The notes under the pieces were generated by a model, which had not been told where the DNA came from, did not search any database, and saw only the letters and a program-made list of their open reading frames with translations. DNA of 64,000 nt from an uncultured Erysipelotrichaceae bacterium (GTDB taxonomy: Bacteria; Bacillota_I; Bacilli_A; Erysipelotrichales; Erysipelotrichaceae): the NCBI GenBank assembly GCA_949289855.1, contig CASEPS010000001.1:1-64000 (forward strand), read 5' to 3'. Positions 1-64,000 of this stretch are shown here, in pieces (position 1 is the first letter of the stretch; the number at the start of each line of letters is the position of its first letter). Made by a program: the position numbers and the translations under genes.

Positions 1-82
1 TCAATAATTTTACATTTGATATATGAAATACCGGGTCCGGAGCAATTCATCCCACCACCTATAGAGGTGGGGGATTTCTTGC
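1..82 (+). mobile_element. Right end of an IS200/IS605-type (TnpB) element, with omega-RNA tail
   Basis: The stretch carries a GC-rich hairpin, CCACCT-ATAG-AGGTGG at 54-69, followed by GGGGATTTCTTGC and no T-run. This layout resembles the right end of IS200/IS605 elements, where the 3' part of tnpB overlaps the omega (reRNA) guide scaffold and the element boundary lies just after the hairpin. The body of the element would be outside the window on the left. From about position 83 the sequence belongs to the interrupted flanking gene. The family call rests on resemblance of this short end only. An ordinary terminator is less likely because the T-run is missing. Confidence 0.5.
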
Positions 83-211
83 CTGTTATGTGTTAAAGAC
101 AAGTACTTCTGGGAAGAAATGGGAGAACATCCGGATTTTGAAAAGTTCATACAGTGTCTTTGCCGGGTGGCTGATAGCCGTGAAACAAGACAGGAGAGTA
201 TTTTCAGATGA
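83..211 (+). pseudogene. C-terminal remnant of a gene cut by the IS element
   Basis: An open frame runs without a stop from about position 65 to the TGA at 209-211. That stop overlaps the ATG of the next gene in an ATGA coupling. The last residues include KYFWEEMGEHPDF and end in RETRQESIFR. The translational overlap suggests this was the authentic upstream partner of the PTS operon, now missing everything N-terminal of the insertion. It is too short to assign a family; a regulator, a PTS component or a sugar enzyme would all fit the position. Confidence 0.5.
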
Positions 212-1752
212 ATGTGCTTCTTGTATGTGCAGTTGGTATGTCTTCATCGTTACTTGCAGATAAGACAAGAGATGCTTTGCGTAACATGGGAAGAAGCGAT
301 ATTCGTATTGGTGCCTGTGGTTCGGGGAATGCGCTGTATTATAGCCGGCAGGCAGATCTTGTTTTGCTTGCGCCGCAGATTTCCTTTATGCAGGAAAATA
401 TTGAAAAAGAATGCATTACCAGAGTTGTTGTTATGCCTGCAGATGTATATGGGCTAAAAGACGGCGAACGTATAGCAGAGTTGATTCTGGATCCGGAAAA
501 GGCAGAGGAGAAAGAAACGGGGAGAATGACTAAGCTGCTTTTGAAACTTGCAGAAGTAGTAGGTGGAAACAGAATTCTTCTTGCTGTAAGAGATGGGATG
601 AGTGATATTCTTCCCGTTACACTTTTGGGTAGTTTTTTCTCATTACTGATGAATTTTCCAGTTTCTTTCTGGACTGACTTTCTTTCTTCAAGTGGAATAG
701 GACAATTGCTTGAGACTGGACATACTATGACGATTGGCCTATTGTCCATTTATGCAACATTAACAATTTCTTATCATCTCGCCAAAGATAAAGGTATTAA
801 CGGGACTGGTGTAGGTTTAACAGCAATGGTCTGTTTCTTTATGGTATCTGGAGCAGTAGACGGTACGGCAGTTTCTATGGAACATCTTGGCGCAAATGGT
901 TTGTTTACGGCAATTCTTGTTGCAATATTTGTGGGAAAACTGTTTCCGTGCTTTGCGAAGAAAACAAAGACAAAAGGGAGTCGGATTCCTACACAGGTTA
1001 TCAGGTCTTTGCGGGCAATTGTCCCATCTTTTGTCTGTATATCTTTGATGGTTCTTCTGAATGCGGCTGGGGTGTTTGTGTTTCACCGTTCACTTCCAGA
1101 AATGATTGATGATACGCTTGTGGCTCATATTTCTGGTATTGTTGGTACAAATCCTGCTTCATACCTTCTGATTACATTGATCGCTAATGTGTTATGGGTA
1201 TTTGGTTTGCATGGTGGTCAGATTACCAGTTCTGTGACAGGTTCCATTTATACAAGACTTTCCTATGGAAATATAGAAGCGTGGAATAATGGGAATGTAC
1301 TTCCCTATATGGTTGTAAACAACGTGAGTCATTTATATACCTTTGGTGGGGCTGGCAGTACGTTGTCACTTTCCATTGTCATGGCAATGCGTGCAAAGAG
1401 TAAGAAATACAAAACGCTTGGGAAATTAACAATTCCAATGGGATTATTCTTTATCAACGAACCGATGATATTTGGTTTTCCCATTATGTTGAATCCGATA
1501 ATGGCTATTCCGTTCATTTTGATCCCTATTGTTTGCGGAGGATTGACATTCTTTATGATGTCGATTGGTGTATTGCCATATCTTGCTGGATTTGATCTGC
1601 CATGGACGACACCTCCAGTTTTGTTTGGCTTACTTCAAGGGAGTGTGAGACTTGCTTTGTGGCAGATATTGATGCTTGTTTTGCAATGCTTGTTATGGTA
1701 TCCGTTTTTCTATTATGCAGACAGGGTTGAATATGAAAAGGAGAAGAAGTAG
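208..1752 (+). CDS. PTS lactose/cellobiose-type EIIB-EIIC fusion
   Basis: This membrane permease imports and phosphorylates a disaccharide. Residues 1 to about 100 form an EIIB domain that starts MNVLLVCAVGMSSS, with the phosphocysteine at Cys7. A short charged linker leads into a multi-span EIIC domain carrying the family motifs FGLHGG (about residue 333) and NEPMIFGFP (about residue 417). The start has AGGAGAG upstream and overlaps the preceding stop. No EIIA or HPr is encoded here, so EIIA must come from elsewhere. The sulfatase and ChbG genes downstream suggest a sulfated or N-acetylated disaccharide. The exact substrate cannot be read from sequence. Confidence 0.88.
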   Translation: MNVLLVCAVGMSSSLLADKTRDALRNMGRSDIRIGACGSGNALYYSRQADLVLLAPQISFMQENIEKECITRVVVMPADVYGLKDGERIAELILDPEKAEEKETGRMTKLLLKLAEVVGGNRILLAVRDGMSDILPVTLLGSFFSLLMNFPVSFWTDFLSSSGIGQLLETGHTMTIGLLSIYATLTISYHLAKDKGINGTGVGLTAMVCFFMVSGAVDGTAVSMEHLGANGLFTAILVAIFVGKLFPCFAKKTKTKGSRIPTQVIRSLRAIVPSFVCISLMVLLNAAGVFVFHRSLPEMIDDTLVAHISGIVGTNPASYLLITLIANVLWVFGLHGGQITSSVTGSIYTRLSYGNIEAWNNGNVLPYMVVNNVSHLYTFGGAGSTLSLSIVMAMRAKSKKYKTLGKLTIPMGLFFINEPMIFGFPIMLNPIMAIPFILIPIVCGGLTFFMMSIGVLPYLAGFDLPWTTPPVLFGLLQGSVRLALWQILMLVLQCLLWYPFFYYADRVEYEKEKK

Positions 1753-1851
1753 AAAGCTGCCAGAATATTGGCAGAAAGGTGTATGCAGTGAATTGTAAAG
1801 TTTGTGTATAGTGAGGACAGAAAGAAGGGGAAAACCCCAGGGAGGATAATT

Positions 1852-3165
1852 ATGAATGGATTTATTTCCTGGATGGACACGCACATGACGCCACTTGCGG
1901 CAAAGCTTGGCAATAACCGCTACCTGAAGGCGATCAGCTCAGGTTTTATTGCTATCATGGCCGCAACTATTGTCGGTTCGATGTTCACCCTCATCGGCAA
2001 CCTGCCGATTGAAGCATGGACAGATTGGCTTGCGGCTACAGGTATTGCAAAATTCCCGGCATTGCCTGGTCAGTGTACAACAGACCTGATTGCTCTCTAT
2101 GCGGCATTCTTTATTGCGTATAACCTGGCATCTTCTTTTGATGAGCAGGGTGCTGGAACAGGCGCAGGTCTTGCATGTCTTGTATCATTCTTTGTGATTA
2201 CTGGCAGAACTACATTCTTTGCGGCTGCTGAACCTGAAGCAGCAGCTGTCAGCGCAATTGCTTCGGACTATCTTGGTGCCAAGGGTTTGTTTGCAGCGAT
2301 GATCATCGCTTTGATCGGTGCACGTATTTATATCGCTGTTGTCAAAGCGGGATGGGTTATCAAACTTCCGGATTCTGTTCCACCAAATGTTGCCAACTCC
2401 TTCAGTTCCCTGATTCCGGCAGCGATTGTTGTAACATTCTGGCTTATCGTAGCAGCACTTTGCTCATTTACATCGTATGGCAGTCTGCACAACATGGTGT
2501 TCACCATTATCCAGAGCAACCTGATGCGGTTCATGGGAGATAATCTGATTTCCTTCACATTCTTCCAGTTTATGACAAACATCCTGTGGTTCTTCGGTCT
2601 TCATGGCGGCAACATTGTCGGATCTATTACAAATCCGATTTACACACCCCTTTCTCTGGAAAACCTTGCCGCTTTTGAAGCCGGAGAAGAAACAATGCCT
2701 TATATCATCTCTTCTTCCTTCAGTAAGTCCTTTATCTTCGGTGGTGTAGGTTCTATGTTTGGACTTGCTATATTGATGTGCTTCTTTGCAAAGTCACAGC
2801 AGTATAAGACACTTGGAAAGCTTTCTCTTCCAACAACATTCTTCTTTATCAATGAACCATTGTTGTTTGGTATTCCGGTTGTCCTGAATCCATTGTTCTT
2901 CATTCCGTTGATGCTGATTTCACCAATTCTTGGTGTGATATCATACTTTGTAATGAAGATTGGCATCGTGCCGATTCCGCATGGTTTACAGATTCCATGG
3001 ACCACTCCACCACTGATCAATGGTTTCCTGCAGGGAGGAATTCCTCTTGCTATTTGGGAATTGATCATGGTTCTTGCGTCTATTGTTCTTTGGTATCCGT
3101 TCTTCAAGCTTGGTGACAAGAAAGCTCTCGAAGAAGAAATGGGACTGACAAAAGATAATCAGTAA
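1852..3165 (+). CDS. PTS lactose/cellobiose-type EIIC permease
   Basis: A second EIIC of the same family lies 99 bp after the EIIBC gene. It has no EIIB domain and may share the EIIB of its neighbour. It is strongly hydrophobic, with FGLHGG near residue 248 and NEPLLFGIP near residue 333, both typical of sugar-binding EIIC channels. The ATG at 1852 is chosen because GGAGG lies at 1841-1845; an in-frame GTG at 1804 has no such site. Two paralogous EIICs in one operon suggest two related substrates or a heteromeric permease; this is inference. Confidence 0.87.
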   Translation: MNGFISWMDTHMTPLAAKLGNNRYLKAISSGFIAIMAATIVGSMFTLIGNLPIEAWTDWLAATGIAKFPALPGQCTTDLIALYAAFFIAYNLASSFDEQGAGTGAGLACLVSFFVITGRTTFFAAAEPEAAAVSAIASDYLGAKGLFAAMIIALIGARIYIAVVKAGWVIKLPDSVPPNVANSFSSLIPAAIVVTFWLIVAALCSFTSYGSLHNMVFTIIQSNLMRFMGDNLISFTFFQFMTNILWFFGLHGGNIVGSITNPIYTPLSLENLAAFEAGEETMPYIISSSFSKSFIFGGVGSMFGLAILMCFFAKSQQYKTLGKLSLPTTFFFINEPLLFGIPVVLNPLFFIPLMLISPILGVISYFVMKIGIVPIPHGLQIPWTTPPLINGFLQGGIPLAIWELIMVLASIVLWYPFFKLGDKKALEEEMGLTKDNQ

Positions 3166-3179
3166 CAGCTGGCAGACAT

Positions 3180-3205
3180 GTCCCGGAATGATTTTCGGGA
3201 CTGTT
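3180..3205 (+). terminator. Intercistronic hairpin before the sulfatase
   Basis: The arms GTCCCG (3180-3185) and CGGGAC (3196-3201) form a 6-bp stem followed by TGTTTGT. The U-tract is weak, so it may act as a partial terminator or an mRNA-processing barrier that lowers expression of the sulfatase and deacetylases relative to the permeases. Confidence 0.4.
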
Positions 3206-3223
3206 TGTATCTAAGGAGATTGT

Positions 3224-4702
3224 ATGAAACCGAATATATTATATTTTGTGGCGGATCAGATGAGGGCTGATTCTCAACATTATCTGGGAAATCCGGCATC
3301 GATTACACCTAATCTTGACCGTCTGGTCAAAGAAGGTGTTGGCTTTGAAAATGCATATTGTCAGAATCCGGTCTGTGTACCAAGCCGGTGCAGTTTTCTC
3401 AGCGGTCTGTACCCGCACACAACCGGACACAGAACAATGCACTATGTGCAAAATGACTGGGAACCAAATATACTGCGTATTATGAAAAATGCTGGCTACG
3501 AAGTCATCTGGCTTGGCAGAAATGATGTGGTAGATGGCAGAAAACCAAAAACAGATTATTGTAGTGCGTACTTTGATGGTGTGCATGAAGAGGATATGAA
3601 GGATGTGCCTCTTGGTATGAAAGACATCATGATGGAATTGGTGCGTAAGACAGGAAAGAAACCGGAAAAGAGGCCGTTTTCCAAGAATGTACATGCGTTC
3701 TATGTTGGTAAAAGTTCAACGGAAGATAGTGGACCAATGGATGTGGGCTGTGTGAAGTCCTGTCTTGTTTATCTCGACAGGAGGAAAAAGGAAGGGAATG
3801 ATAAACCGTTCTTTATCTATTGCACCCTTTCTTATCCACATCCACCGTATGAATGCTGTGATCCGTGGTATTCTTCGATTGATCGTACAAAGCTGCCACC
3901 TCGCAAGAAGTGGAATCCAGATAAGCCAAAGATGCTGGTGAAAACCGCAAACAACATGGATTTGCATGACTGGAGTGAAGAAAAGTGGAATGAACTGAGG
4001 GCAACCTATCTTGCGATGGTTTCCAAATGGGACAGCCAGCTTGGTGAAGTGGTCGATAAGCTGAAAGAAATTGGAGAGTATGACAACACATCTATCTTCT
4101 GCTTTGCGGATCATGGTGACTATACAGGTGATTATGACATTGTTGAGAAACTGCAGAATTGTTTTGAAAATGATCTGACCAATGTGCCGCTTGTTATCAA
4201 ACCTGCAAAACAGTTTGCCTGCAAACCACGTGTTACAAAGGCATTGGCTGAGCTTGTTGACCTCAATGCGACAGTATCAGAAATGACGGGTGTTGAACTT
4301 GGTTATGTGCAATATGGTGAGTCTCTGGTTCATGTTCTTGCGGGTGACGAGGAACATAAAAAAGTAGTGTTCTCAGAGGGCGGTAGACCAAATTATGACA
4401 CACCTGCTAAAGAGCTTGGACATGATGATCCTCATGATCCGTACTGGCCACGTCTCAGTGTGCAGCATCAGGATGATGGAAGTCATGGCAGGGCTGTTAT
4501 GATGCGTATGGGAAATCTTAAATATACAATGCGGGAATATGAAAGAGATGAGCTGTATGATCTGGATAGAGATCCTGATGAACAGATCAATGAAATTGAT
4601 AATCCAGAGTACAAGGAAAAGCTGATGGAAATGAAGGATTATATGTTGCGCTGGTATCAGGCAACAGCGGACTATGTGCCAGATAGAAAGGATGTAAGAT
4701 AA
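3224..4702 (+). CDS. Cytoplasmic sulfatase (alkaline phosphatase superfamily, Cys-type)
   Basis: This arylsulfatase-family enzyme removes sulfate esters. The signature CVPSRCSFLSG places the catalytic residue at Cys51, which must be converted to formylglycine. An N-terminal metal-site motif (VADQMR) and a later ADHGDYTGD motif (about residue 296) complete the calcium site. At 492 aa it has the usual length. There is no signal peptide, so it should act inside the cell on PTS-imported sugar. AAGGAG lies 6 nt before the ATG. No formylglycine-generating or anSME maturase is encoded in the window, so one must exist elsewhere. A choline-sulfatase-like subgroup is possible; glycan specificity is inferred from context. 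Confidence 0.88.
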   Translation: MKPNILYFVADQMRADSQHYLGNPASITPNLDRLVKEGVGFENAYCQNPVCVPSRCSFLSGLYPHTTGHRTMHYVQNDWEPNILRIMKNAGYEVIWLGRNDVVDGRKPKTDYCSAYFDGVHEEDMKDVPLGMKDIMMELVRKTGKKPEKRPFSKNVHAFYVGKSSTEDSGPMDVGCVKSCLVYLDRRKKEGNDKPFFIYCTLSYPHPPYECCDPWYSSIDRTKLPPRKKWNPDKPKMLVKTANNMDLHDWSEEKWNELRATYLAMVSKWDSQLGEVVDKLKEIGEYDNTSIFCFADHGDYTGDYDIVEKLQNCFENDLTNVPLVIKPAKQFACKPRVTKALAELVDLNATVSEMTGVELGYVQYGESLVHVLAGDEEHKKVVFSEGGRPNYDTPAKELGHDDPHDPYWPRLSVQHQDDGSHGRAVMMRMGNLKYTMREYERDELYDLDRDPDEQINEIDNPEYKEKLMEMKDYMLRWYQATADYVPDRKDVR

Positions 4703-4703
4703 T

Positions 4704-5492
4704 ATGAAACTGTTGGTACAATCAGATGATTATGGCATGACACCTGCTGTGGCAGATGGCATTATTTATGGTATTAAAAATGGTATTGTCAGGAATACAG
4801 GGCTGTTTTCCAATATGCCATGGGCAAAAGAATGTGTGGAAAAGATACGTCCATATCTAGATGAAATTGCTTTGGGTATCGACCTTAATGCCAGTACAGG
4901 TCCATCATTACTTGGTTATGAAAAGGTTCCTGATCTTTGTCATGAAGATGGGACTTTCCTCACATCTAAAGAGAATCGCAAGGCAGATGAAACAGCACCA
5001 GACCATGATCATGTAGACCATGACCAGCTGTATGCGGAATTCGATGCACAGGTACAGAAGTTTATTGAACTTGTTGGAAAGAAACCAGACTATGTGCATG
5101 CGCATGCGTATGGAACAAAGACTACAGAACAAGTCAGAAGAGAAATGGCTGAAAAGTATGATGTGCCATATACACATGATGCAGCAATTCGCCTGTTGGG
5201 GAAGCCAGCAGAAATGGGCTGGTACAAGTTTGCTGGACCAGAAGAACAACTGACAGAGGACCTCATTTCCTATATTGTGAATGATGTTTCTGGTTATCTG
5301 GGCAAAGAATATGGATACTTTGTAACACATTGTGGCTATGCGGACGCAAAACTTTTTGAACTTTCCAGTTTCAATCTTTGCCGTGTGAAGGATCTTGAAG
5401 CTGTATGTTCTGATGAAGTGAAGAACTGGGTGAAAGAAAATAATATTGAACTCATTACGTTCAAGGATGTACCAAGGGAGTTGTGGAAATGA
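4704..5492 (+). CDS. ChbG/HpnK (YdjC)-family carbohydrate deacetylase, copy 1
   Basis: The family removes an acetyl group from N-acetylated oligosaccharides; E. coli ChbG acts on chitobiose-6-phosphate delivered by a PTS. The N-terminal SDDYGM motif (Asp8, Asp9) and the histidines of HAHAYG near residue 132 provide the expected metal and catalytic residues, and THCGYAD sits near residue 208. The gene begins 1 nt after the sulfatase stop, so it is translated from the same message. With PTS permeases and a cytoplasmic sulfatase upstream, the likely substrate is an imported amino-sugar disaccharide phosphate. Length (262 aa) is normal. Confidence 0.85.
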   Translation: MKLLVQSDDYGMTPAVADGIIYGIKNGIVRNTGLFSNMPWAKECVEKIRPYLDEIALGIDLNASTGPSLLGYEKVPDLCHEDGTFLTSKENRKADETAPDHDHVDHDQLYAEFDAQVQKFIELVGKKPDYVHAHAYGTKTTEQVRREMAEKYDVPYTHDAAIRLLGKPAEMGWYKFAGPEEQLTEDLISYIVNDVSGYLGKEYGYFVTHCGYADAKLFELSSFNLCRVKDLEAVCSDEVKNWVKENNIELITFKDVPRELWK

Positions 5493-6277
5493 AACTGTTA
5501 TTTCAAAGTGATGACTATGGTATCACTCCTGCTGTAGCTGATGGCATTATCTACGGAATAGAGAATGGTATTATCAGAAATACAGGTTTGTTTGCCAATA
5601 TGCCATGGGCTGCAGAATGTGTTGAAAAGATCAGACCATACCTTGATAAAATAGCTTTGGGTATTGACCTCAATGCGAGTACTGGTCCTTCTCTTCTTGG
5701 GTATGACAAGGTACCAAACCTGTGTCATGAAGATGGAACATTCCTCACATCACGTGAAAACCGCAAGGCAGATGAAACAGCACCTGACCATGATCATGTG
5801 AATTATGATCAGGTCTATGCTGAGTTCAAGGCACAAATGGAGCGGTTTATTGAACTTGTTGGCAGAAAGCCGGATTATGTGCATGGACATGCCTATGGTA
5901 CGAAGACGACAGAACGGGCAAGAAATACACTTGCACAAGAGTATGGCTGTATAACCAGTACTTCCGTAATGAAGGCTCTTCAGCAAAAGGTTGCAACTTC
6001 ATGGTATGTAATTGGCAGTCCTGAAACACAATTAACAGAGGATCCAATCGGTTTCATTACTTCTGGGAAAGCATGTGACCTTACAAAAGAATATGGTTAT
6101 ATCATCTGCCATGCCGGCTATGCGGATGCAAGACTGTTTTCACTTTCCAGTTATAATCTGTGTCGTGTTAAAGATCTTGAAGCAGCTGTTTCACCACAAC
6201 TGAAGCAATGGGTAGAAGAAAACCATATTGAACTCATCAGTTTCAAAGATCTAAACAAGGAAGACTGGAAAGATTGA
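5489..6277 (+). CDS. ChbG/HpnK (YdjC)-family carbohydrate deacetylase, copy 2
   Basis: This is a tandem paralogue of the preceding gene, near-identical over the first 150 residues (SDDYGI, HGHAYGTKT). It is clearly divergent in the middle section, around residues 150-190, which helps line the substrate site in this family. The ATG at 5489 overlaps the previous TGA (ATGA) and has AGGGAG 8 nt upstream; a GTG two codons earlier is a weaker alternative. Duplication followed by divergence in the middle suggests two differently substituted substrates. It is the last gene of the operon, with a strong terminator 27 bp downstream. Confidence 0.85.
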   Translation: MKLLFQSDDYGITPAVADGIIYGIENGIIRNTGLFANMPWAAECVEKIRPYLDKIALGIDLNASTGPSLLGYDKVPNLCHEDGTFLTSRENRKADETAPDHDHVNYDQVYAEFKAQMERFIELVGRKPDYVHGHAYGTKTTERARNTLAQEYGCITSTSVMKALQQKVATSWYVIGSPETQLTEDPIGFITSGKACDLTKEYGYIICHAGYADARLFSLSSYNLCRVKDLEAAVSPQLKQWVEENHIELISFKDLNKEDWKD

Positions 6278-6303
6278 GACAAATCAGTACCAGAAAGAGA
6301 AAT

Positions 6304-6340
6304 AACAAAGAGAGGAGCGTAAACTCCTCTCTTTGTTGTC
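6304..6340 (+). terminator. Rho-independent terminator of the PTS-sulfatase operon
   Basis: A perfect 14-bp stem, AACAAAGAGAGGAG (6304-6317) with its complement at 6324-6337, encloses a 6-nt loop. The 3' arm ends in TTTGTTG. The inner stem is nearly the same as the bidirectional terminator of the toxin locus at 11602-11629. Confidence 0.85.
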
Positions 6341-6606
6341 GTCCACCACCACTCTTTAGCCAATGGAATTAGACATAAACATGATCATCTGTGCTAATGA
6401 GAATTACCTCATCGCAATACCATTATAATACATATTTATGATAATGCAATATTAATTTAATAAATAGTTTTGCTTCTAAAAAGAGAATTCGTATTTTGAT
6501 AAGGAAATTTGTGGAATGGTTGTCATAATACTTTCCAAGTGAAATCTTTCTGCCTTTCTGGTGACAATTGAGATTGAAACAATTCTGTACTTTTTGCATC
6601 TGTTGT

Positions 6607-6634
6607 CTGTCATATGAAATGTGCTGTTTGTCGC
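6607..6634 (+). promoter_or_regulatory. ECF-type promoter or operator, site A
   Basis: CTGTC at 6607-6611 and TTGTCGC at 6628-6634 are separated by 16 bp containing ATGAAATGTGC. Nearly the same sequence stands at 10427 and 27494, and a looser copy at 25249. The site ends 60 bp before the ATG of the gene it precedes, a distance kept in two other copies. The rest of the 415-bp gap to the left holds only the operon terminator and AT-rich sequence. Confidence 0.6.
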
Positions 6635-6693
6635 AATATGAGAAAACAACATGTCTTTTCCAGTATTGTAGAGACAGGAAAAGGAGACAGATT

Positions 6694-7278
6694 ATGAAAA
6701 AGTGGATGATTCCGGTATTTGCCTTAGGAGGCGTTGCAACAGTTAGTGCAGCTGTTTTAGGAGGAATGCTGCTATTTGGAGGCAATAAAGGTGGTGTGGA
6801 AACGCCGGAGGAAGTAATGGAAACAGTTGTCGATGCTAATTTTTATGAAGCCGATTTTGAACAGCTTGTTATGCTTGGAAGATACCCAATGATCAAAGCG
6901 GCTTGTGATCCAGAGGCGACTGACAGACAGGTTAGGCAATGTGTGGAAAAGGCTGGAGAATATTGGGATGATGGTGTACGTTCCATACACGAATACTCAG
7001 GTGGCATTGAAGGTTATACTGTCAAGTCTATTGAACAAATTACTTTGGATGAGGATGTAATTGCAGAAACGATGGAAGGATATGACGATGTTGGAGAAAA
7101 GGTAGATGATGTAGTGAATGTAGAATGTGAATTAAATATCATAAATGGTGAAGGTGATGAGTCACCTCTATATTTGAAAGTCCGGACGATTGAGATTGGT
7201 GATAGATGGTATCTTGATTTTCTGGAGCCAGATCTGGCTGCATTTATGAAGAATGCATATCATGAATTGTATGGATAA
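6694..7278 (+). CDS. Membrane-anchored extracytoplasmic protein (paralogue of the 10.5 kb gene)
   Basis: The product has 194 aa. Residues 4-29 are a single N-terminal transmembrane anchor (WMIPVFALGGVATVSA onward) without a lipobox cysteine, followed by an acidic domain of about 160 residues predicted outside the cell. The ATG is chosen because AAGGAGA lies 8 nt upstream. It shares its N-terminus, overall plan and promoter with the protein at 10515. The soluble part resembles small DUF4878/NTF2-like sensor or stress domains only in general form, and I do not recognise a specific family. The shared promoter suggests control by the tethered sigma factor at 25405. Confidence 0.7.
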   Translation: MKKWMIPVFALGGVATVSAAVLGGMLLFGGNKGGVETPEEVMETVVDANFYEADFEQLVMLGRYPMIKAACDPEATDRQVRQCVEKAGEYWDDGVRSIHEYSGGIEGYTVKSIEQITLDEDVIAETMEGYDDVGEKVDDVVNVECELNIINGEGDESPLYLKVRTIEIGDRWYLDFLEPDLAAFMKNAYHELYG

Positions 7279-7335
7279 AGTGAAAAGGTTATTTCCACTT
7301 TTCAAAATGAAAGTTGATATTATTGTTACAGATAT

Positions 7336-7374
7336 GCAGGAATCTGTGATTTTTTCTCAGATTCCTGCTTTTTC
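7336..7374 (+). terminator. Rho-independent terminator
   Basis: An 11-bp perfect stem, GCAGGAATCTG (7336-7346) with CAGATTCCTGC (7358-7368), is followed by TTTTTC. It ends the transcript of the membrane-anchored protein gene. Confidence 0.85.
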
Positions 7375-7513
7375 TTTTCCTCGTTGAATTGTTTGAAGCC
7401 TGACAACTTACCTCAGGATCATTTTCATTATAAAGCTGTTGGCAGCCCTTAGACATGGCGTTATAAGAAGATAATGTACGGTTGAAAATAGTGCATATGA
7501 TGAAGAATTTGGC

Positions 7514-10357
7514 GTGTTGATGCTTCAAAGGCTGTACAATAATTGTATGGAAAAAGGCGGATATACATTTGTGCAATTTGTCCCACGTCTATCTGGAGAG
7601 AAACAGGAAGTCCTTTTGAAAAGGTATGATGGAAGCCTGTTTATCTGCACGAAGGATGAATGGAATCTTCTGCAGAATGAAGTGGAGATGACTCCAAATC
7701 AGAAGTTTGATATGTTTATATCACTTTTCAAAGGCAGAGATGATATTTGCGCAAGACGATTTGAAAGTAGTGAAAAAAGCGGGTATGCACCGATTTGTGA
7801 AAATGAATGGAAACGTGGAGTTTGTCAGAAAAAAGAGAAGGGTGTGAAGTTTTGCCAGGAATGTTCTCATCGTAAGTACAGTGGATTGACAATGGAGCGA
7901 ATCCGCGACCATTTCCGGGGAATTGATACAAATGGCAAAAAAGCAGTTTATGGTGTATATCCATTGCTTGATGGTAATGTGACATGGTTTCTTGCGATTG
8001 ATTTTGATGAGGAAACCTGGAAACAGGATGTCAGTGCTTTGCGGAAAACATGTCATACTTTTCATGTTGAACCTGCTGTAGAAATTTCCAGATCTGGAAA
8101 TGGCGCACATGTCTGGTTTTTCTTCTCAAAACCACTTTCTGCCGCACTTGCAAGAAAACTTGGAGCTGGTCTTCTTGGCTGGACCGTTTCACATGAAAGT
8201 CATGCAATGAAACTACGCTCATTTGATCGTTTCTTTCCTTCACAAGATGAACTCAAAGAGGGCGGTTATGGGAATCTTATTGCATTACCTTTTCAGAAAG
8301 AGGCTGTTGAAAAAGGGAATTCATTATTTGTGGATGAAAACTTTCAACCGTTTCCATCTGAAGAACAATGGAAGTTTCTTTTCCACATAAAAAGGCTTAG
8401 TGAAGAGGATGTGCTTGACGTTGTCAGAAGTATTGGTGAGGAATACAGTGGTATTCTTTCCAAAAAGAAGAAAGTGGAAGTGAGTTTTCCTTCAGCGGTT
8501 GATATTATTCTGGATCGGGGTGTGACAATAACTGGAACAGATTTAACCGAATCATTTCTGTTTTCTTTGCGCAGAATAGCGATTTTTGTCAATCCTGCGT
8601 ATTACAAGATGAAGAAAGCGCGTAAATCAACTGCTTCTGTTCCTAAATATATTGACTGCAGTAAAATGCTGGATAATGGCATCTGGCTTCCAAGAGGCTG
8701 TTTTCCAGAAGTGAAGAAGTATTTAAAAGAGAATCATGTTTCTTTCACAGTGAACGATGAACGTACATCCGGAAAGGAAATTGATGTTTCTTTTCGTGGT
8801 GAATTATGGAAGAAGCAGGTCCCTGCAGCTAACACAATGCTTTCGTATGATAATGGAATTCTTCAGCTTGCAACGGCTTCAGGAAAGACGGTTATCGGTG
8901 TATATCTTATTGCGGCAAGAAAAGTTAATACGCTGATCCTGGTTGAGAATCATCAGGTGATGAAGAGGTGGAAAGAAGAATTGGAAAAGTTTCTGGAAGT
9001 GCGTGAAGAGCTTCCACCACTGGAAAACAAGCGAAAGAGAAAGAATAAGCCAGAGTTAATTGGACAGGTCAGCAGTCAGATAAATACCCGTGGTGGGATT
9101 GTGGATATTGTGATTCTTCCTTCTGCAGGAAATCTGAGAAAAGTAAAAGATTGGGTAAAAGATTATGGAATGGTGCTTGTGGATGAATGTCATCACATAG
9201 GTGCTGTTACATATGAAGCAGTGTTAAAAGAAGTACAGGCAAAATACGTATATGGATTCTCTGCGACACCAGAGCGTGGAGATGGGCATGAACCGATTGT
9301 ATATATGCAGATGGGAGATGTGCGGTATAAAGCAAAAGAGGATTTTGGTTACAGGCGGATGTTTGTGCCGAGAATGACGAATTTCCGCTGCGCACAGGAA
9401 GATGATTTCAGCGGAATAATGAACCGTCTTTCTGAAAATGAGAACAGAAATGCAATGATCATTTCAGATACAAAGAAATTGTTGTCTGAAGGAAAGAGTA
9501 TTCTGCTTTTGACATTGAGAAGAGAGCACGCAGAATATCTTGCGGAAGAATTGAAGGATAGCGCTGATAATGTCATTTTGTTAATGGGAAGTGAGAAACA
9601 AGAAGAACTGGATGAAAAGTTTGCTTTGTTGAATGAGGTGAAAGATGAAGAAAAGCTGCTTATCATTTCGACAGGGCAGTATGCCGGGGAAGGTTTCAAT
9701 GTGCCACGTCTGGATACATTGCAACTTGTTATGCCAGTCAGAAGCAGACAGGTGATTGAACAGTATGTAGGAAGAGTTGCACGTAAACATGTGTCAAAGC
9801 AGACGATTATGGTATATGACTATGTTGATGTGCGCGTGGAACGCTTAAAAAGAATGTATCTTGAGCGCAGGAAATGGTATCGGAAAAATGATTTTGAAGA
9901 GCTGATTGGCGCAATTGAAGAGACGGCAAGCCGGATTTATACTGCACAAAATTGCTGGAAGTTTTTTTTAGGAGATGTTAAGGATACTGTTTCTTCACTA
10001 ATCATTGTAACAAGGCATATGCAAAGAAGAAGTGTTGTTGTACTTTCATCGTATTTGGAAAAGCTTGTTGTAAATGGTGTGGTATGTGAAATAGATCTTG
10101 ATGAAAAAAGTCTTGATGATAACAGAGAGGAAATTGCTTTGTTGCGGGGAATTGGAGTACAAGTAAGACTGATGCCTACAGAAGATAAGTTGTTTGCCAT
10201 TCTGGATAGGAAGATCGTCTGGTATGGCGGAATAGATATTCTCGGCCAGTTGTCCGGCAGTATCATGCGTGCTGAAAGTGAGCAGCTTGCAGGAGATTTT
10301 CTTGATCTTGCCAGAGGGAGTGGTAATGTTCAATTACAGATGGAACTGGATGGATAA
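7514..10357 (+). CDS. TOTE-type primase-helicase with degenerate PLD-like C-terminus
   Basis: This multidomain protein of up to 947 aa follows the TOTE conflict-system layout. It has a cysteine cluster (about 94-117: CENEWKRGVC then CQECSH), then an archaeo-eukaryotic primase-like domain (AIDFDEE near 161, SGNGAHVWFFF near 194). A superfamily 2 helicase follows with Walker A TASGKT (about 454), DECHH (557), GFSATP (580) and QYVGRVARK (749). The C-terminal part (about 830-930) matches the PLD-like tail of these helicases, but FAILDRKIVWYGG is preceded by EDKL, so the histidine of the HKD motif is absent and nuclease activity is doubtful. The start is uncertain: GTG 7514, ATG 7520 or ATG 7547. 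A role in defence is known for the class only by inference. Confidence 0.82.
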   Translation: MLMLQRLYNNCMEKGGYTFVQFVPRLSGEKQEVLLKRYDGSLFICTKDEWNLLQNEVEMTPNQKFDMFISLFKGRDDICARRFESSEKSGYAPICENEWKRGVCQKKEKGVKFCQECSHRKYSGLTMERIRDHFRGIDTNGKKAVYGVYPLLDGNVTWFLAIDFDEETWKQDVSALRKTCHTFHVEPAVEISRSGNGAHVWFFFSKPLSAALARKLGAGLLGWTVSHESHAMKLRSFDRFFPSQDELKEGGYGNLIALPFQKEAVEKGNSLFVDENFQPFPSEEQWKFLFHIKRLSEEDVLDVVRSIGEEYSGILSKKKKVEVSFPSAVDIILDRGVTITGTDLTESFLFSLRRIAIFVNPAYYKMKKARKSTASVPKYIDCSKMLDNGIWLPRGCFPEVKKYLKENHVSFTVNDERTSGKEIDVSFRGELWKKQVPAANTMLSYDNGILQLATASGKTVIGVYLIAARKVNTLILVENHQVMKRWKEELEKFLEVREELPPLENKRKRKNKPELIGQVSSQINTRGGIVDIVILPSAGNLRKVKDWVKDYGMVLVDECHHIGAVTYEAVLKEVQAKYVYGFSATPERGDGHEPIVYMQMGDVRYKAKEDFGYRRMFVPRMTNFRCAQEDDFSGIMNRLSENENRNAMIISDTKKLLSEGKSILLLTLRREHAEYLAEELKDSADNVILLMGSEKQEELDEKFALLNEVKDEEKLLIISTGQYAGEGFNVPRLDTLQLVMPVRSRQVIEQYVGRVARKHVSKQTIMVYDYVDVRVERLKRMYLERRKWYRKNDFEELIGAIEETASRIYTAQNCWKFFLGDVKDTVSSLIIVTRHMQRRSVVVLSSYLEKLVVNGVVCEIDLDEKSLDDNREEIALLRGIGVQVRLMPTEDKLFAILDRKIVWYGGIDILGQLSGSIMRAESEQLAGDFLDLARGSGNVQLQMELDG

Positions 10358-10426
10358 CAGAAACTAATGATTCGATATTCTTAACATTCACGGTTTCATG
10401 TGATCATTTGCTTTTCTATCTGCAGT

Positions 10427-10454
10427 CTGTCATATGAAATATGCTGTTTGTCGC
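10427..10454 (+). promoter_or_regulatory. ECF-type promoter or operator, site B
   Basis: CTGTC (10427-10431), 16 bp, TTGTCGC (10448-10454). It differs from site A at one base across the 28 bp and stands 61 bp before the ATG. The leaders downstream also share CAGGAAAAGGAG. Confidence 0.62.
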
Positions 10455-10514
10455 AATACTGAAAAAGAGGCGCTCTAATCACGTACTGTATAAGCAGGAA
10501 AAGGAGATTAGAGT

Positions 10515-11117
10515 ATGAAAAAATGGATGATTCCGGTATTTGCCGTAGGAGGTGTTGCGACGGTTGGTGCAGCAGTGCTTGGAGGAATGTTGATTTTTGG
10601 AGATAAGCCAGGCATGAAATCCCCAGAGGAAGTGGTGGTGAGGACTGTCCAGACATGGTTGGCAGATGGAGATTATGAGGAATTTGTTTCTCTTGTCAGA
10701 CAGCCAATGATCAAAGAAGAAATATATTTTCAAGGTATTTCTGATAGTCAGGTACAACAGGTTGTAGATGAAGCGGAGGGATATTGGTCCCAGTATCGGG
10801 AATCTGAACTCAGGCACATGGGGAATTTTAAAGGTTGCTCCATGCAATCTCTCAAGGTGACACCCGCAGATGAAAATGAAGTGGAAGAAGTTAAAGAAGC
10901 ATATGCGGATATTGAAGATAAGGTACAAGAAGTAGCATATGCAACATGTAACCTGAATGTTGAAACGGTATATCATGGAATAACTAATATGGATTTTACT
11001 GTTCGGACAGTCCAGATTGATGACAGATGGTATCTGGATATTCTGGAAACAGAGTTTTCTGAAGATTTACACGATACATTATCAGCTTTAATAGATACTG
11101 ACGAACTTATTTACTGA
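10515..11117 (+). CDS. Membrane-anchored extracytoplasmic protein (paralogue of the 6.7 kb gene)
   Basis: The product has 200 aa. The anchor (KKWMIPVFAVGGVATVGA onward) is almost the same as that of the 6694 gene, while the outer domain has diverged but keeps landmarks such as a SPEEVV start and DDRWYLDILE near the end. AAAGGAG lies 10 nt before the ATG. The two copies flank the TOTE helicase gene, so the helicase may have entered between duplicates, or the block may have duplicated around it. The stop codon begins a direct repeat of the promoter region of the MerR-methyltransferase gene. Function unknown; an envelope stress or sensing role under the shared promoter is inference. Confidence 0.7.
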   Translation: MKKWMIPVFAVGGVATVGAAVLGGMLIFGDKPGMKSPEEVVVRTVQTWLADGDYEEFVSLVRQPMIKEEIYFQGISDSQVQQVVDEAEGYWSQYRESELRHMGNFKGCSMQSLKVTPADENEVEEVKEAYADIEDKVQEVAYATCNLNVETVYHGITNMDFTVRTVQIDDRWYLDILETEFSEDLHDTLSALIDTDELIY

Positions 11118-11180
11118 TCATTTGTATTACTGATGCTGGTCCTTTACAATGTTGAAGATGAGAAAAGATCATGTAACAGG
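11115..11180 (+). repeat. Direct repeat copy 1: orphan promoter and start of the MerR-methyltransferase gene
   Basis: This copy matches 11700-11774 closely. It keeps TTGTAT (11122-11127), a 17-bp spacer and TACAAT (11145-11150), lacks about 8 nt that include the ribosome site, and encodes only M-R-K-D-H-V-T-G before TAA. The promoter seems intact, so it may drive a short RNA that ends at the hairpin at 11301-11330. Confidence 0.7.
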
Positions 11181-11300
11181 ATAATTCTTTTATGTAACTT
11201 TTCAATTTCTGATAGTTAAAATAGAATATAGAACAGCTTGCAGACATAATTTCAAATAAAGATATATTCAAATTTGGAGGATACATAGTATAGAGAATAG

Positions 11301-11331
11301 GGTACATGGAATACAATCCTGTACCTTTTTC
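11301..11331 (+). terminator. Candidate terminator in the intergenic region
   Basis: The arms GGTACA(T)GG and CCTGTACC (11301-11325, one bulged base) enclose an AT-rich loop and are followed by TTTTT. It could end a transcript of about 170 nt from the orphan promoter in the repeat. Nothing else gene-like was seen between 11181 and 11428. Confidence 0.5.
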
Positions 11332-11428
11332 AACAGAAAAAACAGGTAAAATAAGGAAAATCAAAAAATAAGATGTGACGGAAAGAGTGAGTAAAAGGAT
11401 GTAAAAATTTACATATGGTAAAATGCTT

Positions 11429-11456
11429 TTGGAAGGTATTTGTTTATGAATAATAC
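11429..11456 (+). promoter_or_regulatory. Promoter of the toxin mRNA
   Basis: TTGGAA (11429-11434), a 16-bp spacer and TAATAC (11451-11456). Transcription would begin near 11463, at the first base of the inverted repeat that encloses the toxin reading frame. Confidence 0.5.
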
Positions 11457-11469
11457 TGGCCTGTTGTAC

Positions 11470-11488
11470 TACCACCTCACTTTTGTCA
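11470..11488 (+). repeat. Direct repeat DRa in the toxin 5' leader
   Basis: TACCACCTCACTTTTGTCA, matched at 18 of 19 positions by 11640-11658 (DRb). In par/Fst loci such repeats let the antisense RNA pair with the toxin leader. Confidence 0.7.
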
Positions 11489-11572
11489 ATGACCATCGAT
11501 CTCAACGTGATCATTACTATGGTCATGTTGTACATGATCGTGCACGAGTTGAAAAAGGAGGAAAGGAAGTAG
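11489..11572 (+). CDS. Fst/par-like type I toxin peptide (27 aa)
   Basis: The peptide starts M-T-I-D, has one hydrophobic helix (LNVIITMVMLYMIVHEL) and ends in the charged tail KKEERK. This is the size and layout of Fst/Ldr-type membrane toxins. The frame sits between perfect 13-nt arms, TTGTACTACCACC (11464-11476) and its complement (11587-11599), so the mRNA ends can pair and could sequester the start. A bidirectional terminator follows, and a 19-nt direct repeat occurs both before the toxin and at the 5' end of the convergent RNA. No clear ribosome site is visible before the ATG, which is a weakness. The call rests on architecture and peptide character, not on a family match. Confidence 0.55.
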   Translation: MTIDLNVIITMVMLYMIVHELKKEERK

Positions 11573-11601
11573 CTTAGCTGCTTCCGGGTGGTAGTACAAA
11601 G

Positions 11602-11630
11602 AAAGAGAGGAATTGGCGTTCCTCTCTTTT
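11602..11630 (+). terminator. Shared bidirectional terminator of the toxin-antitoxin locus
   Basis: AAAGAGAGGAA (11602-11612) and its perfect complement (11619-11629) flank a 6-nt loop. Rightward reading ends in TTTT; leftward reading continues TTTCTTTGT. Both convergent RNAs would end here. Confidence 0.78.
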
Positions 11631-11657
11631 CATATGGGTTACCACCCCACTTTTGTC
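11602..11657 (-). ncRNA. Candidate antisense RNA (RNA II-like antitoxin)
   Basis: Reading leftward, an extended -10 (TGC-TATACT, 11672-11664) predicts a start near 11657. This is at the edge of DRb (11640-11658, TACCACCCCACTTTTGTCA on the plus strand). The RNA would run about 55 nt through DRb into the shared terminator. It could pair with the toxin mRNA at DRa and at the terminator, as RNA II does in plasmid par loci. No -35 is obvious. Inferred from sequence alone. Confidence 0.5.
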
Positions 11658-11663
11658 ATCAAT

Positions 11664-11672
11664 AGTATAGCA
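11664..11672 (-). promoter_or_regulatory. Extended -10 promoter of the antisense RNA
   Basis: On the minus strand the bases read TGCTATACT, an extended -10 of the form TGnTATACT. It points at DRb and converges on the toxin promoter. Confidence 0.5.
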
Positions 11673-11699
11673 CAACAAAATACATATACCAGAGCATAT

Positions 11700-11774
11700 T
11701 GATCATTTGTATTACTGTTGCCAGTCCTTTACAATAGTGTAGAGGTTGAAGATGAGAAAAGATCATGTGAGTGG
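11700..11774 (+). repeat. Direct repeat copy 2, including the MerR-methyltransferase promoter
   Basis: This intact copy holds TTGTAT (11707-11712), a 17-bp spacer, TACAAT (11730-11735), AGAGG (11741-11745) and the first codons of the MerR-methyltransferase gene. Copy 1 begins 585 bp to the left. Confidence 0.72.
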
Positions 11775-12945
11775 AAAAGTGTATTATACATCAGGTGAGT
11801 TTGCACATAAGGCACATGTGTCTTTACGGACAGTGCGCTACTATGACAAGATTGGTTTGTTACATCCTTCTGTTGTGACAGATGGTGGCGCAAGGTTGTA
11901 CAGCGACCATGACTTTGTGCGGCTGGAACAGATTCTTTTGTTTAAATATCTTGGTTTTTCTCTTGATGAAATCAAGGAAATGACCTTTGCTTCACAGGAC
12001 GCACAATATCTCATCAATTCATTACGCATCCAGCGAAAGCTTGTCCAGGAAAGAATGGAAGAAATGCAGGAAGTGTCTACCGCAATTGATCAGATGATCG
12101 GTACGGTGGAAAAAGGCGAGGATGTGCATTGGGAAGATATGCTCAAGGGCTTTAATGTCACCAGTATGGAAAGAAGTCTCAAGACACAATATCTCAATGC
12201 AACAAATATCAATGCCCGTATTGAATTGCATAGTGCATATTCCACCAATCCACAGGGATGGTTTCCCTGGGTGTATGAACAATGTGACATAGCAGATGGA
12301 ATGCATGTGCTGGAAGTTGGTTGTGGAAATGGAGAACTGTGGCAGGAGAACAAGGAAAAGATTCCGGATTCTGTTTCCATTGTGCTTTCGGATATATCCG
12401 AAGGCATTCTGCGTGACGCAAGACAATCACTAGCTGGTGATACAAGAATGTCATTTCTCGCCTTTGATTGTGAACAGATTCCGATGGAAGATGAATTGTT
12501 TGACAGAGTCATTGCCAACCATGTTCTCTTCTATTGTAAAAATGTAGAGCAGGCGGTTTCTGAGTGTGCAAGGGTATTGAAAGAAGATGGTATGTTTGTT
12601 GCCAGTACATATGGCAGAAGACATATGAAGGAAGTGACAGACCTTGTGCAGGCATTCAACAGAGACATTGTTCTTTCTGCCAACAGGCTTTATGAAAAGT
12701 TTGGATTGGAGAATGGGAAGGAACTATTATCAGGCTGTTTCCTGGATGTGGAAATGGTCCGCTATGAAGATGAAATTGTGATTGATAAGCCAGAACCATT
12801 GATTGCGTATATTCTTTCATGTCACGGTAACCAGAACCATTTGTTGATTGATCATTACAAGGAGTTCCGGGAGTTTGTGACAGAGAAAGTGAAGAATGGC
12901 TTTCATATTACAAAGGATGCGGGTTTGTTTGTTTGCAAAAAGTGA
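11752..12945 (+). CDS. MerR-type regulator fused to a class I methyltransferase
   Basis: The product has 397 aa. Residues 10-75 form a MerR winged-helix domain (LRTVRYYDKIGLL; a later acidic/aromatic wing segment), followed by a coiled dimer helix. From about residue 180 there is a SAM-dependent methyltransferase with motif I LEVGCGNGE and an acidic strand-2 end (LSDISE). MerR-methyltransferase fusions are known in Firmicutes and may sense and modify a small molecule. The ATG at 11752 follows AGAGG by 6 nt; an in-frame TTG at 11746 is less likely. Its promoter and first codons are duplicated upstream. Target and methyl acceptor are unknown. Confidence 0.8.
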   Translation: MRKDHVSGKVYYTSGEFAHKAHVSLRTVRYYDKIGLLHPSVVTDGGARLYSDHDFVRLEQILLFKYLGFSLDEIKEMTFASQDAQYLINSLRIQRKLVQERMEEMQEVSTAIDQMIGTVEKGEDVHWEDMLKGFNVTSMERSLKTQYLNATNINARIELHSAYSTNPQGWFPWVYEQCDIADGMHVLEVGCGNGELWQENKEKIPDSVSIVLSDISEGILRDARQSLAGDTRMSFLAFDCEQIPMEDELFDRVIANHVLFYCKNVEQAVSECARVLKEDGMFVASTYGRRHMKEVTDLVQAFNRDIVLSANRLYEKFGLENGKELLSGCFLDVEMVRYEDEIVIDKPEPLIAYILSCHGNQNHLLIDHYKEFREFVTEKVKNGFHITKDAGLFVCKK

Positions 12946-12976
12946 AAGTTTTGAGGAATTTTGAAAAAGCACTTGC

Positions 12977-12999
12977 AGGTGACGTTACGTCACCTTTTA
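12977..12999 (+). terminator. Palindromic terminator or operator between the methyltransferase and rmlB
   Basis: AGGTGACGT-T-ACGTCACCT (12977-12995) is a perfect 9-bp palindrome followed by TTTAT. It may end the methyltransferase transcript, but its position 36 bp before rmlB also fits a dyad operator for the rhamnose operon. Confidence 0.6.
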
Positions 13000-13031
13000 T
13001 TGTATAGGCGCAATACATGGAGGTGCACAAT

Positions 13032-14063
13032 ATGAACATTATCGTAACTGGTGGTGCCGGCTTTATCGGTTCCAACTTCGTCTTCCTGGAGCTCAAGGAA
13101 CATCCGGAAGATCGTATTATCTGTGTGGACAAGCTGACATATGCAGGTAATCTCAAGACATTGAAGGATGTCATGGACAATCCAAACTTCCGCTTTGTGA
13201 AGCTGGATATCTGTGATCGTGAAGGTGTATATAAGCTATTTGAAGAAGAACATCCGGATATGGTTGTTAACTTTGCGGCTGAAAGCCATGTGGACAGATC
13301 TATTGAAAACCCGGAGATTTTCCTGGAAACAAATATCATTGGTACATCCGTTCTGATGGACGCATGCCGTAAGTATGGCATCAAGCGTTACCATCAGGTT
13401 TCTACCGATGAAGTTTATGGCGATCTTCCATTAGACAGACCTGACCTCTTCTTTACAGAAGAAACACCATTGCATACAAGTTCTCCATATTCTTCTTCCA
13501 AGGCAAGTGCTGACCTGTTGGTCAATGCTTATCACAGAACATATGGACTGCCGGTGACGATTTCCCGTTGTTCCAACAACTATGGTCCTTACCAGTTCCC
13601 GGAAAAGCTGATTCCGCTAATGATCGCAAATGCGCTGGCTGACAAGAAGCTTCCGGTTTATGGTGAAGGTCTCAATGTGCGTGACTGGCTGTATGTAGAA
13701 GATCACTGCAAGGCAATTGATCTCATCATCCGCAAGGGCAATGTTGGTGAGGTTTATAACATCGGTGGTCATAATGAAATGAGAAACATCGATATTGTTA
13801 AAATCATTCTTGAAGAACTTGGCAAGCCAGAAAGTCTTATTGAACATGTCACTGACAGAAAGGGTCATGACCAGAGATATGCCATTGATCCGGCAAAGAT
13901 TCATCATGATCTTGGCTGGCTGCCAGAAACCATGTTCAAGGATGGTATCAAGAAGACGATCCGCTGGTATCTCGACAACCAGGAATGGTGGAAGGACATC
14001 ATTTCCGGTGATTACCAGAATTACTATGCTGAGATGTATGGCAAGAAGGAAGTGCTGAAATAA
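13032..14063 (+). CDS. rmlB: dTDP-glucose 4,6-dehydratase
   Basis: Second step of dTDP-L-rhamnose synthesis: dTDP-glucose to dTDP-4-keto-6-deoxyglucose. An extended SDR fold begins at TGGAGFIGSN, with the STDEVYGD motif near residue 123 and the catalytic Tyr-x3-Lys in YSSSKAS near 151. Length 343 aa is normal. The ATG at 13032 has GGAGG 8 nt upstream; the upstream ATG at 13017 overlaps that site and is rejected. First gene of a tight rmlB-D-A-C operon with 1-nt spacing or overlap. The product feeds rhamnosyl units to the polysaccharide clusters further right. Confidence 0.95.
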   Translation: MNIIVTGGAGFIGSNFVFLELKEHPEDRIICVDKLTYAGNLKTLKDVMDNPNFRFVKLDICDREGVYKLFEEEHPDMVVNFAAESHVDRSIENPEIFLETNIIGTSVLMDACRKYGIKRYHQVSTDEVYGDLPLDRPDLFFTEETPLHTSSPYSSSKASADLLVNAYHRTYGLPVTISRCSNNYGPYQFPEKLIPLMIANALADKKLPVYGEGLNVRDWLYVEDHCKAIDLIIRKGNVGEVYNIGGHNEMRNIDIVKIILEELGKPESLIEHVTDRKGHDQRYAIDPAKIHHDLGWLPETMFKDGIKKTIRWYLDNQEWWKDIISGDYQNYYAEMYGKKEVLK

Positions 14064-14989
14064 TGAAGGTATTTGTGACAGGTGTGAGCGGACAGCTCGG
14101 ACATGATGTCATGAATGAACTGTCCAAAAGAGGCTATGAAGGCATTGGTAGTGATATTGCGGAAACATATAGTGGAGTACAGGATGGTACGGCTGTATGC
14201 ACAATGCCATATTTACAGCTTGATATTACTAATGCGGAAGCTGTCAATAAGGTCATTGCCGAAGTAAAACCGGATGTCATTGTCCATTGTGCAGCATGGA
14301 CTGCTGTAGATCTTGCGGAAGATGATGACAAGGTAGAAAAGGTACGTGCTGTCAATGCGACAGGCACAAAGTACATCGCAGAAGCCGCAAAGGCAGTTGA
14401 CGCAAAGATGACGTACATTTCCACCGACTATGTCTTTGATGGTCAGGGTACAGAACCATGGGATCCGGATTGCAAGGACTATAAGCCACTCAATGTATAT
14501 GGACAGACTAAGCTTGAAGGTGAACTTGCCGTGAGTGAAACACTCGACAAGTATTTCATTGTTCGTATTGCCTGGGTATTTGGCAAGAATGGCAAAAACT
14601 TCATCAAGACCATGTTGAAGGTTGGGGCAACCCATGATGAAGTGCGTGTGGTCAATGACCAGATTGGTACACCAACGTATACATTTGATCTTGCAAGACT
14701 GCTTGTGGACATGGTGGAAACAGATAAGTATGGTTACTACCATGCAACAAATGAAGGCGGTTATATTTCCTGGTATGACTTTACAAAGGAAATCTACCGT
14801 GTTGCCGGTTATAGTACAAAGGTAACCCCGGTAACAACCGAGGAATATGGTTTAAGCAAGGCGGCACGTCCATTTAATTCAAGACTTGATAAGTCCAAGC
14901 TTGTAAAGAATGGTTTTACACCACTTCCAACATGGCAGGATGCTGTGGAGAGATATGTCAAAGAACTGAAGGAAATGGGAGAGTTTTAA
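14063..14989 (+). CDS. rmlD: dTDP-4-dehydrorhamnose reductase
   Basis: Last step of dTDP-L-rhamnose synthesis, the NAD(P)H-dependent reduction of dTDP-4-keto-rhamnose. It has a Rossmann start [11 protein letters not shown], the STDYVFDG motif and the catalytic YGQTK (Tyr-x3-Lys). At 308 aa it is slightly longer than the common 280-300 aa. Its ATG overlaps the rmlB stop by one base, so the two are translationally coupled. Confidence 0.94.
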
Positions 14990-14990
14990 G

Positions 14991-15878
14991 ATGAAAGGTA
15001 TTGTTCTTGCCGGTGGTGCCGGCACAAGGCTCTATCCGCTTACCATGGTCACCAGCAAACAGCTGTTGCCGGTGTATGATAAGCCAATGATTTACTATCC
15101 GCTTTCTACTTTGATGCTGGCGGGTATCAGGGATATTCTCATCATTTCTACACCAGAGGATACACCACGTTTTGAGGCATTGCTTGGGGATGGCAGCCAG
15201 TTTGGCATCAGCCTTTCCTATAAAGTACAGCCTTCTCCTGATGGACTTGCCCAGGCATTCCTGCTTGGTGAGGAATTCATCGGGAATGATGCATGTGCTA
15301 TGGTACTTGGTGATAACATCTTCTATGGCAATGGTTTTGGCAGAACACTTCGTGCGGCTGTCAAAGAAGCAGAAGAGAACAACAATGCGACTGTGTTTGG
15401 TTACTATGTAACTGATCCGGAACGTTTTGGTGTTGTGGAGTTTGATGAAAATGGAAAAGCGATTTCCATTGAAGAAAAACCTGCTGAACCAAAGTCCAAC
15501 TATGCGGTTACTGGTCTTTACTTCTATCCATCTGGTGTCAGTGCAATGGCACATAAGGTAAAGCCTTCTGCCCGTGGTGAACTGGAAATTACAACGCTCA
15601 ATGAAATGTATCTTGAGGAAGAAAGGCTGAGTGTACAGCTGCTTGGCCGTGGTTTTGCATGGCTTGACACTGGAACAACAGATAGTCTGATTGAAGCGGC
15701 TGAGTTTGTGCAGACAATTGAAAATCTGCAGGGGATTACCGTTTCTGCACCAGAGGAAATTGCGTATCATAACAACTGGATTTCCAAAGAGAAGCTCATT
15801 GAGTCTGCTGAGAAGTATGGCAAGAGTCCATATGGCAAGCATTTGAAGGCAGTTGCGGAAGGAAAGGTGAGATATTGA
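14991..15878 (+). CDS. rmlA: Glucose-1-phosphate thymidylyltransferase
   Basis: First step of the pathway, joining glucose-1-phosphate and dTTP. The nucleotidyltransferase signature [13 protein letters not shown] is at the N-terminus, followed by [18 protein letters not shown]; later come the metal and sugar motifs VLGDNIFYG and EEKPAEPKS. Length 295 aa is typical. It starts 1 nt after the rmlD stop. In many genomes rmlA leads the operon; here the order is B-D-A-C. Confidence 0.95.
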
Positions 15879-15879
15879 T

Positions 15880-16488
15880 ATGGGTCAGATAAGCGTAGAA
15901 AAGAATGTCGGTGGTATTGAGGGGCTTTGTGTCATTACACCGGCTGTCCATGGCGATAACCGTGGTTATTTCATGGAGACATATAATGAAAATGACATGA
16001 AGGAAGCTGGTTTTGATATCAACTTTGTCCAGGACAACCAGTCTATGAGTACAAAAGGTGTATTGAGGGGTCTGCACTTTCAGAAACAGTATCCGCAATG
16101 CAAACTTGTCAGAGCTGTACGTGGTACGGTGTTTGATGTTGCGGTAGATCTGCGCAGTGAGTCCAAGACATATGGCAAGTGGTACGGTGTTGAACTTTCT
16201 GCCGAAAACAAGAAGCAGTTTCTGATTCCGGAAGGTTTCGCACATGGTTTCCTTGTGCTTTCTGATGAGGCAGAGTTCTGCTACAAGGTCAATGACTTCT
16301 ACCATCCAAATGATGAAGGTGGAATGGCATGGAATGACCCGGAAATTGGCATTGAATGGCCACATCTGACAGGTGAGTACAAAGGAAGTGCTTCTGCTGA
16401 TGGTTATCAGCTCGATGATGGGACACCGCTGAACCTGTCTGATAAGGACCAGAAGTGGGCAGGATTGAAGGAAACATTCAAGTTCTGA
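15880..16488 (+). CDS. rmlC: dTDP-4-dehydrorhamnose 3,5-epimerase
   Basis: Third pathway step. The cupin-fold enzyme shows RGLHFQKQYPQCKLVRAV with the catalytic histidine, followed by FDVAVDLR and EGFAHGFLVL. At 202 aa it is close to the normal 180-205 aa. It is the last gene of the operon, 1 nt after rmlA, with a T-tailed terminator 22 bp downstream. Confidence 0.95.
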   Translation: MGQISVEKNVGGIEGLCVITPAVHGDNRGYFMETYNENDMKEAGFDINFVQDNQSMSTKGVLRGLHFQKQYPQCKLVRAVRGTVFDVAVDLRSESKTYGKWYGVELSAENKKQFLIPEGFAHGFLVLSDEAEFCYKVNDFYHPNDEGGMAWNDPEIGIEWPHLTGEYKGSASADGYQLDDGTPLNLSDKDQKWAGLKETFKF

Positions 16489-16510
16489 GCATCATTTTTC
16501 AATAAAGTCT

Positions 16511-16539
16511 GAAAGGGGAGAGCAAAATGCTCTCCTTTT
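16511..16539 (+). terminator. Rho-independent terminator of rmlBDAC
   Basis: GGAGAGC (16517-16523) and GCTCTCC (16529-16535) with a 5-nt loop, followed by TTTTG. Confidence 0.85.
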
Positions 16540-16558
16540 GTGTATATGCGACACAATT

Positions 16559-16645
16559 ATTCGTTGTAAAAAGTGTAGCGTAATAACAATTTTTCGGTGT
16601 AAAAAATGTAATATTAAACATTTATTCGTTGGAAAAAGTGTTGCG
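16559..16645 (+). repeat. Three phased direct repeats upstream of the DUF4143 ATPase
   Basis: Three imperfect copies of ATTCGTTGTAAAAAGTGT lie with their TCG cores at about 16562, 16595 and 16627, a spacing of 33 and 32 bp (three helical turns). The third copy overlaps the -35 box. The phasing suggests a cooperative operator. Confidence 0.6.
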
Positions 16646-16656
16646 CAAGATATAAT
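16629..16656 (+). promoter_or_regulatory. Promoter of the DUF4143 ATPase gene
   Basis: TTGGAA (16629-16634), 16 bp, TATAAT (16651-16656). The -35 lies inside the third repeat, so a protein bound to the repeats would block RNA polymerase. Confidence 0.6.
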
Positions 16657-16674
16657 ATGTGTAGGGGTGTTCGT

Positions 16675-17985
16675 ATGTATCGGATTGCTATGGAACAACT
16701 TATCAGATGGAAAAATCAGAAGAATCGAAAGCCATTGATGATTGAGGGGGCAAGGCAGACAGGTAAAACGTGGTTAATGAAAGAGTTTGGCAGGTTGGAA
16801 TATAACGATACTGTATATATCAACTTTGATTCCAACAAAAGAATAGAAGACTTGTTTTCTTCTGATTTGAATACAGAGCGATTGATCGCAGGTTTGCAGC
16901 TGTATGCGGGGCATAAGATAGATCCAGAAAATACGTTGCTTATTTTTGATGAAATACAGGAAGTTCCCCGGGCATTGACATCTTTGAAGTATTTCTATGA
17001 AAATGCACCACAATATCAAATTGTTTGTGCCGGGTCTTTACTAGGTATTGCGTTGCATGAAGGAACTTCTTTTCCTGTTGGTAAAGTCAGCTTTCTGAAG
17101 TTGTATCCATTGTCTTATAAGGAGTTTCTGATGGCAGTTGGTCTTGAGCGTTATGCAAAATTGATCGATGAACAGGATTTTGAGATGATGACTGCGTTCA
17201 AAGAAACATATATAAGTGCCTTGAAGCAGTATTATTTTGTTGGTGGTATGCCGGAAGCAGTACAAAGTTTTGTGGATAATAAGGATTTTCAAGAGGTGCG
17301 GGAAATTCAGAAGAACATTCTTTCAGCTTACGAACAGGATTTTTCCAAACATGCACCAATTGAAATTGTGCCCAAAATCCGCATGGTATGGAATAGCATA
17401 CCTTCTCAGCTGGCTAAGGAGAATAAGAAGTTCATTTATGGAGTCGTACGTGAAGGGGCCAGGGCTAAAGACTTTGAAACAGCTATTATGTGGCTTGCGG
17501 ACTGTGGACTTGTTCATAAAGTGAGCCGCATCAACGGGGTGGGACTCCCCTTAAAAGCGTATGAGGATTTGAAGGCATTCAAATTGTTTATGGTGGATAT
17601 CGGGCTGCTTGGTTGTATGGCAGGTCTTCATGAAGAGACACTGCTCGATGGAAATGGTCTTTTTGTGGAATTTAAGGGGGCATTGTCAGAACAATATGTT
17701 TATCAACAGTTGAAAACATTGCACAATCTCAGTGTGTATTACTATACAAATGACAGAAGTTCTTGTGAAGTTGACTTTATCATCGATACTGGTGGAAAGG
17801 CTGTTCCTTTGGAAGTGAAGGCAGAAGTGAATTTGAAAGCAAAGAGTCTCAAAACGTATTGGGAAAAATATAATCCTACTATTTGTTTCCGTACTTCGTT
17901 AAGAGATTACAAAAAGGAAAGCTGGCTACTCAATTTACCACTGTATGCAATAGAAGCAATTACTGATGCGTTGAAAGATGGATGA
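16675..17985 (+). CDS. AAA_14/DUF4143 family ATP-binding protein
   Basis: The product has 436 aa. An N-terminal AAA ATPase with Walker A GARQTGKTWL (about 25), Walker B LLIFDEIQEV (about 88) and sensor CAGSLLG is followed by a C-terminal DUF4143 domain. There the segment CEVDFIID ... VPLEVKAE looks like a restriction-endonuclease fold with an E-x-K motif. The ATG at 16675 follows AGGGGTG; an earlier in-frame ATG lies directly at the end of the -10 box and is rejected. This family is common, mobile and of unsettled role. The phased repeats in its promoter suggest tight control. It forms a single-gene unit. Confidence 0.85.
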   Translation: MYRIAMEQLIRWKNQKNRKPLMIEGARQTGKTWLMKEFGRLEYNDTVYINFDSNKRIEDLFSSDLNTERLIAGLQLYAGHKIDPENTLLIFDEIQEVPRALTSLKYFYENAPQYQIVCAGSLLGIALHEGTSFPVGKVSFLKLYPLSYKEFLMAVGLERYAKLIDEQDFEMMTAFKETYISALKQYYFVGGMPEAVQSFVDNKDFQEVREIQKNILSAYEQDFSKHAPIEIVPKIRMVWNSIPSQLAKENKKFIYGVVREGARAKDFETAIMWLADCGLVHKVSRINGVGLPLKAYEDLKAFKLFMVDIGLLGCMAGLHEETLLDGNGLFVEFKGALSEQYVYQQLKTLHNLSVYYYTNDRSSCEVDFIIDTGGKAVPLEVKAEVNLKAKSLKTYWEKYNPTICFRTSLRDYKKESWLLNLPLYAIEAITDALKDG

Positions 17986-18048
17986 AAAGTTTTGTGGTTA
18001 GAAATACTATATTTTGTGTATGATGGAAGAATACAGTGAGGAAAGAAA

Positions 18049-19137
18049 ATGATCATAACGTGTACAAAGGAAATGGCAGGGAAATTGAAGACAAAAGGCA
18101 TAGAGAGATGTTCTGTTGAAGACTATGAGAAAAGTGATCCGTTTTTTAATTGGTATCTGCATTATGCTTCAATTGGCAGGCATGAGATGATATTTGCTTA
18201 CAACATGGCAACAAAGTATGTGGTAGTACTTTTGAATCTGACAAAAGCTGATGTCAAAAAGCCGGCAGATAGTCTTAAGGCTGGTATTGCGAAGGCGTTT
18301 CGCAATGAGCATGTACCAAAGGACTATATTGAGGAGTACCTTTCAAATTGCAAAGATGTGCAGCTATGTGAATGCCAGGACGAAAAGATAGAGGACACAT
18401 TGCGTATGCTGCAATTCATGATGATGCGGCGTGGGGACCCGATCATGCCTGAAGACAGGGTGCGGTGTCATTTTGTCGGTGATCCATTTATGACGGACGG
18501 AGTTCCTGCTGAAGAGATGATTCTCAGGGAGTTGTATAAGATGAGAAATCATACAATGGAGAATTACAGTAGTATGGTGCAAGTGGAAAACTATCGGTTG
18601 AAGATTACCCTGGAGTTGTTTGAACAGAAAGTATACAGAATCATTGAAATTCCTTCGGATTATTCATTTGCGATGCTGCATGATGTCATTCAGCTTGTCT
18701 TTGGCTGGGATAATGAACATCTGCATGAATTCTATACAAAGAACACACCAAAGGGGAGATGGACCAGTGAGATCATTTCACGTAATGCGGATGGTATGGA
18801 TGAAACAAGGACATATTATGAAGACAGTACGCAGTTGAAAGATATTCTTCCAGGCGCTAAGTATTGTGTATATTGGTATGACTTTGGGGATGATTGGAAA
18901 CATGATATCAAATTGCAGAAGGTGGTTGTGAATGACTGCCGTCATCCAAAGCTCATCAAGAGTGTTGGAGAAACTCCACCTGAGGATATTGGTGGTCCTT
19001 ATGGCTATGACAGGTTTCTTGAAGCTATAGAAAATGAGAATGATGAAGACCATGAAGAAATGATGGAGTGGAAAGAAGGTTGGGAGGATCATCGAAGATC
19101 AACAGAACAGATTAATCAGATTCTGAAAAGGTATTGA
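18049..19137 (+). CDS. pRiA4b ORF-3-like protein with a DUF6933-like N-terminus
   Basis: The product has 362 aa. The first 165 residues (start MIITCTKEMAGKL, then NWYLHYASIGRHEMI) resemble the DUF6933 domain. From about residue 183 a plasmid pRiA4b ORF-3 domain follows, with its landmarks FGWDNEHLHEF (about 222) and YDFGDDWKH (about 280). The family is widespread beside mobile elements; its biochemical role is unknown. AGGAAAG lies before the ATG. A second member is encoded at 20589, with an AlbA_2 regulator between the two. Both motifs are clear, so the family call is firm but the function is not. Confidence 0.78.
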   Translation: MIITCTKEMAGKLKTKGIERCSVEDYEKSDPFFNWYLHYASIGRHEMIFAYNMATKYVVVLLNLTKADVKKPADSLKAGIAKAFRNEHVPKDYIEEYLSNCKDVQLCECQDEKIEDTLRMLQFMMMRRGDPIMPEDRVRCHFVGDPFMTDGVPAEEMILRELYKMRNHTMENYSSMVQVENYRLKITLELFEQKVYRIIEIPSDYSFAMLHDVIQLVFGWDNEHLHEFYTKNTPKGRWTSEIISRNADGMDETRTYYEDSTQLKDILPGAKYCVYWYDFGDDWKHDIKLQKVVVNDCRHPKLIKSVGETPPEDIGGPYGYDRFLEAIENENDEDHEEMMEWKEGWEDHRRSTEQINQILKRY

Positions 19138-19155
19138 GAGATTTATGAGTGCATT

Positions 19156-19206
19156 CAACCGCAATTTCGGTCGTAAAATTTTACGATTGAATTTGCGGTT
19201 GTTTTC
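19156..19206 (+). terminator. Long hairpin terminator
   Basis: The arms CAACCGCAA (19156-19164) and TTGCGGTTG (19193-19201) enclose an inner palindrome TCGTAAAATTTTACGA, followed by TTTTC. Confidence 0.82.
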
Positions 19207-19245
19207 ATTCATAATACAGGAAAGAAACGAAAGGAAATATCATAT

Positions 19246-20499
19246 ATGCGCGAAACGAAAACAGTGGAGTTCAAAGAAGAAATAACAAATACATTTTTGA
19301 AAACTGTCAGTGCATTTTCTAATTATGATGGAGGCGAGATCTATTTTGGAATTGATGATGATGGAAATATCAAGGGACTTTCTGATGTGAAACAGGCATG
19401 TCTTGATATTGAAAACAAAATCAATGCGAGTATCACTCCACAGCCTGATTATACACTTGAAGTGCAAAATCAGGATAGAACGATCAAATTGATTGTGAAA
19501 AGTGGTCGAAATAAGCCATATTTGTATAAATCAAAAGCATATAGGAGAAATGATACATCTACTATTGAGGTTGATAATCTGGAGTTCTCCCGATTGATTC
19601 TTGAAGGAAAAAATGTCAAATTTGAAGATTTGCCTTGCGACCAACAAAAACTGACTTTTTATACTCTTGAAAAATTGTTAAAGGAACATATTCAGTTGGA
19701 GTCTTTTGATCAGGATACGTTGAAAACACTGAATTTGTATAACAATAATACTGGGTATACGAATGCGGCTGGTATTTTAGCAGATGAAAACCATTTCCCA
19801 GGAGTGGATATGGTCAGATTTGGAGATAGTATCAGTATTATTCTGAAGAGGGTAACTGTTGAACATGTATCTGCTTTAACGGTGTATGCAAGAGCGGTGG
19901 ATGTTTTCAGGGACTATTATCAGTATGAAATCATACAAGGTCAGGATAGAAGGGAAATGTATAAAATACCAGAGGAAGCTTTCCGGGAAGCCATAGCAAA
20001 TGCGTTAATTCACAGGGTATGGGATATGGATTCGCAAATCAGAGTTTCAATGTTTGATGACAGAGTGGAAGTGGTTTCTCCAGGAGGCCTGCCACCAGGA
20101 ATCACAGAAGATGAATATCTGGATGGAAAACTGTCTGTATTGAGGAACAGAAATCTCGCCAATGTATTTTACAGGCTCGGATTTGTTGAAGTATTTGGAA
20201 CAGGAATTGCCAGGATTAAGGAACTTTACAAGGAGAGTTTGTCACAACCGGCGTTTGAAGTATCGGAAAACACAATTCATTTAGTACTTCCTGTTGTGGA
20301 AAAGAACCTGGATCTTACTGATGATGAAAGAGCAGTGTATAAAGCATTGAGCAGAACAATGTTGAAATCAATTCGTGAAATCATGCCCAATGTAGAATTT
20401 GGGAAATCAAAAGTAACGCAGTTACTGAAAGAAATGAGTAATAAAGGTATTATCCAAATTGAAGGCAAAGGAAGGGGAACAAAATACATTCGAAAATAG
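19246..20499 (+). CDS. AlbA_2 (Schlafen-type) DNA-binding / HATPase_c_4 regulator
   Basis: The product has 417 aa. The N-terminal AlbA_2 domain starts at TVEFKEE and contains the glycine-rich core NYDGGEIYFGIDDDG. The central part has a GHKL-like ATPase segment (FREAIANALIHR near 246, GTGIARIKEL near 320). The C-terminal 60 residues look like a winged helix (FGKSKVTQLLKEMS). Such proteins are predicted transcription regulators often found in accessory islands. It has a standalone terminator upstream. Target genes are unknown; neighbours suggest local control of the island. Confidence 0.82.
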   Translation: MRETKTVEFKEEITNTFLKTVSAFSNYDGGEIYFGIDDDGNIKGLSDVKQACLDIENKINASITPQPDYTLEVQNQDRTIKLIVKSGRNKPYLYKSKAYRRNDTSTIEVDNLEFSRLILEGKNVKFEDLPCDQQKLTFYTLEKLLKEHIQLESFDQDTLKTLNLYNNNTGYTNAAGILADENHFPGVDMVRFGDSISIILKRVTVEHVSALTVYARAVDVFRDYYQYEIIQGQDRREMYKIPEEAFREAIANALIHRVWDMDSQIRVSMFDDRVEVVSPGGLPPGITEDEYLDGKLSVLRNRNLANVFYRLGFVEVFGTGIARIKELYKESLSQPAFEVSENTIHLVLPVVEKNLDLTDDERAVYKALSRTMLKSIREIMPNVEFGKSKVTQLLKEMSNKGIIQIEGKGRGTKYIRK

Positions 20500-20588
20500 T
20501 AACTGATTTCGATTGATAACGGACATAAATCCGGTCGTAATAATCTGTGATTTCTGTGATAATGATGAAGAAGGAAGAGGAAAAGGAT

Positions 20589-21875
20589 ATGGAAAACAGG
20601 AATGTAAATCCGGAAACATTGCGATTGAATAATATGGACGATGTGAAATATAAGCATATCAATCCATTACGATTGCATTTGGAGCTGGTTAATGATGATA
20701 GGGATGGTGAGGTTGAGACGGTATTTCATACTCTTGGCGATGTACACTATGGAAATACAATTTCCCGGGATGTCATTGTGCCGGATGATATGCAGTTATG
20801 GGCATTGCATTATATGATTCAGCCTTGTTTTGGCTGGCAGAACTCCCATTTGCATCGTTTTTCTTTGCCAGAAGAACAGTTCTTTAAAATTACCGATGAC
20901 AAAATGGGAAATCATGCCGCATTGACAGGTGTTGTGTTCCGGTGTCTCTGGATGGATGAGAATGCACGATTCTGGAATGATGACTATGAAGCAGGCATGA
21001 ATAGCAAGGCGTGGCTGAGACGCAAGTACAAAGGACCATACAGATCACAATGTTATGAAGAAAGTATTACGCAAAGTACACTGGACCTTGCAAGACTGCG
21101 TGCTATGTATAACCACATTGAAACGGAATATGAAAAAGGGGAAGACTGGGAGTGGTATGGATTTCCTGAAATCATCAGTGCAAAGGAATATGCAAAGTTG
21201 AAGGATATGCCAGAAGAGTGGTATGAAAAAGAAGAATTTGGCAGGAAGCACAAAGTGTGCAGAAAGGTATTTGCATTTGATGATATTCCGCTATCTGCAG
21301 CATTTATGTTTGGTGATTATATTCCTGATGAACTTCTTGAAAGATTGCGGATAAAAGATGTGCTTTCGGTACATCAGGGTGGATTGGATGCACCAATACA
21401 AGAGGAACTTCCAACCTGCTTTGAAGATGTGTTCACCATTGATATGCAGAAGGATATTTCAATGTGCCTCAATGATGATGAGGATCATCAGCCTGTTATT
21501 CATCCTTTGACGGATACATTGGAGTATTTCTATGACTATGGTGATGGATGGCAGCTGAAGATCACAGCTTGCACAAGTGTGGAGGATCTTTTGGAAAGTG
21601 GAAGATTGACCATGGAAGAGCTTGAAGAAGCAGTACATACTGTCTATTCGAAATACTGTCCTGTATGTATTGGTCAGGATGGGTATAATCTCATGGATGA
21701 TGTTGGTGGTATAGGTGGATATCTCCGCTTTTTGAGAAGTGTTTTCAGAGATGCGGATATGGATGACGATGATGGCTATATCTTTGGTGAGTATGAAAAC
21801 AAAAGAGAATCACTTGCCTGGGCAAGGATGATGGGATGGACAAAGACAAAGCATAAGAATAAGAACGTCCTGTAA
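20589..21875 (+). CDS. pRiA4b ORF-3-like protein, second member
   Basis: The product has 428 aa. It carries the pRiA4b landmarks CFGWQNSHLHRF early (about residue 80) and YFYDYGDGWQLKI about two thirds in. A C-terminal segment includes CPVCIGQDGYNLMDDVGG, a possible metal or structural Cys-x2-Cys. The start at 20589 follows AGGAAGAGGAAAAGG; an ATG at 20562 has no ribosome site. It shares the second-half plan with the 18049 protein but has a different N-terminus. Function unknown. Confidence 0.75.
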   Translation: MENRNVNPETLRLNNMDDVKYKHINPLRLHLELVNDDRDGEVETVFHTLGDVHYGNTISRDVIVPDDMQLWALHYMIQPCFGWQNSHLHRFSLPEEQFFKITDDKMGNHAALTGVVFRCLWMDENARFWNDDYEAGMNSKAWLRRKYKGPYRSQCYEESITQSTLDLARLRAMYNHIETEYEKGEDWEWYGFPEIISAKEYAKLKDMPEEWYEKEEFGRKHKVCRKVFAFDDIPLSAAFMFGDYIPDELLERLRIKDVLSVHQGGLDAPIQEELPTCFEDVFTIDMQKDISMCLNDDEDHQPVIHPLTDTLEYFYDYGDGWQLKITACTSVEDLLESGRLTMEELEEAVHTVYSKYCPVCIGQDGYNLMDDVGGIGGYLRFLRSVFRDADMDDDDGYIFGEYENKRESLAWARMMGWTKTKHKNKNVL

Positions 21876-21885
21876 TACAATCATC

Positions 21886-21921
21886 AATGATCTGGAGGAA
21901 ACTCTGGATCATTTTCTTTTT
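21886..21921 (+). terminator. Rho-independent terminator
   Basis: AATGATC (21886-21892) pairs with GATCATT (21907-21913) around an imperfect inner stem and GAAA loop, followed by TTTCTTTTT. It closes the second pRiA4b-like gene. Confidence 0.72.
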
Positions 21922-22078
21922 GACAGGAATATGAAATTGGAACTGCAGGGCGAAATCTGGAAATGATTTACTCCTTGGAAACAATTGTCTATTGTAATCA
22001 TTTCAATTACGAACAAAAATATATTGATTATTCATGACGGTGTTATATAAATTATATAATGATACGAAGGTTATATGG

Positions 22079-23314
22079 ATGGGGCTGTTTGGAATGTTAT
22101 TGCAGTTTTCTGTAGAGAATTTTAAATCATTCAAGGATAAAGCAATTCTTTCATTAGAAGCATCTTCCGATAAAGAGCTGCTGGATCATGTACTGAATAA
22201 TGAAAAAGACAGGTACTTAAAATCAGTTGTACTATTTGGAGGGAATGCTGCAGGGAAAAGCAACATATTCCAGGCTTTGACAGCAGCGATATTTCTGGTG
22301 CGTCAGTCAAATGGCAGACAATATGGTGCTCCTTTGGTGCAGATAGTTCCGTTCAGATTTGATGAATGTAGTGCAGGTAAAGCATCTTCTTTTGAGTTTG
22401 TCTTTTCCACCAATGGCAGAAAGTATATCTATGGTTTTTCTGCTACACGTGAGATGGTAGTTGAAGAGTACTTGTATGTTTTTAACTCTTCAAGGGTTTC
22501 AGTGGTGTTTGGAAGAACGAATACAAATGAGTATCGTTTTACATCTCCAATAATCAGGAAGAGATTGTTTCCTCTTGTAGAGCGGAATACGGAGAACAAA
22601 CTGTTCCTTGCGACTGCATGGCACGCGGAGGATACACGGGATGCATATATGTGGTTTGAGCAGATGATTAATACATATTCTTGCGACCATGAACAATTGT
22701 TAAGTCAGACAATCGAAATGTATGAACAGGATGATCCTTCTCTTCATCGCTTTGCATGTCAATTGTTTCAGGAAACGGATACGCAGATTATTGATTATGA
22801 GATCATATCCAAGCCAACAGTGATGCTTGGATACCAAATTGGAACACTGAATCGTATTGAGAAAGATGGAGAAGAAAGGATTTACCGATTGCCATTAGAG
22901 AAGGAATCAAAAGGTGTGCAATGGTTGTTTGCCTTTGCGCCTGTATTGAAGAAAGCTTTTGAAACTGGTGGAGTGTTATGTATTGATGATTTTGGTACAA
23001 ATCTTCATCCACTTCTTGTGAAATATCTGGTATCTCTGTTTCATAATCCCGATGTTAACAAAGCAAATGTACAACTGGTTATTTCAACACATGCAATGAT
23101 ATTAATGTCACCGGAGGTGCTGAGAAGAGATCAAATCTATTACGTGGAAAAGGATTATCAGAATGGAGAATCTGAACTGTTTTCCCTGGATGATTTTTCG
23201 AAACGCGAAGGAGAAGATTATCGAAAGTCATATCTTCTGGGCAGGTTTGGAGCGGTACCATATATTGTTGATGCGCAGATTTCAGGATTAATTACTGCCA
23301 AAAGTACAAAATAG
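22079..23314 (+). CDS. AAA15/OLD-like ATPase
   Basis: The product has 411 aa. An SMC/ABC-type ATPase starting MLLQFSVENFKSFKD has Walker A GGNAAGKSN (about 55), a Walker B-like segment CIDDFGTNLHPLL (about 302) and the STHAMILM switch (about 336). No TOPRIM nuclease domain follows, so it resembles the ATPase halves of two-component defence systems. The ATG at 22079 has GAAGG 8 nt upstream; ATG 22094 is the alternative. Only 58 bp separate it from a second, distantly related ATPase gene, so they may be cotranscribed. A defence role is inference from family and position. Confidence 0.78.
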   Translation: MGLFGMLLQFSVENFKSFKDKAILSLEASSDKELLDHVLNNEKDRYLKSVVLFGGNAAGKSNIFQALTAAIFLVRQSNGRQYGAPLVQIVPFRFDECSAGKASSFEFVFSTNGRKYIYGFSATREMVVEEYLYVFNSSRVSVVFGRTNTNEYRFTSPIIRKRLFPLVERNTENKLFLATAWHAEDTRDAYMWFEQMINTYSCDHEQLLSQTIEMYEQDDPSLHRFACQLFQETDTQIIDYEIISKPTVMLGYQIGTLNRIEKDGEERIYRLPLEKESKGVQWLFAFAPVLKKAFETGGVLCIDDFGTNLHPLLVKYLVSLFHNPDVNKANVQLVISTHAMILMSPEVLRRDQIYYVEKDYQNGESELFSLDDFSKREGEDYRKSYLLGRFGAVPYIVDAQISGLITAKSTK

Positions 23315-23372
23315 AATAGGTGAATCATGTCTTTTCGGTTAATATAAGACTGTAGAGAGAACAGGTGAAGTA

Positions 23373-24650
23373 ATGAAGATTAAATTGTGCAATATTGGTA
23401 AGATTCAAAATACAGAAGTAACAATTGATGGCATTACTGTGATTGCTGGGGAGAATAATACCGGTAAAAGTACGGTGAGTAAGGCGTTGTATGCCATGTT
23501 TAACAGTTTTTATCAGGTTCAAAAACAAATCAAAGATAATAAGTACTTAAGTATTTCGGATAGTATTCAGAGGCTGCTTTTCCATAATGAATTAGATGAT
23601 ATTTCCTTTTTTGAGTTTGAAGATACAATTAATCAATTGCTTAATGAAGACAAACAGAAACAAATTAAAAGCAATAGCGCTGAAATAAAGGAAATGTTAA
23701 ATTCTTTAGTTCATCAAAGTACTTTTTTCAATCAAGATATATCAGATGAAATTTCAGAAGTTTCATCAAGAATACAAGATGTTTTAAGTGTATCAGATGA
23801 AGAAATAATCCGTACGATGCTGACAAATAAACTGCTTGCAGAATTTAAAGGACAGATCTGTAATGTGTTTACAGAAAAGACTGGCAGCATAGAGCTTGAC
23901 ATAAGACAGCAAAAAGTAGTAGCAACGATTCATAATGATATCGTTGAGGAAACGGCAGGGATTAAAGATTTTTCCTTACTTACGGAAGCCGTGTATATTG
24001 ATGATCCATTTGTTCTGGATGGATACGGTTTTACAAGAGGAAAAATAAGGAATCGAAGATATTCTGATCATAGAAATGATATTCAAAGAAAGTTATGGAG
24101 ATCAGATCAAAATAAAAATGTGGTCGATGAAATAATCACAAAGAGGCATTTTGATCAAATCTATCAAATGATTTCATCAGTATGTGATGGGGATATGATC
24201 ATTAACCAAAGAGGAGAAGCAGTGTATCGCAGATCAGATAATGATAAATCTTTGGATATCAGGAATTTGTCATCTGGTTTAAAGACTTTCGTGATTTTGA
24301 AGACACTCTTTGAAAATGGTGTGATTGAAAACAAAGGGACTATTATTCTGGATGAACCTGAGATTCACCTTCACCCACAATGGCAGTTATTATTTGCTGA
24401 ATTAATTGTTCTCTTGCAACAACAATTTGATATTCATATTCTTTTGAATACACATAGTCCATATTTTCTGCGTGCTTTGCAGGTATATGCCGGTAAATAC
24501 GGGATTGCTGACAGATGCAGATATTATCTTGCAGAATCAAATGGTGAATCTGCACAAATCAATGAGGTTTCAGATAACATTGAAAAGATTTATAAGAAGT
24601 TGTACAGACCATTGCAGGACCTGGAAAACGTGGAGTGGAATGATGATTGA
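23373..24650 (+). CDS. AAA15/OLD-like ATPase partnered with a nuclease-like gene
   Basis: The product has 425 aa. Walker A GENNTGKST lies at residues 26-34, a signature-like SSGLKTF near 299, Walker B LDEPEIHLHP near 326 and the LNTHSPYF switch near 357. The middle 200 residues are helical and charged, in the place of the SMC coiled arm. It overlaps the following small gene by 8 bp, implying translational coupling and a complex. AGGTGA precedes the ATG. The coupled PD-(D/E)xK-like protein makes this pair look like Septu- or PARIS-type ATPase/effector systems with a different effector; that comparison is inference. Confidence 0.8.
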   Translation: MKIKLCNIGKIQNTEVTIDGITVIAGENNTGKSTVSKALYAMFNSFYQVQKQIKDNKYLSISDSIQRLLFHNELDDISFFEFEDTINQLLNEDKQKQIKSNSAEIKEMLNSLVHQSTFFNQDISDEISEVSSRIQDVLSVSDEEIIRTMLTNKLLAEFKGQICNVFTEKTGSIELDIRQQKVVATIHNDIVEETAGIKDFSLLTEAVYIDDPFVLDGYGFTRGKIRNRRYSDHRNDIQRKLWRSDQNKNVVDEIITKRHFDQIYQMISSVCDGDMIINQRGEAVYRRSDNDKSLDIRNLSSGLKTFVILKTLFENGVIENKGTIILDEPEIHLHPQWQLLFAELIVLLQQQFDIHILLNTHSPYFLRALQVYAGKYGIADRCRYYLAESNGESAQINEVSDNIEKIYKKLYRPLQDLENVEWNDD

Positions 24651-25227
24651 TTTGACGAGGTATGATATTTTTAATAATCATTTAACAACTCTAAAAGAAA
24701 CTTCAGAAGATAAATCAAATGCTGAGTATATGACTGAAGCGCAAATTGAGGTTGTTAACTTTGATGAAGTAAAAGCTGAATACATTATGAATTTAAAATT
24801 GCGTAATGTACCAGACTCTGTTGATGCATTGTTCTCAGATGAAAATGGAGCAGTAATTTTTGTTGAATTTAAGAACGGAAAGATTAATGCGAAGACTAAG
24901 TTTGGATTGCAGAAAAAAATCTATGATACTACACTGATTTTCACTGATATCACATGTTCACGTATTTCTGATATGAGATCATATGCCAAGTTTATTCTTG
25001 TATATAACAAAGATAAAAACAAACCAGATAAGGAAGAAGGTGGAGAAAAGATCTATATCCAACCATCTGATTCTATGAATCAAATCTCAAAGACTTTAGC
25101 TGGACTAGCTAAAGAGCCACATATTCAGTTTGGATTGGAAATGTTCAAGAATTATTGTTTCAAAGATGTTTCTACATTGACAAAAGAAGAATTCAATAAT
25201 CAACTTTCTGAGATTGGCTTACATTAA
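24643..25227 (+). CDS. Small PD-(D/E)xK-like protein coupled to the ATPase
   Basis: The product has 194 aa and no membrane segment. Asp61 of VDALFSDENG and the Glu75-Phe-Lys77 of VIFVEFKNG are spaced as in restriction-endonuclease folds (D-x13-E-x-K), with a following lysine-rich helix (TKFGLQKKIYD). The ATG at 24643 lies inside the end of the ATPase gene, with GGAG 7 nt upstream; ATG 24640 is possible. I do not recognise a named family. If the motif is real this would be the effector nuclease of an ATPase-nuclease pair. The C-terminal third (KTLAGLAKEPHIQFGLEMF) has no recognised feature. Confidence 0.6.
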   Translation: MIDLTRYDIFNNHLTTLKETSEDKSNAEYMTEAQIEVVNFDEVKAEYIMNLKLRNVPDSVDALFSDENGAVIFVEFKNGKINAKTKFGLQKKIYDTTLIFTDITCSRISDMRSYAKFILVYNKDKNKPDKEEGGEKIYIQPSDSMNQISKTLAGLAKEPHIQFGLEMFKNYCFKDVSTLTKEEFNNQLSEIGLH

Positions 25228-25248
25228 CGTTTAGGGCAGAAATGTACT

Positions 25249-25274
25249 ATGTCACCATACATGTGCATTCTGTC
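25249..25274 (+). promoter_or_regulatory. ECF-type promoter or operator, site D (sigma factor gene)
   Basis: TGTC followed by 16 bp containing CATGTGCATT and then CTGTC. It shares ATGTGCATTCTGTC with site C. It lies 130 bp before the sigma factor start, so the leader is longer than at the other sites. It suggests autoregulation. Confidence 0.42.
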
Positions 25275-25404
25275 CTTTTCTTATGTTTGTGTTACATGGA
25301 AAGATAATGTATACAGGAAATTTGCAATTGACAGAACTTTTCTCTATGGGTGCTCGTCTCTATGGTGGAGGATGTTTTGTGATGAATAGAGAAGGGAGAC
25401 TGAT

Positions 25405-27429
25405 ATGAAGAAGTCGATGGAAGAACTTGTGATTCTTGCAGGGAGTGGGAATAACAAAGCAAAAGAAGAATTGGTCCGATTGACGATTGATGATGCGTAT
25501 GTTGTGGCAAGGTCATTGTGTCATAGTGAAGCTGATGCACAGGATGTTTTGCAGGATTGTTATATGCAGGCTTTTGTGAAGCTGGATACATTGAATAATC
25601 CGTCTTCGTTTCGTGCATGGCTGAAGACGATGGTGCGCAACCGCTGTTTTGATTTGTATAAATCGTACCGTATGCAGAATGAACGCTCATTTTCTGATTA
25701 TGGACAGGAAAATGAAGAGGGAGACATTATTGAACTTGATCCGATAGATGTTTCTTCTGTCTATCAGCCAGAGGTTCAGATGGATATGAAAACAAAGCGG
25801 GAAATTGTATTTTCTATTATGAACACTCTTCCAGCTGAACAAAGGGAAGTAGTTTATCTCATGTATTATGAAAACCGGAAGATTTCAGAAATAGCACAAC
25901 AGTTACAGTGTACAGAAAACACAGTAAAGAGCAGGTTGCGGTATGCCAAGGCAAAGATTGAAACAGAAGTTTTAGCATTAGAGAAGAAGGAAGGCATAAA
26001 GCTTTACAATGTTGCGCCACTATTGTTGTTCAGCAGTTTGTGTCGTTCAGTACAGGAAGACGCAATAGTGTCTGTTGGCAAATATGCAACAAAGAAACTG
26101 GTTCGTTCAATGGTCGTAAAGAACACTCTTCAGCATGTTTTACAAGGTGTTGCATCTACTGCGGTACATAGTGCAGCAATGTCAACTGCTGCCAAAGTTG
26201 GTATTGCGGCAGCTGTTACATTGACAGCCGCAACTGGTACTGGTGCAGCGGTAGTGATCTACCAAAACCATGTAAAGAAACAAGAAACTGCTTTTAAACA
26301 GGAAGAGAATACTATGTCTTCTCAGATTCCGATCACACCAGAAGAAGAATCAACACTAATCTGGGCAGTTTCTCCGGATAGTGGTGTGTTTGATGGTGTA
26401 ACAAAGGCATATCCACTGAGTGGAAGACAAAGTTATTGGATTGAGAATGTGACTGGTCCCATTGGCTATCCTTCTCAATGGACAGATAGTAACTATAGTC
26501 CGGATGTGTTTGTAGCGGAGTGTGAAGATGGTAAGACATTGTTCAATTATGAAGGAGAAGAGTTGCTGAATAAACATTATGGATATATTCAGATTATTCC
26601 ATGGGGTGGGTTTCAAGGCGAATTACGGAATGACATCATCTTTGTCACAGATATAGAACCATGGGAAGGTGATGTATACACAGATGAATATGGCAATTTT
26701 CTGGATGAAAGTGATTTGGAAATACTTGCCTATCCATTGAGTAGTAACTATGTGGTCATGGAGGGAGTGGTTCTCGACCAGATGAATGGTGTAGGTGCCA
26801 GTACGAATCCACGTATGATTGTGAATGGAAAGATTTATGACAGTTTTAACTTTTGGGCATATGGTGTTCCGGACGATGTACAGCCAACTGAGCATTATGC
26901 ACAAAGTATGACACTAGGTCTTCCAAGAGATCAATTGACACAGGTATGTGCTGATGATTTTGAAACTATTCTTGGTATTGCCTGCATACGCAATGATGGT
27001 TCGGTTTGTCCAACCATGAAATATCTTCCTCATGGTGTGATGGTCAATGGAATAGTAGCAGCAAAGAATGTGATTTATACAGATACTACCTACCAGGATA
27101 CGCAGGCTTGTGATTTCTATGAAGGTATTGCGGCTGAAGGAGATAACCTTGCGGTGATGAATGCGTATACTGGCAAACAGCTTTCAGATTTTATCTATGA
27201 TGCAATTGGTTTTACAGTTGAGGGATATACACCAGTACAAAGGAATGGGAAATGGGGACTCATACGTTCGGATGATGGAACAGTAGTCATTGATTGTATT
27301 CTGGATAGCATTACTTCTGTTTACAAGGGTATGGTGTATGTGCAGTATGGTGATGTAAAAGGCATATTGGACCTTGCAAAGACACTGGAAGCAGGTGTTG
27401 CGATTAATGAAGAAACATTGATGGAATAA
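25405..27429 (+). CDS. Sigma-70 (ECF-like) factor fused to a transmembrane segment and an extracytoplasmic domain
   Basis: The product has 674 aa. Residues 1-190 form an ECF-type sigma factor: region 2 (DAQDVLQDCYMQAF near 45-58) and region 4 helix-turn-helix (SEIAQQLQCTENTVKSR near 161-177). After a basic linker an Ala/Thr-rich transmembrane helix spans about 262-286. The remaining 385 residues should lie outside; the last 60 hold a WG-type repeat (RNGKWGLIRSDDGTVVID). One polypeptide thus joins sensor, membrane anchor and sigma factor, so it probably needs proteolytic release or a conformational signal. No separate anti-sigma gene is adjacent. GAAGGGAGA precedes the ATG. The promoter family at 6607, 10427, 27494 and 25249 is its likely regulon. 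Confidence 0.8.
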   Translation: MKKSMEELVILAGSGNNKAKEELVRLTIDDAYVVARSLCHSEADAQDVLQDCYMQAFVKLDTLNNPSSFRAWLKTMVRNRCFDLYKSYRMQNERSFSDYGQENEEGDIIELDPIDVSSVYQPEVQMDMKTKREIVFSIMNTLPAEQREVVYLMYYENRKISEIAQQLQCTENTVKSRLRYAKAKIETEVLALEKKEGIKLYNVAPLLLFSSLCRSVQEDAIVSVGKYATKKLVRSMVVKNTLQHVLQGVASTAVHSAAMSTAAKVGIAAAVTLTAATGTGAAVVIYQNHVKKQETAFKQEENTMSSQIPITPEEESTLIWAVSPDSGVFDGVTKAYPLSGRQSYWIENVTGPIGYPSQWTDSNYSPDVFVAECEDGKTLFNYEGEELLNKHYGYIQIIPWGGFQGELRNDIIFVTDIEPWEGDVYTDEYGNFLDESDLEILAYPLSSNYVVMEGVVLDQMNGVGASTNPRMIVNGKIYDSFNFWAYGVPDDVQPTEHYAQSMTLGLPRDQLTQVCADDFETILGIACIRNDGSVCPTMKYLPHGVMVNGIVAAKNVIYTDTTYQDTQACDFYEGIAAEGDNLAVMNAYTGKQLSDFIYDAIGFTVEGYTPVQRNGKWGLIRSDDGTVVIDCILDSITSVYKGMVYVQYGDVKGILDLAKTLEAGVAINEETLME

Positions 27430-27493
27430 GTGATTGTATGAGACAGGTCTCTCTGTTACAGGGAGATCTGTTTTTATGTTGGGAATATGTCAT

Positions 27494-27520
27494 CTGTCCA
27501 TGAAATGTGCATTCTGTCGC
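27494..27520 (+). promoter_or_regulatory. ECF-type promoter or operator, site C
   Basis: CTGTC (27494-27498), 15 bp including ATGAAATGTGC, CTGTCGC (27514-27520). It ends 61 bp before the ATG at 27581, the same distance as sites A and B. Confidence 0.58.
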
Positions 27521-27580
27521 GATTGTGACGTTGATGAACTTAAGCCTGGTAAGCTGTATTCAGAAAAGAGAGGAACTGAT

Positions 27581-27850
27581 ATGGAAATTATTACATGGGT
27601 ATTAAATGTGTTATGGACAATTCTTAAAGCTGTTGTCTATCTTCTATCTGTTTTGTTCAAATTGCAATGGCAAGGTATTCTATGTTGCTTTATTCTTGCA
27701 TTAATCCTGTTGTTCTATTTTGCTTCATCCGATCACAAGGGACTACGAGGAATATGCGATATGATTGCTATGTTGTTTGTGTTCAAGCCGTTTTTCTGGA
27801 TTGTACATGGCTTATATTGCAGAAAGTATAATATTCGGGAGGGAGAATAA
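27581..27850 (+). CDS. Small membrane protein (89 aa)
   Basis: Hydrophobic throughout, with two or three predicted transmembrane segments (TILKAVVYLLSVLF, GILCCFILALILLFYF, FKPFFWIVHGLY). The ATG at 27581 follows GAGAGGAA; upstream in-frame starts would place the promoter site inside the gene. It is separated by 1 nt from the next small membrane gene. It has no recognisable family. It lies directly downstream of the tethered sigma factor and carries site C, so it is a probable member of the same regulon. Confidence 0.65.
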   Translation: MEIITWVLNVLWTILKAVVYLLSVLFKLQWQGILCCFILALILLFYFASSDHKGLRGICDMIAMLFVFKPFFWIVHGLYCRKYNIREGE

Positions 27851-27851
27851 T

Positions 27852-28205
27852 ATGGGTTGGTTCTGGTTATTTATTGATCATATTAGTGATGGCGCATCTG
27901 GATTCTTAGGATTCATTATCATAATGTGTATTCTTGATCTGGTCGGATTTATTGATTTCCTGGATCATAGATTGTTCAGTGCATTATTTGAATTGGTCTT
28001 GTTTATCTGTTTCATTCTTCTTATTAAGAATACTCTGATAAAGCAGGGGCGAAATGATATGAAAGAATTGATTGACATGATCAGAGTTTCAAAAAGCAGA
28101 GGTACATTGATTGATGATTGGTTTAAATTTGCAGCATTTACAAGACAGGATATGTTAGATGCTAAAGCAGCTAGACAAGCAGAGAAGAAAAAGAAGAGTG
28201 CATAG
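27852..28205 (+). CDS. Small membrane protein with charged C-terminus (117 aa)
   Basis: Two hydrophobic segments (FLGFIIIMCILDLVGFIDF, then ALFELVLFICFILLIK) are followed by a cytoplasmic basic tail ending QAEKKKKSA. GGGAGGG precedes the ATG. It is the second gene of a pair with the 27581 membrane protein, followed by a bidirectional hairpin. It has no recognised family. The pair may act together at the membrane under the tethered sigma factor. Confidence 0.65.
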   Translation: MGWFWLFIDHISDGASGFLGFIIIMCILDLVGFIDFLDHRLFSALFELVLFICFILLIKNTLIKQGRNDMKELIDMIRVSKSRGTLIDDWFKFAAFTRQDMLDAKAARQAEKKKKSA

Positions 28206-28220
28206 AAATTGTGAATAGTC

Positions 28221-28250
28221 AAAGAGGCTTGCATGATGCAAGTCTCTTTT
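28221..28250 (+). terminator. Bidirectional terminator
   Basis: AAAGAGGCTTGC and GCAAGTCTCTTTT form a stem (28221-28249) with a short loop and one mismatch. It serves the rightward membrane genes and the leftward HAD remnant. Confidence 0.8.
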
Positions 28251-28256
28251 GAAAGT

Positions 28257-28443
28257 TCAGATCATCTTCAATTGTTTCAAGGCATATTCTATGCCATCTT
28301 CTGGGACTGATTTTGTGACAAAGTCTGCCATGTTTTTGATATCGTCTATAGTATTACCCATGGCTACTCTGTAACCTGTACTTTCCATCATTTCTTTGTC
28401 ATTGTAGTTGTCTCCAAAGGAAACGACTTCTTCTTTGTTATAT
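28257..28443 (-). pseudogene. C-terminal remnant of a Cof-type HAD-IIB phosphatase
   Basis: Read leftward, the frame gives NKEEVVSFGDNYNDKEMM, then TGYRVAMGNTIDDIKNMAD and ends ALKQLKMI. This is HAD motif IV (GDxxND) and the C-terminus of Cof-like sugar phosphatases. Only about 60 residues of a roughly 270-residue protein remain. The frame is cut at about 28443, where sequence from an unrelated gene on the opposite strand begins. A terminator lies directly behind its stop. It is a remnant, not an active gene. Confidence 0.75.
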
Positions 28444-28695
28444 AGAGTGACAAAGAAACAGAAGTATGCGGATGACTACTATGCATTTATGCAATACCTT
28501 GATGAAAAGGTATTGGATCATGTGAATGATTCATGGTTCCATCAGTTGGATCAAAACAATAATGTGATTGGTGCAGTATTGCCAGGAAAGCCAGATATCC
28601 ATCATGCATTACAGTCAACATTAATTCCATACTATGCATGTGATATATCCAGTGCCCCAGCTGTAAAAGATGGTAAAACAAACTGGATGATATGA
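28436..28695 (+). pseudogene. C-terminal remnant of an AGE-family epimerase/isomerase
   Basis: The frame reads LYRVTKKQKYADDYY, then SWFHQLDQNNNVIG and PGKPDIHHALQSTLIP. These are the closing motifs of N-acylglucosamine 2-epimerase-family proteins. About 85 residues remain of a roughly 400-residue protein. The left end joins the HAD remnant at about 28436-28445, with a small overlap of assignable sequence. An ATG-started frame at 28408 exists only because of this fusion and has no ribosome site. A terminator follows the stop. Confidence 0.72.
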
Positions 28696-28725
28696 GGAGC
28701 ACTTCGATGGGAGTGCTTCTTTATA
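28696..28725 (+). terminator. Terminator behind the AGE remnant
   Basis: AGCACT (28698-28703) and AGTGCT (28712-28717), extended by one wobble and one GC pair, followed by TCTTTAT. The AT-rich stretch 28726-28885 shows no gene; it holds the leader of polysaccharide cluster A. Confidence 0.7.
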
Positions 28726-28885
28726 TGAAACCTTATGAATCACTTAATAAAAACGATTGGTTGAATAACCGCAAATGTGATTATATACTGTCAACTGTGC
28801 GCGGAAGTGCATTATTAACAAAGCGACCCATTATTAATTATATAAATTATATTTTTAATAGTAAAATTTGCATAAGGAGGAAAGT

Positions 28886-29872
28886 ATGAAATATGCACCT
28901 ATATTAATTCCAACATTGTGTAGATATCAACACTTGAAAAAATGTATAGATAGTTTGAAAAAAAATAGTTGGGCAAGATTCACCGATGTATATATTGCAT
29001 TGGATTATCCGCCAAGTGAGAAATATATGGATGGATATAATAAAATAATACAGTATTTGGAAACTGATGACTTTTCAGTATTTAATAAGTTTTGTGTCAT
29101 TAAGCGTGATCATAACGTGGGTTCACTAAAGAATTCATTAATGCTTCATGATTATATTCTTGAAAAATATGATAGATTTATCAGGACAGATGACGATTGT
29201 GAGTTTTCACCCAATTTTTTAGAGTATATGGATAAATGTTTGGATATGTTTGAAAATGATCCAACTGTTATGGGAGTTACAGGTTACGCATATCCAGTAA
29301 AATGGAAAATAGAAGATGAATGTAATGTATTTAAAAATAATGCGATTTTTCCAATGTGGGGTACTGGTTTTTGGAAAGATAAATATTATAAGTTAAAGAA
29401 TGAAATAACAAATGGATATATAAGAAATGCATTCTTTAAAAATAAAATAAAACGAAGTAATATGACAGATGCCAGATATCTGGATGCAATTACAGAAGGG
29501 GTTAGTGAAAATGAAGCCCGGTTGACCGGTAAATTTAGTGATGTTGCGTGCGGCTGTTATATACAGCTGACAAAACAATATATAATAACTCCTGAATTGA
29601 GTAAGGTGAGAAATCTTGGCTTTGATGGATCGGGAGAATATTGTCAAAATACTTTAAATTCTATTTCAAAATCAGATGCTTCCACATATGATTATCGACT
29701 ACAGGAAATAGATGCTGAAAATGGTTTTATACCAGTTGTTGATTATAAGGACTCAGCAAAAGAAAATAGATTGATACTTAATCGGTTTGACAAACGTAAT
29801 GAATCCACTATAAAAAAAGCAATTGTTAAATCATGGGTAATAAGGGTTGCCCATTATATCGGAGTGAGGTAA
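28886..29872 (+). CDS. Glycosyltransferase, GT-A type
   Basis: First gene of polysaccharide cluster A, 328 aa. The N-terminus MKYAPILIPTLCRYQHLKKC and the acidic motif RTDDDCEFS (about residue 98) mark a GT-A nucleotide-sugar fold, with MWGTGFWKDKY typical of the acceptor half. The nearest general resemblance is to GT2/GT13-like enzymes; donor and linkage are unknown. AAGGAGGAAAG precedes the ATG at 28886. Base composition is more AT-rich than in the flanking genes, as in the rest of the transferase cassette. Confidence 0.75.
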   Translation: MKYAPILIPTLCRYQHLKKCIDSLKKNSWARFTDVYIALDYPPSEKYMDGYNKIIQYLETDDFSVFNKFCVIKRDHNVGSLKNSLMLHDYILEKYDRFIRTDDDCEFSPNFLEYMDKCLDMFENDPTVMGVTGYAYPVKWKIEDECNVFKNNAIFPMWGTGFWKDKYYKLKNEITNGYIRNAFFKNKIKRSNMTDARYLDAITEGVSENEARLTGKFSDVACGCYIQLTKQYIITPELSKVRNLGFDGSGEYCQNTLNSISKSDASTYDYRLQEIDAENGFIPVVDYKDSAKENRLILNRFDKRNESTIKKAIVKSWVIRVAHYIGVR

Positions 29873-29874
29873 GA

Positions 29875-31317
29875 ATGACGAGTAATAAAACTGTTTTTTC
29901 AAATTTTATCTGGAGACTCGCGGAAAGGTGCGGAGCGCAAATTGTCTCATTTGTGGTTTCTATTGTTCTTGCAAGAATATTATTGCCAGAAGACTATGGA
30001 ACTGTAGCTTTAATTACTGTATTTTTGACTATTTTACAAGTATTTGTGGATTCAGGTCTTGGAAGTGCATTGATACAGAAGAAGGATGCTGAAGATTTAG
30101 AATATTCAACAGTATTTTACTTCAATTTTGTACTTTGTCTTATTTTATATGCGGGCATGTATATTGCTGCACCGTATATTGCCAAGTTTTATAACAAACC
30201 TGAATTAACCGCGATGACAAGGGTGATTAGTTTGACTTTAGTGATTTCTGGAGTTAAGAACATTCAACAGGCGTATGTATCTAAACATATGATTTTCAAA
30301 AAGTTTTTCTTTTCTACACTTGGCGGAACTGTTTTTTCTGCTTTTTTTGGTATTTATTTAGCATATAAAGGTTATGGGGCATGGGCGTTAATTGGTCAGA
30401 ACTTGTCAAATGCTTGTATTGATACTTTGATATTGTGGATAACAGTAAAGTGGCGACCTAAGTTAATGTTTTCGTTTGAAAAGTTAAAGACGCTCTTCTC
30501 TTATGGTTGGAAGTTACTTGCATCAGGATTATTGGACACAATTTATAATAACCTAAGGCAACTTGTGATAGGAAAGGTGTACAGCTCGACAGATCTTGCT
30601 TATTACAATCGTGGACAACAATTCCCCAATTTGATAATAACTAATGTTAATACTGCTATAGATAGCGTATTGTTTCCTGCAATGGCTTCTGAACAAGATG
30701 ATTTAAGCAGAGTGAAAGCTATGACACGCAGATCAATTAAAGTGAGTAGTTTTGTGATTTGGCCTGCAGTGATAGGTCTTGCGGCATGTGCTGAACCGAT
30801 AGTTCGTATTTTACTGACTGATAAATGGTTGCCGTGTGTTCCCTATCTTCAGATTTTCTGTTTTACGTATGGATTTTGGCCAGTTCATACAGCTAATTTA
30901 AATGCAATTAAGGCTGTTGGAAGAAGTGATTTGTTCTTAAAACTAGAAATTGAAAAAAAAGTGATTGGTCTTTTATCTATTTTAGTTTCACTCCCTTTTG
31001 GAGTGATGCCTATGACCATTGCATATGCTATTACTTCTCCAATTAGTGCAATGATTAATGCGGCACCTAACAGGAAATTATTGAACTATGGATATCGAGA
31101 ACAAATTGCTGATATGCTACCTTCGATGTTATTGTCTGGTTTCATGGGAGCAGTGTTGCTTTTGATTAATAAGATTCCTCTCAATCCATTTTTCATTCTT
31201 GTCATGCAAATTTTAACAGGTATATTAATATATGTAATCGGGGCAAAAATCCTGCATTTTGACAGCTTGCAGTACTTGTTATCAATACTTAAGTCTCGAA
31301 AGAAAGAAGGACAGTAA
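29875..31317 (+). CDS. Polysaccharide flippase (Wzx-type, MOP superfamily)
   Basis: The product has 480 aa and 12-14 predicted transmembrane segments. The start NFIWRLAERCGAQIVSFVVS and ARILLPEDYGTVALITVF are typical of the TuaB/WzxC branch of lipid-linked oligosaccharide flippases. It would turn undecaprenyl-linked repeat units to the outer face. The ATG at 29875 follows the previous stop by 2 nt and a GTGAGG site. Its partner polymerase is probably the EpsG-like protein at 42563. Confidence 0.85.
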   Translation: MTSNKTVFSNFIWRLAERCGAQIVSFVVSIVLARILLPEDYGTVALITVFLTILQVFVDSGLGSALIQKKDAEDLEYSTVFYFNFVLCLILYAGMYIAAPYIAKFYNKPELTAMTRVISLTLVISGVKNIQQAYVSKHMIFKKFFFSTLGGTVFSAFFGIYLAYKGYGAWALIGQNLSNACIDTLILWITVKWRPKLMFSFEKLKTLFSYGWKLLASGLLDTIYNNLRQLVIGKVYSSTDLAYYNRGQQFPNLIITNVNTAIDSVLFPAMASEQDDLSRVKAMTRRSIKVSSFVIWPAVIGLAACAEPIVRILLTDKWLPCVPYLQIFCFTYGFWPVHTANLNAIKAVGRSDLFLKLEIEKKVIGLLSILVSLPFGVMPMTIAYAITSPISAMINAAPNRKLLNYGYREQIADMLPSMLLSGFMGAVLLLINKIPLNPFFILVMQILTGILIYVIGAKILHFDSLQYLLSILKSRKKEGQ

Positions 31318-31318
31318 A

Positions 31319-32428
31319 ATGGCAAATAAAATTTTAGTTACAAGGTCTTCACTACCGGAGTTTGATGAATATATTAATGAAATACAAGATATTTGGGACA
31401 GTCATTGGATGACCAATATGGGTCCTAAACATGTGGAACTTCAAAATCAGTTAAAGCAGTACTTAATGGTAGATAATGTTGACTTGCTAACTAATGGACA
31501 CATGGCACTTGAATTGAGTTTACAAGCATTAAATTTACAAGGTGAAGTAATTACCTCTCCTTTTACTTTTGCATCAACAACTCATGCGATAGTCAGAAAT
31601 GGCTTAAAACCAGTTTTTTGCGATATTGATCCAGATACTTATTGTATTGATGTCACTAAAATTGAATCTCTCATAACAGATCAGACATGTGCAATTATGC
31701 CCATTCATGTTTACGGTAACATTTGTAATGTTGAAGAGATTCAAAGAATTGCCACTAAATATGGATTGAAAGTTATTTATGATGCAGCTCACACCTTTGG
31801 TGAAACGTATAATAATAAGGGAATTGGTTCATTTGGAGATGTTTCTTGTTTTAGTTTCCATGCTACGAAAGTATTTAACACGATTGAGGGCGGTGCTGTT
31901 TGCTACAAAGATGAACATTTTGGAGAATTAATTCGTGATTTGAAAAATTTTGGAATTCATGGACCCGAGGATGTATGGAATGTTGGCGCAAATGCTAAAA
32001 TGAATGAGTTTTGTGCAGCAATGGGTATATGTAATTTGAGACATGTTGAGGATGATATAAGAAAGCGAGAGGCTGTAGTTAATAGATATAGAGAGAGGCT
32101 TGATCGGGTGGAAGGGCTTCAATTGAACGTAATTCAAGAAAATGTAAAAAGTAATTATGCATATTTTCCAGTGGTCTTTAATCCGGAAACATTTGGCTCC
32201 ACAAGAAATGAAGTATTTGCTGCATTAGCAGATGAAGGAATAGGTGCCAGAAAATATTTTTATCCAATTACTAATTCTATGGCTTGTTATCATAATCAAT
32301 TTGATGTTAACAAAACTCCTGTTGCATTAAGGATCAGTAAGAGAGTACTTACGTTGCCACTCTATCCTGATTTATCATTAGAGGATGTTGATAGAATTTG
32401 TGATATTATACTGAAATGTAAAAAATAA
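31319..32428 (+). CDS. DegT/DnrJ/EryC1/StrS-family sugar aminotransferase
   Basis: PLP-dependent aminotransferase of nucleotide 4-keto sugars, 369 aa. The PLP lysine lies in FHATKVFNTIEGG (about residue 184), preceded by YDAAHTFGETY. It starts 1 nt after the flippase stop with GAAGGAC upstream. The 4-keto substrate could be dTDP-4-keto-6-deoxyglucose from RmlB, giving a dTDP-4-amino sugar such as viosamine; the acyltransferase that follows could then acylate it. That route is inference from neighbours. Confidence 0.86.
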   Translation: MANKILVTRSSLPEFDEYINEIQDIWDSHWMTNMGPKHVELQNQLKQYLMVDNVDLLTNGHMALELSLQALNLQGEVITSPFTFASTTHAIVRNGLKPVFCDIDPDTYCIDVTKIESLITDQTCAIMPIHVYGNICNVEEIQRIATKYGLKVIYDAAHTFGETYNNKGIGSFGDVSCFSFHATKVFNTIEGGAVCYKDEHFGELIRDLKNFGIHGPEDVWNVGANAKMNEFCAAMGICNLRHVEDDIRKREAVVNRYRERLDRVEGLQLNVIQENVKSNYAYFPVVFNPETFGSTRNEVFAALADEGIGARKYFYPITNSMACYHNQFDVNKTPVALRISKRVLTLPLYPDLSLEDVDRICDIILKCKK

Positions 32429-32549
32429 CTCTTATCTAAAATGATAGGTCAAAAATTTCATTAATTTTAATAAGAGCTCTGTTTAACTGAAAAATTAAGT
32501 GTTCAGGATTATATTTAATTGTTTATAAAATATAGATGGAGGAAATCCG

Positions 32550-33113
32550 ATGAACAGTTTTTATTCAAATGAAGAATTACAAGAAATCGGTTTTAAGAGT
32601 TTTGGGAAAAATGTATTAATTAGCAGAAAAACCAGTATATATAACCCGCAGAATATTGTGATAGGTAACAATGTACGAATTGATGACTTTTGCGTGCTTA
32701 GTGGGAAAATAACTATAGGAAATCATGTTCATATTGCAGCATATGTTTCTTTATTTGCGGGAAATGCTGGAATTGAAGTAAATAATTATGCAGGCTTATC
32801 TTCTAGGTGCGCAGTATATGCTGCATCGGATGATTATTCTGGAGAAGCTTTAACCAATCCAACAATTCCAGATGAATTTAGAAATGTAATAAATGAAAAA
32901 GTAGTAATAGGAAAACATGTTGTTGTAGGTACAGGGTCTACAATTCTTCCGGGAGTTGAAATTGGAGAGGGAACTTCAGTAGGTAGTATGTCATTAATTA
33001 ATAAATCTTTAGATCCTTGGGGAATATATGTAGGGATACCATGTAAGAGAATAAAAGACAGATCAAAAAAAATGTTAGAATTTGAAAAGCAACTAGAGTA
33101 TGAAGATATCTGA
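32550..33113 (+). CDS. Left-handed beta-helix O- or N-acyltransferase
   Basis: The product has 187 aa with hexapeptide repeats in two blocks (IVIGNNVRIDDFCVLSGKI; VVIGKHVVVGTGSTILPG). The C-terminal GIYVGIPCKRIK matches the WbbJ/NodL-type acetyltransferase end (usually GVPAKxI). It uses acetyl-CoA to modify a sugar. TGGAGGAAA precedes the ATG. The gap before it (32429-32549) is AT-rich with no gene. It may acetylate the amino sugar made by the preceding aminotransferase, or O-acetylate the repeat unit. Confidence 0.8.
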   Translation: MNSFYSNEELQEIGFKSFGKNVLISRKTSIYNPQNIVIGNNVRIDDFCVLSGKITIGNHVHIAAYVSLFAGNAGIEVNNYAGLSSRCAVYAASDDYSGEALTNPTIPDEFRNVINEKVVIGKHVVVGTGSTILPGVEIGEGTSVGSMSLINKSLDPWGIYVGIPCKRIKDRSKKMLEFEKQLEYEDI

Positions 33114-33114
33114 T

Positions 33115-33425
33115 TTTGACTTTTCTAACAGTCTACAATTCTGTTGATTGAATAGTCGATTAATGCTTGCTTTTCGCTTGTGTTGTATGTTACTTTTCAC
33201 CAAATGTCGCATAATTCGGTTCATATTTGACAACTTGTCAGTGTTACCTTTTATTCTGAAAAGATACACAAACCAGTTCACATATGACTGTAGATTACCC
33301 ATTCGCATTCCAATAAACCGATATATGTATCTCTTGAGCCATGAGCACATGTTATTTATCAAAGCTATGTTTTCCAGATAGTTCTGATCTTTGGGGTTTG
33401 CAATGTAAGATTCGCTCTTTAGTAT
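33115..33425 (-). pseudogene. C-terminal remnant of an IS1595/ISXO2-like transposase
   Basis: Leftward translation shows LINNMCSWLKRYIYRF, then NLQSYVNWFVYLF, matching the end of IS1595-family transposases (the motif with SxLKRxL and YLxxYLNWF). An in-frame lead-in (SYIANPKDQNYLENIA) extends it rightward to about 33425. The catalytic core is missing and no terminal repeats were seen. It marks a past insertion between the acyltransferase and the LCP gene. With the promoter at 33447 it accounts for the 400-bp gap. Confidence 0.55.
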
Positions 33426-33446
33426 AGAATAGATATTTAAGATTAT

Positions 33447-33475
33447 TTGACATGATCTATTAAATTCAATAGTAT
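33447..33475 (+). promoter_or_regulatory. Strong housekeeping promoter of the LCP gene
   Basis: Consensus TTGACA (33447-33452), a 17-bp spacer, TAGTAT (33470-33475). It separates the LCP-CapD backbone from the transferase cassette to its left. Confidence 0.75.
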
Positions 33476-33513
33476 TTATGTGTTTTACCGCTATTTTGGC
33501 ACATGGAGGGCAT

Positions 33514-34989
33514 ATGGCAAAGAAAGTAGTAAAGACAAAGAAAAATAAGGGATTTAAATTTCAGCCCTGGATGGCAACAACTGGAATTTATGCAATATCA
33601 GCTCTTGTGTTACTGATATTGTTATTTACGGCAAAGCTTTTACCAACTACTTATATGGTTGCAGTTGTATTAATTCTTGCGGCAATTGGACTTCTTATAT
33701 TTGCATTGACAAAATATAAGAAGAAAAAGGTGTTGTTTACAATAGGTACAATACTTGCAGTACTTGGATTAGTGATAAATTGCTTTGGAAGTTTCTATCT
33801 GCATAAGACGGTAGATACATTGCGCGCAATGTCTGGGGTGGATGTAGAAAGACATTCTGTTACATTCTACACATTGGCAGATAATACTGCAGAGAATCTT
33901 TCTGACCTTCAGAATGGTACATTTGGTATTCTGACTGCTCTGGACAGAGAGAATACAGATGATGCTTTGGCTAATATAGAGAAGGAAGATGGTTTTGCAT
34001 TAGCTACTATGGAATATGATTCTCTAACTGCTTTAGCAGATGCACTTTTGAATCATGAAGTAGATGGTATTGCCATGAATGAGGCATATCTGGGTATTTA
34101 TGAAGAAACAGAAGGATATCAGGAATTCCCAAATCAGATTAAAGTCATTTCTACTGAAATTGTCGAAAGAGAAGTAGAACAGGTAAATGCTGCAGACAAG
34201 GAAGTGTTTACTGTATTAATCAGTGGTAGTGATACAAGAGGGCTGTATCTGGATGTTTCTGGTAGAAGTGATGTCAATATTTTGGCAGTAGTAAACAGAG
34301 AAACTCACCAGATTCTTCTTGTTTCTACACCAAGAGACTATTATGTAGAACTTGCTATTCCAGGAGTTACTGGTGCGATGGATAAACTGACACATGCTGG
34401 TATTTATGGTATGGATTGTTCCATGAATACGATTGGTAATCTTTATGGCATTACTGTTGACTACTACTTCCGTATTAATTTCACTGGATTTGTGGATATT
34501 ATTAATGCACTTGGTGGAATTGAAGTGAATTCAGAAATGGCATTTACTTCAATTAATGGGTATAACTTCAACCAAGGAATTAATTATCTAAATGGTGATC
34601 AGGCTCTTGCTTATGCACGTGAAAGATATGCTTTTGCGGAAGGCGATCGTATGAGAGGAAAGCATCAGATGGATGTTATTCAGGCAGTGTTGAATAAAGC
34701 AATGAGTCCATCTATTCTGAAAAATTACACTAATATTTTGAATAGTGTACAAGGCTGTATTGATATGAGTATTCCGTATGATCTTCTTGCAGGAATTGTG
34801 AATGATCAGTTGTCTGACAATGTGGCATGGAGTATTGAAAGTATGAGTGCGGATGGTACTGGTACATATTCTTCTACATATTCTATGGGTGCTCAACAGC
34901 TGTATGTTATGGTCCCGGATCAGACAACAGTTGATGCAGCAAAGACAAGAATCAGTCAGGTAATGGCTGTTTCTTCTGATCAACAATAA
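33514..34989 (+). CDS. LytR-CpsA-Psr (LCP) family glycopolymer ligase
   Basis: The product has 491 aa. Three N-terminal transmembrane helices (about 15-110) are followed by an accessory domain and the LCP catalytic domain from about residue 225: FTVLISGSDTRG, then SRSDVN-type and LVSTPRDYYV motifs with the phosphate-binding arginines, and YARERYAFAEGDRMRGK near the end. The family transfers lipid-linked polymers to peptidoglycan. GGAGGG precedes the ATG at 33514. It has its own promoter and terminator, so it can be expressed without the transferase genes. It is the likely anchor for cluster A polymer. Confidence 0.88.
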   Translation: MAKKVVKTKKNKGFKFQPWMATTGIYAISALVLLILLFTAKLLPTTYMVAVVLILAAIGLLIFALTKYKKKKVLFTIGTILAVLGLVINCFGSFYLHKTVDTLRAMSGVDVERHSVTFYTLADNTAENLSDLQNGTFGILTALDRENTDDALANIEKEDGFALATMEYDSLTALADALLNHEVDGIAMNEAYLGIYEETEGYQEFPNQIKVISTEIVEREVEQVNAADKEVFTVLISGSDTRGLYLDVSGRSDVNILAVVNRETHQILLVSTPRDYYVELAIPGVTGAMDKLTHAGIYGMDCSMNTIGNLYGITVDYYFRINFTGFVDIINALGGIEVNSEMAFTSINGYNFNQGINYLNGDQALAYARERYAFAEGDRMRGKHQMDVIQAVLNKAMSPSILKNYTNILNSVQGCIDMSIPYDLLAGIVNDQLSDNVAWSIESMSADGTGTYSSTYSMGAQQLYVMVPDQTTVDAAKTRISQVMAVSSDQQ

Positions 34990-35002
34990 GTAATTTATGA
35001 AT

Positions 35003-35049
35003 GGGCAATAATTGATTGTTTCCTTTTATTGCCCTTTTCTATGTTTAGA
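35003..35049 (+). terminator. Rho-independent terminator of the LCP gene
   Basis: GGGCAATA (35003-35010) and TATTGCCC (35037-35044) enclose a long AT-rich loop and are followed by TTTTC. Confidence 0.7.
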
Positions 35050-35102
35050 GAGGGATTTGTTATATAATTCTTAAGAATTGATCAAATTGTGTGGGTGAGA
35101 TT

Positions 35103-37121
35103 ATGAATTTTGAGAAGAAAAAGATAGAACATTGGCAAGTTATCGCTGCATATCTCTTGTTGTTTGACATTGTGGCGATTAATGCATCCTATTTTCTGGC
35201 GCTGTTTTTGCGTTTTGATTTGCATTATTCATTGATCCCAGTCATTTACTTGAATGCTTTGGTGAAATTTGCGCCTGCTTATACCATTTTTACTATTATC
35301 GTCTTTTACTTGTTTAAGTTGTATAACAGCCTTTGGCGGTTCGCAAGTATTAGTGAATTAAACCGGATATTAGTAGCTTCATTGATTGTGACTGTCTTTC
35401 AGATTGTAGGCATGACTTTCTTTGTGCAAAGAATGCCAATTTCCTATTATATTTTTGGTGCTGTAATTCAGTTTGTTCTTGTGGTGGGAGTACGCTTTTC
35501 CTACAGATATGTCACGATGGAACGAGTGAGAAGGGAACAGGAACAAAGAGCAGAACACCGTGCGATGGTTATTGGTGCTGGTCAGTCTGGACAAATGATT
35601 CTGAAAGAATTGAAAACATCAAAGGAAATTGATGCCAAACCGGTTTGTATTATTGATGATAACCCTAATAAATGGGGCAGAGTTATGGAGGGGATTCCGG
35701 TAGTTGGTGGAAGAGACGACATTCTTGATGCAGTGAAGAAGTATAAGGTAGACCAAATTCTGTTGGCTATTCCTTCTGCTTCTGCTGAGACAAGAAGAGA
35801 TATCCTCAATATTTGTAAGGAAACAGATTGTGAACTGAAAACTTTGCCTGGCATTTATCAGTTAACAAATGGTGAAGTTTCTATGGCTCGTATGAAGCCT
35901 GTAGCAGTAGAGGACCTTCTTGGACGTGATACGATTAAAGTTAATCTGGATGAGATCTTTAATCATTTGCAGGGTAAGATAATTCTCGTCACAGGTGGTG
36001 GCGGTTCGATTGGTAGTGAACTCTGTCGACAGATTGCAGGACATGGTCCAAAGCAATTGATTATATTTGATATTTACGAAAATAATGCATATGAAATTCA
36101 ACAGGAATTAAAGAGAAGATATCCAAATCTGAATCTTGGTGTATTGATTGGCTCAGTGCGTGACAGCAAGAGAGTAAACTGGGTATTTGAACATTATCGC
36201 CCAGAGATTGTTTATCATGCGGCTGCACATAAGCATGTGCCTCTCATGGAAGATAGTCCAAATGAAGCAATCAAGAATAATGTCATTGGTACATATAAAA
36301 CGGCTTATGCAGCTTTGAAATATGGTACTGAGAGATTTGTGTTAATTAGTACTGATAAGGCTGTTAACCCAACCAATATCATGGGCGCAAGTAAGCGTCT
36401 TTGCGAAATGGTTATCCAGAGTATGGACCGTGTCAGTAAGAGTAAAGACTATTCTGTTCTTCCTTTCGTATTAGAACATCTGAATAAACATACTGGTGGG
36501 CAATTGATTCCAGATCCAGAAGATCATATGGCAATTGTGAAAGCTGAAGAAAAGGACATGATTGGTGGAACACAATTTGTGGCTGTCCGTTTTGGCAATG
36601 TATTAGGTAGTAATGGTTCAGTTATTCCTTTATTCCGAAAGCAGATTGAGGCTGGTGGTCCGGTTACTGTAACCCATCCAGATATTGTCCGCTACTTCAT
36701 GACAATTCCTGAAGCTGTCAGTCTTGTATTACAGGCTGGTACATATGCCAAGGGTGGAGAGATCTTTATTCTTGACATGGGTGAACCAGTTAAAATTGAT
36801 ACATTAGCAAGAAATCTTATTAAACTTTCAGGTTTTAAACCGGATGTGGACATTAAGATTGTATATTCTGGTCTAAGACCAGGCGAAAAGCTGTATGAAG
36901 AAAAACTGATGGCTGAAGAAGGTATAGAAAAGACACAGAACGACTTGATTCATATTGGTAAGCCAATTGAGTTTGATGAAAAGACATTCTTTGTGGATCT
37001 TGAGAAGCTTGCCTATGCAAGTTATGACAACAGTGACAATATTGTGGAAATGGTAGAAGCAGTTGTGCCTACTTTCCATCCAGTAGGTAAGCATCCTACT
37101 GGTAAAGAAATGAGCAGGTGA
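35103..37121 (+). CDS. CapD/PglF-type nucleotide-sugar 4,6-dehydratase, membrane-bound
   Basis: The product has 672 aa. Four or five transmembrane helices (about 15-140) precede a CoA-binding-like Rossmann domain (IGAGQSGQMILKEL) and the SDR domain (ILVTGGGGSIGSELC). The catalytic Tyr is replaced by Met in NIMGASKRLCEM, the rule for UDP-GlcNAc 4,6-dehydratases of the WbpM/PglF class. It would make UDP-2-acetamido-2,6-dideoxy-4-hexulose. An insertion of about 40 residues (around HLNKHTGGQLIPDPEDHM) sits before VAVRFGNVLGS, longer than usual. The next two genes supply transferase and reductase. Confidence 0.88.
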   Translation: MNFEKKKIEHWQVIAAYLLLFDIVAINASYFLALFLRFDLHYSLIPVIYLNALVKFAPAYTIFTIIVFYLFKLYNSLWRFASISELNRILVASLIVTVFQIVGMTFFVQRMPISYYIFGAVIQFVLVVGVRFSYRYVTMERVRREQEQRAEHRAMVIGAGQSGQMILKELKTSKEIDAKPVCIIDDNPNKWGRVMEGIPVVGGRDDILDAVKKYKVDQILLAIPSASAETRRDILNICKETDCELKTLPGIYQLTNGEVSMARMKPVAVEDLLGRDTIKVNLDEIFNHLQGKIILVTGGGGSIGSELCRQIAGHGPKQLIIFDIYENNAYEIQQELKRRYPNLNLGVLIGSVRDSKRVNWVFEHYRPEIVYHAAAHKHVPLMEDSPNEAIKNNVIGTYKTAYAALKYGTERFVLISTDKAVNPTNIMGASKRLCEMVIQSMDRVSKSKDYSVLPFVLEHLNKHTGGQLIPDPEDHMAIVKAEEKDMIGGTQFVAVRFGNVLGSNGSVIPLFRKQIEAGGPVTVTHPDIVRYFMTIPEAVSLVLQAGTYAKGGEIFILDMGEPVKIDTLARNLIKLSGFKPDVDIKIVYSGLRPGEKLYEEKLMAEEGIEKTQNDLIHIGKPIEFDEKTFFVDLEKLAYASYDNSDNIVEMVEAVVPTFHPVGKHPTGKEMSR

Positions 37122-37125
37122 GTAT

Positions 37126-37743
37126 ATGTATAAACATTGTCTGAAGCGAATTATCGATTTTATTCTCTCTTTGTTGGGGCTGGTTATCTTAAGTCCTGTG
37201 CTTTTGGTCATTGCCATAGCTATTAAGCTTGACTCAAAAGGACCGGTGTTCTTTAAACAGAAGAGAGTAGGTATTCATAAATCCTTTTTCAATATTTATA
37301 AGTTCAGGACAATGTATACGGATACGCCAAAAGATATGCCTACACATCTTTTGAATAAACCGGATGCTTTTATTACAAAAGTTGGCGGATTCCTGAGAAA
37401 AACATCTTTGGATGAACTTCCGCAGTTGATTAATATCCTGAAAGGAGAAATGGCTGTAATTGGACCTCGCCCTGCTCTCTATACCCAGGACGATCTGATT
37501 GCAGAAAGAGATAAATATGGTGCAAATGATGTAAGACCTGGTCTAACAGGACTTGCACAGATCAATGGAAGAGATGAATTGGAAATCGATGAAAAGGCAA
37601 GACTTGATGGTGAATATGTCAAACATCTTTCTTTCCTTATGGATATAAAGTGCTTTTTCGGTACTTTTTCTTCTGTTTTAAAACATGAAGGTGTAGTGGA
37701 AGGTGGAACAGGTACTCTACATAAGGAGGAAGAAAATGATTAG
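37126..37743 (+). CDS. Monotopic phosphoglycosyl transferase (priming sugar transferase)
   Basis: The product has 205 aa, the minimal PglC-like form with one re-entrant N-terminal helix (LSLLGLVILSPVLLVIAIAI). It carries the sugar-transferase motifs KFRTM, LDELPQLINIL, GPRPAL and RPGLTGLAQING. It starts cluster A repeat synthesis by adding a sugar-1-phosphate to undecaprenyl phosphate. Position between CapD and the reductase suggests a diNAcBac-, QuiNAc- or FucNAc-like first sugar. The stop overlaps the next ATG. Confidence 0.9.
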   Translation: MYKHCLKRIIDFILSLLGLVILSPVLLVIAIAIKLDSKGPVFFKQKRVGIHKSFFNIYKFRTMYTDTPKDMPTHLLNKPDAFITKVGGFLRKTSLDELPQLINILKGEMAVIGPRPALYTQDDLIAERDKYGANDVRPGLTGLAQINGRDELEIDEKARLDGEYVKHLSFLMDIKCFFGTFSSVLKHEGVVEGGTGTLHKEEEND

Positions 37744-38599
37744 AATATTGATTACAGGTAAGGGCTCCTATATAGGAACCCATTTTATGAATTATCTGAA
37801 AGAGAATTTCCCTTCTCAATATGAAGTGAATGAGTTGGATATGGTGGGAGATAGCTGGAGAAATTATGATTTTTCCAAATATGATGTTGTCTATCATGTG
37901 GCTGGTCTTGCACATTCTACACCTGACGAATCACAGAGAAAATTGTATTACCATGTTAATACTGATTTATGTTATGAGACAGCTTTGAAAGCAAAGAAGG
38001 ATGGTGTTAAGCAGTTTATCTTTATGTCTTCTATCATTGTGTATGGAAGTGGTGAAATTGGTAAGCCAAGAGTTATTACAAAAGATACACCTCTTACACC
38101 TGATAACTTCTACGGAGATTCCAAGAAACAGGCAGAGATTAAGATTAATTCACTAAATGATGATGACTTCAAAGTGTGTATTATTCGTCCCCCTATGATT
38201 TATGGAAGAGGGTCAAAAGGGAATTATCCATTACTTGCTAAGTTTGCAAAAAAGACACCTATATTTCCAACATTGAATAATGAAAGAAGTATGTTATATG
38301 TTGGAAATCTTGTTGAATTTATCAGATTGATGATAGAAAACAAAGAATCTGGAGTATTCCTTCCACAGAATGAAGAATATGTAAGCAGTAAAGAGCTTGT
38401 TAGACTGGTTTCATCTATTAGCGAACATAAAGTATTTTTTACAGGTGTATTCAATCCTTTATTGAAACTAATGAGTAAAAATACATATGTGAATAAAGTG
38501 TTTGGGAATTTGATGATTGATAAGGGTCTTTCACAATATAAGCAAAAGTATTGTCGGTATTCTTTTGAGGAATCCATCAGGCTAACGGAGGGAGTATGA
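37736..38599 (+). CDS. NAD-dependent epimerase/reductase, probably a 4-keto nucleotide-sugar reductase
   Basis: The product has 287 aa and is an extended SDR with ILITGKGSYIGTHF at the start and the active-site NFYGDSKKQAE (Tyr-x3-Lys). It overlaps the priming transferase by 8 bp and has AAGGAGGAAG upstream. Neighbour CapD would supply UDP-4-keto-6-deoxy-GlcNAc, and WbpV/WreQ-type reductases make UDP-QuiNAc from it, so that role is likely. A simple 4-epimerase is the alternative. Confidence 0.75.
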   Translation: MIRILITGKGSYIGTHFMNYLKENFPSQYEVNELDMVGDSWRNYDFSKYDVVYHVAGLAHSTPDESQRKLYYHVNTDLCYETALKAKKDGVKQFIFMSSIIVYGSGEIGKPRVITKDTPLTPDNFYGDSKKQAEIKINSLNDDDFKVCIIRPPMIYGRGSKGNYPLLAKFAKKTPIFPTLNNERSMLYVGNLVEFIRLMIENKESGVFLPQNEEYVSSKELVRLVSSISEHKVFFTGVFNPLLKLMSKNTYVNKVFGNLMIDKGLSQYKQKYCRYSFEESIRLTEGV

Positions 38600-39729
38600 A
38601 GACAGTAATAATAAGCTGCTTTGATACATATTTAGAGCGTGTAAGACTATTAAAAGAGTTTTATAGGGAAGCTGGTGATGATGTGACAGTTATGCTGTCA
38701 AATTATTCGCATAGAGAAAAACGATATATTACGTCTTATGAAAATGTTGATCAGTTTGTGGCAGCTAAAAAATATAAGAGAAACCTATCTGTTGCCAGGT
38801 TAAAGTCCCATTATGATTTTTCAAAGAAAATTTATCATAAACTAATTGAATTAAAACCAGATCGAATTCATTGCCTGATTCCAGCAAATTCCTTAGCAAA
38901 GTTTGTATCCAAATATAAAAGAGAAAATCCAAGTATATTTCTAATATTTGACATTATAGATCTTTGGCCAGAAACTATGCCTATAGGAAACATGAAATAT
39001 CATTTTCCGTTTTCTTTATGGAAAAATATAAGGGATAACAATCTGAGTTATGCGGATGTTATATTCTCTGAATGTCAGTTGTTTACAGAAATACTACATA
39101 GTTACAATGAGCAACTAATGATAAAAACACTAAGGTGGGCAAAAGATGACACTCATTTATTTGATATAGAAAATGTGAAACTTAATACAGATATATCATT
39201 ATGCTATTTAGGATCAATAAATAACATTATCGATATAGATATGATCACAGATCTATGTGCGAAAATAAATCTTTTAAAATCTACTACTCTTCATATCATT
39301 GGAACAGGGGAATCAAAACAGGAATTATTAGATAAATTGATAGATAAAAACGTAAATTTTATTGATCATGGGTTGATTTTTGACCCAGTAGAAAAACAGA
39401 GAATCTTTAATCAATGTCAGTATGGCTTAAATATTATGAAAGATACGGTTTGTGTCGGTCTAACAATGAAGTCTTTGGACTATTTGTGTGCAGGATTACC
39501 AATTATTAATACTATCAAAGGAGATTCGGAAAGATTTTGTGAAACTAATCAAATAGGATTGAATTTAACTACACAAAATATAGATAAAGTTGTTGAGGAA
39601 ATTGTGTCAGAATTACCACAAGATAATTTGATAAAGAGACAAAATGCTAATAATTTATTTATAAAACAATTAAGTAAAGAATCTATGTTTCTTCGATTGA
39701 AAAATATATTATTACATAAAAATTCATAA
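38596..39729 (+). CDS. GT4-like glycosyltransferase
   Basis: The product has 377 aa with the two-domain GT-B plan and no membrane segment. The segment MKSLDYLCAGLPIINTI near the C-terminus matches the donor-binding helix of GT4 enzymes, though the usual E-x7-E is degenerate. ATG overlaps the stop of the reductase by 4 bp (ATGA). The gene begins the more AT-rich, probably exchangeable part of cluster A. Donor and acceptor unknown. Confidence 0.7.
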   Translation: MKTVIISCFDTYLERVRLLKEFYREAGDDVTVMLSNYSHREKRYITSYENVDQFVAAKKYKRNLSVARLKSHYDFSKKIYHKLIELKPDRIHCLIPANSLAKFVSKYKRENPSIFLIFDIIDLWPETMPIGNMKYHFPFSLWKNIRDNNLSYADVIFSECQLFTEILHSYNEQLMIKTLRWAKDDTHLFDIENVKLNTDISLCYLGSINNIIDIDMITDLCAKINLLKSTTLHIIGTGESKQELLDKLIDKNVNFIDHGLIFDPVEKQRIFNQCQYGLNIMKDTVCVGLTMKSLDYLCAGLPIINTIKGDSERFCETNQIGLNLTTQNIDKVVEEIVSELPQDNLIKRQNANNLFIKQLSKESMFLRLKNILLHKNS

Positions 39730-39753
39730 ATAGTATAAAGGAAAGGAGAAATA

Positions 39754-40539
39754 ATGTGTATGATTCCAAAGAAGATACATTACTGTTGGTTTGGCGGCAA
39801 TGAAAAACCTGATTTGGTGAAAAAATGCATTGATAGTTGGAAAGAAAAATGCCTAGGTTATGAGATTATAGAATGGAATGAATCCACTTTTGATATTGAA
39901 ATTAATAAATATGTGAAAGATGCGTATAATAGTAAAAAGTGGGCGTTTGTGTCTGATGTTGCGCGCTTGAAAGCATTGGTTCAAGAGGGAGGCATTTATA
40001 TGGATACTGACGTTGAAGTTATCAAGTCACTTGATTCGTTTTTACAGTATAGATCTGTAATGGGATTTGAATCTGATGAATACTTATCAACTGCATTTAT
40101 TGCTTCAGAAAAAAACAATTCACTCTTTCGTGAAATGCTAGAAAAATATAATAACCTGAAATTTTATAATGACGACGGTTCTATTGATTTTGTGACTAAC
40201 GTACAACGCCTAACGGAATTGTGTGTTCAATATGGGTTAAAGCTTGATGGATCTTTTCAGCGGTTAGAAAATATAACTATTTTTCCATCTGATTATTTTT
40301 CACCCAAAAACTATAAAACTGGTGAATTAAATTTATCAGAACGCACTGTTTGCATACATCATTTTGATGGGTCTTGGATTCCAGAAGATCTTCAATATGA
40401 GCAAATGATAAAATTGAAACTAAAGAGAGTTTTTCCAGAAAAAATTTCTAGTTATTTGGCAAAATATATGAGTGTACTAAAATATTATGGATTTAAAAAA
40501 TCAATAAGAGATACATTCTCTTGGTTAAAAAGAAAGTAA
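39754..40539 (+). CDS. Capsular glycosyltransferase with DxD motif (GT32-like)
   Basis: The product has 261 aa. The start MIPKKIHYCWFGG and the core SDVARLKALVQEGGIYMDTD, with its D-x-D metal site, are hallmarks of the Gly_transf_sug (OCH1-like) family in polysaccharide clusters. Such enzymes often add galactose or mannose, but the donor is not readable. AAGGAGA precedes the ATG. ATG 39760 is an alternative start two codons on. Confidence 0.83.
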   Translation: MCMIPKKIHYCWFGGNEKPDLVKKCIDSWKEKCLGYEIIEWNESTFDIEINKYVKDAYNSKKWAFVSDVARLKALVQEGGIYMDTDVEVIKSLDSFLQYRSVMGFESDEYLSTAFIASEKNNSLFREMLEKYNNLKFYNDDGSIDFVTNVQRLTELCVQYGLKLDGSFQRLENITIFPSDYFSPKNYKTGELNLSERTVCIHHFDGSWIPEDLQYEQMIKLKLKRVFPEKISSYLAKYMSVLKYYGFKKSIRDTFSWLKRK

Positions 40540-40564
40540 TTATCATGTATTCTAGGAGGCTAAT

Positions 40565-41668
40565 ATGAAATTGATCAGTTTTTATTTACCACAATACCAT
40601 GCTATCCCTGAAAATGATAAATGGTGGGGTGAAGGATTTACAGAGTGGGAAAATGTAAGAAAAGGTAAACCTTTATTTCCTGGGCATTCGCAACCAGTAA
40701 TCCCACAGAACAACAATTACTATAATCTGCTTGATGATGATGTTAAAGAATGGCAGATTTCTTTAGCTAAAGATGCAGGTTTATATGGCTTTTGCTTTTA
40801 TCATTATTGGTTTGGGGGACATTTGATGCTCGAAAAACCAATTGAGCAATTTTTAAGTAACAAAAAGCTGGATTTTCATTTCAATCTTTGTTGGGCAAAT
40901 CCACCATGGACAAAAGTATGGGCTGGAAAAGGAAGCGAAATTCTTATTGATCAAGATTATGGTGATGAAACACAATGGGAGGCACATTTTCAGTATTTAT
41001 TACCTTTTTTTAAAGATGATAGGTATATTAAGGAAAATGGATGCCCACTATATGTGATTTATGAACCAATCTCAATTCCAAATCTTGAAAATCATATATC
41101 ATATCTAAGAAGACGATGCAAAGAAGAAGGATTCCCTGATATTAAGCTTGCATATCAATACTATGTAGATAGTAATCAGGATGCTAAATTACGGCAAATT
41201 TTTGATTATTGCATAGAATTCCAACCTGTTTATGGTATGACAAAAATGGAAAGCAAACCTGTGAATACTGTATTAAAAAAGATAAACAATTTATTAGATA
41301 GCAAGTTTGGTATTCGTCTTTCGGATTATCGACATAAAGTCAGAATTACTGATTATGATGAACTATGGAAAACAATTTTAAGTATGACCCCAAAAGATAA
41401 CAAATCACTACCAGGAGCATTTGTAAAGTGGGATAATACTCCGAGACGTGGCGATTCCGGTCGTGTAGTGACTGGTGCAACTCCAGATAAATTTGAAAAA
41501 TATATGGAAGCCCAAATCAAAAGAACAAGAGAGATATATAAAACGGAGTATTTATTTATTACAGCATGGAATGAGTGGTCTGAAGGGTCATACCTTGAGC
41601 CAGATGAGGAATATGGGAAGTCATATTTGATGGCGATAAGAAATGCTTTAAATAATGTGGAAGAATAG
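40565..41668 (+). CDS. WbsX-like (GT99/GH99-like) polysaccharide protein
   Basis: The product has 367 aa. The opening FYLPQYHAIPENDKWWG and later ITAWNEWSEGSYLEPD are the diagnostic motifs of the WbsX family, which is found in O-antigen and capsule loci and has a GH99-like barrel. Both transferase and glycosidase roles have been discussed. AGGAGG precedes the ATG. It is unusual within the cassette in being a TIM-barrel type rather than a GT-A or GT-B fold. Confidence 0.85.
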   Translation: MKLISFYLPQYHAIPENDKWWGEGFTEWENVRKGKPLFPGHSQPVIPQNNNYYNLLDDDVKEWQISLAKDAGLYGFCFYHYWFGGHLMLEKPIEQFLSNKKLDFHFNLCWANPPWTKVWAGKGSEILIDQDYGDETQWEAHFQYLLPFFKDDRYIKENGCPLYVIYEPISIPNLENHISYLRRRCKEEGFPDIKLAYQYYVDSNQDAKLRQIFDYCIEFQPVYGMTKMESKPVNTVLKKINNLLDSKFGIRLSDYRHKVRITDYDELWKTILSMTPKDNKSLPGAFVKWDNTPRRGDSGRVVTGATPDKFEKYMEAQIKRTREIYKTEYLFITAWNEWSEGSYLEPDEEYGKSYLMAIRNALNNVEE

Positions 41669-41681
41669 TGAGGATAATAAT

Positions 41682-42563
41682 GTGACTACTGTATGTGTTA
41701 TGATGTCAACATATAATGGCGCTCATTACTTGCAGGAACAAATTGATAGTATAGAAGGACAATACAACGTTAACTGTAAATTGATTATTCGCGATGACGG
41801 ATCTCAAGATAATACTATCAATTTGATTAAAGAGAATCGTAGGCGATACGATAATATTAAGCTAATTTCCGGGAGTAATTTAGGCAGTGCTTCCAGTTTT
41901 ATGGAATTGCTTCATGAATCTCCAGAATGTGACTATTACGCATTTTCAGACCAAGACGATATTTGGGATCTGGATAAATTATGGGTTGCTATTCAACAAT
42001 TGAGTAACACAGATGAATGTGCATTATACTATTGTGATTATCGAGAAATTGATAAAGATGGGAACATTCTATCGAGTAATGATCGTGAAAAATTAAAAAA
42101 GCTGTCAATTTATGAACTGGCATTAACTAATAATTGCTCTGGATGCACAATGGTTTTTAATAAAAAGCTGAGAGACATTATTGTGCAGAATAAACCAACA
42201 AGAATGTTGATGCATGACCATTATATATATTTTCTATCGGTTGCACTTGGGGCATCTATATTTTGTGACTCGCAAGCCCATATCTCATACAGACAACATC
42301 AAAATAATGTAATTGGAGCGAGAATTCCCTTTTGGAAAAAAGTAAAATTATCTAGTTTTGGAATTAATAAGAGAATTCGTAGCGATTGTGCGATAGAAGT
42401 ATATAATTTTTATGAAAAGCAATTAACGGAAGAAAGCAAAGAATTGTTAAAGAAAATTAAAAAACACAAAAAAAGAGAGTTGATAAAGATATTTTCGCCC
42501 TTTGAAAAATCTTTAAAAAGGAAGGTAATACTTGCAGTAAATGTAATCTTAGGAGTTTATTGA
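41682..42563 (+). CDS. Family 2 glycosyltransferase (rhamnosyltransferase-like)
   Basis: The product has 293 aa. The GT2 start CVMMSTYNGAHYLQEQIDSI, the DDGSQDNT motif and the metal motif SDQDDIWDLDK fit rhamnosyl- or related transferases of the RgpB group. GTG 41682 follows GTGAGG by 8 nt; an ATG at 41655 overlapping the previous gene lacks a site but would extend the protein by nine residues. dTDP-rhamnose from rmlBDAC is a plausible donor. AT-rich. Confidence 0.8.
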   Translation: MTTVCVMMSTYNGAHYLQEQIDSIEGQYNVNCKLIIRDDGSQDNTINLIKENRRRYDNIKLISGSNLGSASSFMELLHESPECDYYAFSDQDDIWDLDKLWVAIQQLSNTDECALYYCDYREIDKDGNILSSNDREKLKKLSIYELALTNNCSGCTMVFNKKLRDIIVQNKPTRMLMHDHYIYFLSVALGASIFCDSQAHISYRQHQNNVIGARIPFWKKVKLSSFGINKRIRSDCAIEVYNFYEKQLTEESKELLKKIKKHKKRELIKIFSPFEKSLKRKVILAVNVILGVY

Positions 42564-43630
42564 TGTATAGACTAAGTGAATTGGTAAAAAAGTCCAAAAA
42601 TTTTGTAAATAAAAAAAATATTATTTTCGTATTGTTGGCTTTATTGACATGGATAGTTTACAGTACAAACACAAATAATCCAGACTATTCTTTATTGGAA
42701 CAGCGTTATTATTCAGTTTATCCGCAATATTTTGTTACCAAACCATTATATGGAGTTTTGGTTTGGTTATTTAATAGCATACATTTACCCTATTCGATAT
42801 TTGTTTGTATTACTTCTTTATTTGCAATTACATTATTTGCAAGATATGTTTATATTCATTCATACAAAAAAGAATTTGTATGGATTTTATATTTAATCTA
42901 TCCATTTTTGCTTGATGTAGTACAAACAACTAATTTTTTGTCATTTGCTATAGTTTTACAAAGCTTAGATTACTTATCTTCGTTTAATAAAAAATCAGTG
43001 GCTAAATTCACATTCGGTATTATTTTTGCGAGCTTAATTCATCCCAGTAGTATTTTATATCTTCTGTTTTTGTTGGCATATATTCCAAAAATGACAGTGA
43101 GCAAAATCCTTAAAATTGATGCTCTGGTAGTTATTATACTAATATGTGGCATAGCATTAGTTCCTTTATTAAAACAACTTGGTGTATTCAGCGGCATAAT
43201 AACGCAATTATCCTATTACCTGTTGTTTAAACCTTCCTATATAAAAGGGACGATTCTATATTTAGCACTAGTATTATTTTTGTTAGGGTCATGTTTGTTT
43301 TTAAGATTTAAATTAACTAATAATTGGAAAGAAATAAGAGATGACTTTCAAATAAAAATTCTATTTATTATGCTTTGCTTTATTCCCCTTTTATTAGTGG
43401 GATCAGAATTTGTCAGATACATAAGAAATATGTGGATTATTGCATATTGCTATTTATCAGGCGGTTTTAAATTAAATGGAAATGACAAAATGATTTTTAT
43501 TTCAGTCAGCATTATTATTTGTGCAATTTTATTTTATAAAGAGCTCTTTATTTTCGGAAATTACTTTGAAAGTGTCACAATACCGATCTTAAGTGATAAC
43601 TTATTTTCCAACTTGATATCGTTTAAGTAA
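42563..43630 (+). CDS. EpsG-like polysaccharide polymerase (Wzy)
   Basis: The product has 355 aa with about ten transmembrane helices. The loop after the first helix (YSTNTNNPDYSLLEQRYYS) matches EpsG-family polymerases, which join repeat units outside the membrane. The ATG overlaps the TGA of the preceding gene, with TTAGGAG upstream. Together with the flippase at 29875 it makes cluster A a Wzx/Wzy system. Confidence 0.82.
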   Translation: MYRLSELVKKSKNFVNKKNIIFVLLALLTWIVYSTNTNNPDYSLLEQRYYSVYPQYFVTKPLYGVLVWLFNSIHLPYSIFVCITSLFAITLFARYVYIHSYKKEFVWILYLIYPFLLDVVQTTNFLSFAIVLQSLDYLSSFNKKSVAKFTFGIIFASLIHPSSILYLLFLLAYIPKMTVSKILKIDALVVIILICGIALVPLLKQLGVFSGIITQLSYYLLFKPSYIKGTILYLALVLFLLGSCLFLRFKLTNNWKEIRDDFQIKILFIMLCFIPLLLVGSEFVRYIRNMWIIAYCYLSGGFKLNGNDKMIFISVSIIICAILFYKELFIFGNYFESVTIPILSDNLFSNLISFK

Positions 43631-43667
43631 TTTGTTGATATCTTATTAAGTAGAAAGGAACTTGAAT

Positions 43668-44702
43668 ATGAGTAATTTAGTTAGTGTGGTAATTCCCGCA
43701 TATAATCCTCCGATGATGTTATTTGAAAGTTGTATTAACAGCATAATTAATCAGAGTTATCAAGAAATAGAGGTTATTGTTATAGATGATGGAAGTAATA
43801 AAGAGAGTTCATCTAATTTGGATAGGATTTGTAAGATAGATTCTCGCATAAAACTATATCACCAATCCAATAAAGGAGAGGGTGCTGCGAGAAATGCTGG
43901 TATAGAGAAAGCTTCTGGCGAGTATATTATTTTTGTTGACGCTGACGATTGTCTCGGAATCGATTTTTTGGAGTTTGCTGTAGAAAAAATAGTTAAATAT
44001 GATGCGGATATTGTATCTGGAAAAGTGACAATGTGTGAAAAACCAATGACTGGAAATAAACAAAAAAGTTCAAATTATTCTGTTATCGAATCAAAAGATA
44101 TCTGGAAAGTTCAAAGAGACTACCTTTTAGAAAGAACAGATTTACTAAAAACATTAGATTATTTGGATATGGGGGCTTGTGCAAAACTAATTCGAAAAGA
44201 ATTGATGAAAGGTTTGAAATTCCCCGAAGGAGTTAAATTAAGTGCAGATCAAGTCTTTAACCACCTATTAATAGAAAAATGTAAAAAAATAGTAATAAGT
44301 GATTATCCATCATATTTTTATGTTATGAATTTTGAGTCCGTATCTCATTCATATAATCCGGATGCAGTACAAATTATGATGCATTCGTTAGAATTAGTAA
44401 AAAACCACCTGCTAAGTAAACAAGAAATATTAGATGCATACTATTACCATGTCATTGAAGATTATCAAAAAGCTTTACAATTTTCTGTTTTTAATAATAT
44501 AGGCAGAGGGTCAAAATTTCATTTTCTTAAAGAGGAACTAAAAAAATCTTCGACACATCCTTTAGTACAGGAGGCTTTTGCAAATATAAAGCCATATGTC
44601 TATTCTTCTAAAACACGTTATTTAAAAATGAAGTTGCTAAAAAATCATATTTATAGTTTATATATATTATTAAAGGCTTCAAAAAAACTAATGTGTAGAT
44701 AA
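43668..44702 (+). CDS. Family 2 glycosyltransferase
   Basis: The product has 344 aa. VSVVIPAYNPP, IVIDDGSNKESS and the metal motif IIFVDADDCLGIDF place it in GT2, EpsJ-like. GAAAGGAAC precedes the ATG at 43668. It is the last gene of the AT-rich cassette; the 230 bp that follow are AT-rich, hold no gene and end in the promoter of the SH3 operon. Confidence 0.84.
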   Translation: MSNLVSVVIPAYNPPMMLFESCINSIINQSYQEIEVIVIDDGSNKESSSNLDRICKIDSRIKLYHQSNKGEGAARNAGIEKASGEYIIFVDADDCLGIDFLEFAVEKIVKYDADIVSGKVTMCEKPMTGNKQKSSNYSVIESKDIWKVQRDYLLERTDLLKTLDYLDMGACAKLIRKELMKGLKFPEGVKLSADQVFNHLLIEKCKKIVISDYPSYFYVMNFESVSHSYNPDAVQIMMHSLELVKNHLLSKQEILDAYYYHVIEDYQKALQFSVFNNIGRGSKFHFLKEELKKSSTHPLVQEAFANIKPYVYSSKTRYLKMKLLKNHIYSLYILLKASKKLMCR

Positions 44703-44901
44703 AATGTATTTAGAGTATAAAGATTGATATCAGTTGCGATTAAAGGTAGTGTGATTGAAATTTCTTGATTATCTGTTTTTCTTCGAGAATTACTTATGGA
44801 CAATATTTTGCGAACTTGGAATACATATATTTTTTAATGGTTCAAATCAAACAAATTCACGGAAATAAACCCAATTTGATATATCTGGGTTGACTTTCAT
44901 G

Positions 44902-44907
44902 TATAAT
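44902..44907 (+). promoter_or_regulatory. -10 box of the SH3 membrane-protein operon
   Basis: TATAAT preceded by ATG; the -35 is unclear (TTGATA lies 20 bp upstream, TTGACT only 6 bp). The ribosome site CCGGAGG follows before the ATG at 44933. Confidence 0.45.
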
Positions 44908-44932
44908 GTTAACGTTCTATCCGGAGGTTACT

Positions 44933-45442
44933 ATGGCTAGGAAAATGCAGAAGAAAATCGTATGTAAATATTGTGGATATCATTTTGATGCAAAGAAGAA
45001 AAGATGTCCTTATTGTGGCACATATGCTTATCCGGAAGATGGTAGTGACGCTGACGTTGTGTATGTAACAGAAAGAGTGCGCAGAACAGGTGTTAGAAAA
45101 GTATTGAAGTATACATTAGTTCTCGTACTTCTTGTTGGTATAGTCTTTGGTTCTGTTGTCGTAGGGAAAAAGGTTTACGATGATTACCTCGCTGATGAAC
45201 TCTTTCCGGAAGAAGTACTTGGTAGTCTTACCATAACAGCTGAAGGAGAGATTGTAGAACATTTAGGACCTTCTCTTTCTTCGGAAAGTGCTGGTGTAGC
45301 ATTGAATGGTGAAGTACATAATGTCTATGAAATTACGGAAGCAGAAGATTATACCTGGTATAGAGTGGAAGAAGATATCTGGATTCCAGATGATGGAACA
45401 TGGATGACATATACACCAGCAGGAGAGGTGGAAGATGAATAA
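44933..45442 (+). CDS. Zinc-ribbon membrane protein with SH3-like C-terminus
   Basis: The product has 169 aa. An N-terminal zinc ribbon (CKYCGYHFD then CPYCGTY) is followed by one transmembrane helix (TLVLVLLVGIVFGSVVVG) and an outer domain ending in a YTWYRVEEDIWIPDDG segment that matches the SH3 domain of the third gene in this operon. It would link cytosol and wall. Its 3' end overlaps the next gene by 8 bp. The ATG at 44933 has CCGGAGG upstream. Role unknown; a wall-binding part in polymer assembly fits the context. Confidence 0.72.
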   Translation: MARKMQKKIVCKYCGYHFDAKKKRCPYCGTYAYPEDGSDADVVYVTERVRRTGVRKVLKYTLVLVLLVGIVFGSVVVGKKVYDDYLADELFPEEVLGSLTITAEGEIVEHLGPSLSSESAGVALNGEVHNVYEITEAEDYTWYRVEEDIWIPDDGTWMTYTPAGEVEDE

Positions 45443-45941
45443 CAGACAGTATGATGAAGATCTTGAAATTCCACAGATTGACGGAATGGATAGAAGTAAT
45501 AACAAAAAGAATCTTGATGAAACAGATGCTAATGGCATTCCTCTTTTTCTGAAAGGAGAAGACAGCGCAAATCAAAAAACTGTGAAGAAGGTTGTGCAGG
45601 AAGATGAAGAACTTCCTGACTTCCTCACAGGTGGTGGTAATACAGAAACTGACACTGCTACTAAAGTAGCACCTGCTGTATTAAGTGACGTGGATGAAGA
45701 GCCACAACCATTACCTTCATATGAACCAGAAGAAAAAAAATCTGGTATGGCAGGTACAATTATCCTGAGTATTCTCATATTTGTTGTGTTGACAGCTGTT
45801 TTGACATTTGTTGGCATTAAGGCAGTAGATCACTTTTCACCAAAACCAACAATTGCACCACTCGAACCAGTCACTACATCTACACCTACACCTGAAGCCA
45901 GTCCAACTGCTTCTGCTGTAGTTGAAGGGGAAGGAGCTTAA
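45435..45941 (+). CDS. Single-pass membrane protein of the SH3 operon, SH3 domain absent
   Basis: The product has 168 aa. An acidic N-terminal half contains the motif GIPLFLKGEDSANQKT, also found in the next protein, then one transmembrane helix (TIILSILIFVVLTAVLTFVG) and a Pro/Thr/Ser-rich tail. It stops where its neighbour continues into an SH3 domain, so it looks like a shortened paralogue. It overlaps the previous gene by 8 bp. Confidence 0.68.
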   Translation: MNNRQYDEDLEIPQIDGMDRSNNKKNLDETDANGIPLFLKGEDSANQKTVKKVVQEDEELPDFLTGGGNTETDTATKVAPAVLSDVDEEPQPLPSYEPEEKKSGMAGTIILSILIFVVLTAVLTFVGIKAVDHFSPKPTIAPLEPVTTSTPTPEASPTASAVVEGEGA

Positions 45942-45946
45942 TAACT

Positions 45947-46516
45947 ATGAAAGATGATCGTAAGACAACTGAAATTCCTTCCTTTTTAAAAGGAGAGGAC
46001 AATTCGAATGAACAGACAATGGAAATAGAAGTAGTTCCAGAACCTGTCAGAAAAAAGGATTCTATTGAGATAAAGAATAAACCAAAGAAAAGTTCACAGG
46101 AAATGATTATTTCTTTTCTGTTGTTTGCGGTACTGACAGTGATTCTTGTCATTGCCGGCATCAATATAGCTGGTTTCTTTATGAATAATAGTGGAAGTGC
46201 TGCAGAAGCTGAACCTACATCTTCTCCAACTGTTGAACCAACAGAACTGCCTGGTTTTACTCCTACTCCAGAACCTGTTGAAACACCAGTAGTAACAACA
46301 AATGGGCAAGGATCATTATCGGTTTTGGTTGATCAGATAACAATTCGTAATTCTCCATCACTGAATGGTGAAGCAATGGGAACTGTGTATAGTGGTCAAT
46401 CATATACAGTTTATGATGTACAACAGGCTGATGGTTATACCTGGTATGAAATTGATGAAGTAAATGGTGGATGGATTGCCAGTGATGGTTCCTGGGTGAG
46501 TTATACTTCAAATTGA
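45947..46516 (+). CDS. Single-pass membrane protein with C-terminal SH3 domain
   Basis: The product has 189 aa. The N-terminal motif EIPSFLKGEDNSNEQT is shared with the preceding protein, followed by one transmembrane helix (IISFLLFAVLTVILVIAG), a Pro/Thr/Glu spacer and a bacterial SH3 domain (VDQITIRNSPSLNGEAMG; GWIASDGSWVSY). Bacterial SH3 domains bind cell-wall peptides. It is the last gene of the three; the stop codon lies in the terminator stem. Probably a wall-contact factor linked to polysaccharide assembly, by context. Confidence 0.75.
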   Translation: MKDDRKTTEIPSFLKGEDNSNEQTMEIEVVPEPVRKKDSIEIKNKPKKSSQEMIISFLLFAVLTVILVIAGINIAGFFMNNSGSAAEAEPTSSPTVEPTELPGFTPTPEPVETPVVTTNGQGSLSVLVDQITIRNSPSLNGEAMGTVYSGQSYTVYDVQQADGYTWYEIDEVNGGWIASDGSWVSYTSN

Positions 46517-46542
46517 GAGGCAGACGAGTTTCAGCCTCTTTT
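46516..46542 (+). terminator. Terminator of the SH3 operon
   Basis: AGAGGC (46516-46521) and GCCTCT (46534-46539) followed by TTTT. The first base is the last base of the stop codon. Confidence 0.72.
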
Positions 46543-46595
46543 AACGTTGGGTTAAATTTGATAAAGTATTCAGATGAAAAGGGAGGCGCATAACG

Positions 46596-47507
46596 ATGAA
46601 AAGAGTATTATTTCTTGTGAATGCGGCATCCGGAATGAAAAATGCTGTGTCCAATCTCTTCAATATGGTTTCAATTCTCACTAAAAATGATTGTCTTGTT
46701 ACTGTATATCCAATAGTACCGTCTGATGGATTAGTGTCAGAAAATGTTCCGGAAATACTAAAAAAACGAGATTTTGATGTGATTACATGTTGTGGAGGAG
46801 ATGGAACATTGAATCATGTTGTCAACATGATGATGAAAAATGATATTCATCTTCCTGTTGGTTATATTCCTACTGGCAGCACGAATGATTTCAGCAAAAG
46901 CATGAATCAAGGCAGGTCTTTATCGTTAGAAGAGCAGTGTTTAGCTATAGCTGTGGGAAAGTCTTTTGCATATGACATAGGCAGATTGAATGATATGTAC
47001 TTCAATTATGTTGCTGCATTTGGTGCATTTACCAAAGTGAGCTATGATACTCCACAGAAATGGAAGAATGCTCTTGGTTATGGTGCATATGTACTGAATA
47101 TGATTAGTAACATTCCTGGAGGACTGACATACCGTAAACATGTCCGGTATGAATATGACAATGGTATTGGTGAAGGTGAATTCATCTTTGGCGCTGTTTC
47201 AAATACATTAAGTGTAGCAGGTATACAGTCACCATTAGTTCGTAATAGTGTACTAAATGATGGTAAGTTTGAAGTGATATTAATTACTGCACCTAAGAAC
47301 ATTAATGATATGAATCAGATCGTGCAGAAGATGTTATCTGGTAATACAGATGATATGCATGTTATCAAGTTTGAGACTAGCCATATTAAATTCCACTTCG
47401 ATGAAGACATGAACTGGACACTTGATGGAGAAGAATACTGTGGTGGGAAAGATGCAGAGATAGATAATTGTAACGAAGCTATCAGGTTATATGTTGCAGA
47501 ATCATGA
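46596..47507 (+). CDS. Diacylglycerol/lipid kinase family protein
   Basis: The product has 303 aa. The nucleotide-binding GGDGTLNHVVNMMMK and the PTGSTNDFSKSM motif identify the DagK/YegS family, which phosphorylates diacylglycerol or related lipids and recycles lipid from glycolipid or teichoic acid synthesis. GGGAGG precedes the ATG. It lies between the two polysaccharide clusters with no overlapping partner. Substrate is inferred from family. Confidence 0.87.
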   Translation: MKRVLFLVNAASGMKNAVSNLFNMVSILTKNDCLVTVYPIVPSDGLVSENVPEILKKRDFDVITCCGGDGTLNHVVNMMMKNDIHLPVGYIPTGSTNDFSKSMNQGRSLSLEEQCLAIAVGKSFAYDIGRLNDMYFNYVAAFGAFTKVSYDTPQKWKNALGYGAYVLNMISNIPGGLTYRKHVRYEYDNGIGEGEFIFGAVSNTLSVAGIQSPLVRNSVLNDGKFEVILITAPKNINDMNQIVQKMLSGNTDDMHVIKFETSHIKFHFDEDMNWTLDGEEYCGGKDAEIDNCNEAIRLYVAES

Positions 47508-47663
47508 GTAAACGATACTATGGTGTTTATAATATAAGTTTTAGTACCATTTGAGATTTTAACCATTCAAACGATTATCATAGTTTAAAAATACAACTAT
47601 AATTGCACTCTTTGAAGAAATAATATGATGTGTATTTCTATTAAAATATACTGAGAGAGGTGA

Positions 47664-48323
47664 GTGAAATTGGATACTTATAAATCAGCAAGTTATAAAG
47701 ATATATTGCAAGTCGATGGTGCATTTGCCGTAACACACTTCAATTATGCTAAAAGTCCGGTTTTTGATGGATTAAATGCTACTTCGATAGTTGGTAAGGA
47801 AATGGAAAATAGAATAAGAACTGGACTTGATTTTGCTGATATTCCTTCTTCTTTGAATGACTTTAAAGGAACATTGAAAGATTATGATAAATTGGATAGA
47901 TTAAGACTTTGGAAAAGTTATTTTATGGAATACGCAAATGCATTTGGTCATTTGATTCGTGTTCTTCCTAAATCAATTGTGACAATTTTTGTTGCCAGAC
48001 AGGCTGTAGAAATTGGAATGAAGTACTTGCTGTTGAACAAATCGGATTGTATTATTACAACACATAATCTTAAGTGGCTGGTTGAAGAGCTCTATAAGAC
48101 CTATAATATTTATGATAATCAACAATATGATTATATGAAATGGGTTGATGTCTTCTTGGAAAATTATTCTGTTTATATAGAAGACAAACATCCGGAATAT
48201 TTCAGATATCCCGAATATAGTAATGTTTATTTCGCTGGAATTTGCTATGACATAGAGTGGTTATCATACAACTTTTATCTCATTATTTTGAAATTATTGC
48301 ATATGGCGGAATTATCGATATGA
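47664..48323 (+). CDS. HEPN-like hypothetical protein
   Basis: The product has 219 aa. The middle segment FVARQAVEIGMKYLLLNK ... THNLKWLVEEL resembles the two-helix core of HEPN-type proteins, but the RNase R-x4-6-H motif is not evident. The start is GTG 47664 or TTG 47670, after GAGAGGTGAG; no ATG fits. There is no nucleotidyltransferase partner next to it. Function unknown; it may be an inactive HEPN or a nucleic-acid binding protein. The gap before it (47508-47663) holds nothing recognisable. Confidence 0.5.
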   Translation: MKLDTYKSASYKDILQVDGAFAVTHFNYAKSPVFDGLNATSIVGKEMENRIRTGLDFADIPSSLNDFKGTLKDYDKLDRLRLWKSYFMEYANAFGHLIRVLPKSIVTIFVARQAVEIGMKYLLLNKSDCIITTHNLKWLVEELYKTYNIYDNQQYDYMKWVDVFLENYSVYIEDKHPEYFRYPEYSNVYFAGICYDIEWLSYNFYLIILKLLHMAELSI

Positions 48324-48479
48324 TTTACAAATAGCTTAAACACATATGGACAATTGGTGAGTTCATCAAGAATTATGTTGATTATTAATGACTTTCGACA
48401 CTCAAACTATAGATGATCTTTTGCAAAAAGGCTGGAAATATTAGAAAGTGTCTATGAAATTAAGGAAATCGATTCGTTT

Positions 48480-48540
48480 GGAGTGCGATGTGACTCCCTC
48501 TTTTTTCTATGGTAAAATGATTGAAACCTTAGCAGGAGGT
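48480..48540 (+). promoter_or_regulatory. Terminator-promoter leader, copy 1
   Basis: GGAGT (48480-48484) pairs with ACTCC (48493-48497), then CTCTTTTTT, then an extended -10 TGG-TAAAAT (-10 at 48513-48518), then exactly 12 nt to AGCAGGAGG (48531). The same unit stands at 50415-50471. Confidence 0.6.
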
Positions 48541-48548
48541 AAAAGTTA

Positions 48549-48983
48549 ATGAAACAAGAGAAAACGCCGATTGATGTAGAAAAAATAATGGCAGAAATCA
48601 GAAGAGAAATTCCGCAAGAAGAAGAACATTGGGATGAGTTTGCGGAATCATTTCTATATATGAATAACAATTACATAATTCCCTGTGAGAGCAACCTGGG
48701 ACCTTCAAATTTCAAAACGTTTGTTAAGCGTGTAGTGCGTAAATTAACAAGGTCTATTATTGTACCAATTGTAAGTTTGCAGAACCAATTTAATGCAAGT
48801 GTAGTCCGTTGTGTGAATACATCACGTATTTTCATGGAAAATCAACGACAGACAAATGACATACTGAAAGCAGAAAACAATCAACTCAAGAACCTGATAG
48901 AAAAGCAGAATGATAAAATGCAGGAATTACAAGACATAATTATTTCGCTTCAGAAACAACTTAACAAGCGTAGTGGAGATTAG
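48549..48983 (+). CDS. Amphipathic/coiled-coil protein paired with a glycosyltransferase
   Basis: The product has 144 aa. It starts with an acidic region (VEKIMAEIRREIPQEEEH), then a basic amphipathic module around residues 60-85 (FVKRVVRKLTRSIIVPIV, then LQNQFNASVV), then a coiled coil to the end. The same module occurs at 57610 and 63680, each next to a cluster B gene. It may anchor glycosyltransferases to the inner membrane face or scaffold them. AGGAGGT precedes the ATG. It is not itself an enzyme as far as can be seen. Confidence 0.6.
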   Translation: MKQEKTPIDVEKIMAEIRREIPQEEEHWDEFAESFLYMNNNYIIPCESNLGPSNFKTFVKRVVRKLTRSIIVPIVSLQNQFNASVVRCVNTSRIFMENQRQTNDILKAENNQLKNLIEKQNDKMQELQDIIISLQKQLNKRSGD

Positions 48984-49216
48984 ACCAATAAAACTTTCTT
49001 TTGAAGTGACGGAAAGATGATATGATCATCGAAACTATTGTTTATCATAAACAGTTGGTTTGAAATGAAGCATAAATTGATTATTGCTTTCATGATTTCA
49101 AAGAGATAGATTGAATATGATTATATAGGAATTAATTCTAGTTTTCCTGATGAAAAGCAGACAGTGCTGATCATTGGGAATATGGAAGAACTCATGACAA
49201 AACAGGAGAATAAGTT

Positions 49217-50398
49217 ATGAAGAAGATAGGATTTATAACCCCTTGGTATGGAGACCAGATACCTGGCGGGGCAGAAATGGAGTTAAGAGGCCTTACAAAA
49301 CATCTTTATGCTGCTGGGGTTGATTTGGAAATATTAACTACTTGTGTGGAAAAATTTGTGAGTGACTGGAGTGTTGATTTTCATAAACCAGGTCTTACTC
49401 AAGAAGGTGGTGTTCCAGTCCGCAGATTTAAGGTGAGAAAGCGGGATACACAGACTTTTGATCAAATCAATTTGAGATTGATGAATAACGAAAAAATCTC
49501 AAGAGAAGAGGAAGAGATTTTTGAACGTGAAATGGTTAATAGTCCAGATCTATATAAGTATATGGAAGAACACAAGGATGACTATGAGTTGTTTGTATTT
49601 ATTCCTTATATGTTTGGAACAACATATTATGGTTGTCAGATTGTGCCTGAAAAATCCGTACTGATACCATGCCTTCATGATGAGTCTTATGCATATATGC
49701 ACAATTTCAAAGAAACGTTTTCAAAAGTCGCCGGAATGATTTTCCACTCTGAGCCAGAACGGCTGCTTGCAGAAAAACTATATGGTGTGGCTGGAAATCG
49801 TTTTGTGAATCTTGGCGAAGGACTGGATACAGACTTTACATTTGATGCAGAGAGATTCCGCAACAAATATAACATTCATGAACCTTTTATCCTCTATGCT
49901 GGTCGTAAAGAAGCAGGTAAAAAAGTAGATGTGCTAATTCGCAATTTTATCGAGTATAAAAAACACTATGATGATGACTTAAAACTCGTATTAATTGGTG
50001 GTGGAGATATTGATATTCCAAGCGCTGATGTCATAGATCTCGGATTTGTTCCAGCACAAGATAAATATGATGCATATGCAGCAGCTTCTATTTTCTGCAA
50101 TCCTTCCCAGTTTGAAAGTTTTTCCCTGGTAATTATGGAAAGCTGGCTTGCCGGAACTCCAGTGTTGGTAAATGGTGGTTGTAATGTAACGAAGGATTTT
50201 GTTGTTCGCTTCTCTGGTGGCTTGTATTATAACAATACAAAGGAATTCATAGCCTGCGTCAGATATATTTTAGAACATAAGGATATAGCGCATGCGATGG
50301 GACAAAATGGGCAAATCGAAGTCAGAAACCGATTCGGATGGAATGCAATAGTCGATAAGTACACCAGATACTTTAAGGAAATTGCTAACGTGGAATAG
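49217..50398 (+). CDS. GT4 family glycosyltransferase
   Basis: The product has 393 aa with the GT-B fold. The N-terminal PWYGDQIPGGAEMELRGLTK and the C-terminal donor site ILYAGRKEAGKKVD, NPSQFESFSLVIMESWLAG (E-x7-E) are clear. GGAGAA precedes the ATG. It is a close relative of the 58022 enzyme in its opening PGGAE/NGGAE motif and in order, each following an amphipathic helper gene. Mannose or rhamnose are the donors made nearby. Confidence 0.85.
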   Translation: MKKIGFITPWYGDQIPGGAEMELRGLTKHLYAAGVDLEILTTCVEKFVSDWSVDFHKPGLTQEGGVPVRRFKVRKRDTQTFDQINLRLMNNEKISREEEEIFEREMVNSPDLYKYMEEHKDDYELFVFIPYMFGTTYYGCQIVPEKSVLIPCLHDESYAYMHNFKETFSKVAGMIFHSEPERLLAEKLYGVAGNRFVNLGEGLDTDFTFDAERFRNKYNIHEPFILYAGRKEAGKKVDVLIRNFIEYKKHYDDDLKLVLIGGGDIDIPSADVIDLGFVPAQDKYDAYAAASIFCNPSQFESFSLVIMESWLAGTPVLVNGGCNVTKDFVVRFSGGLYYNNTKEFIACVRYILEHKDIAHAMGQNGQIEVRNRFGWNAIVDKYTRYFKEIANVE

Positions 50399-50414
50399 GT
50401 ACCTTTATACAGTG

Positions 50415-50471
50415 GAGGGCAATGACGCCCTCTTTTTTATGTGGTAAAATGGATAAAACCTTAGCAGGAGG
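50415..50471 (+). promoter_or_regulatory. Terminator-promoter leader, copy 2
   Basis: GAGGGC (50415-50420) and GCCCTC (50427-50432), TTTTTT, extended -10 TGG-TAAAAT (-10 at 50445-50450), then 12 nt to AGCAGGAGG (50463). It ends the GT4 transcript and restarts transcription for the second priming transferase. Confidence 0.65.
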
Positions 50472-50479
50472 TTGTATTG

Positions 50480-51898
50480 ATGAATAACACCAGTAAACCA
50501 CAGATGAAATATCTGTATCGTAATATATGCGGAATTATTGAAATGGCAGTCATGACAGGCATTTTCTACTTTGTCTGGTATGAATTTGCTAAATTCAATA
50601 ACCAGACCGGGCATCTTCTGGGAACTGGAAATCTTTTGATGGCAGTAGGCGTATATGTTATTCTGCTTGTTTTTTTCAATAAGATTTTTGGGGGTTTCCG
50701 AATTGGGGTTCATCGGAAAATGAATACAATTGCTGGACAATTGTCCGGTCTTTTTGTGACGGATGTATTAGAAATATTTGCATCGATGGCTATAACCGGT
50801 CAGTTTCGTTTTATGCTTGAACTGACTGAAATCTACGCATTGATGTTTTTGGGACAAAGCATTCTTCTTGTTATTTTCACGATCAAAATGGTGGATCTTT
50901 ATCGAAAATTGTTTCCACCACTAAAATTGATAGAAGTCTATAGTGACCAGGAATCTGGACTTGGCAGGATTATGGCAGAAGGCAGAAAGGATAAATACGC
51001 CTTGGTTGCCTCGATTAGCTGTAAAACAGATGAACAGATATTACGACGTGAAATCAAAAAATATGACGCGGTAATTTGTGATGATATTTCCAGTTTTGAA
51101 AGAAACTTCATTTTGAAAATCTGTTTTGATATGGATAAGCGCGTGTACTTTACACCAAAGATTAGTGACATCATTGTGAAATCGAGTGAGAATCTGAACC
51201 TTTTTGATACACCTCTTTATCTGAACCGTAATATGGGAATGTCATTTGGGCAAAGGTTCCTTAAAAGATTGATGGACATTGTTCTTTCAGGTATTGCTTT
51301 GATTATTCTCTCTCCGGTTTTCCTCATTACGGCTATTGCTATCAAAAAAGAAGATGGAGGCCCTGTGTTCTTCCGCCAGGAACGCTGTACATTGAATGGT
51401 GAAAAATTCATGATTCTAAAGTTCCGCAGTATGATAGTGGATGCTGAAAAAGATGGAAGACCACATCCTGCTGGTGAGGAAGACGACAGAATCACGAAGG
51501 TTGGTAAGGTTATCCGTGCTACCCGTATTGATGAACTTCCACAGATCATCAATATTCTGCTGGGTGATATGTCAATTGTTGGTCCGCGTCCAGAACGTGT
51601 AGAGCATGTAGAAAAATACAGTGAAGATATTCCAGAGTTTGTATTCCGCACCAAAGTAAAGGGCGGTCTGACAGGCTATGCACAGGTATATGGAAAGTAC
51701 AATACATCAGCTTTGGACAAGCTGAAGATGGATATGATTTATATTGAGAATTATTCCTTGTTACTGGATATTCAGATTATCTTTGAAACAATCCGAGTCA
51801 TCTTCCAGAAAGACAGTACTGAAGGATTTAGTGAAGAACAGCAGGAAGAAATGCTGAGATATGAAGAAGAAAGAGAGCACTTCCGTAATGACCGCTGA
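50480..51898 (+). CDS. Polyprenyl glycosylphosphotransferase (second priming sugar transferase)
   Basis: The product has 472 aa with the WbaP/CpsE layout: four transmembrane helices in the first 150 residues, a central nucleotide-binding-like domain and a C-terminal PGT domain with KFRSMIVDAEK, RIDELPQIINIL, GPRPERVEH and GLTGYAQVYG. It would prime the cluster B polymer, distinct from the small PglC-like enzyme of cluster A. AGGAGG precedes the ATG. Its 3' end overlaps the next gene. Confidence 0.9.
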   Translation: MNNTSKPQMKYLYRNICGIIEMAVMTGIFYFVWYEFAKFNNQTGHLLGTGNLLMAVGVYVILLVFFNKIFGGFRIGVHRKMNTIAGQLSGLFVTDVLEIFASMAITGQFRFMLELTEIYALMFLGQSILLVIFTIKMVDLYRKLFPPLKLIEVYSDQESGLGRIMAEGRKDKYALVASISCKTDEQILRREIKKYDAVICDDISSFERNFILKICFDMDKRVYFTPKISDIIVKSSENLNLFDTPLYLNRNMGMSFGQRFLKRLMDIVLSGIALIILSPVFLITAIAIKKEDGGPVFFRQERCTLNGEKFMILKFRSMIVDAEKDGRPHPAGEEDDRITKVGKVIRATRIDELPQIINILLGDMSIVGPRPERVEHVEKYSEDIPEFVFRTKVKGGLTGYAQVYGKYNTSALDKLKMDMIYIENYSLLLDIQIIFETIRVIFQKDSTEGFSEEQQEEMLRYEEEREHFRNDR

Positions 51899-52709
51899 GT
51901 TGAAATACAGTGTTTTGATGTCTGTTTATCATAAAGAAAAGGCAGAGTATCTGAAGCTTGCTATTGAAAGTATGCTCAAACAAACAGTTCTCCCTGACCA
52001 GATTGTGCTTGTAGAAGATGGGCCACTGAATGAGAATCTGGATGCTGTGATTGCCGAATATGAAAACAATCCTGTATTTACTGTTGTGAAGCTGAAAGAA
52101 AATGTGGGATTGGGCAGGGCACTGGATGAAGGATTGAAATACTGTCGTAATGAGCTTGTTGCAAGAATGGATAGCGATGATATTTCTTTACCTCAGCGAT
52201 GTGAGAAGGAACTTGCTTTATTTGCTGAGGACCAGAATCTTGAAATTGTATCTGGCGCAATTGCTGAATTTGAAACTGATCCATCAAATATCAAATCCCA
52301 TAGAGTAGTTCCTGCTGAAGATCCGGAAATTCGAAGACAAATGAGAAGGCGAAGTGCATTTAATCATCCTGCAGTGATGTATAAAAAGAGTGCGGTACTC
52401 CGCTGTGGTGGATATGGTGGATCTTTACGTAAAGAGGATCACGATCTATTTTCAAGAATGGTAAATATGGGATGTCATGCCCGAAATTTACAGGAAGATA
52501 TACTTCTATACAGAACTGGAGAAAATGCCATTCGTAGAAGAAAGAGCTGGAAGAACATCAGCAGCTATCTTGAAATTATGTGGGTGACATATAAGCGTGG
52601 CTATTGCAGCTTATGGGATGTTATTTATGTTGATGCTGCCCAGTTGTTTTATTTCATTGCTCCGGTCGGATTAATTAATTTTTTGCTGAAGAAGTTCTTC
52701 AGAAAGTGA
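51888..52709 (+). CDS. Family 2 glycosyltransferase
   Basis: The product has 273 aa. YSVLMSVYHKEKAEYL, VLVEDGPLNENLD and the metal motif ARMDSDDISLPQRC are GT2 signatures of the type found in amylovoran and capsule loci. The chosen ATG at 51888 overlaps the previous gene by 11 bp and is preceded by GAAAGAGAG; an ATG at 51861 is possible. It ends in a hydrophobic helix (LFYFIAPVGLINFLL) that could hold it to the membrane. Confidence 0.82.
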   Translation: MTAELKYSVLMSVYHKEKAEYLKLAIESMLKQTVLPDQIVLVEDGPLNENLDAVIAEYENNPVFTVVKLKENVGLGRALDEGLKYCRNELVARMDSDDISLPQRCEKELALFAEDQNLEIVSGAIAEFETDPSNIKSHRVVPAEDPEIRRQMRRRSAFNHPAVMYKKSAVLRCGGYGGSLRKEDHDLFSRMVNMGCHARNLQEDILLYRTGENAIRRRKSWKNISSYLEIMWVTYKRGYCSLWDVIYVDAAQLFYFIAPVGLINFLLKKFFRK

Positions 52710-52716
52710 GGTTCAT

Positions 52717-53592
52717 ATGTATGGTTCAATAGAAACAGGTGGCACAAAGATTATTTGTGCATTGATGAATGAAGAAGGAAAGATACTGGATAAGGTATCC
52801 ATTTCTTCTTTAACTCCGGATCAATCTATGCCATCAGTTATTTCGTATTTTAAGGAAAATCCGGTTGATGCTTTAGGCGTTGGCAGTTTTGGACCACTTG
52901 ATCTGCATAAAGAATCAAAGACATATGGATATATTACTTCTACACCTAAGCCGGGATGGAAAGACTATCCTCTTGTTCCAGTTTTGAAAGAGGCATTACA
53001 GATACCAGTTGGTCTCGATACTGATGTGAATGCAGCATTGCTTGGAGAAGTGGAATTTGGTGCTGCAAAGGGTCTTGAGAATGCAGTCTATATAACCATT
53101 GGCACCGGTATAGGTGGTGGCGTGATGACAAATGGGAAATTGTTACATGGCATGCTGCACCCGGAACTTGGACACATGTTACTTGCCAAACGGGAAGATG
53201 ATCATTTTGAAGGTGTATGTCCATATCATGGAAGCTGCTTTGAAGGACTTGCCAGTGGACCATCTATTGCAAAACGATGGGGAAAACCTGCAGAAGAATT
53301 GAGTGATTGTGCAGAAGTTTGGGATCTTGAAGCGTTTTATATTGCACAGGCAATTACTTCATATATTATGGTATTGTCTCCGGAAAAGAATATTCTGGGT
53401 GGTGGTGTGATGCACCAGGAATCACTGTTCCCGTTAATTCGTAAGAAAGTGGTGGGAATGGTGAATGGTTATATTCAGACTTCTCTTCTTGAAGACATGG
53501 AAAACTACATAGTCCCTTCTTCATTACATGATGATCAGGGAATTCTGGGCGGTCTGGTGTTGGCTAAGAACGCTTTGAAGGAGGATAAGTAA
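52717..53592 (+). CDS. ROK-family fructokinase
   Basis: The product has 291 aa. ETGGTK at the start, IGTGIGGGVM, and the zinc motif HPELGHM ... CPYHGSCFEG place it among bacterial ROK fructokinases, which turn fructose into fructose-6-phosphate. It is the first of four genes that lead to GDP-mannose: ManA converts F6P to M6P, the phosphohexomutase gives M1P and ManC activates it. GTGAGG precedes the ATG. Confidence 0.84.
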   Translation: MYGSIETGGTKIICALMNEEGKILDKVSISSLTPDQSMPSVISYFKENPVDALGVGSFGPLDLHKESKTYGYITSTPKPGWKDYPLVPVLKEALQIPVGLDTDVNAALLGEVEFGAAKGLENAVYITIGTGIGGGVMTNGKLLHGMLHPELGHMLLAKREDDHFEGVCPYHGSCFEGLASGPSIAKRWGKPAEELSDCAEVWDLEAFYIAQAITSYIMVLSPEKNILGGGVMHQESLFPLIRKKVVGMVNGYIQTSLLEDMENYIVPSSLHDDQGILGGLVLAKNALKEDK

Positions 53593-54902
53593 TGCATATT
53601 TTGCTATTGTCTGGTGGCTCTGGAAAGAAACTGTGGCCACTCTCCAACGATATTCGTTCCAAACAGTTCATTAAACTGTTTAAAAATGAAGATGGAAAAT
53701 ATGAATCAATGATTCAGAGGATTTATCGTCAGATAACTGCTTGTTATCCTGATGCGAAGATTACTGTCGCAACGTCCCGTTCACAGGCTTCTACTGTTTT
53801 GAACCAGTTAGAAGATAAAGTTGGTATTTCAGTAGAGCCGGAAAGAAAAGACACATTTCCGGCAATCGCGATGGCACTCGAATATTTGAAGGATGTAGAG
53901 AGTGTTCCGGAAGATGAACCGGTTATTGTCTGCCCTGTAGATTTGTACATGGAAGATGATTTCTTTGCATTGTTTGAAGAACTGACAGATATTGCACGTC
54001 ATAATAGAGGCATTGCACTTTTAGGAACAGTTCCTCATGAGGTGCAGGTAGATTATGGTTATATCATTCCAGATACAGATTCCCGTATTTCCAGAGTCCG
54101 TTCCTTTAAGGAAAAGCCAGATGCGATGACAGCGAAACGACTGATTAAGGATGGAGCTCTCTTTAATGCGGGTGTATTTGCTTTTCCTATGTCATATGTA
54201 CTGGATCTTGCCCATGAGCTGATTGCTTTTCATGATTATGATGATCTGTATAGCAGCTATCGCGGTATAAAACCAATCAGCTTTGACAGAGCAATTCTGG
54301 AAAAAGCAGATAATATTTATGTGTTAAGAAGTACAGCATTCCTGAATGACCTTGGTACATGGAATGCAATTGCGGAAGTGACAGGAGAAAGAATCATTGG
54401 TGATGGCTATCTCAGTGACTCCTGCAGGAATTCCAATGTCATTAATGACCTTGATATTCCTATTCTTGCAGTAGGACTGGATGATATTGTCATCTCTGCC
54501 AGCCAGCAGGGAATTCTTGTTTCAAATAAAGAAGAATCTGTTGATATTTCACCATATGTCTCACACATTTCTCAGGAAGTTATGTTCGCTGAGAAATCCT
54601 GGGGTGAATTGAAAGTTCTGGATATTGGAGATGATTCTGTAACCATCAAGCTTGTTGTCAAGGCTGGCAAACATATGAGTTACCATAATCATGAACATCG
54701 TGATGAAGTCTGGGTAATTCTTAATGGTAACGGTAGAACCATTGTAGATGGCATGGAACAACCTGTCAGTGGTGGTGATGTGATTACCATGGAAGCAGGT
54801 TGCCGACATACAATTATTGCGGACAGTGATCTCACAGTTATTGAAGTACAGCGTGGCAAAGACATTACCACAAAAGACAAGAAGAAATATGAGCTGGAGT
54901 GA
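53592..54902 (+). CDS. manC: Mannose-1-phosphate guanylyltransferase with C-terminal cupin
   Basis: The product has 436 aa. The nucleotidyltransferase start LLSGGSGKKLWPLS deviates from the usual GGSGTRLWPLS by carrying two lysines, one in place of the conserved Arg. ALLGTVPHEVQVDYGYI and FNAGVFAFP are normal. The C-terminal cupin (GKHMSYHNHEHRDEVWVI) is that of type II phosphomannose isomerases. It makes GDP-mannose from M1P and GTP. ATG overlaps the previous stop by one base. The lysine substitution deserves attention but may still bind phosphate. Confidence 0.85.
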   Translation: MHILLLSGGSGKKLWPLSNDIRSKQFIKLFKNEDGKYESMIQRIYRQITACYPDAKITVATSRSQASTVLNQLEDKVGISVEPERKDTFPAIAMALEYLKDVESVPEDEPVIVCPVDLYMEDDFFALFEELTDIARHNRGIALLGTVPHEVQVDYGYIIPDTDSRISRVRSFKEKPDAMTAKRLIKDGALFNAGVFAFPMSYVLDLAHELIAFHDYDDLYSSYRGIKPISFDRAILEKADNIYVLRSTAFLNDLGTWNAIAEVTGERIIGDGYLSDSCRNSNVINDLDIPILAVGLDDIVISASQQGILVSNKEESVDISPYVSHISQEVMFAEKSWGELKVLDIGDDSVTIKLVVKAGKHMSYHNHEHRDEVWVILNGNGRTIVDGMEQPVSGGDVITMEAGCRHTIIADSDLTVIEVQRGKDITTKDKKKYELE

Positions 54903-54908
54903 TGTCTT

Positions 54909-55895
54909 ATGAGAAATAAACCTTTTCTGTTAAAACCAGCATGTAAAGATTATCTTTGGGGAGGGACAAGACTCAGAGACGATTTTTCAAAAGACTGTGA
55001 CATGACGCCGTTTGCGGAAGCCTGGGAGTGTTCTACACATCCAGATGGTCCAAGTGTTGTTGCCAGTGGTGACAATTCAGGGAAAACATTAACGGAACTT
55101 CTCAAGGAACACCCGGAATATATTGGTACTCATCCAAAAGATGAAGAAGGTGGTATTCCTATTCTTGCCAAGTTCATTGATGCCCGCTCTGACCTTTCTG
55201 TACAGGTTCATCCTGATGATGCCTATGCCTATGACAAAGAGAATGGTCAGCGTGGAAAAACGGAAATGTGGTACGTTGTTGACGCAGTTCCAGGTGCACA
55301 ACTTGTGTATGGTTTCCATCGTGACATCACAAAAGAGAAACTCAGACAATGTGCGGAAGATGGTTCTATTGAGAAATATCTACAGCGGGTTGATGTCAAG
55401 AAGAATGATGTATTCTTTATTACACCAGGTACAGTACATGCCATTGGTGCAGGAACATTGATTGCTGAAATTCAGGAAAGTTCCAATCTTACCTATCGTT
55501 TGTATGACTATAACCGTACAGACAAGAGTGGAAATAAGAGAGAATTACACCTGGATAAAGCACTGGATGTCGCAAATCTCAAGGCAAGTGATACGCCACG
55601 TCAGCCAATGCGTGTATTGAAATATAAACCTGGATTTGCATCGGAACTGTTGAGAAGGTGTAAATACTTCCAGGTCGAAAGATTGATTATCAATACAGAG
55701 CGGTTGAGGGAAATGTTTCCCTTTCATACAGAATCCAATTCCTTTGAGGTTCTTATGTGTATTGATGGTTGTGGTGTCATGTTCTTTGGTAATGAACAGC
55801 TTCCATTTTTTAAGGGAGATACTATTTTTATCCCTGCAGATAGTATTGAAATCCGTATTCACGGGCAGGTACAATTGTTAAAGATAAATTGTTAA
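54909..55895 (+). CDS. manA: Mannose-6-phosphate isomerase, class I
   Basis: The product has 328 aa. The zinc-site motifs LSVQVHPDDAYA and TPGTVHAIGAGTLIAEIQ, and the start PACKDYLWGGTRLRDDF, match short Firmicute class I isomerases that interconvert F6P and M6P. It follows manC by 6 nt. The neighbouring cupin of manC could duplicate its activity, so its presence suggests flux control toward mannose. Confidence 0.9.
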   Translation: MRNKPFLLKPACKDYLWGGTRLRDDFSKDCDMTPFAEAWECSTHPDGPSVVASGDNSGKTLTELLKEHPEYIGTHPKDEEGGIPILAKFIDARSDLSVQVHPDDAYAYDKENGQRGKTEMWYVVDAVPGAQLVYGFHRDITKEKLRQCAEDGSIEKYLQRVDVKKNDVFFITPGTVHAIGAGTLIAEIQESSNLTYRLYDYNRTDKSGNKRELHLDKALDVANLKASDTPRQPMRVLKYKPGFASELLRRCKYFQVERLIINTERLREMFPFHTESNSFEVLMCIDGCGVMFFGNEQLPFFKGDTIFIPADSIEIRIHGQVQLLKINC

Positions 55896-55909
55896 GGAGA
55901 ATGAACAAA

Positions 55910-57595
55910 ATGAATGATATCAATGCTTTATATACACTCTGGAAAGAGAATGCTACAGAAGACAAAGATGTAGTCAATGAACTAGAGACAATGGATGAAG
56001 TAAAGAAGGAAGATGCCTTCTATAGAGATCTTGCATTTGGAACTGGTGGACTTCGTGGTGTCATTGGTGCAGGTACAAACCGGATGAACATCTATACAGT
56101 AGCTAAGGCTTCCAAGGGACTTGCCAACTATGTAAATGCTAACTTTAAGGAAGAAGAAAGATCCATTGCGGTTTCCTATGACTCCCGCATCAAGAGTGAT
56201 CTTTTTGCAAAAGTAGCTTCTTCTGTATTTGCAGCAAATGGTATTAAAGTTCACATTTATAAAGAACTTATGCCAACACCATGTCTTTCTTATGCAGTAC
56301 GTGCACTGCACTGTGCGGCGGGTATTATGGTCACAGCGAGTCATAATCCAAGCAAGTACAATGGATACAAGGTATATGGCGCTGATGGATGTCAGATTAC
56401 TACTGAAGCAGCTGCTTTGATTCTCAAGGAAATTGAAGCTGTTGATACATTCAATGATGTCAAAAAGGAAGATTTTGATGAGGCAATGAATGCAGGTAAG
56501 ATTGCATACATTGATGATTCTGTCTATACAGCATTTGTGGAAGAAGTAAAGAAGCAGTCCATGTTGACAGAAAATGATCATATCGACCGTAATGTGGCAA
56601 TTGTTTATTCTCCACTGAATGGGACAGGTCTTAAACCAGTTACAAGAACACTTAAAGAATCCGGTTTTACAAATATTACTGTTGTTAAAGAACAGGAACT
56701 GCCTGATGGTAACTTCCCTACATGTCCATATCCAAACCCTGAAATCAAGGAAGCTATGGCACTTGGTATGGAATATGCAAAGAAGAATAATGCTGATCTT
56801 CTTCTGGCGACAGATCCAGATTGCGACAGATGTGGTATTGCTGTAAAGAATGATGCAGGAGAGTACGTACTTCTTTCTGGTAATGAAGTTGGCCTTATTC
56901 TTCTTGACTATATCTGCTCAAGAAGAATTGCCAATGGAACAATGCCGGCAAATCCAGTATTTGTCAAAACTATTGTCACAATGGATCTTGCAGAAAGAAT
57001 TGCAGAGCACTATGGTGTAAAGACTGTTAATGTTCTGACTGGTTTCAAGTTTATTGGTGAGCAGATTGGAAGACTTGAAAAAGAAGGACATGAAAGTGAC
57101 TATATCTGTGGCTTTGAAGAGTCTTATGGTTACCTCACGGGAACATATGTCAGGGACAAAGATGCGGTTGATGCTGCATTCATGATTTGTGAGATGTTTG
57201 CGTATTACAAGACACAGGGTATTTCACTATTAGATAAGCTGAATGAAATCTACAATACTTATGGTTATTGCTTGAATACATTGCATTCTTATGAATTTGA
57301 TGGATCAGCTGGTTTTGTAAAGATGCAGAACATCATGGCAGCATTCAGAAATAACATTACAGATATTGCTGGTATGAAGGTCAAAGAACTTCTTGACTAC
57401 AACAAAGGATTAGATGGCCTGCCTAAGAGTGATGTTCTTAAGTTTATTCTTGAAGGAAATTGTTCTGTTGTTGTAAGACCTTCGGGAACAGAACCAAAGC
57501 TGAAGACATACATTTCAGTTCAAGCTGAAGATAAAGAAAAAGCAACTGAGATTGAAGAAAAACTGAGTAATATGTTAGAAAAGTATATGCAGTAA
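55910..57595 (+). CDS. Phosphoglucomutase/phosphomannomutase
   Basis: The product has 561 aa, the long PgcA-like form. It has the catalytic serine loop TASHNPSKYNGYKVYG, the metal loop DPDCDRCG, the sugar loop GFEESYGYL and the phosphate loop RPSGTEPKLK. It supplies M1P for GDP-mannose and possibly G1P for RmlA, linking the two nucleotide-sugar pathways. The ATG at 55910 follows AAGGAGA by 9 nt; earlier in-frame ATGs are too close to that site. Confidence 0.9.
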   Translation: MNDINALYTLWKENATEDKDVVNELETMDEVKKEDAFYRDLAFGTGGLRGVIGAGTNRMNIYTVAKASKGLANYVNANFKEEERSIAVSYDSRIKSDLFAKVASSVFAANGIKVHIYKELMPTPCLSYAVRALHCAAGIMVTASHNPSKYNGYKVYGADGCQITTEAAALILKEIEAVDTFNDVKKEDFDEAMNAGKIAYIDDSVYTAFVEEVKKQSMLTENDHIDRNVAIVYSPLNGTGLKPVTRTLKESGFTNITVVKEQELPDGNFPTCPYPNPEIKEAMALGMEYAKKNNADLLLATDPDCDRCGIAVKNDAGEYVLLSGNEVGLILLDYICSRRIANGTMPANPVFVKTIVTMDLAERIAEHYGVKTVNVLTGFKFIGEQIGRLEKEGHESDYICGFEESYGYLTGTYVRDKDAVDAAFMICEMFAYYKTQGISLLDKLNEIYNTYGYCLNTLHSYEFDGSAGFVKMQNIMAAFRNNITDIAGMKVKELLDYNKGLDGLPKSDVLKFILEGNCSVVVRPSGTEPKLKTYISVQAEDKEKATEIEEKLSNMLEKYMQ

Positions 57596-57609
57596 ATCGG
57601 GTGAAAAGT

Positions 57610-58029
57610 ATGAGTGATAAAAAAACAGCGATTGATTACAGAATGCAACAGGGGAAAGGCATTAAAACATTCTTTAAGAAGATCGTGCAAAGGTTGGTAG
57701 CCTTTGCAATTCTTCCTGTTGTAGAGCAGCAAAATGAAATCAACAGATATGTAGATGGCAGACTTAGCAATATTGAACAATATGGTGAACTTGCGGATGA
57801 ATTGCATAAAATCTATGATAAGCACAAATTTCTTGTGGATGAAGAAGCAAAAAAATATGAAAAGATGGATGCGCAATATGTACAAATCAAGGGGGAACTG
57901 CGTTCATTAGCTGGTGATAAGGATTATCTAAGTGCCTTTGATCGCTATGAAACGATGATTGATAATTTGGAGACAAAAGTGGCTTATCTTGAAAAAAAGG
58001 TCGCTGAATTAGAGGATAAACATGGCTGA
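57610..58029 (+). CDS. Amphipathic/coiled-coil protein paired with a glycosyltransferase, second member
   Basis: The product has 139 aa. The basic module (FFKKIVQRLVAFAILPVV, then EQQNEINRY) falls at residues 16-44, followed by a coiled coil (LETKVAYLEKKVAELEDK). It lacks the acidic N-terminal region of the other two members. It overlaps the following GT4 gene by 8 bp, so the two are probably made together. The first plausible start is the ATG at 57610 after GGGTGAAAAG. Confidence 0.6.
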   Translation: MSDKKTAIDYRMQQGKGIKTFFKKIVQRLVAFAILPVVEQQNEINRYVDGRLSNIEQYGELADELHKIYDKHKFLVDEEAKKYEKMDAQYVQIKGELRSLAGDKDYLSAFDRYETMIDNLETKVAYLEKKVAELEDKHG

Positions 58030-59215
58030 TAAGCAGAGCAGGAAAATTTGTATTGTTGTGCAAAGATATGGTGAAGAAGTAAATGGTGGAGCGGAATTAT
58101 TGGCCCGTCAGATTGCAGAAAAACTGGTTGAAAATGATGAAGTTACTGTTCTAACTTCTAAGGCAGTTGATTACATGTCGTGGGCTGATGAGTACTCTTC
58201 GGACAGTGAAATGCTCAATGGCGTCACGGTTAAACGTTTTTCTGTTAATCATCCACGAGATTTTACTGTGTTCAATGCGTATAATAGTAGATTTATGGAT
58301 GGCTTACTTCCAGAAGCAGAAGAAAAGCAATGGGTGGTTGAAGAAGGCCCATATATTCCTGCAATGCTAGATTATTTGAAAGACCATAAAGATCATTATG
58401 ATGTTTTCCTTTTCTTCACTTATCTTTATTATCCAACGGTTATGGGTATACCAGAAGTCGCAGATAAATCCATAGTTTTTCCACTTGCACACGACGAACC
58501 ATTTCTGAAAATGCGTATTTTTGATAATGTATTTACTCTGCCAAAGGCATTTGTTTTTGAAACAGAAGAAGAGCGTAAACTTATCAGAAAAAAGTACCAT
58601 AACTATTATATTCCGGGAATAATATGTGGTGCAGGTGTGGATGTTCCAGAAGACATAAACAATATTCGGTTTCGAAAGAAGTATAATCTTCTTTCGAAAT
58701 ATATAGTTTATATTGGACGCATTGATACTGGCAAAAACTGTGAACAGTTATTTGATTTTTTTCTGCGCTATAAAAAAGAGAATCCATCTGATCTAAAACT
58801 TGTTCTGATTGGAAAACCGGTTATTCCTGTACCTGAGAATGAAGACATCATTTCACTTGGCTTTGTGAGTGACGAAGATAAGTATGATGCATTAGCAGGT
58901 GCAGAGTATTTAGTGCTGCCTTCAAAATACGAGAGCTTATCCCTTGTTGTTTTGGAGTCATTTTCTCTGTCTGTACCAGTGCTGGTCAACGGAGAATGTG
59001 AAGTCCTAAAATCCCATTGTGAAATCAGCAATGGTGGCTTTTATTATCTGGATTATGAGCAATTCAGTCATTACATGGATGTTCTTTTAAAGCAAAAAGA
59101 GATAAGAACAGATATGGGTATTTCTGGAAAAAAATATGTAGAAAATAAATTCAATTGGGATATTATTTTACATAAGTTACATAATCTGATAGAAATGGTA
59201 TCAGCTGATCATTGA
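58022..59215 (+). CDS. GT4 family glycosyltransferase
   Basis: The product has 397 aa. The N-terminal VVQRYGEEVNGGAELLARQI and donor site YIGRIDTGKNCEQL, LPSKYESLSLVVLESFSLS (E-x7-E) are typical. It overlaps the helper gene by 8 bp. The stop codon lies in the loop of the terminator at 59202. It is similar in plan to the 49217 enzyme. Confidence 0.85.
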   Translation: MADKQSRKICIVVQRYGEEVNGGAELLARQIAEKLVENDEVTVLTSKAVDYMSWADEYSSDSEMLNGVTVKRFSVNHPRDFTVFNAYNSRFMDGLLPEAEEKQWVVEEGPYIPAMLDYLKDHKDHYDVFLFFTYLYYPTVMGIPEVADKSIVFPLAHDEPFLKMRIFDNVFTLPKAFVFETEEERKLIRKKYHNYYIPGIICGAGVDVPEDINNIRFRKKYNLLSKYIVYIGRIDTGKNCEQLFDFFLRYKKENPSDLKLVLIGKPVIPVPENEDIISLGFVSDEDKYDALAGAEYLVLPSKYESLSLVVLESFSLSVPVLVNGECEVLKSHCEISNGGFYYLDYEQFSHYMDVLLKQKEIRTDMGISGKKYVENKFNWDIILHKLHNLIEMVSADH

Positions 59216-59239
59216 GAGATCAGCTGTTTGATTCTTTTT
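59202..59239 (+). terminator. Terminator overlapping the GT4 stop codon
   Basis: CAGCTGATC (59202-59210) and GATCAGCTG (59218-59226) form a perfect 9-bp stem, followed by TTTGATTCTTTTT. The stop codon (59213-59215) sits in the loop, so ribosomes could melt it and let transcription go on. Confidence 0.68.
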
Positions 59240-59254
59240 AATTATGAGGTTGAT

Positions 59255-60355
59255 ATGGAAAAAATTAACGTATTATTGGATGCACGGGCAATGGGTACAA
59301 GACCGAGTGGCATTGGTATGTATATCTATAATCTTGTTAAAGAATTAAGCAAATATAAAGATTTGAATTTCATATTGATTACGGATGTTTCAGAAAGTGA
59401 AGAAATGAGAGAAATAAGACAAAGTTTGAAGGTTCTTGAGTATGGTAAACCTGTATCTAAAAACTTATCTCTCTTAGGTTATTATCATTTTGTACAAAAA
59501 TGCATCTATAAGGAGAAACCAGATATATTCTGGGAGGGAAATATTCTTGTTCCTATCAGAATTCGTAATCCATATGGAAGACTGGTTGCAACAATTTATG
59601 ACATGTTTCCACTCTCTGATCCAGAACATTATGGAAAGATTTATTCCATGTATTTTCGTTATGGTATGAACAAGACAATCCGTTATTTTGATACGTTTAT
59701 CTATGATTCATACGATTGCAAGAAAAATACAGAAAGGTATTTTCCGGAAATTGTAAACAAAAATACATTTGTGGGTTATGTCATTGTACCGGGATTGCCG
59801 CATATAGAAATCACAGATAATGGAGATTATCTCTATATTGGAAATCTTGAAACCCGAAAAGGTACAGATATTTTGTTGAAGGCTTATAAGAAGTATAAAG
59901 AAGATGGTGGAACACGAGGATTGCGGATTGCTGGTAAAATGCGTGAAGAAAGAATTCAGAAGTTGTTTGATGAAATTACATCTGAAGTTGAGGGGGTTAC
60001 ATATTTGGGGTATATCAGTGAAGAACAACGAAACCGTGAATATGCATCATGTCATGCATTTCTTTTCCCGTCCCGTGCAGAAGGTTTTGGCATTCCAATT
60101 ATAGAAGCAATGCATTATAATAAGCCGGTAATTGCGGGAAAATTAGATACGCTAGTTGAAGTGGCAGGCAATGAAATCAACTATTTTCCGCTATTACAGG
60201 ATACAGATAAATGTGCCACTTTATTAGCAGAAAAAATGAAGGAAGACAAGACGCCTGTTAATAAACTTGCTTATCAGGAAGTTATTCACAGATATTCACC
60301 TGAGGAAGTGGGAGAAAAGTATTACAGATGGCTTTCTGGTCAGATAAAGGTATGA
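59255..60355 (+). CDS. GT4 family glycosyltransferase (mannosyltransferase-like)
   Basis: The product has 366 aa. LLDARAMGTRPSGIGMYIYN at the start and YIGNLETRKGTDIL, FPSRAEGFGIPIIEAMHYN (E-x7-E) at the donor site are those of mannosyl/rhamnosyl transferases of the WbdA/MtfB group. GAGG precedes the ATG at 59255. It ends in an ATGA overlap with the next transferase. GDP-mannose made upstream is a likely donor. Confidence 0.85.
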   Translation: MEKINVLLDARAMGTRPSGIGMYIYNLVKELSKYKDLNFILITDVSESEEMREIRQSLKVLEYGKPVSKNLSLLGYYHFVQKCIYKEKPDIFWEGNILVPIRIRNPYGRLVATIYDMFPLSDPEHYGKIYSMYFRYGMNKTIRYFDTFIYDSYDCKKNTERYFPEIVNKNTFVGYVIVPGLPHIEITDNGDYLYIGNLETRKGTDILLKAYKKYKEDGGTRGLRIAGKMREERIQKLFDEITSEVEGVTYLGYISEEQRNREYASCHAFLFPSRAEGFGIPIIEAMHYNKPVIAGKLDTLVEVAGNEINYFPLLQDTDKCATLLAEKMKEDKTPVNKLAYQEVIHRYSPEEVGEKYYRWLSGQIKV

Positions 60356-61587
60356 ATGAAAAATTAAAGAAAGCAATAAAAAGTGTTATTCCAGAGAATG
60401 TTCTACGGATAATACGCGCATCTATCAATAACAGAAAAATCAAGAAGATGGGGAAAATGGATAAGATTCCATTTTCCAAGAATGAATTTGAGAATGGTAT
60501 AAACCTGGTAGGTATGTTTGGCCAGGGTTCTGGTCTTGGACAGTCATGCAGACTTGTTGCAAAAGAAGTATTAAAAACTAAAGTTCCAGTTAATTTGATC
60601 AATCATTTTAACTATTCGTTTCTTCCGCAGACCAATCACGATTTTGAAAAGGAGTATACTTCTGATTTTTCCAAAGGTATTAATATTTTCCATGTTAATA
60701 TGCAGGAATTATTTATGACCTATTTTCAACTTGGAAAAGAGAAGTGGGATAGACATTACAATATTGCATTCTGGCTGTGGGAAATGCAGGAATTTCCAGA
60801 AGAATGGGTGCCGATGATAAATCAATTGGATGAGATTTGGACACCTGCAGAATTTGTCAGTGATGCAGTACGTAAAGTGACTGAAAAACCTGTATATACA
60901 ATTCCGTATGCAGTAGAAGCACCATTTGATAAGCGTTACAACAGAGCATATTTTTGTCTTCCAGAAGATAAATTTTTGTTCTTAATGTTATTTGACAGCA
61001 ATTCGATTTCGGAGAGAAAGAATCCAACGGGTGTTATCCATGCATTTAAGAAAGCTTTTCCAAAAGGCAATAATTCTGTTGGCCTTGTTGTGAAGATTGG
61101 AAATGCACGCGAAAATGAAATAGAAGAAGTAAAAGCAGAACTCGATGGGTATAATGTCTATTTTATCGAAGGTATGTTGGATAAGATTGTGGTGAATAGT
61201 TTGATACGGTGCGTTGATGTTTATGTATCTTTGCATCGTGCTGAAGGCTTTGGACTTGTTCTTGCAGAAGCTATGATATTGAAAACTGCCACGATTGCAA
61301 CAAATTATTCCGCGAATACAGAATTTCAGAACAGAGATACCTCATGTCTGGTGGATTATAAATTGATTCCTGTTGGTAAGGATATATATCCTTATAAAAA
61401 GGAGTACTTATGGGCAGATCCTGATGTTAATCAGGCAGCTGAATATATGAAAAAACTATATGATGATGACAAGTTCCGTCATACTATAGTAGAGAATGCA
61501 TATAAAATGATGACGAATGAAGAACATATTCTGAATCCTTCAAAGCGCATCGAGGAAAGGGTTAGAAGTATTTATGAAAGCAATTAA
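60352..61587 (+). CDS. GT4-like glycosyltransferase
   Basis: The product has 411 aa. A basic N-terminal region (LKKAIKSVIPENVLRIIRAS) precedes the GT-B fold; GMFGQGSGLGQSC marks the N-terminal domain and SLHRAEGFGLVLAEAMILK (E-x7-E) the donor site. The ATG overlaps the stop of the preceding gene. The basic start may be a membrane-contact helix comparable with the amphipathic helper proteins nearby. Confidence 0.82.
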   Translation: MNEKLKKAIKSVIPENVLRIIRASINNRKIKKMGKMDKIPFSKNEFENGINLVGMFGQGSGLGQSCRLVAKEVLKTKVPVNLINHFNYSFLPQTNHDFEKEYTSDFSKGINIFHVNMQELFMTYFQLGKEKWDRHYNIAFWLWEMQEFPEEWVPMINQLDEIWTPAEFVSDAVRKVTEKPVYTIPYAVEAPFDKRYNRAYFCLPEDKFLFLMLFDSNSISERKNPTGVIHAFKKAFPKGNNSVGLVVKIGNARENEIEEVKAELDGYNVYFIEGMLDKIVVNSLIRCVDVYVSLHRAEGFGLVLAEAMILKTATIATNYSANTEFQNRDTSCLVDYKLIPVGKDIYPYKKEYLWADPDVNQAAEYMKKLYDDDKFRHTIVENAYKMMTNEEHILNPSKRIEERVRSIYESN

Positions 61588-62350
61588 AGAAATATATGCA
61601 TATAGAGAAATGATATTTTCTCTGGTACACCGTGATCTGAAGGGTAGATACAAGGGGTCGGTTTTGGGTTTTGCCTGGACATTTCTGAATCCATTGTTGC
61701 AGTTGGCTGTTTACACCATGGTGTTCTCAATCATTATGAGAAGTGGAATTGAGGATTATTATCTGTATTTGTTTGTGGCGCTAGTTCCTTGGATTTTCTT
61801 TAGTACATCTATTTCTGGTGGTGCTGGATGTATCAGAGCCCAGGGTGGAATGATTACCAAGATTTACTTTCCACGTGAAGTAATTCCTATTTCTTATGTG
61901 ACCAGCCAGTTTGTAAACATGCTTTTATCACTGATTGTTGTTTTCCTTGTTCTGTTAATTGCGGGCAAACCTATGAATATCGAAGCACTGTTATTTATGC
62001 CTTTGATTATGGTCATTGAATATTTTATTGCTTTAGGAATGACAATGCTTATTTCAGCAATAACTGTTTATTGGAGAGATGTTGAATATTTTGTTGGCAT
62101 TGTCATGATGGCTTGGCAATTTGCCACACCGGTAATGTATGGCTTGGAGCAGATCCCACAGGCGCTTGTACCATATTTTAATATGAATCCAATGACCCAT
62201 GTCATAGTTGCATACAGAGATATTTTATACTATGGAAGAATCCCAGAGATTTCCACTCTAACAAGTGCTGTTATCTTTGGAATTGTTGTATTTGTAATAG
62301 GCTGGATAGTATTTTCCATGCTGAAGAAACACTTTGCGGAGGAATTGTAA
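61574..62350 (+). CDS. ABC-2 polysaccharide export permease (Wzm/TagG-like)
   Basis: The product has 258 aa with six predicted transmembrane helices. The start REMIFSLVHRDLKGRYKGS and GFAWTFLNPLLQLAVY are family hallmarks. It would export the finished lipid-linked glycan of cluster B. It overlaps the preceding gene by 14 bp and the ATPase gene by one base, so the unit is tightly coupled. Confidence 0.92.
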   Translation: MKAIKEIYAYREMIFSLVHRDLKGRYKGSVLGFAWTFLNPLLQLAVYTMVFSIIMRSGIEDYYLYLFVALVPWIFFSTSISGGAGCIRAQGGMITKIYFPREVIPISYVTSQFVNMLLSLIVVFLVLLIAGKPMNIEALLFMPLIMVIEYFIALGMTMLISAITVYWRDVEYFVGIVMMAWQFATPVMYGLEQIPQALVPYFNMNPMTHVIVAYRDILYYGRIPEISTLTSAVIFGIVVFVIGWIVFSMLKKHFAEEL

Positions 62351-63660
62351 TGGCTGTAGAATATCCGATTATTGTTGATAACATTACAAAGCATTTCCGG
62401 GTTTATCTGGATAAGGGAAGAACATTAAAAGAACTTGCCTTGTTTTCAAAACGCAGGAGATATGAAGAAAGAAAAGTTATTGATGGAATAAGTTTCAAGG
62501 TTGCCAAAGGTGAGGCGATTGCTTTGATCGGTCATAATGGTTGTGGGAAATCAACCACATTAAAACTGCTAACGAAAATTATGTATCCGGATTCTGGAAA
62601 GATCACAATGACTGGTCGAGTTTCGTCACTGATTGAACTTGGCGCGGGTTTCCATCCCGATATGAGTGGCCGTGAAAATATTTATATCAATGCCTCTATC
62701 TTTGGCTTGACGAAAAAGGAAATAGATAAGCGTGTAGATGATATTATAGAGTTTTCTGAACTAAAAGATTATATTGATAATCCTGTAAGAACATATTCCT
62801 CTGGTATGTATATGCGTCTTGCGTTTGCCGTGGCGATTAATGTTGACGCTGATATTCTGCTTGTTGATGAAATTCTTGCTGTTGGAGATGCGAACTTCCA
62901 GGCAAAGTGTTATGAAAAGATGCGTGATCTTAAGGCTAGTGGAGTAACGATTGTTCTGGTTACTCACGATATGTCGACAGTTAAAACTTTCTGTAACAGA
63001 GCAATCTGGATTAATAATGGTAAGATAGCTGCAGAAGGAAAATCAGTTGATATTGTTGATACATATCTTGCTTATATGAATGAAAAGCGGATTGAGCAGA
63101 TAAATGATGCAGTTGATGAAAATGAAGCTATTGCTCAAAAGCTTATAGAAATGAAAGAGCGCAAGAAGAAAGAAAAACTGAAAAAAGAAGAAGAAAAGAA
63201 AAACGGACTTACCATGGATCCTACGGCAATTCATTTTGGCAACCAGAAAGCTGTTATCGAGAAATGTGAGATCATCAATTCCAAGGGGAAAGTTGTCAAA
63301 GCACTTTCTACTGATGAACCATATTCTTTGCATTTCCACTATAAGATAAACAAGCCGTTGGATGAAATTGTTGTCGGTATGGGAATTTTTACATTAGAAG
63401 GTTTGTGGGTTTTTGGTACGAATACTCAGATTGCTGGCGTCAAAGTCGATGTCAAAGGCAAAACAGAAGGGGATATTGTGTTCCATAGTGATCCATTGCA
63501 TCTTTCGGGAAGATTTATTTTGCAGTGTTCAATTATTGAAGCAGACACAACACCATGTGATTACTATAACGAATATACAAAATTTGATGTCATGAAGGCA
63601 TCCCGCGAACTTGGTTTTGTTTATTACGATACATCTTGGGAGATGAATGAAGCAGAATAA
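62350..63660 (+). CDS. ABC export ATPase with C-terminal glycan-binding domain (Wzt-like)
   Basis: The product has 436 aa. The ATPase domain has Walker A GHNGCGKST (about 57), signature YSSGMYMRLAFAVA (about 145) and Walker B ILLVDEILAVGD. A lysine/glutamate-rich linker (about 255-285) leads to a Wzt-type beta-sandwich domain that in related systems recognises the end of the polymer. This suggests chain-length control by a terminal modification, which would have to be made by a capping enzyme; the gene that follows could be part of that, beyond the window. Confidence 0.92.
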   Translation: MAVEYPIIVDNITKHFRVYLDKGRTLKELALFSKRRRYEERKVIDGISFKVAKGEAIALIGHNGCGKSTTLKLLTKIMYPDSGKITMTGRVSSLIELGAGFHPDMSGRENIYINASIFGLTKKEIDKRVDDIIEFSELKDYIDNPVRTYSSGMYMRLAFAVAINVDADILLVDEILAVGDANFQAKCYEKMRDLKASGVTIVLVTHDMSTVKTFCNRAIWINNGKIAAEGKSVDIVDTYLAYMNEKRIEQINDAVDENEAIAQKLIEMKERKKKEKLKKEEEKKNGLTMDPTAIHFGNQKAVIEKCEIINSKGKVVKALSTDEPYSLHFHYKINKPLDEIVVGMGIFTLEGLWVFGTNTQIAGVKVDVKGKTEGDIVFHSDPLHLSGRFILQCSIIEADTTPCDYYNEYTKFDVMKASRELGFVYYDTSWEMNEAE

Positions 63661-63679
63661 CTTAAGGAGGTATAGTCCA

Positions 63680-64000
63680 ATGATAGACAGTGAAACAATC
63701 ATTGCTGAAGTAAAAGAAGAACTTAAAAATAAATCTGTTACAGAAGTTCTTTCTTTTGAAGATATTCCGATGCCAGAAGAAGTCAGTTACATGGGCACAG
63801 AGATGGCAGACTTTGACTTTGGTGATCTGATGGAAAGCAACGACTATATCAACAAACATTATCAGGTATCTGTCTGGCATCCCACTGGTTCCGCAAGACC
63901 TTTAATTGGTCCATTGATCGGATTTTTCCAGAAGGTAATGCGCAAATTGACCAGATTCTTTGTTCAGCCAATTGTGGAAGACCAGAATGTATTTAACATG
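63680..64000 (+). CDS. Protein with the amphipathic module, cut by the window end
   Basis: 107 residues are visible. An acidic N-terminal region (SETIIAEVKEELKNK) is followed by HPTGSARPLIGPLIG and the basic module FFQKVMRKLTRFFVQPIV then EDQNVFN. This is the third copy of the module seen at 48549 and 57610. In this genus-level context the same module often forms the N-terminus of polysaccharide methyl- or glycosyltransferases, so the missing part may be a capping methyltransferase; that is inference. AAGGAGG precedes the ATG. Confidence 0.6.
   Translation, partial: MIDSETIIAEVKEELKNKSVTEVLSFEDIPMPEEVSYMGTEMADFDFGDLMESNDYINKHYQVSVWHPTGSARPLIGPLIGFFQKVMRKLTRFFVQPIVEDQNVFNM

Follow-up and report, generated by a model that had tools for sequence, protein, structure and literature searches.

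Fused, self-tethered ECF sigma factors are represented by few cases, and IutY is the only one with an experimentally characterised proteolytic mechanism (PMC8999054). IutY (ECF243) of Pseudomonas putida unites sigma and anti-sigma factor in one polypeptide, from which cleavage by Prc and RseP frees the sigma factor (PMC5411451). The protein described here is encoded in a window of 64,000 nucleotides (the whole stretch of DNA that was analysed) from an uncultured Erysipelotrichaceae bacterium. Like IutY, it is predicted to combine an N-terminal cytoplasmic ECF sigma factor, one transmembrane (TM) helix and a C-terminal outer domain. In IutY, the outer part serves iron signalling as an anti-sigma domain that cooperates with a receptor of the outer membrane. 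In contrast, the window protein comes from a Firmicute host without an outer membrane, its family carries WG repeats or other ectodomains, and the linker is long and variable.

The actinobacterial groups ECF48, ECF52 (SCO4117) and ECF53 also consist of a sigma factor, a TM helix and a long outer region, and proteolytic activation was proposed for them (PMC8999054). They possess a zinc-finger anti-sigma domain, whereas none was among the Pfam matches listed between the sigma part and the TM helix in the window protein or in 70 of its relatives. ECF57 has WD40-like C-terminal repeats for which a role in protein interaction, but none at the membrane, was discussed (PMC8999054). It resembles the window protein in its beta-repeat C-terminal extension, but the repeats of the latter are located past the TM helix. 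In the SigI/RsgI systems of Clostridium thermocellum, RseP cleaves RsgI in the TM helix (PMC12203970). The likeness lies in the many parallel Firmicute sigma systems that sense outside substrates; however, SigI and RsgI are two proteins, a sigma and an anti-sigma factor, and the window system is one. SigI is also not an ECF sigma factor. The Firmicute groups ECF262 and ECF288 comprise clostridial ECF sigma factors with regulatory extensions of unstudied function (PMC8999054, Table 2); they resemble the window family in this respect and might include it.

The general idea of a fused sigma factor is known, having been proven for IutY and proposed for ECF48, ECF52 and ECF53 (PMC8999054). The present family differs from these cases in its Firmicute host, in that no anti-sigma domain is recognised, in the swappable ectodomains shared with lipoproteins, in the large number of paralogues and in the pairing with genes for exported proteins.

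Domain layout and flanking elements of the window gene

The first-pass annotation described an intact ECF sigma factor (regions 2 and 4) that continues into a TM helix and about 385 outer residues of WG type, and every part of this description was borne out. Both sigma regions scored far above the Pfam cut-offs (Table 1), a single hydrophobic helix followed, and the approximately 388 residues beyond it included two WG repeats. The sigma part additionally matched TIGR02937 at 94.9 bits in a profile search. No further Pfam match was obtained between regions 2 and 4, and regions 1.1 and 3 are absent. ECF (group 4) sigma factors consist of regions 2 and 4 without regions 1.1 and 3, which is the composition of the window protein. 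The TM helix is rich in Ala, Gly and Thr and has a modest Kyte-Doolittle hydropathy, calculated over 19 residues.

A cognate anti-sigma gene adjoining the ECF gene is usual, albeit not universal. As first annotated, no separate anti-sigma gene is adjacent: none of the scanned ORFs adjoining the window gene matched an anti-sigma family in Pfam, and neither a FecR-like nor another anti-sigma Pfam domain was matched within the protein itself. A short ORF in the window (28408-28695) matched GlcNAc 2-epimerase over the final 61 positions only and is probably a gene remnant.

The strong stem-loop and T run behind the stop codon suggest that the window gene probably ends its own transcript, and no gene for an exported partner is present in the operon; a stricter consensus terminator scan did not report the stem-loop. 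Upstream of the gene lies a tandem direct repeat, TGTC...ATGTGCATTYTGTCG, with a period of about 20-21. Further sites are located in the window at 27490-27519, 6600-6633 and 10418-10453 as well as in L213, L214, L215 and L011 (2761). The repeat precedes several envelope genes, namely that of the sigma fusion as well as those for lipoproteins of WG type, small membrane proteins, a zinc-ribbon protein and a CRP-like regulator; with up to two mismatches, 28 sites were counted in the genome versus 3 for the reversed pattern.

Table 1 Positions of the fusion gene, its encoded domains and its flanking elements in the window
Feature	Positions	Strand	Basis
Sigma-TM-ectodomain fusion protein, 674 aa	25405..27429	+	single open frame; ATG 25405, stop 27429
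Sigma-70 region 2, residues 27-87	25483..25665	+	Pfam PF04542 (Sigma70_r2), 44.1 bits, cut-off 24
Sigma-70 region 4, residues 137-185	25813..25959	+	Pfam PF08281 (Sigma70_r4_2), 49.4 bits, cut-off 25.7
Conserved post-region-4 segment (KEGIKLYNVAPLLLFSSLC...), residues 195-219	25987..26061	+	invariant columns in relatives; AF2 helix
Variable cytoplasmic linker, residues 220-262	26062..26190	+	alignment; AF2 confidence mostly low
Transmembrane helix, residues 265-287	26197..26265	+	Kyte-Doolittle maximum of 1.81 (267-285)
Extracytoplasmic domain (VIWAxxP...GYPxxW...WG), residues 317-674	26353..27426	+	lipoprotein-borne homologues; AF2 model
Two WG_beta_rep repeats	27169..27354	+	Pfam PF14903, from residue 589, 37.9 bits, cut-off 25.6
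Candidate ECF promoter GAACTT-N15-CGTC (GAACTTTTCTCTATGGGTGCTCGTC)	25334..25358	+	46 bp before ATG
Likely terminator, stem-loop and T run just past stop codon	27440..27474	+	-20.3 kcal/mol, z -5.9
Tandem direct-repeat site (TGTC...ATGTGCATTCTGTC), operator-like	25248..25275	+	common to other envelope-gene upstream regions

Fusion as the usual state of the family

Such fusions are rare among textbook ECF sigma factors, and two neighbouring genes might have been joined by chance or by assembly. To this explanation we give practically no credence, and it is ruled out by a full-length paralogue on another contig of the same genome (G000:C37; 45% identity over residues 1-672) together with the fused family. 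The search for homologues with the same fusion also recovered about 60 fused paralogues in one genome (G626) and 27 in another (G640), both from other Erysipelotrichaceae genera, and similar fusions in MAGs of Oscillospiraceae, Clostridiales and Lachnospiraceae and on one human faecal contig. One of the Clostridiales fusions likewise carries a WG repeat. In G626, 61 of the 67 sigma matches lie in frames of 426-490 residues, corresponding to about 60 sigma-TM genes (L132, L138-L177); in G640, 27 of 29 sigma matches are fused (L184-L210). A third sigma-TM protein of the window's own genome, encoded on contig C102, has a Pro/Thr-rich outer stalk in place of the WG domain.

Among the complete relatives, 73 of 76 sigma proteins continue into a tail, and the remaining three are ordinary short ECF sigma factors. 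A frameshift or stop codon separating the sigma part from the outer part, as expected if they were normally separate proteins, was seen in none of the complete relatives examined. The fusion is hence the usual state of the family. In 68 of the 73 fused proteins, including the window protein, the TM hydropathy reaches at least 1.6. On genome contigs, relatives were recovered with an alignment as query, while the window protein alone gave no match. Under a strict threshold, close relatives of the sigma part were present in 9 of 392 genomes of a phylum sample and in 23 of 196 genomes of the family.

The window protein and its C37 copy are 54% identical in the sigma part versus 45% in the outer part, which indicates that the sigma part is under constraint and not decaying. 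Nevertheless, the sigma part could be a spent or repurposed cytoplasmic module, serving as an anchor or in a dominant-negative manner, with the exported domain being what matters. Three proteins of genome G013 (L045 439-2133; L052 1099-3522 and 3560-5272) fit such a role: they retain a degraded region 2 followed by TM helix and ectodomain, the latter of WG type in both L052 proteins, and have lost region 4, so that the sigma part is not always needed. They are either the remnants of former sigma fusions or decoys without activity. A zinc-ribbon-TM protein adjoining sigma fusions (L045 15556-17001) also has a related ectodomain. Against a spent module stand the high scores of regions 2 and 4 in the window protein, their presence in nearly all of the 70 relatives and the ECF promoters that accompany the G626 fusions (see below), and we regard it as improbable. 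A functional sigma factor is the preferred reading.

Outer domain and sigma model

The window's own genome encodes three proteins in which the WG outer domain occurs without a sigma factor, all three with lipoprotein-type signal peptides. Within the genus (MAGs named Solobacterium), the outer domain starting at VIWAxEP belongs to a lipoprotein in most cases and more rarely lies behind a sigma-TM unit. Its occurrence behind lipoprotein signal peptides in both genome and genus indicates that the domain is exported and is the best evidence for this, as well as for a replacement of the lipoprotein signal by the sigma-TM unit. This independent existence, together with the Ala/Gly/Thr-rich TM helix and the small residues close to its outer end, would also suit the loss of the outer domain shortly after export, through signal peptidase or constant shedding; the outer part would then be a secreted product, and the sigma factor would be regulated by its synthesis only. 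The fusion in 73 of 76 complete relatives suggests that the linkage matters, and shedding of this kind seems very improbable to us.

Ectodomains vary among the relatives and comprise WG, DUF3160, TSP3-VWA-lipase and undefined types; matches to the WG-repeat family were obtained for 27 of 27 outer domains (E 0.01). Structure prediction, proposed as a check in the first-pass annotation, yielded a well-modelled, mostly beta outer domain (AF2; pLDDT 82.9, pTM 0.86). Foldseek returned mostly beta-propellers with query TM-scores of at most 0.29 and rmsd above 12 A; as these matches are weak and none in the PDB is convincing globally, no fold is claimed. Zinc-ribbon-TM-ectodomain proteins adjoin sigma fusions at L045 14615-15556 as well as at 15556-17001. 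The ectodomain type of the latter appears, as judged by eye, to be common to a sigma fusion and a lipoprotein in L044, so that a single type of outer domain may stand behind three different N-terminal units.

The segment directly after region 4 (KEGIKLYNVAPLLLF) is conserved, with three columns invariant in 13 relatives (L198, P203 and F207; the alignment numbering starts at residue 3). In the AF2 model of the sigma-linker-TM part (pLDDT 77, pTM 0.63), a helix at 205-227 directly follows region 4, and we infer that this segment is a candidate self-inhibitory or docking helix. In whole-chain comparisons, the highest target TM-scores were those of SigW with its anti-sigma factor RsiW (0.67-0.69), a likeness to be read with the compact shape that AF2 may give a lone sigma factor by default, and of CnrH-CnrY (0.61); polymerase-bound ECF sigma factors scored 0.30-0.39. 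The model would suit a closed state in which the sigma factor inhibits itself, without proving such a state. The first-pass annotation had suggested that the protein keeps its own sigma domain at the membrane and releases it by cleavage. The former half appears to be the best reading of the architecture, the sigma model being nearer to anti-sigma-bound SigW; release by cleavage would follow the precedent of IutY (PMC5411451).

The chief rival to release by cleavage is a sigma factor that acts while tethered and uncleaved, in the manner of membrane-bound regulators such as CadC and ToxR, with the outer domain altering its availability by conformation or clustering. The stretch between region 4 and the TM helix measures 39-227 residues in the relatives; it is often rich in Ala, Pro and Thr, is modelled with low confidence, and appears flexible and long enough for such a reach. 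The Pfam families listed for the sigma-to-TM part of the 70 relatives include no anti-sigma family. However, IutY, the one fused ECF sigma factor with an experimentally characterised mechanism, is cleaved (PMC5411451, PMC8999054), and a tether would be expected to hinder promoter escape. We therefore consider activity in the tethered state unlikely and retain cleavage as the preferred route of release.

Promoters, partner genes and the proposed switch

Promoters of ECF sigma factors are of the AAC / CGT(C) type and autoregulated. In G626, the promoter TGAACG-N16-CGACTAAT or a close form was found in 24 of 47 upstream regions, compared with a mean of 0.08 and a maximum of 2 in shuffles. About half of the G626 sigma-TM genes are without the strict promoter; the enrichment nonetheless argues for working, probably autoregulated sigma factors. 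The candidate promoter of the window gene has the same spacing of 17 between GAAC and CG. No other GAAC-N16-18-CGTC site occurs in the 64-kb window, against an expectation of 1.26 for any position on both strands; its place before the sigma gene is notable, although a single site proves nothing. A longer promoter pattern matches only six times in the genome, the window site included; as the five others lie within ORF-length frames, no regulon is claimed. Many G626 sigma-TM genes have one and the same promoter motif, which raises the question of how specificity is kept. Two Oscillospiraceae sigma fusions have a conserved upstream element, TAGACCTC-N-CACCCTGCTA...CGTCTAT, about 64 bp (L061) and 93 bp (L065) before the sigma start, which by its sequence is likely another ECF promoter.

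In G626, a gene with an exported-type N-terminus lies within 130 bp downstream of 39 of the 46 sigma-TM genes that have enough 3' sequence, and many of these partners are large leucine-rich-repeat surface proteins. In G640, an exported-like gene follows within 450 bp in 23 of 27 cases; the background of exported-like proteins is 11 of 52 ORFs in the window. The G640 fusions have nearly all short ectodomains and are mostly followed by a paralogous secreted protein of about 700 aa. In the gaps before the exported-protein gene, a -35-like TGAA(A)C box that follows an A/T run is enriched, with 11 of 23 instances versus 1.6 in shuffles; a dyad search for a shared -10 motif in these gaps gave A/T-rich words only.

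In view of the computed architecture, conservation, exported outer domain, ECF-type promoters and partner pairing in relatives, we consider it probable that the protein is a one-polypeptide, autoregulating trans-envelope sigma switch, which in relatives controls adjacent surface-protein genes. The sigma domain would be held on the cytoplasmic side of the membrane through the one TM helix, while the outer domain would sense or bind something at the cell surface. In the resting state the tether, probably along with the post-region-4 segment, would keep the sigma factor off core polymerase. A signal at the outer domain would free it, most likely by a first cut outside followed by a site-2 protease near or within the TM helix. 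The genome encodes one such protease (M50); these genes also occur in 14 of 14 control genomes and, being near-universal, offer no specific support. Once freed, the sigma factor would use a GAAC-N17-CG(T/A)C promoter to transcribe its own gene; in relatives it would also transcribe the adjacent gene for an exported protein.

Our search of the literature outside the ECF reclassification found no published account of this sigma-TM family. It is conceivable, and we propose it tentatively, that in Erysipelotrichaceae and related gut Firmicutes tethered sigma factors are a main ECF type, reaching about 60 in one genome and each switching a paired exported surface protein, and that they form a large modular selection system not yet described. 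If each sigma factor controls its neighbouring surface protein, the arrangement would give gut bacteria a simple and portable means of linking a single surface product with a signal from outside, and the family offers many natural sensor-sigma-promoter sets for studying how ectodomains control sigma factors.
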